A stretch of 64,000 nucleotides of DNA. It comes from Amphiura filiformis (taxonomy: Eukaryota > Echinodermata > Ophiuroidea > Amphilepidida > Amphiuridae). The position numbers and the translations under genes were made by a program. Below are positions 1-64,000 of the stretch, piece after piece. The stretch is taken from assembly GCF_039555335.1 (NCBI RefSeq), contig NC_092628.1:97096536-97160535 (forward strand), written 5' to 3'. The first letter of the stretch is position 1. Every line of letters starts with the position of its first letter. The notes beneath the pieces are model-generated. The model searched no databases. It was not told the origin of the DNA and saw only the letters and a list, made by a program, of their open reading frames with translations.

Positions 1-127
1 CAATTAATTTCAGACTTTTTTTTATCCAAGTCAATATCCAAGCAAATCGCCACCGCCGGGAATCGAACCCGGGACCTCACATGTGCACTAAAGGCAAGTA
101 CCCTAACCATTGCGCCACGCTCTCTCC
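1..127 (-). mobile_element. tRNA-derived SINE (head region)
   Basis: On the minus strand this reads as a tRNA-like head beginning GGAGAGAGCGTGG near 127. It has a pol III A box (TGGCGCAATGG, 107-117) and a perfect B box (GGTTCGATTCC, 59-69). The clover-leaf is poor outside the T arm, so this is a SINE rather than a working tRNA. It shares the GGAGAGCGTGGC start with the element at 16501-16875. Its 3' part runs off the window. Confidence 0.7.
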
Positions 128-200
128 ACTTATTATAATAGAGGGCGACATTCAATCCAAAAAGTTGCGACCACAGTAGCTCACAGTCAATGGCTTAACT
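128..200 (+). repeat. Dispersed repeat fragment, direct copy at 15376-15445
   Basis: About 70 bp beginning CTTATTATA...GAGGGCGACATT is repeated almost identically at 15376-15445. The SINE before it sits at its left edge, while the second copy has unrelated sequence there. 200-720 shows no gene or recognised element. Confidence 0.6.
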
Positions 201-720
201 GTGTAATCCCCATAGGGAAATACACAAATTTGGAATTTGGACACCAGAAACTTGGCGGCGTAGTCTAAAAAGTGCTGGTACTTTATCCTTGATACAGAAG
301 TCAGCATGCAGTGAAAGTTAGATTTCATAAAATAAAATCGCCTTTGTGTAAAATGGATCATCGTAATAAAAAATGATGCATTACATGCTTTATTTACAAG
401 TACAGTAAGTCAGTGTAAGGCATTGTCAATGATGGCCGCAGAAAAGTGCAGTTTTTAAAACAGACATTAAGCCCATAACCCGCTAATTTTTGACCTACAG
501 ACATGGTTGACCCCTCATGTTTTTTGTTAAATAATCACCTTTTTAATAATTTCCATGTGAAATATCCTACTTGAAAATTTTGTGAACATGCCTACCAGTG
601 TCAAGAAAGATTTGCATGCGCATCGCAATCCTGCCCGGTTGACTCGCTGTTGAAGTGGGTGTTGGGCAGTACAAAAGACAAGACAAGACAAACGTGTATA
701 AATACCGTACTCATTCGGCG

Positions 721-1777
721 ATCCTGACTTTTAGACCACCCGCGCTATAGGGCTCAAATATTACTATTCATCAAGGTTTAATATTCTTAGTGCTGTAATC
801 GATTGTCGTAAGTATCGATAGTCGGAAAATACATAGACTTCCGACATGTCGAAACACTCAATGTCAGTATCGATACACAAACGACATGGCACACATGCTT
901 AGATTATCTCAAATCAGGTCTCAAATTACCGTCAAATACTCAAATTACCGTCTCCCATGCATGATCCATGTAGTTTTAGCTGTTAGGCTTCAATACACTT
1001 GTTGTTAACTTGTTTCTGGAACTTACTGATAATAAAATTGGTAAACTCAAATCCGTGTTTCAAACTGCGTGAGTATCGATAATAGTATCGACATGTCGGA
1101 TGTTTGCCTCCCGACATATCGATACCCAGAAAGCTTATCGATTACAGCACTAAATATTCTAACAAATTTACAAGCTTAAACTAAAAGTTTCATCTAAGGA
1201 GTCAAGCTTTAAACTAAAAGCAAAAATATCCAACAAGATAAAAACGATTTTTTACCCGTTTTTTAACAAGTAACTTAAAAGAAGCTTAAATCGTTAATTT
1301 TTTCATAATATTACTAATCTATGTTTCCGATGATATCCAAGAAGCTAAAATATTGTGAAAGAGGGCAGGGCTTTGAGTAATGAGGGAAATTACGGGGTAA
1401 AATACATCATGTTTTTCGAGAAATTCGCCATCTTGAATAAATGCAGAATTGCGTCACGCAATAAAACGATGTCAAATACGCTTGAAAATGCATGATACGC
1501 TAGCGTAAATTACCGTCCATACGAGCGTACATCAAGCGCTTGTGCTACGCGAAAACTTCGGACCTGGCATCACCGGTTTTGTTACCAGCTCTTTTAGGTC
1601 AAAAATAGCAATAAAAACATGAATATTGGAACAAAATAAAGCTTGTTCGATGGAATAAAAGGTACGTTTGCACAGTTGAAAACATGTTTAACCTTGTTGC
1701 GAAAGTTTTAATATGCCAAATTTGCAATTTGTACCATATAGCTCGGGTGGTCTAGACTACAAGTCAGGATTGCCACT
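721..1777. mobile_element. About 1 kb terminal-inverted-repeat element
   Basis: The ends are inverted copies: ATCCTGACTTTTAGACCACC at the left, and its reverse complement with small changes at 1734-1777. The interior (about 1370-1720) is related to 42200-42830, so this is a family. It carries no long ORF and is split by a hAT-like MITE at 788-1152. Confidence 0.6.
788..1152. mobile_element. hAT-like MITE, 365 bp
   Basis: Perfect 16 bp inverted ends, TAGTGCTGTAATCGAT, are flanked by an exact 8 bp target duplication AATATTCT (780-787 and 1153-1160). An 8 bp duplication with a TAG/CAG-type terminus is diagnostic of the hAT superfamily. The interior is rich in ATCGAT and CGACAT motifs and has no ORF. 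Confidence 0.88.
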
Positions 1778-1786
1778 CATTCATTA

Positions 1787-1957
1787 GGTAACCCAGGCAA
1801 ACCTTAGTTAACACATTTGCTAGTCAGTCAAATTCGCCGACAATGTCAATGCATTTTTACATAGAAATTTAAAACAAGTGCCCGAAGAAAGAAACCTACA
1901 TAAATATGTTTTCTATACTTCACTTGACCCAAATATATGATTTTTTATGGTGATAAG
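1787..1957 (+). repeat. Host repeat, left part (inverted copy at 15113-15275)
   Basis: The stretch matches the reverse complement of 15113-15275. Its continuation appears only after the 5.6 kb insert, at 7537-7825. In the 15 kb copy the two parts are joined by about 40 bp, which shows the insertion point. Confidence 0.8.
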
Positions 1958-2130
1958 CAGTGTTCGAAATAAGCACTTATCCTCTTGTCCTCTTGTCCAA
2001 AAATCACTGGGGACAACCATATTGAGCTAAGTACTTATCCCCTGGACAACCACTATATTTTACCTCCAAAAGGATGACACATTTTGGGGACAACCAAAAT
2101 GTAGTGAGGACAAGCAGAATTTATGCTTTA

Positions 2131-2310
2131 GTTATCCTCAGGATGAATGCTGGACGGTTTGCACCCTTTCAATTTCGGACCCGTGCACTTTCGCCCCCTT
2201 TCTATTTCGCACCCGTGCACTTTCGCCCCCTTTTTATACCGCGGGTATTGTGCTGCTGTCATGCTGTTGATTGATGCACGATCGATTGCTTGAACTCCCG
2301 GCAATGCGGT
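2131..2310 (+). repeat. Subterminal inverted repeat, left arm
   Basis: The arm starts GTTATCCTCAGGATGAATGC and carries two copies of a CCCGTGCACTTTCGCCCCC motif. It pairs with 7325-7503 at high identity. Together the arms bracket about 5.4 kb and may be the ends of a second element inside the hAT-like termini, or simply long subterminal repeats. Confidence 0.75.
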
Positions 2311-2477
2311 GTAGTATGTATAGTACTGGGCCGTCTGGCATGCACTTATTAAGTCATGATAAACCCGGGAAGGAAGGAAAGAAAGGATATTTTAAAACAA
2401 AATAGAGGAGCGATTTTTTTTTTCCGTATTATATTACAGGCCAGATATTTTAGCAGCAGGCTTACCCAAAATAATGA

Positions 2478-2898
2478 AATAATTAGAATTCAATGATAAA
2501 ATAGTAATAATAATAAATAGTAATAATAATAAATTTATATTTAATTATTAATTATAATATGTATAAAAACAGGGGAAATTTGTTTCAACTGACGACCAAA
2601 GGATGGATCCAAAAGGATCATACAAGTGTCAACAAGCAATGGATAAAATTAAAAACAATGAAAGTATGACACAAAATCCAATGGGGGAGTAACACAAAAC
2701 ATATAAACAAAGTTAATTTAATAATATATAATATGATGATAATAATAATATGATAATAATAATAATAATAATAATAATAATATTAATAATAATAACAATG
2801 ATAATAATATAAACAAAGTTAATTTAAAAATATAATATTCTGATAATAATAATAATATGATAATAATAAGAATAATAATAATAATAACAATGATAATA
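2478..2898 (+). repeat. AAT-type microsatellite region
   Basis: Blocks of (AAT)n and interrupted ATAATAATG repeats occur here, with the longest run at about 2750-2800. An internal duplication repeats ATAAACAAAGTTAATTTA. Similar tracts lie at 4004-4065 and 6905-7050. Confidence 0.9.
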
Positions 2899-2899
2899 A

Positions 2900-3575
2900 C
2901 CCAGCAAACACAAAAACGTTTTTAAAACGTTTTAAATAAGTTATATTTTGGGTTTTGGTTCAGGTAAAAGCGTTTTAATAACATTAAAATGTCGGGTTAT
3001 AAAAGGTCATGAAATCGTTTTAAGCGTTTTGTTTGAAAACACACTACAACAATATTTTTAAAATGTTTTCGAAATGTCATTGTAAACTATTTTTGCAAAC
3101 ATTTTTGGCCAAATATTTTGTCAACACTTAAATAACATATTAAAATATTTGCACCAGGCAAACACAGAAATGTTCTTAAAATGTTATTTACAAAAGCGTT
3201 TTAATAACATTTAAATGTCGGGTTATATAAAGGTCACAAAAACATTTTAAAAACGTTATTGTAAATATTTTGGGCAAACATTTGTTGCAAAATATTTTTC
3301 AACCCCAAAATAACATTATGTTTAGAATGATTTGCACCAAGTTTTCAAAAATGTTTTTGGAATGTTTTTATACCATTTATATAACCCGACATTTAAATGT
3401 TTTCTGTAAAACATTTGTGTTTGCTGTGCAGTAAATTACGAACAAATGTTTTTAATGTTATAAAAGCGTTTTATACCATTAATGTACCCTTTATATAACC
3501 CGACATTTAAAGGTTTTCTGACAACCTTTTATAACCTTTTGCGAATGATGTCGAAAACGTTTTGTGTTTGCTGGG
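2900..3575. mobile_element. TIR element with CCCAGCAAACAC ends
   Basis: The ends are inverted: CCCAGCAAACACAAAAACG at the left and CGTTTTGTGTTTGCTGGG at the right. The interior repeats ATAACCCGACATTTAAA and its complement several times in both orientations, so the element can fold on itself. There is no ORF. The superfamily is not assigned because no clear target duplication is visible; its right end abuts the next element two bases later. Confidence 0.75.
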
Positions 3576-3577
3576 AA

Positions 3578-4001
3578 GGGGCTGTGCAATAATTATTCCC
3601 CGGGTGTTAATTTCGAGCGGCCCGCCAAGAATCGCTTTCCCCCCCTCTCGGTCTGCCACAAATCGCTTGCCCCCCCCCCTCGGCCCGCCAAAAAATATTT
3701 GCCCCCCCCCTTACACATGCCAAATTTTTGGGATCCCAATTTTCAAACCTTAAATGGTCTAGATATATGTTGCGGCGGAGGCCAGCAGGATAATTTGCAT
3801 ATTAACGCGTTTCCGTACTGTTTTCCTGAGCATTTTTAGAGTGTTTTTATTTAAAAGGCGCCACATGAATGTGTGCCAAAATCACTTGCCCCCCTCGGCT
3901 GGCCAAAATTGCTTGCCTCCCCCTTGCGGCTCGTCAAACATTTCTTGCACCCCCACCCCAATGTTACCCTCCCCCAGGGCTCATAATTATTGCACAGCCC
4001 C
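3578..4001. mobile_element. 424 bp MITE with perfect 19 bp ends
   Basis: GGGGCTGTGCAATAATTAT at 3578-3596 is the exact reverse complement of 3983-4001. The interior is a degenerate tandem of roughly 40 bp units (GGCCCGCCAAAAAT...GCCCCCCCC). Short ORFs across it are proline-rich translations of the C-tracts and are not genes. Confidence 0.85.
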
Positions 4002-4139
4002 TAATAATAACAATGATGATAATAATAATAACAGTAATAATAACAATAATAGTTATAATAATAAATTGAATATAGCGTTTCTGTGTTTAGTTGCAATTCA
4101 TAATGTTTGCAGCTAAGTTCCAAAATAAATACTTTAATG

Positions 4140-4330
4140 TGTAAGTGTAAGAAAGAAAGAAGAAAGAAAAACAAAGAAAGAAAGAAAGAAGAAGAAAGAA
4201 AGAGATAAATTATTATGTGCAGCAACATCCAAAAACAAGACATGTTTCAAAAGACAAAGCAGCTTTCTTGATAAAAAGAAAAGAAAAAAAAGGCACTATA
4301 AAAAAAAAAAGAAAGAAAGAAAGTCATCCC
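4140..4330 (+). repeat. Purine-rich AAAG/AAG tract
   Basis: This is a strongly purine-skewed low-complexity sequence, (GAAA)n with interruptions. The ORFs that cross it on both strands are artefacts of composition. Confidence 0.85.
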
Positions 4331-4474
4331 CTTTACACGATCTTCTTAAAATATCTAAGAAATAGATGCTATTACATTATTGACATCTTCGAGTTCAAAC
4401 ATCCTGCCTTAAAATTGTCGGTATAAAGTATAAAGCGGATTAAGATACCACGTAAGATATGCCGTGGTGTTAAT

Positions 4475-5648
4475 CAGGGGTCGAAATAAGCGATAGCCCG
4501 ATAGCCATGGCTATTAGGTTTTCTGTCGGGCTATTGGGTTTTATCTCCATGTAGCCCGTCGGGCTACAGGGGAGTTTCATCTTGCGCAGAAAAATGAAAA
4601 CATGTGAAAGAAAAATAAAAGCTTCGATCTCCAATATTTACGGCCTGTCCAGAAATTATGTAACATAAAATGCAATGTAACGATATTTGTTGAAATGAAG
4701 TCACCGTAGCATTGTAACATAATTTAAAAATAGAAATAAAATACACACCGCCGGCATAATTACACAGATTGCGATATTGTCTAGAACCACTGCTGCTAAG
4801 TTATTGCAGTGCTGAATGATGACACGTACATGAGTTGGAAAATTTTCTAATTCTAGGGATCGGAAAGAAATGCTTTATGGGTGGTGTGTAGAGATATGCC
4901 ATCGGTGAAATACGACACAATGATCGGCCGTAGAAGGAAAAAAATGACAAAAAGTTGCCCTTGAATTATGTTTTATAGTCATCATACTCCAGTAATTCAA
5001 TAAATATCATAATATTTGGCCTAAACTTGAACTCATTTGCAATGAAATGTCATTTTTTATTGAGAAATGCATGGGTTCCATGTGGTGCCAATGGTGTTGA
5101 ATTCTGCACTTTGCCGAAGTTACTGCATTTTGTGGAATTCGGCGAACTTTTATGGCATAAAGCAACAGTTTTATAGTAAGTAAACTGCTTGGGAACTCTC
5201 TTAAAAAGCGAGATAGTTGGTTACAGGCGAGAATCGTGGCGTGAAAAGCGAGATCACATTTTTTGCCAGGCTTTAACTATTTATACCATGAATCTATACT
5301 GGTAACACATCATTGTAACCAAAATCACAAAATCTGATACCAATTAATTAAAACGGTACATTCAATACTTGACAGATTCGAGATTAAGAACCCTTCATTT
5401 TAGGATTTGAGCGCATATTTTTAACACTTTCAGGGGCCCCTGGTTTTAAAACCTAGTGCTACCCCTCATTATGGGGGGGGGGGGTAAGGGTTACTCACTA
5501 ATAACTGAATATTTGAACAAACGATTGGTTTGAATTGTGCAAAAACAATGTATTTATTCAGGGCTATTGAATTTCCTTCAGGGCTATCAGAAAAAATGGC
5601 TAGATAGCCCGGATGGCTATCAGGAAATGGTCCCTTATTTCTACCCCT
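4475..5648. mobile_element. hAT-like element, 1.17 kb
   Basis: CAGGGGTCGAAATAAG at the left pairs with CTTATTTCTACCCCT at the right. An 8 bp duplication GTGTTAAT flanks it (4467-4474, 5649-5656). Subterminal GATAGCCCGATAGCC-like motifs occur in inverted orientation at both ends. It has no transposase ORF. It is nested inside the 1958-7536 element and so is younger than that element. Confidence 0.85.
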
Positions 5649-6254
5649 GTGTTAATGAAGCATCGTCATAATGAGTCCGTGATTGACAGGCCGGTAAACA
5701 AAATTAATCATGAACATATAAATGTCAATCATTTACAATGCAGAATTGGATAGCATTTTTTCCACAAATTTGTTTGTTTACTTATGTTATTTATTAAAAC
5801 TATATTTATACAGGGTTACCCTTCAGATAAATCTGCTAAATCTGCCCTGTGTCATGAAAACAATATACATAACAATTTGTAGAATTATACATAGGCCCTA
5901 CATTGTATATGTAAGAATTTTTAAACATAAACATCAAAAAAATCATACATCAAATATATCAAAATTCATTAAAAGTATTTACATTTCTTTGTTTTATACA
6001 ATTTATGTAACACTTGTAGAAATATATATATATTAAATTAATTAAGAACACAGACGAAATACATCATTCATTAAAAGACATAAAAGTTAAAACATTTGGT
6101 TCATTATTTACATTTCTCATTGAAACGAACAGAAAACTTTCCTGATTAATAATATTTTGTATTTGGCAAAGAATAAGGATGCAATTGTAATATTTCTCAA
6201 TGTGCAATCGTAACATATTGTTCGTAAATAAATATCTTTGTATGCATGTATTTC

Positions 6255-6590
6255 TTGAAAAGTTTATACCGCACGCTTGACCCTGGGCCCGGGGCTTGTC
6301 AAGCAATCGATCGTCGTCACTAGGCATATGGCACTTTTGCGAGTCTGTTTGCGGTACCATTGATTGAACCCACACCATACCCGGCGCTTTCCCGTAAGTC
6401 ATTCATTACATAATGGGTTGAAGAAGTCACACCTTATGTATACAGTCACGCAGCACAGCGTGGCCGGAGACTTGTCAAGCAAAATGTACGGGTATGTTCT
6501 GGGAACGAATATATGCGTGCTACTGCCTAGTCACCGTAAGCTACCATTGCATTGATTGAACCCATGTCTTGCCCGGCGCTTTCGCGTACT
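6255..6590 (+). repeat. Diverged two-copy tandem repeat
   Basis: Two units of about 160 bp share CTTGTCAAGCAA, ATTGATTGAACCCA and CCCGGCGCTTTC in the same order. They lie inside the 5.6 kb composite element. The ORFs here are not gene-like. Confidence 0.6.
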
Positions 6591-6904
6591 AGTGGCAGCT
6601 AATACTCGCGATGAAGAAAGGTGGCGAAAGTCAGCACAGCATTATCGCAAAGCTGCTGCCAGGCATTTGTTTTGCTTGTGCGCATTTGTGATGATTTGTC
6701 TTTGAGAAATTTGCTAAATATTTTTTTCCCATTAGTTTCATGTCAAAGAAGATCAATTCGGCAACATAAAGATGGGATAAAATTATAAATTATAAGCCAT
6801 CAAATTTTTGGCCATATCAATATTAGGCCCTATATAAATTTTATAGGCCATAAATAATTTAACACTAAATTATATAGCTATTAATAAAGTACTAATAAGG
6901 TAAC

Positions 6905-6952
6905 ATAATTCTAATAATAATAATAATAATAATATTATAATATAATAATATG

Positions 6953-6988
<36 letters not shown>

Positions 6989-7004
6989 GGCCTAATAATA
7001 GGCC

Positions 7005-7041
<37 letters not shown>

Positions 7042-7095
7042 TATATAAAAATAATAAATAGGCCTAAAATAAAATAAAATAGAAATGAAATAAAA
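6905..7095 (+). repeat. AAT microsatellite with AGGCCTA interruptions
   Basis: (AATAAT)n with interspersed TAGGCCTAATA. Low complexity, no coding potential. Confidence 0.9.
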
Positions 7096-7324
7096 TAGGC
7101 CTAAGTAAAATAAAATAACAAATCAAAAACATAATGAATACCAATCTTCAGTCGAAGCACATTTAATATATTGTAATAATATAGGCCTATTAAATTCAAT
7201 CGAACCGGAGAGTCCATCAACATCCCGGGTAAACATACTATTTGCTTTTGTACACGCTGGACTCCCGGTACTGCAAACACAGACAATCAACACTAAACAG
7301 TCAACCAATACTGTACACATACAA

Positions 7325-7503
7325 CACCCCACTGTACCGCCGGGAGTTGAAGCGATCGATCGTGCATCATCAATCAACAGCAGCACATTACCCGCGGTTT
7401 AAAAAGGGGGCAAAAGTGCACGGGTGCGAAATTGAAAGGGGGCGAAAGTGCACGGGTCCGAAATTGAAAGGGTGCGAACCGTCCTGTTTCCCTCAGGATA
7501 ACC
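7325..7503 (-). repeat. Subterminal inverted repeat, right arm
   Basis: Reverse-complement partner of 2131-2310 (shared GATCGAT, GTGCACGGGTGCGAAATTG and AGGATAAC motifs). It lies 33 bp inside the right end of the composite element. Confidence 0.75.
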
Positions 7504-7536
7504 TCCGGCTCCATATTTTCCTTATTTTGGACACTG

Positions 7537-7825
7537 GTGATAAGTCACCCGCACATGGAATTTTAGAGGGATTTGGATAGCATTTCCATTAAAAAAAGCT
7601 GCTATCATAATGAGACTAAGATCTAGAAACACCCCGAAATGCCGTTTTGGGGAATTTTGCTAGCTGAAACTTTTTGATGAAAGTCAATCTTTGACAAGAT
7701 GTAACTTTGCTACGGAAAGTGCTATGAAAAAATGGTTTTCAGTTTTGGCTTTGTTTACTCAAGGGCTTTAATTTGATATATAAAATGATGCAGTTTGATG
7801 GCAAATTTAAATTCACCTAGCATAT
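7537..7825 (+). repeat. Host repeat, right part (inverted copy at 14815-15090)
   Basis: Near-identical to the reverse complement of 14815-15090, including CACCCCGAAATGCCG and TCAAAGATTGACTTTCA-type segments. It is the continuation of 1787-1957. 7826-8540 holds no recognised feature. Confidence 0.85.
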
Positions 7826-8545
7826 CTACATTCATTCCCCGCACAATACAAAGTTGGAACAGTTTGCCTATATCATAAAGCTTCAAGGCAAAGCAGCCGC
7901 CATGGACTTCATTAAAAATTAATTAGACCACTCTAACCTTAATTAATTAGACCGTCCGTAGCTACAGCCCCACAGATGTAGATGTAGGTCTGTGTCAGTT
8001 TGTGCTGAATATAAACATTGTCGGTGACAAGGTTGCGAATTTTGAAATACGCATATACGAGTTGCGAAAAAAAGTTTAAGCTTACCTCTAAATTTACTCT
8101 AGTGTCTTTGAAAAGGCGTGGGAAGCTGCCTTTCGACTCAAATTAAGATAAGTTGTTTTTTACAGAGAATTCTTGCAATATTTATTGACAAAAAGTCTAG
8201 ATTTTCAAAGTTTTGAACTACAAATTTCCGCAGCAGGCGACCGAAATCACTTGCATGATGGGATATCGACAGGCTCTGTCGGCGCTTTATAGATATTGGT
8301 CATTTTTACCTAGATTTTTGTAAGTTTTAGCTCTTATTTGCACCATTAATCTTAAATAGAAATTATAACTAATGTAAAATATTATTTTTTTATGCATATC
8401 TTCATTTAAAATATTAAAAAATTTGTTTTAAAACAAAACATATTCCCAATAAATGTGAATAGAGGATGCTTCATTAATATATTCTTGTTCATTGATTGGT
8501 TAAAAGTGGATCACATGACCAAAAATAGTTCTACCATCAGTACTC

Positions 8546-8640
8546 CTATCCGTAAATAGTACCTCTAAGCCGTAAATAGTAATTTGCAATGTCCCGGATG
8601 AGCCGTAAATAGTACCTCCAAGCCGTAAATAGTACTTTTC
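8546..8640 (+). repeat. Short CCGTAAATAGTA repeat cluster
   Basis: Four copies of CCGTAAATAGTA lie within about 90 bp, two followed by CCTC(T/C)AAG. Function unknown; similar words (GAGCCGTAAATG) occur in the foldback element at 57.9 kb. Confidence 0.65.
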
Positions 8641-9108
8641 ACCATGCCTTCCGCGTGCGCGCATTTGATGCGATGGTACAGTTCACGCACGCGAAACTGA
8701 CATAGCGTGATTTCGCGCTGCTGTAAATGGTTAGCCCGATTTTAGCCTATTCGATTTTTTGAAGGGCAAAATATAGGTTGTGCTTAAATTGGTCGTGGTG
8801 TTCACAGTCAAAGCGTCAAATAATTTTCAATATCAAAAGACCTTTTAATTCTGTAGCATGGTCAACTGTGGAACCAAATAGGTCCCTGTGACCATCAATA
8901 TCAAAAACACTTCTGTATTTCTGTAGCATGGTCAACCAAATATAACCAATAGTTACATGGTGTGGTGTTGCACCCAATTGGTCCATGTGATCATCAGTAA
9001 CAAACTCACTTGGTAGCATGGACAGGTGTGGTATAAAATTGGTACCCTGGGTGAGTTTGGTGACAAAATCACTTATTAGTTTTTGTAGCACTCACACACA
9101 TTGCTATA

Positions 9109-9332
9109 TACCGTAAAACCCTGTCTACAAGCATATATAGTGTTTTTTATAAAAGCTTAATTAATTCGAAGCAAGCGTTAATATACCAATACAATAGATC
9201 GGTCTTAAAATAATACTTGTTTGTATATGCTTGGATCCGTAATTTATTTGCTCAAACTCCATAAATGGCGACTGGATTAATGTAGCTTTCATCAGAAGCA
9301 CACTATATGCTTGTAGACGGGGTTTTACGGTA
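9109..9332. mobile_element. 224 bp MITE inside the minisatellite
   Basis: TACCGTAAAACCCTGTCTAC at the left is matched by the reverse complement at the right end with one mismatch, and the inverted ends extend to about 32 bp. No coding sequence. The flanks are TA-rich, so the target duplication may be TA. Confidence 0.75.
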
Positions 9333-12321
9333 TTGTAGATAACAATTAAATACACATTGCTATTTACTGTAGAAAACAGGTTCTCAACACTTAACCACAC
9401 ATTGCTATCTGCTGTTGATAACAGATAAATTTGGTATATTGATGGGACCACTTGCAAATTATCAGCGGCACACCCCTACCAAAACCAAACTTGAATACGC
9501 CCCCCTAACACCCCCTCCCCTCTGGTGGTCAGGTTTGGTACCAAATTGGTCTCTTTTTCCATCAATGATAAACTCACTTCATAGTTGCAGCATGGTCACC
9601 TGTGGTAGCAAATTGGTCCTTATCAGTGACAATTCAATAACTTGCATACTTTCACTTATGGTCATATGTGGTACCAAATTGGTCCCTATGGCCATCAGTG
9701 ACTATTCAATAACTTGCGTAGTTTCACTTATGGTCAGGTGTGGTACCCAATTGGTCCCTATTGACTGTCGGTAACAAACTCAATTTTGTCGTTTTGTAGT
9801 ATCCTCAGGTGTGAATCTAGAATGGTCCCTATGACCATCAGTGGCAAACTTGCTTTATAGTAGGCCTATGGTCAATTGTAGTACCAAATTGGCCCAATAA
9901 TTATCACTTTTTGCAGTGATATGGTCAAATGTGGTAGAGTATTTAATAGCTCCTGTGACTACCAGTGGCCAAATCACTTTACCGTATTCAGCATGGTCAG
10001 GTGTAGTACCAAATTGGTCCCTTTGATCATCAGTGACAAAATCACTTTGTAATTTCCCTTATGCTCATATGTGGTACCAAATAATTGGTCCCTATGACCA
10101 TCAGTGACAAACTCACTTTGTAATTTCCCTTATGGTCATATGTGGTACCAAATTGGTCCCTATGACCATCAGTGACAAGCTCACTTTGTAATTTCCCTTA
10201 TGGTCATATGTGGTAACAAATTTGGTCCCTGTGACAATCAGTGACAAACTCACTTTGTAATTTCCCTTGTGGTCATATGTGGTACCAAATTGGTCCCTAT
10301 GACCATCAGTGGCAAACTTGCTTTATAGTTTAAGTATGGTCAATTGTAGTACCAAATTGGCCCAATAACTATCACTTTTTACAGTGATATGGTCAAATGT
10401 GGTAGAGTATTTAATAGCTCCTGTGACTACCAGTGGCCAAATCACTTTACCATATTCAGCATGGTCAGGTGTAGTACCAAATTGGTCCTTTGATCATCAG
10501 AGACAAAATCACTTTGTAATTTCCCTATAAATGGTCAGATGTGGTAACAAATTTGGTCCCTAAGACCATCAGTGACAAACTCACTTTCTAATTTCCCTTA
10601 TGCTCATATGTGGTACCAAATAATTGGTCCCTATGACCATCAGTGACAAACTCACTTTGTAATTTCCCTTATGGTCATAGGTGGTACCAAATTGGTCCCT
10701 ATGACCATCAGTGACAAATTCACTTTGTAATTTCCCTTATGGTCATATGTGGTACCAAATTGGTCCCTATGACCATCAGTGACAAACTCACTTTGTAATT
10801 TCCCTTATGGTCATAGGTGGTTCCAAATTGGTCCCTATGGCCATCAGTGACTATTCAATAACTTGCGTAGTTTCACTTATGGTCAGGTGTGGTACCCAAT
10901 TGGTCCCTATGACCATCAGTGGCAAACTTGCTTTATAGTTTAAGTATGGTCAATTGTAGTACCAAATTGGCCCAATAACTATCACTTTTACAGTGATATG
11001 GTCAAATGTGGTAGAGTATTTAATAGCTCCTGTGACTACCAGTGGCCAAATCACTTTACCATATTCAGCATGGTCAGGTGTAGTACCAAATTGGTCCCTT
11101 TGATCATCAGAGACAAAATCACTTTGTAATTTCCCTATAAATGGTCAGATGTGGTAACAAATTTGGTCCCTAAGACCATCAGTGACAAACTCACTTTCTA
11201 ATTTACCTTATGCTCATATGTGGTACCAAATAATTGGTCCCTATGACCATCAGTGACAAATTGACTTTGTAATTTCCCTTATGGTCATATGTGGTACCAA
11301 ATTGGTCCCTATGACCATCAGTGACAAGCTCACTTTGTAATTTCCCTTATGGTCATATGTGGTACCAAATTGGTCCCTATGGCCATCAGTGACAAATTCA
11401 CTTTGTAATTTCCCTTATGGTCATATGTGGTACCAAATTGGTCCCTATGACCATCAGTGACAAACTCACTTTGTAATTTCCCTTATGGTCATAGGTGGTT
11501 CCAAATTGGTCCCTATGGCCATCAGTGACTATTCAATAACTTATGTAGTTTCACTTATGGTCAGGTGTGGTACCCAATTGGTCCCTATGACCATCAGTGG
11601 CAAACTTGCTTTATAGTTTAAGTATGGTCAATTGTAGTACCAAATTGGCCCAATAACTATCACTTTTTACAGTGATATGGTCAAATGTGGTAGCGTATAA
11701 TAGCTCCTGTGACTACCAGTGGCCAAATCACTTTACCATATTCAGCATGGTCAGGTGTAGTACCAAATTGGTCCCTTTGATCATCAGAGACAAAATCACT
11801 TTGTAATTTCCCTATAAATGGTCAGATGTGGTAACAAATTTGGTCCCTAAGACCATCAGTGACAAACTCACTTTCTAATTTCCCTTATGCTCATATGTGG
11901 TACTAAATAATTGGTCCCTATGACCATCAGTGACAAACTCACTTTGTAATTTCCCTTATGGTCATATGTGGTACCAAATTGGTCCCTATGACCATCAGTG
12001 ACAAGCTCACTTTGTAATTTCCCTTATGGTCATATGTGGTACCAAATTGGTCCCTATGACCATCAGTGACAAGCGCTCACTTTGTAATTTCCCTTATGGT
12101 CATATCATGTGGTACCAAATTAGTCCCTATGACCATCAGTGACAAACTCACTTTGTAATTTCCCTTATGGTCATATGTGGTACCAAATTGGTCGTGATGA
12201 CCATTAGTAATAAACTCACTTTGTAGTTGTACATGGTCGACCTGTGGCACCAAATTGGTCCCTACAACTATCAGTGTCAATTCAATAACTTAAAGCGTAG
12301 TTTCATTTATGGTCAGATGAT

Positions 12322-12585
12322 GGTGGCTGTGATATCGTCATTTTTGACGTTGCCATTGGATTAACACATAATCATGAAATCTTCACAAACAATTCTAAAT
12401 TTGTTATGTGGTGTCAAAGCAAAATTATCTTACTCTAAAACCTTGGGGTACAACAATGTACCCCACTGCAAGTATGTTGTTTTTCAATTTATAACTGCTG
12501 ACCGTCTATTTTGAATGGGGCTGTCAGCCTTGTATTTTCGCCAGCCTTGTATTTCCGCCAGCCTCGAGCGTCACATGTTGCGTGT
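12322..12585 (+). repeat. Dispersed repeat, uninterrupted copy
   Basis: About 264 bp matching 44340-44945 once a 349 bp insert is removed from that copy. It contains the empty TTAA target at 12361-12364. The repeat interrupts the minisatellite. Confidence 0.8.
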
Positions 12586-13280
12586 AATATGCAGCCTGGG
12601 TGTGGTAGCAAATTGGTCCCTACAACCATTTGAAAATTTGTAGCATGGCCAGTTGCCGTACTAAATTGGTCCCTGTGACCATTAGTAACAAACTCACTTT
12701 GTCATTTTGTAGTATGGTCAGGTGTGGTACCTATTTGGTCCTTATGACCATCAGTGACAAAATCAATTGATTAGTTTCATTAAATGGTCTGTGTGGTAAC
12801 AAAATGGTCCCTATAACCATGAATGATGCCTTAGCTCTAGACGTCAGCACTTTGGTGCTGTGTTTGTCAATTTAGTATCTAATTCATTGCTCTGATGAAG
12901 TGACTTACAGTATAACGTTCAGTTTTGTCAAACTATGACCATCAGTGACAAACTCACTTTGTAATTTCCCTTATGGTCATATGTGGTACCAAATTGGTCC
13001 CTATGACCATCAGTGACAAACTCACTTTGTAATTTCCCTTATGGTCATATGTGGTACCAAATTGGTCCCTATGACCATCAGTGACAAACTCACTTTGTAA
13101 TTTCCCTTATGGTCATATGTGGTACCAAATTGGTCCCTATGACCATCACTCAGTGACAAACTCACTTTGTAATTTCCCTTACGGTCATATGTGATATCAA
13201 ATTGGTCGCTATGACCATCAGTGACAAAATCACTTTATAATTTCTTTAATGGTCGTGGTTCCAAATTGGTCCCTAATTGA

Positions 13281-14814
13281 TCAAATTTATGATTCGGAAC
13301 AATCTCTAAAAAAAAGTTTAAGCTTACACATACATGTACCAACAAACACTTTAATTTGAAAGCTGAAACACGCAGCTTTTAACTGAAGTTATTCTCTCGG
13401 TCGGGGCCACATCGCATCAATTCATACATTGGCTTGAAAACAATTTATCGCATATTTTTATTTGTAGAGAGTTGAACCTGGCACAATAAAATAGTGTGAT
13501 AGCTTATGATACACTCCAGAGAGAGTTCAGTGAATGCTAATGTTGTTTTCACTCCAGTGCTATTGTTAAGCTGGTTCAGCCGGATGTCCGACCAACAGAA
13601 TAGAAAAATTATTTAATATGTGTACGTCATCGTGGAACATCCAACTATGCTTGTTACTCCGTGAATAATCGTGCTTATACACGAGCGTACAACGCTACTC
13701 TACTGACTACGACTACGAGGTTATCTGCGTACAACAGAATGTTCCACAATGTACACAAATTAAATATATTTTCTGTAGTGTATGTAATTGTAGCAGAGCA
13801 TGAGAGTGTCACTCACTGTACTGTCAGCAATCAAAAAAGTCAGTCTAACAAAAATTGTCAAATTGTGAGCGCAGTATTTCGTAGGTTGGACCTTGTCCTT
13901 TCCAGTCGGGTAGTTAATGTAGCCTTTGATAGTTTGAAGCTTTGACTGAATTTGAGCAGACTGAATAGAATTTGAATAAGCTTTTCCAAATTTCTTCTTG
14001 ATAAAATTTAGGATAAACAGAGCATGTGTGCATCTCGAATTTCTATTAGCTTGGGTAGTCTACTGGTCGTCTCTTACACAATATACCATTATTTTGCATG
14101 GTAGCCCATGAGAAAAACACACTTCACAGGAAGTAGTACCTGTAGCAGAGATGGCTATGACCATGGTCATAGGAGCCGATTTGGTCCCATAATATAGTTG
14201 AATCATCCAATGAAATTCTTTGTTTCACACGGGTTTTGGTTGCTGTGTTTCCTATTTCGCGATCGCAAAGACAACACGAAGAATTTGTGAATCATTTACA
14301 TTGTCTGTGTTTATGCGGAAATTGGAGGAATTTCATTTGCATAAGCCTTACTGAAACAACCATGGTAGGTTTTATACTGTTAGAATTGAAGTTTTTAATG
14401 TGAGTGATGGCTTGAATGAGGCTAAAGCCTTAATTTTAAAATAAGTAAGTAAGTAAGCTTATCAATCAAATGTCAATATCATTCATCATGCATTGCATGG
14501 TGATGTTCATCATGTTCATGTCATGCAACTGAACTCATTAAATTACAGGTAAAATTAAAGTTAATATTTCATTACTTGTGTGGTCCAGGCCAGGCATGCA
14601 GGTACGCGCTGGTGAATTGTGATCGCGTACAAGTGGTGGTCAAGGCTCCCCGCTGGACGCGAATTCTTGCATCCGGACGCATTTTTGTATTGCTGGACGC
14701 AATGCCAAACGTTTAACAAATTTCATCAACCCGTTGCGTCCAGTCGGACGCAAGTTGATTCAGCCCAAAAATGAGTGATTATCATTATAAGCTTACCAAC
14801 AGTCCAACTTCTAG
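13281..14814. other. Unique-looking stretch without a clear gene
   Basis: No convincing coding exon. A lone diverged minisatellite-like fragment (GACCATGGTCATAGG...TTGGTCCC) lies at about 14155-14195. An ATG in good context followed directly by GTAGGT lies at 14362-14370 and is discussed as a possible first ELOB exon. The ORF at 13661-13945 has no recognisable domain. Confidence 0.4.
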
Positions 14815-15275
14815 GTATGCTAGGTGAATTTAAATTTGCCATCAAACTGCATCATTTTATATATCAAATTTAAGCCCTTGAGTAAACAAAGCCAAAACTG
14901 AAAACCATTTTTTCATAGCACTTTCCGTAGCAAAGTTACATCTTGTCAAAGATTGACTTTCATCAAAAAGTTTCAGCTAGCAAAATTCCCCAAAAGCGGC
15001 ATTTCGGGGTGTTTCTAGATCTTAGTCTCATTATGATAGCAGCTTGTTTGAATGGAAATGCTATCCAAATCCCTCTAAAATTTTATGTTCGTGTGACATA
15101 TCATCATTAAATATCATATATTTGGGTCAAGTGAAGTATAGAAAACATATTTATGTAGGTTTCTTTCTTGGGCACTTGTTTTAAATTTCTATGTAAAAAT
15201 GCATTGACATTGTCGTGAATTTGACTGACTAGCAAATGTGTTAACTAAGGTTTGCCTGGGTTACCTACAACTTCA
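14815..15275 (-). repeat. Host repeat, uninterrupted inverted copy of 1787-1957 plus 7537-7825
   Basis: This copy joins both parts that are separated by 5.6 kb at the left of the window. The unoccupied target near 15090-15105 reads ATGATATG on the minus strand, against GTGATAAG at the filled site. Confidence 0.85.
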
Positions 15276-15573
15276 TCATCATAAAAATCGTGAAAATTAC
15301 CTTGACTGGTCACTCCTAATTCTCCTAATAAAAGCTTAATTAATATTCATAACCAATGGTAGACATGTCCACATTGCTTATTATAGAGGGCGACATTCAA
15401 TCCAAAACGTTGCGACCACAGTAGCTCACAGTCAATGTCTTAACTTATCATGCCCAGCGAGGTCACGTCACACTCGGTGTGACGTGCCCTGAACTCCAAA
15501 TAACTTTCTTAAGGGACAGACAAATTGCAGGAAAGCGTGCCAATTTAAGCTTCCTGTATCTATTGCACATCCA

Positions 15574-15957
15574 GGCCGTGTAAAATTAATATTTTGGTTC
15601 TCGTCCCTCCCTCCTCAATTTCTGGGATTTGTCAGATTTTTTTTTTTTTTTTAGATTTTCAATTTTTTTAGACTTTGGAATGATTTATGAAATCTTCATA
15701 CATATAAATAAGTTTATTAGAGAACAAGCATCACTTCCAAGTCTTTTGTGGTACTCTAGGGGTTTATCCTCAGAATCTCACATTTGAAAAAAAAAAAAAA
15801 AAAGGGCCTCATCGCTTCCTCAAGCACTGTTGGAGAAGACCGAAAACTACTGACAATGCTAATTTTACATTGAAAAAAAAAAAAAAAAAAACACCTCCTC
15901 CTCATCAATTCATGAAAATCCTCTGGACGAGAACCAAAACATTAATTTTATACGGCC
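15574..15957. mobile_element. MITE with about 33 bp inverted ends
   Basis: GGCCGTGTAAAATTAATATT at the left and its near reverse complement at 15925-15957 (ending ATACGGCC) form the ends. Poly-T and poly-A runs lie inside. The compact host copy near 40225 lacks it. Confidence 0.8.
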
Positions 15958-16500
15958 TAACGAAGTCACAAACTTACAAACTTCAATATGCACTTCAAAT
16001 ACAGCAGACCAGCTGTTAATTATTACCGTTCCTGCAGAATAACTTGCATAATCGTCCATTTCATGGAATCCCGTTGCTTAGAATTGCAAATTCCATTTTT
16101 ATCTGTCAAATGCGCTGTGGATGTGCGCAGAGATTTTATGATGTGCTTCACTAAATCACAGGTGTGAAACTGACTTAATACCACTCTCTCGCTTTCGCAG
16201 GCAAGCGAAGCCTCCACCTCGTGGCGCTGGGGTACCGTATGACGTTATCATGGACTGTGCAAAATTTCCGACGGCCGGGCGCCATATAACCCGTTTTGTG
16301 ATTGGTTGCAAAAACCATTTATTGCAATCGTAAGCCAATCAATGAACGCGACGGCCTTAATTAATGTGACCCCCATGTGACCCACCAGTAAAGTACGTCT
16401 AACCTGATTGGTTTACAAAACTACTTTGATAATTGCTATTTGCTAAGCCAGTCAGCGTGTTCGATGTTTAACAACCTTGTAGAGGTTTTCGCGAGGCGAA

Positions 16501-16875
16501 TTCTTCTTCTTCTTCTTCTTCCTTATAAGTGCCTCCCTCATATGTATGAGTATTATCGCACTGCGTACAGACAAGCTGTACTTATTTTTTACTCTGGAAC
16601 CTAGAGTAGATGAGTGTATTTTTGAAGTACAGTCAACATGACCGGGATGATCCCCTGCTCTTTTCGAATAGCCTGTGGCGTTCTTTAACGTGCACACTAC
16701 ATTAATGTGAGAAAATATGCATGTACATCGGACCGACAGCTTAAAGTGCCCTCCGAAGCACTAAGCAAGTAGAGTGAAGTGTCTTGCTCAAGGACACAAA
16801 GAGCCGGACCTGGGATTCGAACCCTTGACCCTTGGGTTCACAGTCCTATGCCTTAACCGCTAGGCCACGCTCTCC
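16501..16875 (-). mobile_element. tRNA-derived SINE with (GAA)n tail
   Basis: Minus strand: tRNA-like head at 16875 with A box TGGCCTAGCGG (16857-16867) and perfect B box GGTTCGAATCC (16813-16823). A body follows that contains CTTGAGCAAGACACTTCACT. The 3' tail of GAA repeats is at 16501-16521. The uninterrupted host copy at about 39735-39755 lacks it. The ORF at 16452-16697 is within the SINE body and is not a gene. Confidence 0.87.
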
Positions 16876-16978
16876 TCACGTGGTGATCCAGCGATTGAGT
16901 ATAAATTCAGCGTGACAACTGCACTTGCAGGTGCAATTATAATACATGGACACAATCAGTGACATTTACACAATGAAA

Positions 16979-19900
16979 TCTTACTATAAATAGGGGAATG
17001 TTGTATGTATCTATCTATGTATCTATGTATGCACATAAAGGCTCCGTCAGTTTCGATCCAAATGTCACCAAATTCATACGGGAGATCGAGGAATATACGG
17101 AGACGGTAAAGCGAAAATTTGGTTGAAAACGGTCAAGAATTGGCCTCAAAATCAGTGAAAATGTGGTCCGTTGCTATACTAGGTAAACAAAAAAGGAGTC
17201 AGTTACTAAGCTAGCCCTGCGCGTCGCACGGGCGTATCTAATGCCAAGCCGCTCGCGTAGCGCAGCGATACCGCGCGGGTGACGCAGCACTACGCCATGG
17301 CACGCGTAAACGACGCAGAAACACGTAATGAACGATATTAACTAGTGTTGGCCGATACCGATCTGTGAATCGGAGATCGGTGCCGATATGGACTGCATCG
17401 GCCTTGAATCTGAATCGGCAGATGAGCTATCAGCTGCCGATCTAGCTACCGATCTCTGAACTTGACAGTAATAAAAGTACACAACAATTCTTTAAGCTTA
17501 CCATTACTTTCTTATGTAACATTACTACTATTTAATGCCAATATATTTCCAAAAACGTTGTTACCACCGCAAGAATCATGTCGTTTCATACTGTATTTTA
17601 TGTATGTATCCACCCTTTGATAGACCGAATTAAAATGTAAACAAACAATCAAGGTCAAATTTATTCAACAGTGAAAGCATGCAGCGATGATGTAATGACG
17701 TGTGCAGGGGACTCCATAAGTGGTTCGCCTCTACATTCCATTGTCCATTGTATAATAAAACCACAAAATATTATCCACTCAGTGACAACACTCCCGACTG
17801 TACAGTGCGTCCCTGGGAAAAATTTGTAAACACTTTAACAGTCGACATACGCGTGAAGTCCCTAAGCCCTTCAATGTCGGGTTTCCCAAGGTGAATTTGA
17901 GGGCATGTTATTTTTAGAATCGCGCACATTCTCGCTATTCCTCCTCACACGACGATTTCATCTCTTAATCTCCGAACACGTGAATTCTTTCTGTAAACAA
18001 CTCTGCACAACCAATCAGGATGGGAATTCCGTGGTATTCCCCAATACGTCATATGCATAAATTATTATAATATCGATGGAGCTGATTTAGCTGCAGGGTC
18101 ATCGAATCAATTCGCGCAGTGATTCGCCTAACTTATAAACACGCAAATCAAAGTTGATTCATGGAGAAGAAAGAAGAATAAAACAATCAAGAGAAATGGA
18201 TTAATGATTAAACTTCCGACAATCGGAGGCACTGAGTGAGTAACGCTGGGACTGTATATTTGATTTGATCAGCATCAGTAAAAAAATGTTGTTAGAAATT
18301 CAATTAACAATTTATTTAATCGTGAATGAATGTACTGTCTTAATATTCTGAATTCAAACAAAGTAAAATAAATATTGAAGTTTGAACACATTAAAAAATT
18401 AAAATGTAAATAAAGATAACACGCTTCTGTATAGAATGTTTTGTTTACAATAACCACAACATTCCTTGGCTGAATAACATTTTATCATGACCCAATTCCC
18501 AGGTCAACTATGGTCCAAGTTGTGTCCCCTTTTGTTTATGATTCGCGCTGTCTTCTGTGTAGAGTGTTTGTTTACAATCGTGACCCAATTCTCAGGTTAA
18601 TTACGGTCCAAGTTGTGCCCCCTTTTGTTTATGATTTGCCGCTGTCTGCACTCATGTCGCGTGTTTGGGCGGTCGGTGCCAAAGTTGAGCTCATGATTGC
18701 GACCGGACCACGTGCTCATCCTGCTTCGACCGCATCAAACAAGTTCATGCACATGCGCAACAGCTAGCTTGACGAAAAAAAAAGCATGATGCACGCTACT
18801 TCGGCATTTAAAAGAAATATAAATTCACACAGAAAATCAACAGACACGGAAAGTTTTTGGAATTAATTTTTATTGGAAAACGCAAATGTCAAGCTTTCAA
18901 CTGGATTATTTTGAGATGGGTTTCTGGAAATAGACAGAATGTTACGTTTTATCTACCAGCTTCAGATGGAACCGTTTTAAAGCATGATGATGAGGCAAGA
19001 ATGTAAGCTCTTTTTTTTAAATACGTGGTGATCTAAACTTGTCGGCAAAAAACTTAATTTTCCGCTTTTGAAAATTAGTCATGTTTATTTTAGGCACGGA
19101 TCGCCACGCATTCGGTATTTTCACACGTGTTTTCACGGTTTTGGTTGGAATTTGTGACATCACGGAAATCACGTTTTTGTCAAATGACCTCACGGATTTT
19201 GCCTTAAAAATCACGGGTTTTACCGGGCCTAGACTTGGGGTGTAAAATGGTATTTTATTTGGGTTGATATTGACATGAAAAACCTCTAAAACGGTCATCA
19301 TATTACATAGTTACAGGTTTGGGAATTAAGCTTTGACCGTTAACATTACTGGGGCCCGACTTGAATGAACTTGTACTGGTTGTAGAATAACATTTAAGGA
19401 ATCGAGATCGGATCGGCCCGATCTGCTAATTTTCAAATCGGAGATCGGCAGATCCGATCTTGGGTTGGATCGGCCAACACTAATATTAACGACCGTAGCG
19501 TAATAAATACGGGAAAAAGATGTGTGTTAAAAAGTACAAACAACATGAAGAGGTAGGCCTACTATAAATAAAAAAGAAAACAAAATGAGGACAAACAGGC
19601 TGTACGAGTATGTGGGTTATAGTTAGTCACAAAATGAAAACGGAAATAAAATAGGCTAAAGAAGGAAAAAAAGACACTCTTCAGGAAATGTAAGAAAAAA
19701 AGCTATAATAAGATCAGGAAATTTAAATAAAAAGGCTATTAAACTGAGGACAGAATTAAATAAATAACATGAAAATGGTAAATCACAAGCTATGCAGCGA
19801 ATAAAAAAAGAAGCTAAAAGGGAAATGTAAGAAAGGACAGATTTATAAAATAACAGGAACGGATTGAATAAATAAAAACACATGGTCAACGGAAAATCGC

Positions 19901-20121
19901 AAGCTTAGCGGCAGAATTTTTTTTAAATGGCACAAAATTGGCCCATGTAGAAGAAACTAAAAAGAAAGAAAGAAGTTCAAATGGAAACGTAGGCTTAAGG
20001 AGGGTCAGGTTCAGATAAATAAAAATGATTCTACCTGTTCAGTAATTCCTCCTGTTTTAGTGAACGCTCTCCCATTTACTCCCCTAGCGGGGACCCGCGC
20101 GTAGCGCGGGTGTCCCGCTAG
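16979..20121 (+). mobile_element. Non-autonomous Helitron, 3.1 kb
   Basis: It begins TCTTACTATAAATAGG and ends CTAG. A GC-rich hairpin (ACCCGCGC-GTA-GCGCGGGT, 20093-20111) lies 10 nt before the 3' end. It sits between A and T with no target duplication. These are the family hallmarks (5' TC, 3' hairpin then CTRR, AT target). The unoccupied site is seen at 39636/39637. No Rep/helicase ORF is present, so it depends on an autonomous partner. A hAT-like element occupies 17343-19482. Confidence 0.93.
17343..19482. mobile_element. hAT-like element, 2.1 kb, nested in the Helitron
   Basis: Ends TAGTGTTGGCCGAT...ATCGGCCAACACTA are flanked by an exact 8 bp duplication ATATTAAC (17335-17342, 19483-19490). 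Subterminal GATCGG/CCGATC motifs are dense at both ends, as expected for transposase-binding sites. An internal duplication repeats GGTCCAAGTTGTG (about 18510-18650). The short ORFs show no transposase motif. Confidence 0.9.
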
Positions 20122-20324
20122 TAATGAATTATTTATGACATGCATGGGCTGGATTTTACGATCAAGGTAAGGTTTTCGGCCTGTCCCTGCGTGAATATCC
20201 TTAGTTTTCAGCATGAAAGATACTTACGATGACCAGTTTTTTGCGGACACTTTGATAACAGGTAACTTTTATAGGTCATAGGGTAGAAACAATAGTTGTA
20301 CAATTGTACAACATATACTTAGGG

Positions 20325-20492
20325 ATTCAATCATGTTTCACCGTTGTTCATCACCGATTAACAACGATGCGTCAGCGTCGTCTGAGTGGTTTATTTGCGA
20401 GGGCAGCTTTAGCTGCCCGAGCGGCAAACCACGCAAACGCTGCTGGACGCGAGTTGTTAATCGGTGATGAACAACGTGAAACATGATTGAAT
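20325..20492. mobile_element. Foldback element, about 168 bp
   Basis: ATTCAATCATGTTTCACCGT at the left is matched by the inverted right arm ending ACATGATTGAAT. The arms run about 40 bp, with a second inner inverted repeat (GGGCAGCTTTAGCTGCCC). It is part of an insert (about 20320-20860) missing from the 39 kb host copy. Confidence 0.7.
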
Positions 20493-20779
20493 CCTTTCAA
20501 CAACGAAAAGAAGCTAAAAATCGTATAATTCACGATTATTTTATGAGGAATGTCAGTTCATCATTGCCACTCAGCCTTACAAAAACTTCGATGATTTCTC
20601 TTTTGATATCAGCAATAAAACTACAGAATAAACGGCAATGTTTAGCCGCTTCCTGGTAAATACTGAAATCAACTTGTAAGCTGGCATACGCACAAAGGTT
20701 CCAGGCATGACGAATTTTACGGCGCTCTCGCAGTAACGCCGTAGTCTCGCTTTCGCGTTGGCAGTATACGCTACAGTAA

Positions 20780-20860
20780 AAGTGTTGGTTCATCACGGAT
20801 TAACAACGGTTGGCTCCTGTACAAAGGTATAGGAAGAGTTGTTGAAATTTTGTTAATATC
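20780..20860 (+). repeat. Repeat shared with GLTP intron 4
   Basis: GGATTAACAACGGTTGGCTC...GTATAGGAAGAGTTGTTG matches 55838-55885 plus 56152-56170, where a hAT-like MITE splits it. It thus shows the empty target GGTATAGG. Confidence 0.8.
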
Positions 20861-21276
20861 TGGCCTAAAATGTTTACAAAAAATATATTGGTCCACACGT
20901 TGTGCATGTATTCAGTTGTTCGACGTATAGGCTTAACTGGTCGCATGTCACAAATAGGTCACCCAAAAATGGAGCAGCCGTAACATGAAAACGCTTTCTT
21001 CACACTTCAAGTTAGGTTTATTCTAAAAGTAATACCTATTGTAGAAAGTTTGTGTCATTTTGTAGATAATTATGTTCTTTTTCAATAATATCATTGCTAC
21101 ATATATAAAAAAATATATGAAAAAAAAAAAAAAAATAAGTGCAAATTTTGCACTCAACTTTTGACTTGATCCCTGGTGATACTGTACTCCGGGTACCCGC
21201 CCGTAAATTACATAAGGTACCCGGCACAAATAACTTGAAAATCACAACCCTACATTTAACTCAGGGCTATCTAGAT

Positions 21277-21773
21277 CAGGGTTCGCAGGTTTTTGCCGCA
21301 GGTGGAAAAAAACGTGGTTTTAACCGCGGTTTTAACCACTTGGCAAAAACGGTTTTTGCCAGTTTTTGCCGGCAAAAACTAAAAAAGTGATTTATAGTTC
21401 AGTTTTTTCATCTCAAAACAAATTATTAAGTTACAAAAATAAGTTCCCGAGTGTAACAAGGCCAGATTTTGTAATTATAAGCAATATATTAAGAAATTAA
21501 AAGCATGCGTTTTCATTGCTCAAGTGCATTTAACCGAAATGTAGCATGTATCAATTTCAAAACTTTTTCATTTCAAGGACTTGATGAGACAAAACATATT
21601 TTGAATGATTCGTTAAAAGTTGTGTGTTACTGTTTATGAGCTTTCTGTGTCACTTTTTAATATTTGAGTGACTATATGTGAGTTTTTGCCATTTTTGCCG
21701 GTTTAAACCAGGCAAAAACTGGCAAAAACAGCTTACCAGGTTTTTGCCACTTTACCGCAAAAACCGAACCCTG
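21277..21773. mobile_element. hAT-like MITE, 497 bp, upstream of ELOB exon 2
   Basis: CAGGGTTCG...GGTTTTTGCC at the left and ...AAAAACCGAACCCTG at the right are inverted. An exact 8 bp duplication ATCTAGAT flanks it (21269-21276, 21774-21781). GGCAAAAAC/GTTTTTGCC motifs are repeated near both ends. It lies about 170 bp before the ELOB splice acceptor, hence within the presumed first intron. Confidence 0.9.
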
Positions 21774-21945
21774 ATCTAGATGTAGTGTTCCAAACAGGGT
21801 CAGCCTGTTGTTTAGAATAAAAAATTATTCAATTGATTCTTGATGTTGTTTTTTTTGTCCTCATCTGTCGCATGCATTGTTACTTTTCGCTTAACATAAT
21901 TCATTCATTTGTCATAACTGTTTTACAACTTTACTTTTCATGCAG

Positions 21946-22680
21946 GATGTATTTCTAATGATAAGAAGACAAAAGACCACCATCTTCACAGATGCAAAAG
22001 AGTCCAGCACTGTGTACGAGCTCAAAAAGATCATAGAAGGGATAACCAAGAAATCACCAGAAGAGCAACAACTTTTCAAAGATGGCGAGATTTTAGAAAA
22101 CACCAAGACGTTAGGAGATTGTGGGCTGAGTGCAAATGTAGCCAAAGCCCAGGCTCCAGCATCACTAGGTTTATCCTTCAGAGTAAATGGTAAGAATGCT
22201 AAGAATGGGACATGTTTTAAGAAGCTTGAAACTCGTAATAAACTCAAGAACTTAATAGAGCCCAGTATCAAATTATGAGCTGAATCAATTTATAAGGCTA
22301 TATGATTTTCTAGGACTTCATGTGTGTTAAATTTGTTATATTATATGAATATAATAAATTTTTACCATGATGATGAAGTGCAGCAGGTTAGATAACAAAC
22401 ATTTTTGTACAGTTATCATAATTGTGGAGTGTGGACTACATGAAAATTCTGAAATGTGCACTAGTTAAATTACAAAGTATATAAATTAATCAAAGCAAAA
22501 GACAACTACAGAATTACCGTTTACTCATGGTTTTTTTTTAATTGTTTTTCCTTTCCAGTGGATACTGATGAATTTGAGCCATTGGAAATGACACCTTACT
22601 CTAATCCTCCAGAGTTGCCAGATGTAATGAAGCCAACAGATTCTAGCACAACAAATACAGTAGAACAGCCAGTGTCATAG
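21946..22680 (+). CDS. ELOB: Elongin B, two coding exons (first exon not placed)
   Basis: Coding exons are 21946-22189 (begins [12 protein letters not shown]) and 22559-22680 (ends EQPVS-stop), joined G|TG through a GT-AG intron; the reading frame agrees. Elongin B is the ubiquitin-like subunit that pairs with elongin C in the elongin transcription complex and in VHL/SOCS-box CUL2/CUL5 ubiquitin ligases. The ubiquitin-like fold spans exon 2. The conserved tail motif [10 protein letters not shown] is present at about residue 100. Predicted length with an initiator Met is 122 residues, against 118 in human. The acceptor (TTTACTTTTCATGCAG) precedes Asp2, so the Met should come from an upstream exon. 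The alternative is that the ATG inside the acceptor at 21940 is used, adding one Gln. Confidence 0.95.
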
Positions 22681-22888
22681 AACTGATTTACAACCAACAA
22701 GATAACAACACCATTAAGAGGGTGTAGCCATATTAATTTAAAACAAAAGGGACATATTTATCAGTAGAAGAGCACCCAGAACCGCTTGTTCTTTCCAGTT
22801 GCCCTGTTTGCAGGGATGTCCAACCTGTTTTTCCACAGTCCATTTGAAGCCTGTCATCCTCAAACCTAATCTCAAAAAGGACAAGGAA

Positions 22889-22894
22889 AATAAA
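22889..22894 (+). promoter_or_regulatory. Candidate ELOB polyadenylation signal
   Basis: AATAAA lies 209 nt after the ELOB stop. Other candidates are at 22939-22944 and 23196-23201. The choice cannot be made from sequence alone. Confidence 0.35.
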
Positions 22895-23763
22895 GATGTA
22901 AAATATTTGAATCACCATTTATGCGGTGGTAGATGGTCAATAAAGCAATTGTACTTAACAATTTTAATGAAGAGAAGGAACTATGTACATACATGTACAC
23001 TGCTGAGTGAGCAGTGCATATTGATGTGGTCCATGGATATTGTTGAGTTACAGCCCGTGAATCAAAAAGGTTGGATATCCCTGTCTTAATCAACACCTTT
23101 TTACTGGCATAGTTAGAGAGTAAGACTCAATATTTGTTGCCATGTGATGGGTGAATATCTATATTTTTGTGCAGAGAATAATGCTCTAAAAATAGAATAA
23201 AAATACTAATTTGTAATGTTTAACAGAATCTGTAAAGAAACCTGATGTACAATAGTTTTTTTCTGCACAACTTTGCAATTTAGCACTTTTCAACAGACTG
23301 TTGGCCGGACTGACGGCTTTACAGTTATCATAGGGGTATGGCTACTATATATTATTTATTTACATTTCAAGTCTCAATTCATTAATTAAGAGATGGACAA
23401 ATTTCAATATGACACAAATTCTTTTCCACATTTATACCATCTCTTAATTAATGTTGTCATTGTCGTATACTTTTCTGTATAAGTCTCAATTTACTTGACA
23501 TTGAAACATTTCCCACTGCATCAAGTTGGTAAACATAACAGGTTGTCAAATATTGAACTTAAACTGTATAATTTTGATATGGGTAGGACTAAATCTCTAT
23601 CATCTCAAATATCTGTCATGACATAGTTCTTTAACCCAATTTGCTTCTACAGTCATAGAACTACCTTTAAATGTCTTTGGTACAAAACCTTGTACTCCAC
23701 GAGTTGAGGTGAAAATGGTGATTATTGGACAATGCTGTTGACAATGAAACCATTGTGGGAGCG

Positions 23764-23879
23764 ATTACCGAATAGGGTGCAACTCTACTAGTCTTATTAC
23801 AAGACTGCCCTACCCCAACCCTAAACTCCGGAAACGAGGACTGGTCTAAAGTCAAGCAAGTTGCACCCTATTCGGTAAT
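23764..23879. mobile_element. Small foldback MITE, 116 bp
   Basis: ATTACCGAATAGGGTGCAAC and its exact reverse complement form the two ends. No coding potential. Confidence 0.8.
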
Positions 23880-23908
23880 TGTACCCCATTGTGTCTCATA
23901 GTGTAATC

Positions 23909-24121
23909 CAGGGGTTCTCAATAACCAGCCTGAGGGCTAGATCAGGTGGCCTGCGGACCATATCAAGCAGCCTGCAGGCCTGACCATTGTAATTGGCCCT
24001 TGATCAAGCTCTGAATTGTATAGTAAACATAGTAAACCAAGGTGAATTTGGCACTCAAACACAAATCTTTGAAATGATTTTGGTGCTCTGTGGCCCGCCA
24101 GCAAATAATTGAGAACCCCTG
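23909..24121. mobile_element. hAT-like MITE, 213 bp
   Basis: Ends CAGGGGTTCTCAAT and ATTGAGAACCCCTG are exact inverted repeats of the Charlie-like hAT type. The flanks GTGTAATC and GTGTAGTG agree at 6 of 8 positions, consistent with an aged 8 bp duplication. Confidence 0.8.
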
Positions 24122-24129
24122 GTGTAGTG

Positions 24130-25120
24130 CTCCCTGTAAGGATTTTAAGGTTGGGCCACTTTGATCATATTGGCCCAATAAGCCATAAAAATCCATAAGT
24201 ATTCTTATTATTTTTTTTTCTCACATTCATGTGGGCCAATTTGTCAACTTGCATGGCCAATTCAGCACCATATAACATAACAGGTGTATTAATATGAGAC
24301 CTCTTCTCACAATGAAGGACAAGTCACTAGAATTTGCTTGAATGTGTGGTTCAATTGACATCATTTATGAAATCAACAGAAAACAAAGGCTGTTATTTAT
24401 TTAATTTTCTCTCTTTCCTTCTATTTTTATATGTTGGTAGATAATTAAAATATAAAATTTGTGACTGTACTTTCATTTGTGAGAACAAGACTGTACATGC
24501 CAAATATCCAAAGAATTGAAGACACTTGCACTACCTTTTTGCCAAGCCAAATTCTATCAATTGGCATTGCGAGATAAATTTTATTGGCACTGCAAGTGCT
24601 AGATAAAAGTTACATGCATGACTCTGGAATACCTGTCACCCTGTGTTATGTGCTTTGTTCTGTAAAATGTAGTGTGAATGGTATTCCTAAATTTATTCCA
24701 AGCTAGTACTTTGTGACATTAACATACATTACATGATCCTCTGGATTGTTCAATTGTGACCTATGTAATTAGAATCTCAAATCCATGCAAATCAATTTGT
24801 TTCTGACAAATTTGAAAGTTTGTTTTTGTTTCTCTTATTTTCAGATATATCTCAAAATCTAGGCATGAAATTCATTTACTAAACTTGTATGACTATTATA
24901 ATATAGGCTAAGTGTAACATTTATGAAGATCTTGTAACTATAAGCACAAATAATATACAGAGGAAATGTATCTGTCATCCTATTTTAACATATATAGTAC
25001 ATGAATATATCTTCAATTTATTGCAATAATGATTTTGAAAACTTTGTATCTGCTTCACATTGTGATAAACTCTTCCTTCACAAGAAGACATGCAGTACTT
25101 ACTTTGTTATGTATCTTTAA
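24130..25120. other. Intergenic, AT-rich, nothing recognised
   Basis: No ORF of note, no clear repeat pair and no RNA gene was seen downstream of ELOB. Confidence 0.5.
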
Positions 25121-25460
25121 CTTAGGCATTTCGTGATCCACAGCCTCATCCTCCCCACTTTTCTCAAAAAAAAAAGTTGGATTTTTATAGCACTGGAAAC
25201 CTCTGGTTACATAATAATTATGTACCAAAAATTTCTTTCAGATCAATTCGTTTAGCAAAAATATCGTCAAATTTGAATTTCGTTCTGGTATACCAGATCG
25301 AAATTACAGCAGTGGCCTATGTAGCAACGTAATACACATAATCATGCATAACTCGCAAACGCAAAAAAGGAATCAACTGAAATTTTGGGAATAAGCTTTT
25401 TTTATGAATATCTACTGAAAATGTCATAAAAAGAGGATACTAGGATCACAAAATCCTCTT
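25121..25460. mobile_element. TTAA-type MITE, copy 1 of 3
   Basis: A sequence containing GGCATTTCGTGATCCACAGC at the left and AGGATCACAAAATCC at the right matches 41577-41902 and 57486-57789. TTAA flanks the right end (25461-25464) and lies next to the left (25117-25120). The target and the A/T-rich body suggest a piggyBac-like non-autonomous family. Confidence 0.75.
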
Positions 25461-25464
25461 TTAA

Positions 25465-27270
25465 GCAACATTAGAATATCAAATTCACATTCTACATTAT
25501 ATTATTATTTATATCTTAATATTGTGTATGGGTATGAAGATATTATTGAATTCCGATTCAAAACGTGATATTGATAAACACCATTATCCTGACCTGATGT
25601 GTGACACTTTTAACTAGATGGTAGTGGTTTTGTATTGGAGATCAACTGTAAAAATGGACATTTTCATGCTGCATAGCTTGTAGAAAAATAAAAGGCATTT
25701 TTTTGTAGCATCTATGTCTATGTAGAGAACCTGAAGTTAGTGTAATTGCAGCAGCAACAATTAATGTGAAAATCCCTACTTATACAGTATTTGTGTGTCC
25801 AGAGACCGGGAGTCATTGAAGTACCAGCTTGTTTATGGATGTACAGTGTGTTTCTGTTATTAGATTCATGAGCTATAGGCTTATCAGATCGGATGGTGTA
25901 TAAAAAGACCAACTCAATCATAACACTACCATATATCATCACTTGGGTGACAAAACTGTACCGTATGTCACTTGTTTTAGGTGAAAATTTTATTTTGTAG
26001 CTTGAGAACCAGACTAGCCAAAAAAAAAGTGGCAACAGCTCAGTTTGTATATCTATCTGCAAAAATGAACCTACTCTCACTTTATTTTGCAAAAAGCTTG
26101 TATCTTATACGTTCATTAATGAATGTTGCTGTGAGTATATGCAAAAACATTGTATTTCAAAAATCAAAACCTTGTAACTCCATTTTTGTATCTATCTTTG
26201 TGTTCGGAGTTATCACTGTCATGACTGTAGCAAAGCTACCAAGGAAGGCAGTCGTTAGTGCTAACATTTCAAGACGGCAATGTTGTTTTGCCCTCCTGAA
26301 CATTTCACTCTATTGAGATACAATGTTTGGTTACCCCAGAGACGAATATGTGCAAGTTGCTCGCCAGAAACACATGTAATTTATGTAACACCTGTAGGTG
26401 ACATTATATGTGAAATGAACTTTTTTTGTGTGTGTTTGTCCAGGAGAAGCAGCCTCCCAGGCTGCCTTAGAGGGCCAGAGGCAGAGAACACAAGGCTTGT
26501 CTTCAAAATGTTGCCATGTTCTACTGAACCTTAATTTCATTTACACACATGGGTCAGCTCTCGATGGCCCTTTGTAGAAGACTGTTTTAGACATGATTGG
26601 GAAGAAATTTAATTATCAGACTTTTTCCTTTAAAAAGGAGCAACCAAGTTAATTTACTGTTGTGTTATCAGAATCTTGCATCCTATACCTCGGTACATAG
26701 CCTAGCTGGCCAACTATTTCAACACTTGGACAGTAGACTCATTCACATAGGAAGGCTATTTTGAAAACATAAAAATTATAAAATTTGAAGGATATTATTC
26801 GGACAATACATAAATTTATTGGTCTTGCTATGAGTTTCAAAAATAATTTGTGTGATTTCTCACCATATATAATTGAAAAACTTGTAGCTCAACTAATAAA
26901 GTTGTGTATTGTTCTTAATCCAGTCCAATTGTATATTGAAGGTATTTGTTATACAGGATTTGTGAAGGAGTAAATGCTGAGAGTGAAATCATGTTTTGCG
27001 ATGTACCACACAAAATGTTGCATTGATTTTGTTTCATATTTTACTGTAAATATTTTGAATTTCAAAACTTTGAAATGATTTAGAGAAAGACATGTGAAAA
27101 GTATTTTTGTTCTTTTCATTTAATTTTCTAGTGTTACATTTTGTGTGTGTCTTGGTTTTTATGTTACATTGAAAATGGTATTTACAAATAAATGTGTAAA
27201 AGAAGGATTTTGTTGTTTAAATAGTGATTTAATTTATTAATTGTTTAATTTTCCAGTTTTGCATTTATCC
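25465..27270. other. Intergenic, nothing firmly supported
   Basis: Several short ORFs (for example 25981-26316, 26280-26534) show no domain and no codon pattern of a real gene. A GC-richer island at 26444-26540 follows a pyrimidine-rich AG and could be a transcribed exon, but it is not supported further. Confidence 0.4.
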
Positions 27271-27273
27271 TAC

Positions 27274-27557
27274 TAGGTGACGAAAAAAGAAAACCCTGTT
27301 CTACGGGCCAGACCGAACCCAGATTTTGAACAAATTGAAAAAAAAAATCCTGTACAAATGAATGCCGACCCTAATTTCAGAAATTTCAAGAACAATTTAT
27401 TTTTTTTTTTTTTTCTCAAATTGCAAATTACTTATAGATTCTGGTTATTTTTGGGTCATTTCAAAATAAAACAAAAACAAAACAACAGGCCGACCGACCG
27501 ACCCTACTTGAAAGGTCCGTCCACCCGTAGAACAGGGTTTCTTTTTTTCGTCGCCTA
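27274..27557. mobile_element. MITE with GACGAAAAAAG ends, copy 1
   Basis: TAGGTGACGAAAAAAGAAAA at the left and the inverted right end (CTTTTTTTCGTCGCCTA) both carry ACCCTGTTCTACGG. Inner CCGACCGACC repeats are present. A shorter copy is at 32639-32767. Confidence 0.8.
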
Positions 27558-28199
27558 AGATCCAGTAATGATTTTCAACTGATTTTGTTTTTAACCTTTT
27601 GATCCCTGCATGTGTTGGAACTAATGTACTAAGCCTAGATGTTGGTACAGGCTGTATCGAAATGATTGTTACCCATGTGTTTATGGTGTTTATTGATGAG
27701 CCTGCTTCTTTATTATGCAACATTGGATCCTCTTGTAATGCCCAGGATTTGTAGCTGTATGACCGTATATAACATAGTAATATCTGTAAATGTTGTATTT
27801 TAATGTGGTAGTCTTGTCTATAATCACTAGATGGGTACTAATCTTTTTGATACAGCCTGTACAGTGGATCCAAAAACACTTAAGGAGTTTTGGAGAGTGT
27901 AAAGATAGTGGCCTCATGTTTGTTTGAAGTTGTGAGGTTGGGGTTGTATAGCAGAAGCACTATACCATATAAATGCAATGTCCCCATAGTGTTAACTTTG
28001 AAAGGGAATGATGATGGAGCATAATTAATCTGGTATTATATAATAATGCTAAATTAGGAGGATGGTCTGATCAACAACCTCGTCTCCCTGTTTTCTCTGT
28101 CAAAATTGATATGTTGGTAACAGTGTAAAGAACACATTTGTCTAGTTGACCTTATGGAAAAATGGCCGAAAGATATTTTTTAAAGATTTTTTAAGCCAA

Positions 28200-29425
28200 A
28201 ATGTGTCTGGGTAGAGTAGGTTGTTGGGGTAGTGTGCTGGGGTGTCTTAGGGTGGGGTAGGATGTGGTAGGGTAGTTTGGTGGGGGTAGAGTGTGGTGGA
28301 TTTGTAGGGATAGTGTAGAGGGTGAGGGTGTGATGGGGTATGCTGGTAGTGTAGGGTGTTGGGTCAGAGTGTGGTGGGGTATAAGGGTGGTAGGGATAGT
28401 GGGGTCAGGGTGGGACAGTTAGGATGATGAGGGAAGTGGATGCTAGGGTAGGGTAGTGGGGTCAGTATGGTGGGGTATAAGGGATGGTGGGGTCAGGCTG
28501 TGTTGTAATAGGGGTAGTTATGGCGGTGGGGTATGGGATAAGGGTGTGATGGGTTTGGGTAGAGCAATGGGGTGGTAGGGTGGCAGGCATAGTCAGGACA
28601 GGGTGTGGTGGGGTGGGATAGGTGGTAGAAGTAGTTAGAATGGAGGTGGTAGGATGCTGGGGTAGTGAGGGTGGGGAAGTGGATGGGGTATGGATGGTGG
28701 GTTTGTAGAGTGGTGAGGTTGTATGGTGTTGGGAAGTGGCAAGGTGTGTGGTTGGATAGAGAGCTAGGGGTAAGTGGGATCAGGGTAGTGGGGCTTGGGA
28801 TAGGATGTATTGGTGTAGGGTGGTGGGGTCTGTGTGTGGTTTGGTTAGAGTGGTGGGTATAATGGTGGGATAGGGTGGTAAAGTAATGGGGTGGTGTGGT
28901 TAGGGTGGCAGGATAATGCGGTAGTGGGTTCAGGGTGTGGTGGGATAGGGTGCTGGGGAGTAGGGTGGTAAGGTATAAGGGTGGAGGGATAGTATAGGGT
29001 ACTGAAGATGTAGGGTGCTGGGGTAGTGGGTGAGAGTGGTGGGGTTGGGAGATATGTATGGGTAGTTAGGTTGGTGGGTAGGGTGTGGTGGGGTAGTTGG
29101 AGTAAGGTGTAAAGGTGGGTTATGGCAGTAGGGATATGGTGTGGGTTGTGGTGGTGGGTTTGGGTTTGGGTGTAGTAGAGTGGTGGGTCTTGTAGGGTGT
29201 TGAGTTGGGTAACTGAGGTAGGGTGTTGGGGGTAGTGGGGTCAGGGTGTGGTAGGGTGGAGGTCATAAGGGTGGTAGGGTAGTGGTGTAAGGTGTTGGGG
29301 TAATGGAATGAGGTGGTAGGGTAGGTGGTAGTATAGGTTAGTGGGTCAGCATATAGTGGAATAGAGTGCTGGGGATATAAGGGTGTGATAGGGTTGTAGG
29401 GGTAGGGTGGTGAGGGTAGTGTGGT
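28200..29425 (+). repeat. 1.2 kb G/T-rich low-complexity tract
   Basis: The + strand is a degenerate array of GGGTAGTG, GGTGGGGT and GGGTGTGGT words with almost no C. Runs of 3-5 G are closely spaced, so G-quadruplex structures are possible. ORFs across it are Gly/Trp/Val-rich artefacts. Confidence 0.92.
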
Positions 29426-29429
29426 AGGA

Positions 29430-30363
29430 AATTATAAAAATGAGTCAATTTTTAAAAACCACCAAAATGTTGTGATTTTTTTAAATCTAAACATCCATCT
29501 CAATAAATTGATATAATTTACATGAACATCAATAAATCTTTTTTGAAAAGATTTCCTATCTAAAATTAACATTTTTTGTTCAAAACTGGACAAAAATGAA
29601 ATTTTAGGCTAATCAAATTAATTGAATACTGATGATTTTGTTCATAGGTACTAAATATCCACTGTCATGTATCATTCAAAGTTTTTACCCCATCAAAAAT
29701 AATTTTGCAGCTAGTTAAAATCTGATATGTTTGGGTAAAAAAAAATTAAAAATCCATAAATAGGGTAACCGTTGTCATGGAAACGGAATAGAACTCATGT
29801 GTTACAAAGTTGGCAACATAGCAGTAAAGATTCTCAACACTCTTCTGAACAATTTGTTTAACATCCGAAATCGTTAAATAGATAGATACGCTGAATAGAT
29901 ACGCTAATTAAATAACCTATAACAGATGATAATTTACAAACCAACTTAATATATAGGCCTACATCAGACATAGCACAATACCTTCAGCAATCAGCATTGC
30001 ACAGTTGTGCATTGGCCTCATGGAATTAAATAAATTATATAATTCTGTTTATATGATGAATACGAGACGGCTACAGGTCATGCAGTGTATGGTCACCCGG
30101 AGGGGCAAGAATCAAATAGATTTGTTTACCACATAGTAGTAGTTACTATGACAACGGGTTAAGAGTCAAAATGTGGAATTTACATTCACCAGTGTTTAGC
30201 ACATATTACGTTTTAGAATGACTGCAAGACACAAGATAAGTTATTGAGTATCTTTGGTTTTTATCATACTCATCTACAGCGGCTTATGTTTGATCATGGT
30301 TTGATCATTTACGAATATGTATTATACCCGGATATTACAGAACCACAGTGTTATCTGTACAGT
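29430..30363. other. Upstream region of the unknown gene
   Basis: AT-rich sequence with no repeat pair seen. The open frame of the next gene extends upstream to 30244 without a stop. Its first ATG is at 30286; the better-context ATG is at 30364. CTACAG at 30274-30279 could be an acceptor if an earlier exon exists. Confidence 0.4.
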
Positions 30364-33300
30364 ATGGCTGAGGAAGAAGTTCTTGAAGAAATTCCACGTG
30401 AAGGAGAGTGCGAAAAAGACTGCTTTTTTGATGTTGACGAAGACTATTCAAATCGACTCCTGGAAAATTCGCTCTCGATATTCAACCCTTGTTTGTGCAG
30501 TTCTGACATAATGATAACAAAAACTCCATATTTTCTATCAAGTTGGGATCCTTGTGAAAATCATAAAGGATGTGAAGTCGATAACTATTCGTTTGGTGGT
30601 CATTTGGACGTCAAGGAAGAAAAGAAACGAGTTATGCATCGTTTTCCTGGTAGTTCGGGTGCGCTACCATTTGGAAATGAAAAGAAAAACGAGTTTGTGT
30701 TTCAGCACTATGATAGAAGAGATTCGTACATTGAACAATATCGTTACAATCATACATTTGGTGGAACGGGAAAGAGCTTACGAAATGCACAGATTGCGCA
30801 AACTCTTATTAGTTACTTGAAGAATGGCCAATTGAAATTTCCAATCATCAGGCAAGTTCATATAATTATCCATCCAAAAGTGCATGCACCCTAATTTCCA
30901 TGATTGATAATAATTATAGTTCTAAAGTCACATTTTCATATCATTTTAAGACTAGAATATTAGGCCTCGTAATACTATTAATAACAACATATCTTGTGTC
31001 GCTTTTACAGTTACACGTAAACAATAATACTCATAGTTTCTAACCCGCTGTAACCAAAAATGGCAACGACGTCATTCGATTATTTGCTTAGTATTTTAAT
31101 TAGAAGTACAAAGCATCTTGCTGTTGTTTTAATCAATAAGTAATTGTTGATATTCATTACCACATAACTTAATTTAGTCATCGATTTTAACGCTCTTTTT
31201 ATAGCATGTTTAGCCAATGACACTATTCGTTTTATTGACATAAATGGCTACACGCCTTCCTATCATTTACCGACCATGCCAACGACACCTTTTCAGCTCT
31301 TTTCATAACAAACTGTTATATTTGACTTAGATAAAATCAAATGCAGCAAGAATATACACTAGATTTGTTTCTACAAGATTGAAGTTGACGACTGACGCAT
31401 TTTATTATGTTCATAAGTACAGCTTTTTTGTCCAATATTCTTCTGGAGAGAATAAATGTTAACTTTTTCGCGTGTTTTTTACATTTTTTATTGATCCATT
31501 TAAGGGATCTAAAATGAGCGTTTATTGCGTTTCGACAGTATTTTTTGTGGGACATGAGAGCACCTCAGACCTATCGAATTGCATTCTGAATACGAAGCAT
31601 GTCTTTCTGATATCAAATAATTTTCATTTTTTGAAAATCACAATATAATACAAATTTTATGACAAATTATAAAAATTTGATATTTTTCAAATTTTTGATA
31701 TATAACAGTCCTCGAAGTAAATTATATAAATATAATGACATATTCTTAAAGTGTATGTAGCAGGGAGGAAAAGCCGACGGTCAATTGAAAATTTTGACCT
31801 TTCATATTGAAGATATGGATTTTTTCCCAAAAAGACCTAATTTTTTTTGGTGTTTTGGGAAAAAATCCATATCTTCAATACGAAAGGTCAAAATTTTCAA
31901 TTGATCGTCGGCTTTTCATCCCACCTACATACACGTTAAGTATAAATCATCAGATTTATAAAATTTACTTCGAGTACTGTTAAATATCAAAAATATCAAT
32001 TTTAATGATTTGCCATAAAATGTGTATTAAATTGCGAATTTCAAAAATCAAAATTATTTGATATCAGAATGACATTCTTCGTATTCAGAATGCAATTCGA
32101 TATGTCTGATGTGCTCTAATGTCCCACAATAAATACTGTCCAAACGTTCATACCCCAGCCCTTAAGGGAGCGATCGTTATTTATGGCAGTGGGGGAATGG
32201 GTAAATTTAGGGGGGGAACACGAAATTTTTTTGTGGTCTTGAGGGGGGAACCTGAAATTTTAGTTGAACCAGGAGGGGGATTGTTAAATTTTAAATGGAG
32301 AAAATTGGGAAAACAAGGGGAACGCGAAAATTTTGAGCGGACGCGAGGGGGGAACGCGAAATTTTTTGTCGATATATTTGCCAAAACACCCATTCCCCCC
32401 TGCAGTAAATAACGATCGGTCCCTAAACCATATTTAAAGTGCATTTACTTATTTCCAATCTTGTTCTAAGTTTTGGTTTTACTGCAAACACAGTAACATA
32501 CGGGATAAGCTGTGATACAAAGATGTTAACGTTAATTATGAACAAAAATTAATTAATGTTAATTATTAATATTATTATTTAATAAAAGTACGCTCAACAC
32601 TATCTTGGGTTAATAATAACATGGGATAACTAACTGCTTAGGCGACGGAAAAAAGAAACCCTGTTCTACGGGCGGACGGACCTTTCAACTAGGGTCGGTC
32701 GGTCGGCCCTTTTTTTTATCTTCTTATCGGTCGGGCCCGTAGAACAGGGTTTTCTTTTTCGTCGCCTTTGCTTTGTTGGTCATGTGTCTTATAGTATACT
32801 TTTGGAAAACTTCAAATTCAAACTTTCCGGGCAGTTATAAAAAATGTGCAGAAAATATTTGGGTGGTGTTTTCAGCTTTAAAATGCATTGCACACGCGAT
32901 TATAGAGAGCTGTGGTTTTCAAAAAAATATTGTGATTGATGTCTTCATCATTAGTGTATCTAAAACATGAAGATCCCTTTCTCTATGGATTGCATATACT
33001 TTCACCAATAAGTTTTCGTTTTGTCTTAGTTCTTCTTTTCTCTTTTTTTTCTCCTTCCTTTTCTCTCTTATCTCAGTGGTCACGATGTCAATCTAGTCAA
33101 CAGCGTTACCCAATTTGTAGAAACACCTGACTCAAGTTTACAATCCGGGAATTCCCCAACAAGAAATCCTCATCATGAAGATTTCACACCATCGCCAGGA
33201 CCACTAGGCTCTACAGTACAGAAATCATACAGCATTGCGACTAGGAGCTCACATGAAGGTGATTCACTCGTGCTTCCAAAAATTAAGTTTAGGGAAAATA

Positions 33301-34094
33301 TTCAGGGTCAAAGTAAAGTTAAGTCTTGCAAAGAACGAAAAGGGAACGCTAAAGGTAAAAGACCCTCGCACATGAGGTCTTCTGGTTTAGTTCAGCCTGA
33401 CGACAGGCCTACTGATCACGATATTAAGAGCAATTCCTATTGGTGGAACAACAATGAGCTGCCATACACTGGTAGGAAAGTTGTATTTCCTGAGAGTAAA
33501 GGTCGGTACTCTACTTTGTCAACCCGATCTGCAGATTTTGCCCTCGTTGGTTCTCCAGATTCTAAGAAAAAGAAGAGGCGTCCGGTTAGGACAAGTTTGG
33601 GAAGTTTGTCAAACAGTGGAGATTTGATTCAAGACTTATTAAACAATCGTGGTAAACTAGCTACTAAAGAGACCATTCAAAGTCTCATGAAATTTTTCAT
33701 TTCAGACAAAAGTGTAAAATCTGATGATGTTAGCAACTCTGAGTACGAAACATCCAAAGGCAATGGCATGAGTGGACATAAAAAAGACTTCGACTTCAAC
33801 GTAAACTATAATAGACGACATGGGGTAGGCCTACTCCTATCAAATGATGTCACCAATGAATTAAAAGTAAATGGAATTTCAAGTTCAAATGATGGCAAAA
33901 GAGCAGAAAGAAATAAGGGATCATCTACTCAATCCGGGCGTCGTCATATCAAAATACCGATTCGATATGCTTTGCCATTGTCCAAAGACACAGTGCTCCA
34001 AGGTGCACCATATCGAACAGTAGAACAACATAGACATGATCAAGAGAACTCTCGTAACAAAGAGGAATTGCTTAATTCGGTGTTAAATAGTTGA
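30364..34094 (+). CDS. Unrecognised two-exon protein, 501 residues
   Basis: Exons 30364-30851 and 33077-34094. The first ends ATCATCAG before GCAAGT, a strong GC-type donor. The second follows TCTCTTATCTCAG, and the join AG|T gives Ser163 with the frame open to a TAG stop at 34092-34094. The only GT nearby (30856) would put exon 2 out of frame. The start at 30364 (AGTATGG context) gives an acidic N-terminus, MAEEEVLEEI. Residues 1-162 are acidic to neutral with aromatic patches. Exon 2 is hydrophilic, Ser/Asn/Lys-rich and probably largely disordered, with an aromatic segment at about 285-300 (WWNNNELPYTG) and a KKKKRR nuclear-localisation-like cluster at 326-331. No signal peptide or membrane span is visible. 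I recognise no family. A non-globular regulatory, nuclear or cytoskeletal protein is possible, but this is a guess. Alternative start: 30286, adding 26 residues. Confidence 0.72.
31504..32161. mobile_element. 658 bp foldback TTAA element in the intron
   Basis: It is almost a complete palindrome centred near 31830, containing TTTTGTGGGACATGAGAGC and its inverted copy. TTAA is duplicated at 31500-31503 and 32162-32165, with GGG/CCC ends. It is the same family as 50361-51001 and the half-copy at 51045-51240. The TTAA target suggests piggyBac-type mobilisation. Confidence 0.88.
32166..32423. mobile_element. Harbinger-like MITE, 258 bp
   Basis: Ends GGGAGCGATCGTTATTTA and TAAATAACGATCGGTCCC are inverted. 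TAA is duplicated on both sides (32163-32165, 32424-32426). A 3 bp TWA duplication is typical of PIF/Harbinger. Its left target overlaps the TTAA of the preceding element. Purine-rich inner repeats (GGGGGGAAC) create meaningless ORFs on both strands. Confidence 0.8.
32639..32767. mobile_element. MITE with GACGAAAAAAG ends, short copy
   Basis: Same inverted ends as 27274-27557 (AGAAACCCTGTTCTACGGGC and complement), with a deleted centre retaining GGTCGGTCGGTCGG. It lies in the intron of the unknown gene. Confidence 0.8.
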
Positions 34095-34439
34095 CTTAAC
34101 CATGTTAACATGCTCAAGGAGGATGAGAAACAATATTCCACCAGGGTAAGCTGCTAATCGGACTATATAGCAAGATTGGTAACTGGCAATAATGACTGAA
34201 GACAAAAATGAAAGCTGACAATGATTCGACACTTTTTGTTCATGCATGAAAATTTAAGAGCATTACCGGTGCTTTACTATAGATCTCACACAGCTCTTAT
34301 GATGCTATGCACTCAACCGTGCAGTGCAGTATAAACGCAGATTGCGTAAAGGATAGACTCGCTGCGCTTGGAAATATCTGCGTGCTCGGGAATATCGAGG
34401 TGGAAACTGGGCGTAGATGCATTTATAAGATATTCGTTT

Positions 34440-34640
34440 TTGTACTCAAACCTTTTCAGGGCATTTGAGGTTAGGATTAGGGCTAAAATTAGAGTTAGGA
34501 TTAAGGTTTATAGTGTTATGGATAAGGTTAAGGGTCAAGTTATGAATGGAGTCAGGGTTATAGGTTTTATATATGCATATATTGCCCAAGTTATTGCTTA
34601 AGGGTTAAGGTTAGGGTGAAGTTTAGGGTAGGGTAAGGAT
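34440..34640 (+). repeat. Degenerate GGTTAGG-like repeat
   Basis: Irregular words GGTTAGGATTAGGG, GGTTAAGG and GGGTTAAGGTTAGGGTG resemble a decayed telomere-like or simple repeat. Too degenerate to be a true telomeric array. Confidence 0.6.
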
Positions 34641-34872
34641 TGGTCTTTATAATTCTTTTATTTGGTTTTTGGATGAATGACCCTTCGAATTATCGACCTG
34701 TAATCGATAAGACAAAAGAACCATTTGGATATTTTTCCAGTTTTTATCTTCTATTTTTCGGTCGCAATCCTGGAACTGATGATGGAAAGCGCGCATACAA
34801 TGCTGGTGCAATAATATTGCATCGCACTATAAATGATCATATGAAAATTAAAAAACATTTTTGGAAAAACAT

Positions 34873-35236
34873 GAAAGGTTTCTCAGGCCCCAGACATTTT
34901 AGGGAACCAGGAAAGGTTCCTCGCTCAGAGTAACAGAATATCATTTAATAACTAAATTAACCCCCTGCATATCACAAAGTAGAACTCAAGGTGAGATTAT
35001 CACATGCACGAACAAGATAAAGTATATAGTCCTTTAATTGATGTTAAGTCCCTTGCATACTTGGATGCAAAGTTATGAACTTTTTAATATCATTTTCTCA
35101 TCTGTGATTACTCGTATTGCCCCTTAGTCAAACATTATTGCCGATTGTGGTTTCAATTGATTGGATCAGATCGTGTCATACATAAAAGGTTCCTCAGACC
35201 TCATACCTTTTAGAGAACCACGACAGGTTCATCAGA
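34873..35236 (+). repeat. Two direct copies of a 53 bp motif
   Basis: AAAGGTTTCTCAGGCCCCAG at 34873 and AAAAGGTTCCTCAGACCTCA at 35185 begin related stretches that end in AGGTTCxTC. Origin unknown. The ORF at 34640-34933 crosses the first copy and is not supported as a gene. Confidence 0.5.
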
Positions 35237-36040
35237 ACTGCATTGATGAGCTCGGATCGTGAAGATCGATCTTGAAATAACTTATACAATTTCTGAAATG
35301 TTTTACTCGTTGCTCGATTATTAATAATAATATATATTCATTTACCATGTTTAACATATTAATAGCGTTAATGCCGTGTGTTTGCTGTTGTCAACTCCCA
35401 TCAACTCCCATCACATCAAATCAAGTGAAAAGTAACGTAATGTCAGTGAAGTGTGTACATCATACCTGCGTGGCCTCATTTTCGGTTGTGATCCCGGAAC
35501 TGAGAAACGCACGTTGCAGTGCAGTGCTAACTTGACCCTGCCCTGATTCAGCAGTCATGTATATTGCATATCCCACAAATTATTAGTTAACATTCATTTC
35601 AAGGCACATTTTGTATTACGGAAATAAGGGGCTTTTCATTTTTAATGCCGGAGGGGTGGGGTGGGAGAAATGAAGGGGTCGGAGCCTCGGAGGGTTATGT
35701 TATTTTCACTTTGACAAACAAGGGGGTTATGTGATTTTATTTTTCTTGGGGGGGTCATGTGAAATTTAACAAACACACACAACCCACTCACTCCTTAGTA
35801 CCACACACACTTAAAAATAGGTCGTCAAAAATGACCCTAATGTAGTCATTTTGACCCCATTTTCAGGGTCAACTACACACCGAACCCAGAAGTGTCAAAT
35901 TTGACCACGGTGATCAAGTGAAAAATTTGACCTAAATTGTAAATATATAGTTAACAAGGCGGTTCTCGAACCACGAGTCTCGCCTGCTTTTGCGACCGCC
36001 TGCTTTTGCGATTACTTTTGGTAGAGGTAAATGAATTTGA
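35237..36040. other. Gene-free stretch with GGTCA-rich sequence
   Basis: G-rich tract at about 35640-35760. 35811-35935 is rich in GACCC/GGGTC words related to 37612-37800, suggesting one element now split by the tandem array. No supported ORF. Confidence 0.4.
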
Positions 36041-37135
36041 CGGTTATCGGCTGGGCACGATTATCTGGCTGATGGTGACAGTACCCACCAAGTGTCATGC
36101 CCATGCAACATTTTTTACTAATTTGACCTCAGATGACCCCTGGTGGCCTCGAAATGATCTTCAGAAAATTTGGCTTTAAATGTTGACTGTATGCACCAAG
36201 TTTCATGCCCATACGACAGTTTTGACTAATTTGACCTCAGATGACCCCTGGTGACCCCGAAATGACCTTCCAAAAATGTGGCTTGAAATGTTGACTGTAC
36301 CCACCAAGTTTCATGCCCATACGACAGTTTTTACTAATTTGACCTCAGATGACCCCTGGTGACCCCAAAATGACCTTCCAAAAATTTGGCTTTAACTGTT
36401 GACTGCACCCACCAAGTTTCATGCCCATCCGATTCTTTTTACTAATTTGACCTCAAATGACCCCTGGTGACCTCGAAATGACCTTCCAAAAATTTGGCTT
36501 TAAATGTTGACCGTACCCAACAAGTTTCATGCCCATCCGACAGTTTTTACTAATTTGACCTCAGATGACCCCTGGTGACCTCGAAATGACCTTCTAAAAA
36601 TTTGGCTTTAAATGTTGACTGTACCCACCAAGTTTCATGCCCATCCGACAGTTGTTACTAATTTGACCTCAGATGACCTCTGGTAACCTCGAAATGACCT
36701 TCCAAAAATTTGGCTTTAAATGTTGACTGCACCCACCAAGTTTCATGCCCATCCGATTCTTTTTACTAATTTGACCTCAAATGACCCCTGGTGACCTCGA
36801 AATGACCTTTCACAAATTTGGCTTTAACTGTTGACTGTCCCTACCAAGTTTCATGCCCATACGACTGTTTTTACTAATTTGACCTCAAATGACCCCTGGT
36901 GACCTCGAAATGACCTTCCAAAAATTTGGCTTTAAATGTTGACCGTACCCAACAAGTTTCATGCCCATCCGACAGTTTTTACTAATTTGACCTGAGATGA
37001 CCCCTGTGACCTCGAAATGACCTTCTAAAAATTTGGCTTTAAATGTTGACTGCACCCACCAAGTTTCATGGCCATACGACAGTTTTTACTAATTTGACCT
37101 CAGATGACCCCTAGATGACCTCAGTGACCTTGACT
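36040..37135 (+). repeat. Tandem array, 108 bp unit, about 10 copies
   Basis: The word AAGTTTCATGCCCAT recurs at intervals of exactly 108 bp (36097, 36205, 36313, 36421, 36529, 36637, 36745, 36853, 36961), then 107 bp. Each unit also has TTGACCTCAGATGACC and AAATTTGGCTTTAAATG. Although 108 is a multiple of three, every forward frame meets a TGA in each unit, so it is not coding. Confidence 0.95.
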
Positions 37136-37358
37136 CACTAACCAATACAAACTGGTTCTGTCTCGGGTCAAGCTGCACCCACCCACCAAATTTGAGGAAC
37201 GTGCGACTCCTAGTCTCCGCGAAAATAGGCGGAAAGCAAACTTTAACCAAAACTTTAACCAAATTTGTCACATACACACACACGCCCCACACATACATAC
37301 GGAAAAGTGATTATATAGTCTCCTGCCTTATCAGGCGAGACAAAAATGACTACATTTA

Positions 37359-37611
37359 GAGACCGTTCACAAACACTTGTAAGGGGGGGCTGATGCAAAA
37401 AGGGGGGGCCCTGAAAATGTTTGACCCTCCTAAGGGGGCCCTGAAAAAATGACCAGTTTATATGCTTTTCTATGGGGTTGACCCATAATTTTCATGTCAA
37501 AAAGGGGGCCCTGAAATTTTTGAGGTCTGTAAAGAGGGGACCCCGAAAAATGTTCGCGATGAAATGTTGTTGCATCAGCCCCCCCCCTTACAAGTGTTTG
37601 TGAACGGTCCC
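37359..37611. mobile_element. Harbinger-like MITE, 253 bp
   Basis: GAGACCGTTCACAAACACTT and the inverted right end GTGTTTGTGAACGGTCCC are flanked by TTA on both sides (37356-37358, 37612-37614). The inside has AAGGGGGGCCCTGAAA repeats. Confidence 0.82.
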
Positions 37612-38247
37612 TTAGGGTCAATGATGTTTTGACCCCTAATAGAGTCAGTTAAGTTGAAAAATAACCCTATTACTATTAGTGTCAAAAAATGATTATATCC
37701 AGGGGTCCCGGTTAGAAAATAACCCCGGAACGTGGGTCGGAAAATTACTATTTGAGGTCATTTAAATATGACCCTTTTAGGGGTCAATTTAATATGATGT
37801 CAACAACTGATGATGACCCCGACAGTGTTTGATTTCCACCCACCTGCACCAAGCGCACACCTATACAAAAGTTTGGTAGGCCTATGTGACGTAGACAGTA
37901 GCGTAGCCAGCGGTGGGAGCAGGCCGCAGGGGGCAGAGTGCCCCCCCGACAAAAAAAAAGAAAGAAAAAAGTGCCCTCTGACAAAAAATGAAAGAGAAAA
38001 TCAGCAGGGCAAAGAAAAAGAAAAGGGGCAAGGAGCCCCCTTCTAATTCAGCCCGATCATGGGCCAAAATAGTGTGAATACCAAATTTTTGCGCGCACAT
38101 TACAAAGATAAAGCCCTTTCCATCCTGATTATGGGCGAAAATAGTGTAAAATATCAAATTTTACCTGATGATTATCATATTAATGATAATCATCAAGATC
38201 ACTATGATGTAATATATTGATTTCAAGTGAAAGACGGAAAGACCCTA

Positions 38248-38432
38248 TTTTTCTCATAAACATATTGAAGTTCCAACTCACGGTGTATTTCCATAGGCCT
38301 ATCAACTGCTGAATCTAGTAGTCAAAACTATGGTATACCATAGTTTTGACTAATTCGGCAGTTTTTTGATGATTTCTTCGGAAATACACCGATCATTGGA
38401 ACGCCAAATTTCAATATGTTTGTGAGAAAAAT
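38248..38432. mobile_element. Foldback element with perfect central palindrome
   Basis: TTTCTCATAAACATATTGA at the left and the inverted TCAATATGTTTGTGAGAAA at the right bracket a perfect 30 bp palindrome (38321-38350, half-site GTCAAAACTATGGTA). Probably a MITE able to form a cruciform. Confidence 0.75.
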
Positions 38433-38439
38433 ATGAGTA

Positions 38440-39330
38440 TCATTATAATTATATTGTTGTATAATGAATGGATGAAATAAATTGATCAGCATTCAATTGA
38501 GGTAAAGTGGGGGATGAGATTTTCAATCAGGTTACCCACCTTTAAATCTTTGTATTTTATAGGTCTATAACCTTATCATTTCTTAGGGTGCCGGGACAAA
38601 AAAACGGTTCTGAAAGCGAAGTGCACCTCATTTTTTCTAAGAGTGTTAGTTGGGTTTGATCATGGATAGGCCTACCATGGTCTGAGGCAGGCCTAGTCTG
38701 AGGGAAAATAAAATTGGTTAAAAATTTTGTTACAGCGCCCTCTAGTGTTGCAATATTTTTTACTCCCGTGAATTTGTAGCCCAATTGGGCGGCTTTTCAC
38801 CCTTCTTCTTCTTCCGAAATAGTGTCAACTTCATTGATTCATTGATGAAGGCTCAGACACGGAGAATATTCAATATTCCTTCTTCATTCCTGCCCCGTAT
38901 AAACTAATTGTTTTAAAAATTAAGCAACCTTTTGGGCGACTTTTTGATATTTGCTTCCTCAATTGGGCGATTTTCACATCTCATAGAAACCAATGATTAA
39001 GAGAAAATTTGGGCGACTTTTTAATAGGGTGGGCTGAAAATATGTGGCAACTCTCTATTTATTTATCGGCCGATTTCCTGATTCATCAGAGTCTGATGAT
39101 TGAGTGAATGAATGAATATTTTGTTTCAATATTTCTGCCTGGGTCGATGTGAGTATATAAATGTTACCTAGTTAAACGTATTTAAAGCCATCACAGTGAG
39201 ACAGTCGATAGAAAAGTTGGTTCAGACTTCATTCAATCAAGTTTAATATTCCGGGGTCATGTATGCCGGTACATGGAAATGATGGTTGCTGCCGAATTCG
39301 GCATAAAAACAGTCCACTGAACCACTATCT
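38440..39330. other. Gene-free stretch
   Basis: No supported gene. Short GGGCGACTTTT words recur at 38790-39030. The rest is unremarkable. Confidence 0.4.
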
Positions 39331-39332
39331 AT

Positions 39333-40325
39333 ACCATGCATACGTCGAACAACTGAATACAAGCACAACGTATGGACCAATATATTTTTGTAAACATTTT
39401 AGGCCTATAACAAAATGTATATTTCGTACAAATTGTACAACTATAGTTTCTACCCTATGTATGATTATGACTAGTAGTAGTATAAACATGATAAAAGTTA
39501 CAGGTGTTATCAAAGTGTCCGCAAAAAACTGGTCTTCGCAAGTATGCTGAAAACTAAGGATATTCACGCAGGTACAGGCCAAAATTCTTACCTCGATCGT
39601 AAAATCCAGCCGATGCATGTCATAAATAATTCATTATTCCATTGTGTAAATGACAGTGATTGTGTCCATATTGCACCTGCGATCTCGCGCGAGAGCAGTT
39701 GTCAAGCTGAATTTATACTCGATCGCTGGATCACCACGTGAAATCGCCTCTCAAAAACCTCTAAGAGGTTGTTGTATCAAGCACGCTGACTGGTTAAAGC
39801 AATTATCAAAGTAGTTTTGTAAACCAATCAGGTTAGACGTACTTTACTGGCGAGTCACATTAATTAATACCGTAAAAGGCCGTCGCATTCATTGATTGGC
39901 TTACGATTTCAAAGAATGGCTTTTGCAACCAATCACAATACGGGTTATATGATGCCCGTCGGAAATTTTGCATACGTCCACGATGACATCATGCCCCAGT
40001 GCCACGAGGCTGGCTTTTCTGCGAGTGGTATAAAGTCAGTTTCACACCTGTGATTTAATGGAGCACATCCACAGCGCATTTGACAGATAAAAATGAAATG
40101 GGCAATTCTGAGCAGCGGATTCCATGAAATGGACGATTATGTAAGTTATTCTACAGGATCGGTAATAATTAACAGCTGGTCTGCTGTATTTGAAGTGCAT
40201 ATTGAAGTTTGTAAGTTTGTGACTTCGTATGTTATGTGCAATTGATATTATAGGAAGCTTAAATTGGCAGGCTCTCATGCAATGTATCCATCTCTTCCGA
40301 ACATATATGGACGTTCAGGGCAAGG
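39333..40325 (+). repeat. Compact host repeat (inverted copy of 15460-20935)
   Basis: This is the uninterrupted version of the repeat broken at 15-21 kb, giving the empty sites for the Helitron (39636/39637), the SINE (about 39740) and a MITE (about 40225). It contains a 60-70 bp segment with inverted CCAAT/ATTGG words (39780-39930). No coding sequence; the class is unknown. Confidence 0.85.
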
Positions 40326-40828
40326 ACTTGCCCACACAGGGTATACACTAAATCCGCCTGTGTAGCGGTTTCCGGCAAAAGTTTATCACACCTATAGTCC
40401 CAACTTTGCATACAAATTGTGCAAAATCGGTGCAATATTAACAGCTTTAGTGTTGTTGAAAATCGTGTTTTACTAGAACTTACTTGTGAAGTTGTGAATG
40501 TGATCTCTACTAAGAAAAATTTGAGTGATATGATGGAAGGTTACGATGATTAGTGCATGAACCATACCGATGGCATGTTGCCTCAGGGGATCGACGCTAA
40601 GTCAGGTACCGTGTGAGCAAACTCAAGATAGCGCAAATAGCGCGAGCGTACACAAAAGAACCTTCGCGCTTAAGATAAGCGATGTTGCCAGGTCTGTACG
40701 CTGTGCCGGCATCAGCTGAATTCGAGTATGCTTAGAGGGCACAGGCATGGAAAATTCCAATCTGTGTATTAATAATCTAAGGCATGAACACACCAGGTCA
40801 AAACGCAGTTAGCAGTCGGACGTATAAG

Positions 40829-41287
40829 GGGGCTGGCATTTTCTTCGGAAGGGGGGGTCATAGAATTTTCAGACCAAAAAAAGGGGGGGGTATAATTTTT
40901 AACACCCAAAATAAGGGGGGTTATAGAATTATTAAGTGCTGGTGACTTAAAATGTTCGTGCGCTGCGCGCGCATACTTTAACTTCACAGTCGAAATGTGC
41001 GTACAATCTGTGCAAAATTTTTACACGCTCCGCGCCCCTTCTTTACACTTACAATAAAAATTTTACCGTGCTCCACACACTTTCAAGTTTTGACGCGCTC
41101 CGCGCCTTAGTTCCGGCAATGAATAATTTTTGTTGAGTCTGTGTAGTTGGAAGGGGGGTCATAAAATTTTTCGACCCAGCGATAGGGGGTCGTAAAATTT
41201 TTTGCCCGCGATAGGGGGTCATAAAAAAATTGACTCGGTCACCGACATATTTGTGACCCCCCCCTTCCGAAGAAAATGCCAGCCCCC
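40829..41287. mobile_element. Harbinger-like MITE, 459 bp
   Basis: GGGGGCTGGCATTTTCTTCG at the left is matched by the inverted right end, with TAA on both sides (40826-40828, 41288-41290). Inner repeats read GGGGGTCATAAAATTTT. The ORF at 40769-40987 crosses the left end and is spurious. Confidence 0.85.
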
Positions 41288-41419
41288 TAAAATACAGGAA
41301 AATCTGGCCTTTTTATAAAATGTTGTGTCATTTTCAGACATTAATTGTTTAATATGCAGAATTTTGTTCAGATTAAGATATCAATTTCAAATATATACCC
41401 ATAAGGCCCTTCACACTTG

Positions 41420-41572
41420 ATTATTAGTTTCCTGTTAAAGATTTTGAAAAAGGGATGAGGTGACTTTTAATTATTAATTATCTTTTATTTTCTTTATTTA
41501 GTTTGAACTATTACAAGCAACTATTTTGAGATTTTCAAATTTGGACGCGGGCGGTAAACAGGAAACTAATAA
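41420..41572. mobile_element. Small inverted-repeat element
   Basis: GATTATTAGTTTCCTGTT and AACAGGAAACTAATAATT bracket about 150 bp with an inner TTAATTATTAATTA palindrome. It directly abuts the next TTAA element. Confidence 0.6.
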
Positions 41573-41576
41573 TTAA

Positions 41577-41902
41577 AAGGGCATTTCGTGATCCACAGCC
41601 TCATCCACCCACTTTTCTCAAAAAAGTTGAGATTTTTATATCACTGGAAACCTCTGGCTACATAATGTTTATGTACAAAATATTTCTTGCAGATTAATTA
41701 GTTTTGCAAAGACAATTGTGAAATTTGAATTTCGTTCTGGTGCACCAGAACGAAATTACAACGCATTGTATATGGAGCAGTGTAATACACTTAATCATGT
41801 ATAACTCGCGAACGCAAAATCGGAATCAACTGAAATTTTGGGAATAGCTTTTTTTCGTGGATGAAATTTAAATAGAGGATGCTAGGATCACAAAATACTC
41901 CT
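41577..41902. mobile_element. TTAA-type MITE, copy 2 of 3
   Basis: AAGGGCATTTCGTGATCCAC at the left and GGATCACAAAATACTCCT at the right, with TTAA at 41573-41576 and 41903-41906. Same family as 25121-25460 and 57486-57789. Confidence 0.87.
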
Positions 41903-42097
41903 TTAAGTGCGTGTCCAAAGTCACCCCACTGGGACTCCAAAGTCACGCCACTTTACTTAGAAGTAACTTGACTTATGGCCTAAAACGTGACCCCTATTTT
42001 GCACGTAAAGTCTATGGAAAAGAAAGCTATTTTGTGTTTACTGCAGACTGAAGCTGCATTTCACTTAGTAAAAATTTAAGGGTGATCTTTTCCTTTA

Positions 42098-42830
42098 GAC
42101 CACCCTCGCTATATGGACTAAATTTATTACTTTTGCATCAAGGTTTACTCTTTATCAAGGTTAAACAGTTGCCAAACACTTTGAAACCCAAGGTTTAATG
42201 TATTGGAAGGAGGGCAGGGCACCTTATATAAATGAGGGAAATCATTTTTCAAGGTTAAAACAACTTATTGAAAACAAGTGAAAACGGCTATTCTGCTAGG
42301 AAGATTTGTCTCGAAAAAACAATTTAAAGAAAAATACATTATGTTTTTAGAGAAATTCGCCATCTTGAATAAATGCAAAATTGCTTGTTGCAGTAAAATA
42401 CAAGGCATTAGCCAGAGGGGTGTCCAGGTGTCATTTGCATTGGACGCCCTGTTTTCAATTTGGACACCTTGAAATTCTGATTTTTATAATGGAGTGAATA
42501 GGAAGTGTCAAGTGGACACCCTGATTTTGAAGAATAAGGTATTTTTGACCATTTTTGACACCCTAAAGACACCCCTCTGGCTAATGCCTTGCTGTCAAAC
42601 GCACCTGAACTTGCTTGATACACGAGCGTATATCACCGTCAAAATGAGCGTACATCAAGCGCTTGTGCTACATGCGAAAGTTTTGGAGTTTGCATCACCG
42701 GTTTTCCATTCAGCTCTTTTTTACGTCAAAAATTGCGATAAAAACATGAATTTTGGAACATAATAAAGCTTGTTCGACAAAATAAAAGGTATGTTTGTGT
42801 AGTTAAGAACATGTTTAACCTTGATGTGAA
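42098..42830 (+). repeat. Copy of the 721-1777 element family, with insert
   Basis: It shares TTTAGACCACCC, GAGGGCAGGGC, GAAATTCGCCATCTTGAATA and AACATGTTTAACCTTG with the first copy, in the same order. A MITE (42402-42590) splits it at a point that is empty near 1465 in the first copy. Confidence 0.75.
42402..42590. mobile_element. 189 bp MITE
   Basis: AAGGCATTAGCCAGAGGGGT and its exact reverse complement form the ends. GTCCAxxTG/ACACCC words repeat inside. Confidence 0.82.
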
Positions 42831-43029
42831 AATAAAGTAAGTAATGGAGATACGCATCCTGCACAAGAACAAATAAACACAATGGGGAACGATTGCCCGC
42901 TACAAGAGGAAACTGAATATATTTTTATAATCTGAACAGTTTACCAACCCAAAGTGTTACAATTAAACATGACAACAAATAAACACAAATCCTGACCGGC
43001 ACACAACCCAACTTGAAAAAAAAAAGAAT

Positions 43030-43104
43030 GTGCAGGCATGGGAATCGAACCCACGACCTTCCGATCTGTAGACGGACGCCTTATCCATTAGGCTACCAGC
43101 TCCC
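43030..43104 (-). tRNA. tRNA-like sequence, probably pseudogene or SINE head
   Basis: Minus strand: GGGAGCTGGTAGCCTAATGG starts at 43104, giving a D arm and A box like tRNA-Arg. The T arm is perfect, with B box GGTTCGATTCC (43041-43051). A run of T follows at once (43013-43024), a pol III stop. The anticodon loop CTACAGA would give ACA. The acceptor stem pairs poorly (about 4 of 7), and the top of the anticodon stem has a T-T mismatch. The sequence is therefore probably not a working tRNA. Confidence 0.6.
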
Positions 43105-43763
43105 ACTGATAAACGGTGGTTAAAACTGGGTCTAATGTTAGCAATCATGGTATACAATACACACAAAGAAATATTTACATTTGAAACAAGCTTAAATGAT
43201 TACTGTGGTATTTCATGTTATGTTATGTATTTTGACCTCAATTTTATTTTGTTTTTCTTAATTATATATTCATGTGCAGGATGAGTGGGCACTTATGTGT
43301 TTGGTCTTAAGCCCATTCACTCATCCTGAATTACTTGCTTATTGTAATTTATTAAAAGTGTAAACATTTGATCCAATAGTGTTCAAATAATAGGAGTGGA
43401 AGGATATGTACAGTCCCGCACTGTCTAGAGACAAAAGGTTATTGTATGTGATTGGTGTAATATACAATATATGCAAAATAAATGTCAACATTCTCCATAA
43501 TTATGACATCACAATGATGTCATAATGTGAGTTTGCTCTTGCCAAATGGGAAATATCCAAGACATATACTAAGTATTTATGTAGGCAGAATCAGAAAATA
43601 TAGCCAAAAATTACTGGAAAGTTTCATTTATTTACTTGCTTGGAAAGGAAATTATGCATAACCAAAACACAAATTTATTTTGAGAATCGACCAATTTATT
43701 TACTAGGATCTATCCCAGAAAAGTTAATTTTTCTTTTCATTTAAACTACTTCTTTCTTTTCAG
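43105..43763. other. Gene-free stretch
   Basis: Contains an inverted pair, TTATGACATCA/TGATGTCATAA (43500-43526). Such a dyad can bind CRE/ATF factors, but there is no further evidence. No gene supported. Confidence 0.35.
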
Positions 43764-43931
43764 ATATAATGGTGAAATTCAAGTACTCCAGCTGATGCAT
43801 GCAAACACTAAAATGAACCACACCCTGCTAGTCAAACATCTACACCCACCCTCCCACCCATCCATCCATCCCATCAAGTCTCCTCCATACCTGGACTTTG
43901 CCAAAGTCAATAAATCACATCCTTGCAATAG
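43764..43931 (+). CDS. Candidate exon, function unknown
   Basis: A strong acceptor (TTCTTTCTTTTCAG) is followed by 168 bp open in one frame (YNGEIQVLQLMHANTKMNHT...), ending at TAG|GTGATT, a possible donor; otherwise a TGA closes it at 43932-43934. It is His/Pro-rich in the middle and matches no family I know. It could be a terminal exon of an upstream gene, a 5' exon of the GLTP gene, or a non-coding exon. Confidence 0.22.
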
Positions 43932-44163
43932 GTGATTCCCATGTTCTAACAACATTAATGTCATCCATCATGATATCGTAATGAAACACCAATACTTAAT
44001 TATGAAATAGAATTAAAGTGAACAGTCAGACGGACTGATAGCGAGATTGATCACGAACCTGCTTGACTCGGTGGTGTACGAGCGATACAACAAGGACAGT
44101 TTACCTCCTACCAGGCTTTCAATTGAATGTTGAGACGTAAACCATCAGGACTCTGCAATCATC

Positions 44164-47100
44164 ATGTCTTTCTATGCTAATAGGAAGTACAAGTTTCTGG
44201 AGGTGCCGGATAATGGCGAGATAGAAACAGAAGCATTTTTACTAGCCAGTCAAGACAGTGTAATAAATCTTTTAGGTGAGTGCACTCTTGTTCACACTTA
44301 TTTTGGTTTCAAATTCATATGTTGATAGTTTTTGCTAGGTGGTGGCGGATGCGATATCGCCATTTTTGACGTCCCCATTGGATTAAGGGGGTACTACACC
44401 CCTAGCCAACTTTTTGCTTATTTTTGCGTTTTTTCTCAAAAATTATAGCGCATTGGTGACAAGTAAGATATGTATATTATAGGGCAAGGACTACAACTAC
44501 TGCACTGAAGATTCAGCAACTCCAGGTAAGTAGTTATTGATTTATTGACCAAATATTGGTTTTCCCTCATTTTTGACTGTAACTCCACAACTGTTGTCTG
44601 TGCTGAAATAAAATTTCCAGTGTGGCAGTTGTAGTCCTTGCCCCTATAATATACATATCTTACTTGTCACCAATGCTCTATCATTTTGAGAAAAATGCAA
44701 AAATAGGCACAAAATTGGGCAGGGTGTAGTACCCCTTAACACGTAATCATGAAATCTTCACAAACAATTCTAAATTTGTTATGTGGTGTCAAAGCATAAT
44801 TATTTTACTCTAAAACCGTTGGGGTACGACAAAGTACCCCACTGTAAGTATGTTGTTTTTCAATTTATTAACTGCTAGCCGTCTATTTTGAATGGGGCTG
44901 TCAGCCTTGTATTTTCGCCAGCCTCGAACGTCACGTGTTGCGTGTCCTTTTTGCAAATATTTTTCAAGTTGGCTTTGCCCCCAAAATTGTCACCTAAAAT
45001 GGATACGGTACATATGTTGCACATTACCTGCTAGTGTTTATTTTAGAGGTATTTTTTCTCAGTATCTGTTATTATGTATTTATACTTGTATCATGTATAA
45101 AGTAAATCCTTCTTAGCTAAATTGATGAAAGTATATTATGGCATGTGTCAATATTTGGTAATCTGCTCCAAGGCATTTTTGAAAATGGAGTTACTATTAT
45201 AATTACCTTGTAGGAACATTAATACTGAAAACACCAAAGGTCTAGCATAGTTGGTTCTAAAGTTATGAGGTTTTGTGGGGTATTTTCTTATGTATTTTAT
45301 TGTTTTTTACTCCACATTTTTGCCTTTATCTCAGTTTCAATTTTGTCAGAATTGTCAAAGAAAAATGTCAGTGCAGATTCAGTGAATTTGATATTTATGT
45401 GCACTCAAAATGTGTTCATTGATATTAAAGATTATAGTGCTCAACACTTGTTTGCCCATGTATTTGCACCAACCACTTGATGTAGTTAATCATTGATTGG
45501 GTATCAATTAGTCACATATGTACATGCTGCATGTGTGATGTGTATAATTATTTTAATTATGATGAGTACATGTACTGCAGTAGCTAGATAGCCATAGACC
45601 ATTATGGTCTATGCTATAGCTACCAATAAATGAAAAAGATGTGATATTATACTGGCATGAAATTGACAAAAATGCAAACCAGAAGACTGCAAATTCAGCA
45701 AGGATCAGAGAATTGGTTCTCTCAATGATTCTCAAACTTAGATTGGGAGAGCCAAAATTGATTCTCTAAGATTATCAGGCCTCAAAATAAGAAAAAAATC
45801 CAAGGGTCCTCCGGACCATTGCCTTTGAAATTTCAAGGGTCCTCAACATTTTCAAAAGTCTGACCCTAGACCCTTGCCTTTGAAATTTGAAAACCGGGTT
45901 GAAAATAGGCATGGGAACATTAAGCGGATGTACCGTTAAACGCATACGCATGATCCGTTAAGCGTTTAGCAATTGTGTCAAACGTGTAACACGCAAGTCA
46001 TTTTCAACCTTCAATTTTCCATTCTTCAATGCTTATCAACAATTTACATGAAACTTGGCTCAAAACATTCGTTATTTAACACTAATACGTCGAAATAATG
46101 CATAGTTTCTGACATGTTTGGGCCGTTGACTTCTCGAAATTTTACCAAATGTACGGCGCCATTGGTACTAACATATTCTATTAGAAACTCCGGTTTTGTG
46201 AGGTGCACCGCACCTATCGTATATTCATGAAATCTTGCCGCCAGATGGGGCTGGATCAATGCATGTTAATACGTTAAACGCACCCATCACCGATGCGTTA
46301 AATGTGCAGGAAAATAAACGGAATAACCCATCCCTAGTTGAAAACTTGATGTGAAACTAAAATGAAAGTGTTCTCAGGGAGCTGGATGTATTATGTCATG
46401 TATGTGAACCAGATTTTCCAGTGGAACAACAAAACTAGGATTTTCTGCTTTTTGCTTGGTTCAATTTTTACGGGTCACACTGACCTGTACCGTAGGAAAT
46501 TTGCGGGTCTGCGCCTACTATCACAGGTATTTGATGCGAGGACCGCCTTATTTCGAATGCTGAAGATTATGCCTACATTTTGTATTCCACACGCAGGAAA
46601 AGTGTATTTGATTCAACGGTCAAATTTTGATTTGGTTATTCTATGCCAAATATTAAAAAATATTAGTAACAACTGACTACATGTAATGAGATAAAATGAA
46701 AGAAAACTTGCTTACTATCCAGCTGCTTAAAGGATTTAAAATTATATTATGACTTTAATTCATATTTGCTCTGTTGTCCTAAAAATACAATGTATGAATC
46801 CAATTCTAAAGGGGTGAGTTGGAACATGTATAAACATTACAAATATGCCAAAAAATGAAGTTTGAAAAAAAAAATGACCAAACTCATTTTGAAAATTTTG
46901 TACATTATGGCTTTAAGTCTCGCTTGATGAGTTAGTGAGATTGAGAATCTTATCTATTTTGATTTTAAAAACATATTAAAACTAGTTCCACAAAATTGCA
47001 CAAACAGTATCAACCTAAAACGCACCCTGGTCACTACAGGTCATTTCAAGGGGTTGTTTATTATCAATTTACTATATAAAAGTTGAACTTTTAAAAACCA

Positions 47101-50100
47101 GACATTCTCCAATTAGCAGCAAAGCAATCTTGCATATCTCAGGGTAGGCCTATACAAAATGTAGCAAACACACCTGAAGACAAATGTCTCAGCGATTGCA
47201 AGTCAATGCTGAAGTCAGTTTCCTGTGATTCACATTGGAGTGTGCTATTCTAGGTGAAATACATACACCCTCTATGGAAAACATGACCTTACTCACCCAT
47301 ACAAGGGGTGCAGTGTAGATTTCAATGGAGCACAGATCCTGGGTTCCAGGGTCTGTGAATGGAGTCATCTTTTCAGGTATTCCCCATTTGATTTTCACAC
47401 TCCCTGTGTGGAAGATTAAGGTTATGTCTTCCATAGGGGGTGTATTTCAACTGGAATAGCCCATTTTTACCCAGGGGCCATTCAAGTATACAACCTCAAA
47501 AAAGTTCTTAATTCGAACGCTGCTAGTGTATACAATTTATTTTCATACAAACCAATTGTTTTCATTTTAAATTTATGTTTTGATGAATCGCAAAACATAC
47601 CAGTAATTAATAATGATAAAATTGGATGCTTTATGCCCAATATTTATTGGTCTTGCTGTTAGTTTTTTTTGGCTCGACTACAATTGGTCAAATGTTTTAA
47701 AATTCATAGCTCGACCAATAAATATGGGCTCAGTCAATCCAATTTTATATCCTGCTTTTAAAACAGCCTACTGGCAAACTATCCCTAAACAAGCCTATGT
47801 TACAACAAAGTTTGCCCCAAAACAACATTTTTGAACTGAAATGTTAAGAATATTACAAAAAAAAATCAATAATTAGCAAAAAACCTATTACAAGTTTACC
47901 AATTTAAGACAGGCCAGGGTATATATATTTTTACAGAATATTTTTCCCATACCTTTATTTTGTAGTGTTATGTGTATATCTTAGTTGAATCATCTATTGT
48001 AGTTGAAATATATTGATTTTAAAAAGATTTGAAATAAAAACACTGAAAAGGCATTTTTGTATTATACACATAATTTTATAGCGAGTTTCATGACTATTTT
48101 AAATGTCAGGATAATCTGTATGCATGACACATACAGCATGATATGAGATTTTTATTGGCAATAAAATGGTAGTGAAACACCTAAGCAAGCATCCTATAGG
48201 TCTATATCTGATATCACATATCAGCTGATGGGATATACCTTCCACTGCCATGCAGAAAACAACGGCTGTAGTTACCAATTGCAGGTGTTATCTGAGAAGA
48301 TCTTTGTTGGATATGTACATTAAAAAAATATTACTCAGGAATTAAAGTATGCATATGGTCATTTTCACAGTAAAGGGTGTAACTTTTGATTTTTTGGGTC
48401 AAAATTTCAAACCACTTAAATATGTTTCTGTTTACTGAAATCATGCATAGAAGCAACTTAAATTCCAGTAAAATAATGTTTCAAGGCTTAAACCTTTTGA
48501 TTTCTAATAAAAAATTTGACATTTCCATAACATTTTGGTTAAAATCTAAGAAAAAATGCATTTTACATAACCTCAGAAAATTATGACATGAAAGCTGGAA
48601 TACATGTGAAAGCCCATTCCAAAGTAAGTCAACAAATATAAGTTAAATTTTATACCATGTTTTGCTATGTTTGTAATTGCAGTTTTGAAATTTTTTAACA
48701 TCAAGTGTCATTTACAATGGAAATTTCCAAACCTTAAACATATTTTTTAAGTTTTAATTGGGTTCCTAAAATAATTTGAATGTCTAACTTCATGTACAAA
48801 TACTACTTGATGAAAGGAACCTCCCAGCCAAGTTTCATAGAAATTGGAGTTATTTTTTAGAATTGGCAATTCAAGCAATTTGTGTTTCGGAGGCTTCAGT
48901 TAACAACACAGGTGATCATAAAAGTAAAATATTTGGCTAACCACTACAAGTTGACATAAAAAAAAAATGTTTTTTGCATGTGAAGCCTCCGAAACAGGCT
49001 TTTTTGGATATCAGTATATTTTTCAAACATTAGCCATAATGTCAATTTTTTTTTAAATTTATGACATTCTGCACATATCAAGTAATAATTACAATGCAGA
49101 TATCAGTATGAAACACACCAATTTAGATATGCATAGATGATAATTAATCTTATTGTTGTTTCGGAGGCTTCATTTGTTTCGGAGGCTTCAATTGTTAACG
49201 GAAAGTTTGTATTGGGTCCCATTTTCAAACGGTGATATATATCTCCACGATTTAAAAACATGTGACTTGAGGATCTACTTTGCTACATTTTGATAAATAG
49301 ATTGGATGAGCTCTTTTATTTATATTTGCACAAGCTTGCTGAACAGTTTGTTTCGGAGGCTTCAAAAAGTTAACGGAAAAACGGCTCTTTGAAGTCAAGA
49401 TTTTATAAAAATTTTAAAAGCTTGCAAATCGACTAATTTTTGTTACCCATTTCAAGTTAAGATAACAACTGTTATGAATCAAGAAGAAGTGAAGAAATAA
49501 CCAAGAATTATGAACTAAAGCTACACCCACAAAGTTTGTTAACAATTGTTAACGGAAAATGAAGCCTCCGAAACGACAAATATCGAAGTCCGGTTCTCAA
49601 AAATACAGGGCTGTTCACAATTAAATCTAATGTGGCAGTGTTTACTGAACATATGACTGTACTTTCAGGATAAGAAAAATTATCCATGAACTAACTGAAG
49701 AAAACACAGGGTTTTACAAAAATGTTACTGTTTTTTATAGTTTTTCAAAATGGCAATATTAAGTACATTTAAGCCTGCTAAAACTGAACGCAGTAACACC
49801 CAAAGCTGATTATGCTACCCAAGGTAGCTGCTAACTAGATGACTTATGTGGCCAAAAATCATGGAATTCTGTGGCTTTATTAGAACACTACGGATTAAAA
49901 TGTTAAAAATCCAAAGTTACACCCTTTACCGTGAAAATGACCATATATGTAAAATTATAAATCAGTAAAGGCAATAAAATCATAATAGTGTGGCAGACTA
50001 AGCCAGTTTGCATTTAAAGCCATATTGTAACATTTCTATAAAATAGATTAGTATTTCTTTTCCATTTATGTTAGCTTTTACTGTCAGATATGTTCCTTTT

Positions 50101-53100
50101 AATTTTGAGACAAACAAGTGAGGTAAAGCAACGAAAATTTGAATTTACTTCTAGCGCCAATGTGTGTTATCTCCTGCGGTTGTAATACGATACTACCCTT
50201 TGATGTTTGTGTCCCTCACGCCGTGTACGTAGGCCTATTGTGTTATGAACATCGCAAATGTGTTTGACGTATACAATATTTCCATTGTAATAATAAACCG
50301 TCTTATTAAGCGTGCCTGTAGCAGGAATACTACCGCATTTCTATAATAATACTCAGTTAAGGGATGGGGTATAAACATTTGGACAGTATTTTTTGTGGGA
50401 GATGAGAGCACACCAGAGATATCGAATTGCTTTCTGAATACGAAAAATGTATCGAGTAATTTTGATTTTTTGAAATTTGCAATGTAATACACATTTTATG
50501 GCAAATAATTAGAAATTGATATTTTTGGTATTTAACAGTCCTTGAAGTAAATTTTATAAATCTGATGATATGTACTTTTAAAAGTGTATGTAACTGGGAA
50601 GAAAAGCCGACGATCAATTGAAAATTTTGACCTTTCGTATTGAAGATGGATTTTTTCCCCAAACACCCCAAAAATTAGGTCTTTTTGTCTTCAAAAAAAA
50701 TCTTCAATATGAAAGGTCAAAATTTTCAATTGATCGTTGGCTTTTCCTCCCAGCTACATACACTTTAAGTACATATCATTAGATTTTTAAAGTTTACTTT
50801 GAGGACTGTTATATATCAAAAATTTAAAAAATATCAAATATGAATAATTTGTCATAAAATTTGTATTATATCGCGAATTTCAAAAAATCAAAATTATTTG
50901 ATATCAGAAGGGCTTTCTTCGTATTCAGAATGCAGTTCGATATGTCTGATGTGCTCTCATGTTCCACAAAAAATACTGTCGAAATGCTCATTCCACATCC
51001 CTTAAGTTGCCGACGCAATATTGCGCTGAGAACTTTAATCTTAAGGGCTCTGTAACCCACCTTTGTGTGCAGTATTTTTTTGTGGGACCTGCGAGCACAT
51101 CAGACACACCAAATATACATTCTGAATATGAGAAATGTCCTTCTGATATCGAATAATTTAGATTTTTGAAATTTGTGATATAATACAAATTTATTGCAAA
51201 TTATTAAAAACAGTCCTCAAAGTAAACTTTATAATTTATATTACCGTATTCGTTCCAATAACCGCCCATGCCCCAATAAGCGCCCACCCAGCGACTTTGC
51301 AACAAACACAATATGAAATTATTAACCGCCCATCCAATGTTGTCAAAATTCTTCCAGTAAGCTTACCTGTCGAGTGAATTTACATGCATCAAAAGTATCC
51401 AAAATGTGCACCAAAATTAAATTATGACGCTATTTCATTGTGGGCAGACGTATAGATATTAAAAATACTTCACAATAACCGGACCTGCAAATGCCTTTAA
51501 AAGGCCAAGTTTGAGGATTTTCTAACTCAAAATCGTATTTTCCGGCGGCGGCCATCTTTGTTAGTGCGCCCTCAAAAACATTGTCAATATAATATTAATA
51601 ATTATATATACACACTTTGTGAGGGCACACTAACTGTGAGTAACTAAATACTTTCAGACGGTGATTGATGACTAAAAACAAGGTAAAAAATAAGCGCCCA
51701 CCCAAAATGACTTTGTTAAGCGCCCTGGGCGCTTATTGGAATGAATAGGGTACTTCAGAAATAAATCAATTTGGAATGTCAAATTTCAGGATGGTATGAT
51801 ACCAAAATCTCATCAACAATGAGTAAATGGGGGGGGGGATGAGGCTGTCAATAGGGTCACAGGCCTTTAAATACAGAAAAATACCCACAAATATTGTGCT
51901 TTAAAATTTTAGTTGAAAACAAAATTTCACTACTAAGGTTAGGGGAACAACTAAATGTTTAGATTATTTTGTATTAAATTTTGGTTTGTAAAAGCATTTG
52001 CATCCATCGGTTGTGAGTGATCAGCAAAATTATAGCTGGTAAACTAATACCCCATTGGCTTTGTTAATTTGCCAGCGAAGTGTTACGTGTAATCCGATTA
52101 TCACTATGTCAACTGGATCATGCTTTTGAGTTCTGCACCACGATCAAAATGATCGCAACACAAAGTCTATGGCATGTAGTACCAATTCCAAAAGGTGCAT
52201 GATCCAGTTACCAAGGAGTTATGTAACCATTTCGCTGGCGAATATACAAAGCAGCCAAATGAAATGTTAAATTTAGTTCTCATGTGACTAACGAATTCAT
52301 TGTGGATCCTTCATAGGACTTTAAAGTTGTGCAACAGTGTACATAATGTATGTAGTAAAGTGTGTATTAGATATCCATAGTTGGATAAGCATGAGCAGGA
52401 AATGATTACCATGCAGACTTAGTAAATTCCAGACTAGCTTACAAACAATTCCATTGTATGGTTGGCATGACAGTATGTGTGTTTACCAAAATTGTAATTT
52501 AGAGTGCTCCAAAATCAGAACCAGTGATATTGCTAATTATTTTCTTTTGCCAAGTGAAACATATCTAAATCCTAGTCCTTTAAAAGTCAAATTTTAATAT
52601 CTCTGTAATATGGAGGAAGATGGGCCAAAAACATGCAATTGCGCATGTTTTCTTACAATTGGAGTCACAAAATTCAAAGACAAGTTTGGTACGAGTCTAA
52701 GCATGCAAAGTTAGCTCATACTTTTAATATATTCTATTATGTTTGATAAGTGGAAATTAGTTGTTACATGATAAAGATTAGAAAATATGTTTTCCACACA
52801 AATTAAAAAACTTACTGTGAAATTAGTACAAGTCTTTGGGTTTGATTGTCAATGGATATGAAAATGCCATAAAAATGCATCTTTTTGGCCCATTTTTGCA
52901 AAAATTGACCAAATATTAAAAATTTGACTTTCATTGCCAGTTAGAACTAACTAACAGATTTCGTTTAGCTCTGTTTCATTTGGCAAAACAGAATTATTAT
53001 TGAATCCCCAATTATAGAATCAAAAAATGTATTTTGCTTTTTGAAAAACCATACACACATACCCAAACCAACACTTACATACAATCATACATGTACACAT

Positions 53101-56100
53101 ACGTAAAATGCAATAATTTAGTAATTATTTAGACACATGTTTCAAACATTTATGGGTATTTAACATGTACATTGTACAAACATATTTGTTTTCTGTTGAT
53201 TCCTGTGATGCTTGTCTTGTTTGTCCATATCTTTAAATAAGCACTGACGACTTTACACTGGGTTGGCAGTGGATGGTCACATTTGACAAGCATTTGCTTG
53301 CTTTTATAATGTTGTCTAACATCATGTTCATTTCTATAAAATTGAATATTTTTCTTATTTACATACATTTCTGTTTAATTTTCAGATATTTTAGGACCTA
53401 AAGCATTTGCATTTGTGAAGGCAGATGTCAATGGCAATATAAGCGTAAGTTGGTTCTCATATTAAATATTACATTTTGCAGTAGACTAATAAAAAATGAA
53501 ATTCAATGTAGATATATTGACTAAATTGATTTCTTAATTGGTACATATTTCTGTATGTCTGGCTATTATTGTAATTTGTTTATTAATAATTTCCATGATT
53601 GGAACTTGTACTTCTGTCAAGTTCACATCAATATTCTTCTCTACCTACCGGAAGTCAGTTTCACCAAAATTATCTTTTCATTGCGTATCCTGGAGCAACC
53701 TGTAAGGTATGTTGCTCAGGAAAGTGTACGGTATGGCTCCGATGATCTTGTGTCTGGGCTGCTGATGGATACGCTGTTAGAACCTGCATATGGTATTGAG
53801 GGAAGGAATTTTGGTCAAATTGACTTCTGGCAGACAAACCAAAATTTAACCTAATTAGTAAGATGATGTGTGCAAGTCACATTGTACTCCCAATTTCTGC
53901 AAAATACAGCACTTAGAATTATTTTTGATTTAAAAATGTTAATACTGTTTTGTCAAATAAAACATAGCTAATCCATTTAATTGGAACTAAATGGCAATAA
54001 AATGCCAAATTTTAATATTTAAGGGGCAAAAACATAGCACAAATGAGAAGCATTTAGAATCTTGAGTGTAGGCTATAAAGATATTACTCCTAATCATACT
54101 AGTTTATGAAAATTTTAATAATTGGTAATAAACATGATCAAAAACAATAGGAAATGTGTTGCTTAAAATTAAGCGCATAGACTGATGTTAGACTTTGAAC
54201 AAGTCTTTTGTTGATTGTCACACCAAACAAAAACACTCTAAAATGCAAGTTTTGGTTATTATTTTTAAAAAGTTGCCAAATATTAATATTTGATTTTTAT
54301 TGCCAGTTACGTTCATCTGTAAAGGATTAGATTTGAGCTGTTCTATTTTTCAAAATTGGATATTTTTTGATGTATGCATTTCTTACGCACACACCAAAAT
54401 TCTAGCACAGCATCATTGCCTAGGGGCTGTTAAAGGGTAATTTGAAGTTTTTATTTCTATTGTTTTGAGATCTATAATTTTGAAATTGGAAAGTATATAA
54501 CTGCTTGTTTTAAAAACTAGCACTACCCCTGCTCACTGGTATGGTTTTTTTTGTGTTGATTGAAAGTATCAAAATCTAGGCTGCTAATTTTAAGATTATT
54601 GATATTTTGTTCCAGAAATTAAAAGCAAGATATGATGAGAATCCAAGCAAATATAAAACCCTTACTGCCATAGTATTAGAAGAAATAGAACAGGGAACTA
54701 CAAGGAGACCACACTCTGCCACAGATGCCTTATTATGGCTCACCAGGTATGTGTAATTATATCAACCACGCCACATAAAATCACATTCCTATCAGTCTGG
54801 CCCTCTGTTCATATGTCCATGTGGCTCTCTGTTACAACTGTATCTTAAGATCTGTTAGCCATGTGGTGGTGAAACATGGTGAATGGAAAGATACTCACCT
54901 GTTCAATGTAGGTGTAATATTTTTGTTGAAAATATGCAAATTCAAATATAGGTAATCTGTACAATTTATTATGCAAATATCTTTGGAAATATATACCAAA
55001 CTGTGTGGACAAAATCAAGCAAGTTCTGTCAGGCACATGGTAATGAAAATTAATGGAATGAAGAATATCCATATGCTAAACATCTGCTATGGTTTTCAAT
55101 AGATTTTCTAACATTTGTTTAATAAGACTGCTGTGTTTGTTGATACCATTTTACCAAACAGTAGAATAGTAGATCTCTATTACAATATTACAAATGTCAT
55201 AAATTTCATGGGGGGGGGGGGGGGGGGAATTGTGTCAATTGAATGGTTTGAAAATTTGAAAACAAATACAAAGGAAAATATCCTTGTATTTAGTGGGGGA
55301 TCCAGCTTCATTTTAGAAGGTCAGGTGCTTATTTGAGGGGGATCAAGCCCCATTTTCCTCCCCTAAATTTGGCATAAAGGCCACAGTGGTTGGATGGGTT
55401 TTTTATTCTGTGTGGAGGGAATTTATATTGACATTATTTCATTGTAATGTTTTTAACCATTACAAAATGTTATATTTTACCATTGTTCTGTTCTCTTGTG
55501 TGCAGGGGCCTTCATTACATGAGCCTTTTTATCTGCAATATGCTCCAAGATGAGAAGCAAGAAGAGAGTCTGAAGCACTGTATGCAAGATGCTTATAATA
55601 AATCATTGAAACCATACCATCCTTGGGTAGTCCACAAAGGTGTACAGGTAAATTAGATTGAAGACCTGGTGTCAATAGTGTCCTGATTGCGAACTTTAAG
55701 GTGGTTTTAACGGCTATGGTGTCATGCACAGATTTGCTTGAAAATGATACATGATGTGTAGATGGGGATGTGAAGCACAAACACAAGTTCCAGTTCTAAA
55801 TTTTGTGTGCCAACTCGTATCGCGACTGGCAAAGTGTGGATTCATTACAGATTAACAATGGTTGGCTTATGTACAAAGGTATAGGCAGGCGGCGGATGAC
55901 ATGATCGAGCCGGCAACTCGTGAAACCGCCCGGCCGTATGGCATTTTCCATATACTCGGTTAGGTTTGTGGGGTTCATTATCGAACCCCAACGGTTTTAA
56001 CTTGTATTTATATTATTTATCAACATAGGCCTATTTGTTTGTGATATTTCAAGCGTTTTAAAATTTCAAAATAATCCCATTCAATTACACGGTTGACGAT

Positions 56101-56542
56101 GAAAATTTACTGAATTTAGGGAATGCACGTCATACACCACCTGGGTATAGGAAGAGTTGTTGAAATGTGTAAATCAACCACAATTTTGTACAGTGTATAT
56201 TTGAACACCCAAAAATGACATCTTAATTCTAAATTAAGTTTTAAAAATTAAGAAAAAAACACATTCCGCATTCGTTTTTAAAAATCCCATGGGCTTTAAG
56301 ACATAGCATTATTTTTTAAACCTTAACAGGAATTTACAAATAATAATATAATTGTTGACTAATTTAACTTTCAGATTGCATTTATGGCGATGCCATACCG
56401 GAGTCAGCTGATGCACAGCCTAAGCAATGGTGTGGACCAAGATATACTCAAACAAGATATCCAAGACTACCATGATCTACTCCAAGGACATGTAGACACC
56501 ATCAAAGAATTCTATCAACAACGGCAATTAGAACGTATATGA
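44164..56542 (+). CDS. GLTP: Glycolipid transfer protein, five coding exons, 203 residues
   Basis: Exons: 44164-44275, 53386-53444, 54616-54746, 55506-55647, 56375-56542. All junctions are GT-AG with agreeing phases (1, 0, 2, 0). GLTP-fold proteins are cytosolic all-helical carriers that move glycosphingolipids between membranes. Sugar-binding residues of the fold are present: Asp51, Asn55 and Lys58 (KADVNGNISK), Trp98 (LLWLTRGL) and His139 (YHPWVVHK). The Trp favours glycolipid over ceramide-1-phosphate binding; CPTP has Arg here. Length is close to human GLTP (209). The C-terminus (RQLERI) lacks the Tyr near the end of vertebrate GLTP. TEAFL, LGP and SATDALLWL resemble the C-terminal domain of PLEKHA8/FAPP2 more than GLTP itself. 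An in-frame TGA 33 nt before the ATG argues for a stand-alone protein, unless CAG at 44146-44148 is a splice acceptor. Confidence 0.93.
44340..44945 (+). repeat. Dispersed repeat (copy of 12322-12585) with insert
   Basis: In GLTP intron 1. Matches the minisatellite-borne copy on both sides of a 349 bp TTAA element. Confidence 0.82.
44387..44735. mobile_element. TTAA-type MITE, 349 bp, with empty site at 12361
   Basis: GGGGGTACTACACCC and GGGTGTAGTACCCC ends; TTAA on both sides (44383-44386, 44736-44739). Long inner inverted arms include TATATTATAGGGCAAGGACT. The other host copy carries a single TTAA. Confidence 0.92.
45906..46336. mobile_element. hAT-like MITE, 431 bp
   Basis: TAGGCATGGG...CCCATCCCTA ends with exact 8 bp duplication GTTGAAAA (45898-45905, 46337-46344). 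Many CGTTAAACGCAT-type words inside. In GLTP intron 1. Confidence 0.87.
46605..46912. mobile_element. Partial copy of the 62909-63210 element
   Basis: Shares GATTTGGTTATTCT, ATTAGTAAcAACTG-like and right-end GTACATTATGGCT with the complete copy; TTAA follows at 46913-46916. The left end is lost. Confidence 0.6.
47244..47460. mobile_element. MITE, about 217 bp
   Basis: GCTATTCTAGGTGAAATACA at the left and the inverted TGTATTTCAACTGGAATAGC at the right, followed inward by CCTCTATGGAA/TTCCATAGGGG. GLTP intron 1. Confidence 0.75.
47612..47752. mobile_element. Small inverted-repeat element
   Basis: ATAAAATTGGATGC...CAATATTTATTGGTC pairs with GACCAATAAATATGGGCTCA...AATCCAATTTTAT. No coding sequence. 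Confidence 0.65.
48352..49949. mobile_element. 1.6 kb TIR element with repeated TTTCGGAGGCTTCA motif
   Basis: The ends are inverted over about 37 bp (CATATGGTCATTTTCACAGT at the left; its complement with small changes ends at 49949). Inside, GTTTCGGAGGCTTCA occurs about six times on both strands (near 48886, 48983, 49159, 49175, 49347, 49559), often with GTTAACGGAAA. No transposase ORF. It lies in GLTP intron 1. Confidence 0.75.
50361..51001. mobile_element. 641 bp foldback TTAA element
   Basis: Near-palindrome centred about 50680. GGGATGGGG...CACATCCC ends, TTAA at 50357-50360 and 51002-51005. Same family as 31504-32161. Several ORFs on both strands here are mirror translations of the palindrome. 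Confidence 0.9.
51045..51240. mobile_element. Half-copy of the foldback TTAA element
   Basis: Starts after TTAA at 51041-51044 and shares TTTTTGTGGGACCTGCGAGC-type sequence with one arm of the neighbouring full copy. It is cut off where the next element begins. Confidence 0.7.
51242..51752. mobile_element. TIR element with GCGCCC motifs, 511 bp
   Basis: TACCGTATTCGTTCCAATAA at the left and TTATTGGAATGAATAGGGTA at the right are imperfect inverted ends (26 bp with mismatches). AAGCGCCCACCC words repeat near both ends. Replaces the missing arm of the element before it. Confidence 0.78.
51753..53385. other. Rest of GLTP intron 1
   Basis: No coding sequence. An imperfect inverted pair (GCCAGCGAAGTG.../...TTCGCTGGCGAA, 52070-52241) contains CTGGATCATG/CATGATCCAG and is probably an old MITE. 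Confidence 0.45.
55210..55227 (+). repeat. Homopolymer of 18 G
   Basis: Uninterrupted G run in GLTP intron 3. The length may be a sequencing or assembly approximation. Confidence 0.9.
55886..56143. mobile_element. hAT-like MITE, 258 bp, in GLTP intron 4
   Basis: CAGGCGGCGGATGAC and GTCATACACCACCTG ends, exact 8 bp duplication GGTATAGG (55878-55885, 56144-56151). The unoccupied site is present at about 20823-20830. Confidence 0.9.
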
Positions 56543-56744
56543 TGTTCAGTTTTGTATTGTATATTGTATTGTTCATTCCGTGTTGCCTCATGTTCGGTGG
56601 TGACAGCTGTACTTTTACACAGTTGTAGCCCAAGCATGTATGCATGACGCTCTACAGTATAAGGTTGGTGCACACTATTGGTGATGGTATTGGATACTGC
56701 AACCAGCAAAATGCGCATGTATGTCACTACCAAATTTGAGGTGA

Positions 56745-56750
56745 AATAAA
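56745..56750 (+). promoter_or_regulatory. Candidate GLTP polyadenylation signal
   Basis: AATAAA 203 nt after the stop codon, in GTGAAATAAAGTG context. First canonical signal downstream. Confidence 0.55.
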
Positions 56751-56789
56751 GTGTAGATATTCCTATCTTCATGTAGAGGGCTGTTCCTC

Positions 56790-57480
56790 CATTCAGGATG
56801 TGTCAAACCAGCAGGCCTCAAATACAAACACATTTATATTCAAGAAGTATATAGCAAGTATAGAATTAGATATGGGAAGGTAGGTGCCATAAAGGTCTTA
56901 TATGTAGAATATTATGGGTAGTTTATGCCATATTGGATTGTCACCTTCAGAGACCAACATGTATTGGCAAAGGCTGATTGGCATCTTGGAAAAGATATAA
57001 AATGTTACAAAAAGCTTGCAACACATGTATTGCTGGGGCAGAGTTCCACCTCCCCAGATGGCACTTCCCAATATATGTAGTATGTTCATGATTCATTTAC
57101 CCAATTCTAAATGAATCATGGGGAAAGTGGAAGTCGGAATTTAATTTGCAGATGTTGCCAATTAATTTCAGACATTTTTTCATGAAGATGGGAATATTTG
57201 TATTCCGAATATAGCTAGATAGAATGTATTAATTTTTTTTATTTTTCAAATTGTTTTTCAAATTATAATGTATGTATGTGCTAATAATATCTTACAGTAT
57301 TCCAGGTGTAATGATGAATTACTTGTAATTATATATAGATTAATATTTTGTATTTCCAAATCAGTCTTCATAGATAAACTAATATTTTTAATTATTTTTT
57401 AATTTGTGTGCCTTATGTAGTCCTTAAGCAGCTGTCTGCATTTAGAGCCTTCAAACTGTCACAGCAAAATTAGATGTAAT
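56790..57480. other. Downstream of GLTP, nothing recognised
   Basis: No supported ORF, RNA gene or repeat pair. Confidence 0.4.
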
Positions 57481-57485
57481 ATTAA

Positions 57486-57789
57486 AAGGGCATTTCGTGA
57501 TCCACAGCCTCATCCACCCACTTTTCTCAAAAGAAATTGAGATTTTTATACCACGGGATACCTCTGGCTACATAATGTTTATGTACCAAATATTTGAAAT
57601 TTGAATTTCGTTCTGGATTACCAGAACAAAATTACAACAGTGGACTATGGAGCAGCGTAATACACATAATCATGCATAACTTGCAAACGCTAAATCGGAA
57701 TCAACTGAAATTTTGGGAATAAGTTTTTTTCATGGATATCTACTGAAAAATGTCATAAAAAGAGGATGCTAGGATCACGAAATACTCCT
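57486..57789. mobile_element. TTAA-type MITE, copy 3 of 3
   Basis: AAGGGCATTTCGTGATCCAC left, GGATCACGAAATACTCCT right, TTAA at 57482-57485 and 57790-57793. Shortest of the three copies, with an internal deletion. Confidence 0.88.
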
Positions 57790-57881
57790 TTAAGGCACGG
57801 TACCCCTGTAGATACAGAAGGATTTGGTTCAGATGCAGGTATTTTATTCCTTACTTTGAGAATGAATGGTCAAAATTGTCA

Positions 57882-58124
57882 ATATGTGACCGTACACCAC
57901 GAATGAGCCGTAAATGTCCTCAATTGTATTCTGAGTTACAGTGTAAAATGGGCATGAAGGTCATATTCATAGGTATTTCAATTTGGTGCTACGTGTATCT
58001 CATTAAATGAGGTACACGTAGCACCAAATAGAGGTACCTATGAATACGACCAGCCTGCCCTCTTTGCACTGTAACTCAGAATACAATGAGGACATTTACG
58101 GCTCATTCGTGTACGGTCACATAT
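57882..58124. mobile_element. Foldback element, 243 bp
   Basis: Almost perfect palindrome: ATATGTGACCGTACAC at the left, its complement at 58109-58124, matching arms of about 115 bp and a centre at CTCATTAAATGAG. No ORF. Confidence 0.85.
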
Positions 58125-58129
58125 GAGAA

Positions 58130-59720
58130 ATCTTCCATATGAGGAGCAAAAATAAACACTTGAACCGGAATTGGTGCATGAAATACTATTGCCCGAGATA
58201 TAGGTAGTAGTTAACAAGAGGTACTTTTAAGGAATTTGGCTGGCATTGTTATAATGATACAGTCACATGAGTAGGCCGAATTTATTACTAATCCATCAAT
58301 ACTTCAGTATTGAGATTATCATGACCATTCAATCATGCAGAGATATTAATGCTGAAAGGTAGTTTAAGTCTGACTTGGGTAAGACTTAAGACATCTGGGT
58401 TGAATCCTTCTGTCTGATGCAATGGTGTTTATATCTAGAGGGAAATCTCTCCTATAATATTTTAGAGTAAACCTTTGACGAGCGCAAATTTTAAGCGTAC
58501 ATCGTGTATTTACTGTGTTGAAACGCACTTGTCTCTGATTGGCTGCTGAGGCGATCTGCTGTTGCCGAGTGGAAATTTATGATTGAACTTTGCGCCTTAC
58601 GCGTTGTTAGCTCGGACTTTGCAACATCACGGTAGTACGCGCTTATCAAAGGTTTACTGCAAAATATTATGCATGCCCAACACAAGGTGTGTTGGGCATG
58701 TACATTTTAGTTTTATCTTCCATTAAATTAAACAGGTAGAATAAAGTAGGTAAGGGCAGGTGTTGCACACTGTCGTAGGTAAATATAACTCAAGATCTGT
58801 GGCATAAGAATCATCTCTGTGTGAAGGTGAAACAATTGAAGGAGTTCAGATGCAAATCCTAATATGCATTTTCCAATTTGAGATAAAATAATATGAAAAT
58901 ATGTGCTACTTTTCCAATATTTACCTTGGAATTTTTAAAGCAGGCTCTTTGTCATTTTAAAGTTAGTATTATAGGGCAGATGTTGGTGCCTTAAATCAAA
59001 AGGTTTGAAAATGACATTTATTAGTTTTTGCCTCTGAACTCTTTCATTTTATTCTGTATGTGCATGAACAGCATAATCAAAAGTAAAAAAGATTGAACAT
59101 ATATTTTTAGAATCATTCTCCAGGGATGTCAGAGACATTACCAAAGTAAAATTAAAACAATGTTGTTAACTAGAATTATTAAGAAATATTTTTAGGTTTT
59201 CGTGATTTGGTTTGTCAGTGACTTGATTTATCAATACCTTAGAAATGCTATAAACATGTTTATTTTCATTACATGACTAAGTGTTTCCTAGGTAATATGT
59301 GACCTGATATAATCCACTCGAGCTAATGTCTGCAAATACGAAACTGAGACATAGCCAGAAATAGGTTATGGTTATAGTTAGTCATAGTTAGACGATGAAC
59401 ATGTAACAATGTTGTAACTTTGCAACCAAATTGGTTATAAACATGGGGAGCGGACTAATAGAAAGTGAATGTTTTACTTGATATTTGAAACAAATATGAC
59501 TTTGGCCTGAGTGGACTGGATCAGGTCAGATATTTGTTACATCCCAAATAATGGCCTTTAAATGGTATGTAATGCAATCTGGTAAATTATTTGCCTTACA
59601 ACCAGAACACACACCTATTACCTCAGCATGGCTAGGACTGTTAAAAAGGTCTGGCCTAAGATCTTTACCTTGTATTCACAGAGCAAATCATTTCAGGTTC
59701 TCTGATTATTTTAACTTGTT
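58130..59720. other. Intergenic, nothing recognised
   Basis: Short ORFs at 58491-58685 and 59551-59748 show no domain and no splice context. A hairpin of CACAAAGACTTA/TAAGTCTTTGTG lies just after, at 59736-59779. Confidence 0.4.
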
Positions 59721-59913
59721 CAGTGGCCAAATTCACAAAGACTTATGATCAATCATAGGTTGATGGTAAGTCTTTGTGAAACAGGTCCCTGAACTTCACA
59801 TACACAGTGTTATACATTCATACATTGAAAACCTCATGTTTATAGAGTTGGGGTTGATTCTGCCAATCAAACTCTCAGATGAAGATATCTAAATTATATG
59901 TATTGTTTCTGAA

Positions 59914-60262
59914 CAATTCGTGGGGTGCATTACATAGTGACGGATGTCAAACCAGGGTGCATTACATAGTGATAGATGTCGATCGCAAATTGATCAAAAA
60001 ACAGACATCAGAAAAATGTTGAGTATGTGAATTGTATTCTATTGGGCATAGATTATAAATTTGCCAATAATGTTCAGCAATTCATGTAGCTATGAAAAGT
60101 ATACCTTTGAAAGCTATTTTCAAAATGTTAAATGTTGTAAAACGGTACATCTCACATAATATGTAATAGATTTGCCAAAGTTATCCATCACTATGTAATA
60201 ACCATCTTTCAACATCCATAAAGTGTAAATCCGTCACCATGAAATGCACCCAACGAATTGTT
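59914..60262. mobile_element. Inverted-repeat element, about 350 bp
   Basis: AACAATTCGTGGGGTGCATT at the left and AATGCACCCAACGAATTGTT near the right are inverted. GTGCATTACATAGTGA is tandemly duplicated at the left end. Confidence 0.7.
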
Positions 60263-60481
60263 ACTGCAAGATGTTTCGTGTCTGCATTGTATTCAGAAGA
60301 TGAATGGGCAAATGTGGCTCTATGTAGCAGCATATTATATAAAGAAGTAACAAATTAATTAGTCCATACATTTAATTCATTCAATTCATTGAAATGCACT
60401 GGTTGCCTTACTATTAGTGGTCTTACAAGCCTATAATGCAAAGAACACTTCAACACAAAGTGCTTTACAAGTGCACTTTTC

Positions 60482-60692
60482 AAAGATTTGTATTTTTGTT
60501 TTTAAATGCGAAACCAAAGCATTATTACATGAACAAATATAAATATGATAGGCAATGCACCAAACTGGCCTTTTAGATAATATTCAGCGTTTAAAGATTT
60601 GTATTTTTGTTTTTAAATGCCAAACCAAAGCATTATTACATGAACAAATATAAATATGATAGGCAATGCACCAAACTGGCCTTTTAGATAAT
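60482..60692 (+). repeat. Near-identical tandem duplication, period 111 bp
   Basis: AAAGATTTGTATTTTTG begins both copies (60482 and 60593). The first about 100 bp of each differ at about one base (GCGAAACC versus GCCAAACC). Recent duplication or assembly artefact. Confidence 0.92.
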
Positions 60693-60703
60693 AAGAATTT
60701 GTA

Positions 60704-62260
60704 AGTTCTGCATTGATGACGTATTACACTTTGGCTCAAAGCTGAAGGTGTGAGTGAATTATTGTCTGCTATAACCATAGACTAATATATTGAAGCAGTT
60801 AGCGCCCAACAGTCCAAGTCCCCAAATATTTATGAGGGCCGATTCTATCCATAAATGATAATGCTATTTCTAAAAAATAAAGCACGGCGCTGTGTGCTAT
60901 AGCGTTTATGCAAAAAATATCAAGAATGTGCTTTGTCAAATACACCAGTACAGGCGCAGAGTTGGAGTAGCATTTTCGTCTTTTACACTTCACAAAAATG
61001 ATCGACTTCGCCTGTTGGCATGTTGGGGACACTATCTGTATGTTATTAATCTATGGTGCTTACCCATATAACTATAATGTTTAAGAAGAGTATATATTCT
61101 TCTGTGAAGAGTTTTGTAGCACATTTAAAGGCCTTTACTGCCTGATATTGAGGGTTTCACCTACAATACACACAGTATCTTTATTTTCTACTTGTTGGTT
61201 AACTTTACATGTTTGCTGCAAAATGTGGAATCGGCAAAAATTGGTAATTGAACTTATGTGTTTTGATAGTGTGACGTCTTAATAAATACTGACATGTACA
61301 GGACTCTTAAAGAGTTCAGCTTTGTAAAATGAAAAAGGTTTAGTCATGTGAAATTGTTAATGAGCAAAACAACCTTACAATAAAATGCCACATGACTGAG
61401 CATTTGTTCACACAAAGAACATAATGATTATTCCATGCAGTTGCAGAGTTCACAAAGTTCACATACCAAAACAAATTGAAATTGAGTTCTGTGAAATCAG
61501 AAATATGGTTCTTTACCATATAGTGATTCAGAAAGTGCAAATGGAGAAAATGTGTGTGATTTCAATTGATTTCAATTGAGCTGACATTTTAATCAGATTC
61601 CTAACTTATTAACTATAACATTAGTTAATATTTGTATTTATAACGAGGCCTTAAAGATAACCAAAATTGATTATATTTCAATCAAAAATGATTATAGATA
61701 TATTCTTGATAGAATAGATATGGAGAGTATAGTTGTAGATATAACTCATGTAGTTTTTATTATAGTGGCACTAGTTTTCTGCCTTTTAAATATCATGCAA
61801 TCTTGATTCCAAAAGTTAAAGGTTTTATCAGTGATTTTCGATGATTTTCTGATTTAGCATATCACTGATAGAGCTTTTAACTGGATATCTTTGTAAACTG
61901 GTATTAGAAAAAAGTGCAAAAAGACAACTAAAAATTAACAGCTCAGGACTTAAGATTTTGGAGTGCTTTCAGCAGCTTTTGAAGATAGCTAAGGGTTTCT
62001 CCTTCTGATCCATGGTCTATATATTTTGTCCGATTTTTTTGACAATTTTTCAAATACAACAATTTATTTCTTAGCAGCATTCAGGATAATTTGAATGTAT
62101 TAAAGCAATATTTTGTTTACTAGCCTACAACCATTTGTATCTTATATTGCACCATGTTAATATTTAATATTTACACAGTATGTATACAACTAGTATAAAA
62201 CCAGGGATAGGTATTTATTGTAATAATAAGTTAATAATATTGTTTGTAGGGGAATATTTA
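60704..62260. other. Intergenic, nothing recognised
   Basis: AT-rich, no supported gene or repeat pair. Confidence 0.4.
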
Positions 62261-62263
62261 TAT

Positions 62264-62358
62264 AATATTGAATGGCTTTGAGTGTGATACAAGAATATAT
62301 TTTTCTATCGAGTGCAATATATTCTTGTATCACACGAAAATAAGCCATTCAATATTAT
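62264..62358. mobile_element. Small foldback element
   Basis: ATAATATTGAATGGCTT and GTGTGATACAAGAATATATT at the left are mirrored at the right with few changes; the loop is about 15 bp. Confidence 0.75.
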
Positions 62359-62908
62359 TATTTTTATATCAGGCTTTTGCTATACGATAAAATGAAAATT
62401 TAAGCTTACCTTGCCACTGGGCCTAACCAATGTGTATTGTAATGTAAGCTTACCTTTTGACCTTCTTGTTTTCTGCTCTTTACTCTCCAAAGACAATTTC
62501 GGAATATATATAGGTTTATTTGTAGATGTGGATTATATTTCCTAAGGTTATCATCATCATCATCCAGAATTGTCACAAATTAAGTTTGTGATTTTACTTG
62601 TTTATACAATACGAAATCTCCTGTGAGCCGGTATGGTGTCTGTATTGTTGTGCTGTTGTATTGTGATGCATGTTGGTGCTGTCACCATGGTAACGCGCGA
62701 GGTGTACAAGATACACATACAATATTAAAAACAATATTGTATTACATCTGGGTATTTTGCAAAAACTACAATATACAGTTTTATTGTAAGACTCAAAAGC
62801 CTGATATAAATAATAATATACATTATGCAATTCGTTGACATTTAGTTAGACTCAAGTTTGTTAAAAGACACAATGTGAAGGGTTTTCCATGATACTTTTG
62901 TTGTTTAA

Positions 62909-63210
62909 AGCCATAATGTACTGTTTCAGTCACATTTTAATTTGGTTATTCTTTACTCAAAATGCCAAAATAATATTAGTAATAACTGTCAGGAAGGGGT
63001 TCTGCCCATTTTAAACAGAAAGAATGAGGTAAAGTGAAAGAAACCCACTGGCTATTTTGGTAGTTTAAGAGGAAGTTCTATGGAAGATTTTTAAATTAAA
63101 ATTTGTGAATGTCTGAAATTGCTCTATTGACCTACTAAAACAACAAATTTGGCAGATTACATTTAGTGAAACAGTTTTATGTACATATTATAAGATTGTA
63201 CATTATGGCT
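62909..63210. mobile_element. TTAA-type MITE, 302 bp
   Basis: AGCCATAATGTAC and GTACATTATGGCT are exact inverted ends; TTAA at 62905-62908 and 63211-63214. A partial relative lies at 46605-46912. Confidence 0.85.
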
Positions 63211-63214
63211 TTAA

Positions 63215-64000
63215 AGTTTTTAAATATTTTTAATGTGGTAATACGAAAATATGATAAACTAAAATTCTGTATTTGTATTGGGAAGTATTGATTTAAAGGT
63301 CATTAGTGGGATAGAATTCTTCCTTATTGTATATTTTTCTGCAAGAATTGATTTCATATATTACTTTAATGTGGCTCATATCGTTTTGTGTAACAAATTG
63401 AATAACATATCTGTTCTGCATTATATGCATGATTGAGGGTGAAATTTGATCATGTAAAATCCACTTATATAAGAAATTTGGTGTCTATTTAGCAATATAT
63501 AATATATTTTATCAGGGACTATTAATGTTAGGATTCATATACATGTGTGTGAATGTTTATGACTTTGAGAATGATGTCAAAATGTTGAATAATTTATAAT
63601 GATATTTGAAGATGTTGAAATGGGCCAGGGCCTAATTTCACAAAGACTCATTGTGCATGTTAGGAGCTCAAATCCTTTTTCATCTTCATATTCAACATGG
63701 AGTTAGCAGATGATTATTGTTAAAAATGGTTGGTCCTATGGGCTATGTGGAAGCCTTTATTCATATTATGTTGGTTTTTTATCAAGATTGGAAAAGAGCC
63801 GATGTTGGTTATAAAATATTTTGATGGTTGACTGACGTCACTGCCACATTGGGATGAAAATGGTATAGACACGATAACCACATATCACTTCACATCAAGT
63901 GCTTACCTAACCTTGTTAATGATATAATCATCAAGCACAGTGTATCAGACAAATGTGGCAGCCAATGTGGTGTAAGGTTGATAATGTAAAGAAACTTGTA
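63215..64000. other. Intergenic, nothing recognised
   Basis: No supported gene, RNA or repeat pair. TTTCACAAAGACTCA at 63637 resembles the hairpin arm at 59736. Confidence 0.4.

Follow-up and report, generated by a model that had tools for sequence, protein, structure and literature searches.

GC-AG introns are a known U2-type class, the major one among the non-canonical introns. A survey of 489 animal genomes puts their share at 0.983% of all animal introns and the average gene at 6.95 introns (PMC7072748), and from these averages approximately one gene in 15 is expected to carry one. Their share in human protein-coding genes is 0.8% for junctions and 1.2% for first introns. Their average length is lower and their donor and acceptor sites are on average weaker, and in human and mouse the acceptors are given as weaker and the pyrimidine tracts as shorter on average (PMC7242645). 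GC donors lie nearer to the consensus at the remaining positions, and are enriched in alternatively spliced genes (PMC2490688). Regulated GC donors are described for intron 10 of C. elegans let-2 and for human ING4, where the donor is the weaker one and its non-use alters the protein; in ING4 it is a nuclear localisation signal that distinguishes the isoforms (PMC7242645, PMC2490688).

The locus presented here lies in a window of 64,000 nucleotides, the whole stretch of DNA that was analysed, from Amphiura filiformis (contig NC_092628.1, positions 97,096,536 to 97,160,535). The reading we favour, with a probability of roughly 0.7, is a protein-coding animal gene of at least two coding exons, whose GC-AG intron would be spliced by the major (U2) spliceosome. 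Like the described U2-type introns, this one has GC at +1/+2 within an otherwise near-perfect MAG/GNAAGT context, here a strong (A/C)AG/GCAAGT, and ends in AG at a good acceptor preceded by a polypyrimidine tract. It differs from them in an acceptor and a tract that appear to be above the average strength given for human and mouse in PMC7242645, a comparison made by eye and not on one scale, which would count against the favoured model; in addition, the predicted intron is swollen by transposon-like elements. By analogy with let-2 and ING4, a weaker donor whose non-use alters the protein would be found here too, with the difference that the alternative considered for this gene is intron retention. 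The sequence-only reading that first drew attention to the locus had called GC donors rare. With about 1% of animal introns, the class is uncommon but well known, so the intron is not very surprising and that part of the reading was overrated. We read the locus as an ordinary gene whose intron is of a known kind.

Open frames and coding signal

The forward strand contains two long open frames, 2.1 kb apart, at 30217-30894 and 33030-34094, both end coordinates including the stop codon. The first (ORF1) has 225 codons from stop to stop with an ATG at 30364, and the second (ORF2) has 354 codons. Each is longer than the longest open frame in every one of 200 simulated order-2 Markov windows, in which the longest frame averaged 151 codons, with a maximum of 217 and none reaching 225. 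With stops as frequent as in the remainder of the window (0.062), open runs of these lengths have probabilities of about 6e-7 and 1.5e-10, respectively. The next longest among the open frames listed, 190 codons on the reverse strand (28493-29065), lies within simple GGGT-rich sequence. The degenerate GGGT-rich repeat tract at 28000-29450 has an extreme GC skew (0.655 over 28001-30000), and the five long reverse-strand open frames in it are probably spurious.

The proposed gene model has the following elements (slashes mark exon-intron boundaries):

30364..30851, forward strand: coding exon 1, 162 codons plus 2 nt; start ATG flanked by A (-3) and G (+4); inside the 225-codon stop-free run
30852..33076, forward strand: putative GC-AG intron of 2,225 nt; donor CAG/GCAAGT, acceptor TTATCTCAG/TGG
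33077..34094, forward strand: coding exon 2, 1 nt plus 338 codons plus stop TAG
30270..30279, forward strand: possible upstream 3′ splice site, ..CATCTACAG/CGG, with first exon base 30280; weak, rank 84 of 3,190 AGs; open frame

The three-base asymmetry of the joined coding sequence exceeds that of all 4,000 random, overlapping control stretches. Taken separately, exon 1 is matched or exceeded in asymmetry by 0.98% of 5,000 controls, and exon 2 by 0.3%. No three-base periodicity is seen in the last part of ORF1 (30658-30849, equalled or exceeded by a fraction of 0.42 of controls) or in the intron stretch 30894-31493 (0.83). The coding sequence has open frames beyond chance together with coding periodicity, with the exception of 30658-30849, which taken alone is not periodic. 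The codon usage of the two exons agrees only weakly, a point against the model: exon 1 scores -5.88 when judged by exon 2, compared with a control mean of -6.07 and a 99th percentile of -5.77, and exon 2 judged by exon 1 scores highest in its own frame of the six, a ranking made without a random control.

Exon 1 may have a 5′ partner exon, joined through the acceptor at 30280. Beyond exon 2, a strong GT donor, AGG/GTAAGC, is located at 34146, its first intron base being the 52nd after the stop codon, and a 3′ UTR intron is possible. A further point against the model is that the interval 34000-37500 contains neither AATAAA nor AGTAAA; the polyadenylation signals seen there are limited to TATAAA (34330 and 34828) and ATTAAA (34847). 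A search of the window for a second copy of the gene gave nothing convincing, the next-best tblastn match having an E value of 0.56.

The proposed GC-AG join and its intron

Exon 1 ends in ATCATCAG at 30851, GCAAGT opens the intron at 30852 and exon 2 begins at 33077. The join is in phase 2 and splits a serine codon (AG/T). The coordinates and letters of this model had been given correctly by the sequence-only reading, and joining 30364-30851 to 33077-34094 reproduces its product of 501 residues. Its statement that the GC donor sits in a strong consensus also holds: scored without the dinucleotide, the context CAG/GCAAGT reaches 8.6 of a possible 8.9 bits and ranks first among the 2,197 GC sites of the forward strand, while none of 2,197 on the reverse strand matches it, the donor and acceptor matrices being approximate and not trained on Amphiura filiformis. 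The acceptor before 33077 ranks fourth of 3,190 forward-strand AGs. As a control, the same matrices give 8.2 bits for the donor at 22190 and 9.1 and 8.4 bits for the acceptors at 21946 and 22559, the GT-AG sites of the Elongin B (ELOB) gene in the window. A donor-acceptor pair as good as that of the GC-AG intron, in the same phase, occurred in 8 of 9,974 random placements. In itself the 9-mer MAGGCAAGT is no rarity (two in the window against 1.17 expected, and at least two in 35 of 100 shuffles); what counts is its place, its phase and its partner acceptor.

In the proposed splicing of this intron, U1 snRNA would pair with CAG/GCAAGU at every position except +2. The donor is one T-to-C change away from the perfect GT donor CAG/GTAAGT, and the GC would most likely have arisen from GT by that change, which may have been tolerated thanks to the otherwise perfect site. 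Because of the same closeness, an ordinary GT-AG intron is also possible, in which the C at 30853 would represent a base error, an allele or a very recent mutation; the gene model would then be right and the GC donor not fixed. This C is indeed the sole difference from a perfect U1 complement, and in the primate and rodent lineages 298 GT-to-GC changes were inferred compared with 40 in the opposite direction (PMC2490688). Against this alternative, the same source describes a strong context, such as the one found here, as typical of GC donors. On balance we regard a donor that is not fixed as unlikely.

The following elements were delimited within the intron:

30852..30894, forward strand: read-through of the exon 1 frame; with the intron retained, the protein would stop at 176 aa
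31528..32146, no strand assigned: MITE-like element of nested inverted repeats; other copies at 50357-51209
32162..32427, no strand assigned: second inverted-repeat element, arms 32162-32194 and 32395-32427
32637..32759, no strand assigned: third repeat element, relatives at 27274-27559
33028..33076, forward strand: long polypyrimidine tract before the acceptor, read from the sequence

Both splice sites lie outside the three delimited repeat elements. The MITE-like element of 31528-32146 and 50357-51209 has several copies in the window, which are 80-87% identical. The branch-point motif YTNAY occurs in 32950-33077 only at 33001 (A at 33004) and at 33067, and the latter is too close to the acceptor. 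Use of the motif at 33001 would leave another AG (33028-33029) ahead of the acceptor, and any A that follows this AG is too close to the acceptor for a branch point. A looser candidate found by eye is CTTAG, with its A at 33028, 48 nt from the acceptor and with no other AG between, and this A would be the simplest choice. In the favoured model the branch point would thus lie near 33028, and the long pyrimidine tract would define the acceptor at 33076.

Other ways of joining the frames

The claim that the two frames join only if the intron starts with GCAAGT is not borne out. With GT or GC donors in 30424-30894 and AG acceptors in 30900-33700, 719 single-intron joins leave the frame open to 34094. 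In 25 of these the acceptor is the one at 33077 or 33030, and within this group the GC join comes first, with 18.9 bits compared with 14.9 for the next. Over the full set, the highest sum (19.1 bits) belongs to an ordinary GT-AG intron with the donor CGG/GTGCGC at 30659 and the acceptor TTCTCCAG/AT before 33559, which would encode a protein of 276 residues. This join requires no rare dinucleotide, and the part of ORF1 that it drops, 30658-30849, is the one that is not periodic. It would, however, lose 675 nt of open sequence in the right frame (193 nt from exon 1, 482 nt from exon 2), including 33078-33557, whose 160 open codons have a probability of about 4e-5 and whose periodicity is reached by a fraction of only 0.0145 of controls; it also passes over the stronger acceptor at 33077 (12.2 versus 10.7 bits). 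It seems distinctly unlikely that this is the intron of the gene, and its use for an alternative isoform is possible.

A GT also lies close to the GC donor, in the context CAA/GTTCAT at 30856. It had been dismissed on the ground that it leads to an early stop, and spliced to 33077 it does so after 17 codons of exon 2. Spliced to the AG before 33030, by contrast, the frame stays open, giving 518 residues; a spliceosome that scans onward from a branch point near 33004 would reach this AG first. The sites are poor (-2.4 bits for the donor and 4.3 for the acceptor), and the join would turn the polypyrimidine tract into coding sequence, adding FFFSLFFLLPFLSYLS to a hydrophilic protein. We consider it highly improbable.

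Finally, the two frames may belong to different genes, or to one gene in which they are linked through further exons. With a threshold of 4 bits per site, 52 joins were found that pass through one internal exon with GT donors, and the best of these sum to 31.3 bits, over four sites and hence not directly comparable with the sums of two; the acceptor at 30280 would likewise be a possible entry for an upstream exon. The best internal exon, however, starts at 32167, within the left portion of the repeat element 32162-32427; it depends once more on the donor at 30659, and its donors reach no more than 4.5 bits. ORF2, moreover, has no in-frame ATG upstream of 33372 and therefore wants an upstream exon, which argues against it as a gene of its own. 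Neither arrangement appears at all likely. Although other joins exist, the GC-AG reading is the best of those compared. We regard the gene model as probable, and the single model best supported by this sequence is a coding unit of two exons with the strong-consensus GC donor at their junction. Annotation software that accepts no donors other than GT would cut such a gene short at 176 residues, or else miss its second exon or part of it.

The predicted protein and its surroundings

The joined protein has 501 residues and a mass of 56.5 kDa; it is hydrophilic (GRAVY -0.91) and contains 12.4% serine. The product of exon 1 is acidic (pI 5.1) and that of exon 2 basic (pI 9.8). A KKKKRRP stretch at residues 326-332, in the basic C-terminal part, is a possible nuclear localisation stretch, and the protein is probably largely disordered. 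The structure prediction that had been suggested was run on each exon from the single sequence and was uninformative, the mean pLDDT being 32.6 for exon 1 and 42.8 for exon 2, both of very low confidence. Values this low are what one expects for a disordered or orphan protein, and nothing can be concluded from them.

If the weaker GC donor were left unused, the intron would be retained and the protein would end at 176 residues, without the basic part. From this one could picture the GC donor as a fixed switch in a gene confined to this animal group, where use of the donor gives the 501 residues with basic tail and nuclear signal, and non-use gives an acidic, retained-intron form of 176 residues; we think this quite improbable. 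Should the favoured reading be right, the locus adds one more animal gene without an identified family and one more GC-AG intron.

The product had been said to match no recognised family and perhaps to be lineage-specific; on the first point, no credible match was obtained in Pfam or the PDB. At E values up to 10 the joined protein and exon 2 have no Pfam match, and the longer ORF1 from 30217 has none at E up to 0.1. Exon 1 with the intron read-through gives only Acyltransf_C at E 0.16, below the curated cut-off of the Pfam model. Searched by sequence against the PDB at E up to 10, exon 1 gives nothing, and the one hit, an ABC transporter (E 0.38 with the joined protein, 0.24 with exon 2), was judged to be noise. 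Pattern searches of viral contigs gave 10 matches for exon 2 and 4 for exon 1, and those of prokaryote genomes, with exon 2 as the only query, gave 107; tblastn found no relative in either set.

The N-terminal region of KIAA2012 shows, by eye, a similar strand-strand-strand-helix order. Its local alignment score of 45 is reached by 0.7% of 1,000 shuffles, for a single candidate sequence chosen post hoc. The best local alignment lies elsewhere than the motif that suggested the candidate, and exon 1 has no Pfam model above the cut-off. The likeness is offered as a lead and is not claimed as homology.

Other features of the window were also recorded. Judged by its content, an ELOB gene and several MITE-like repeats, it is eukaryotic and very probably animal. 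The ELOB gene (21946-22189 and 22559-22680, forward strand) has two exons and a GT-AG intron, and encodes 122 aa with an ATG put in front, approximately 52% identical to human ELOB; a search of 18001-21940 with one pattern did not find an upstream exon with its own ATG. ARAGORN reports a tRNA-Cys with the anticodon aca at 43029-43102 (reverse strand), and the Rfam tRNA model scores 44.2 bits at 43031-43100. The anticodon ACA would read the Cys codon UGU, while the usual Cys anticodon is GCA, so the element may be a tRNA-derived repeat or pseudogene. Tandem arrays occupy several pieces of 9592-13275, with a 68-nt unit (ATGGTCATATGTGGTACCAAATTGGTCCC...) and higher-order periods of 136-140 and 470. 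A further array at 36072-37122 consists of 9.7 copies of a 108-nt unit, a multiple of 3, with 90% matches.
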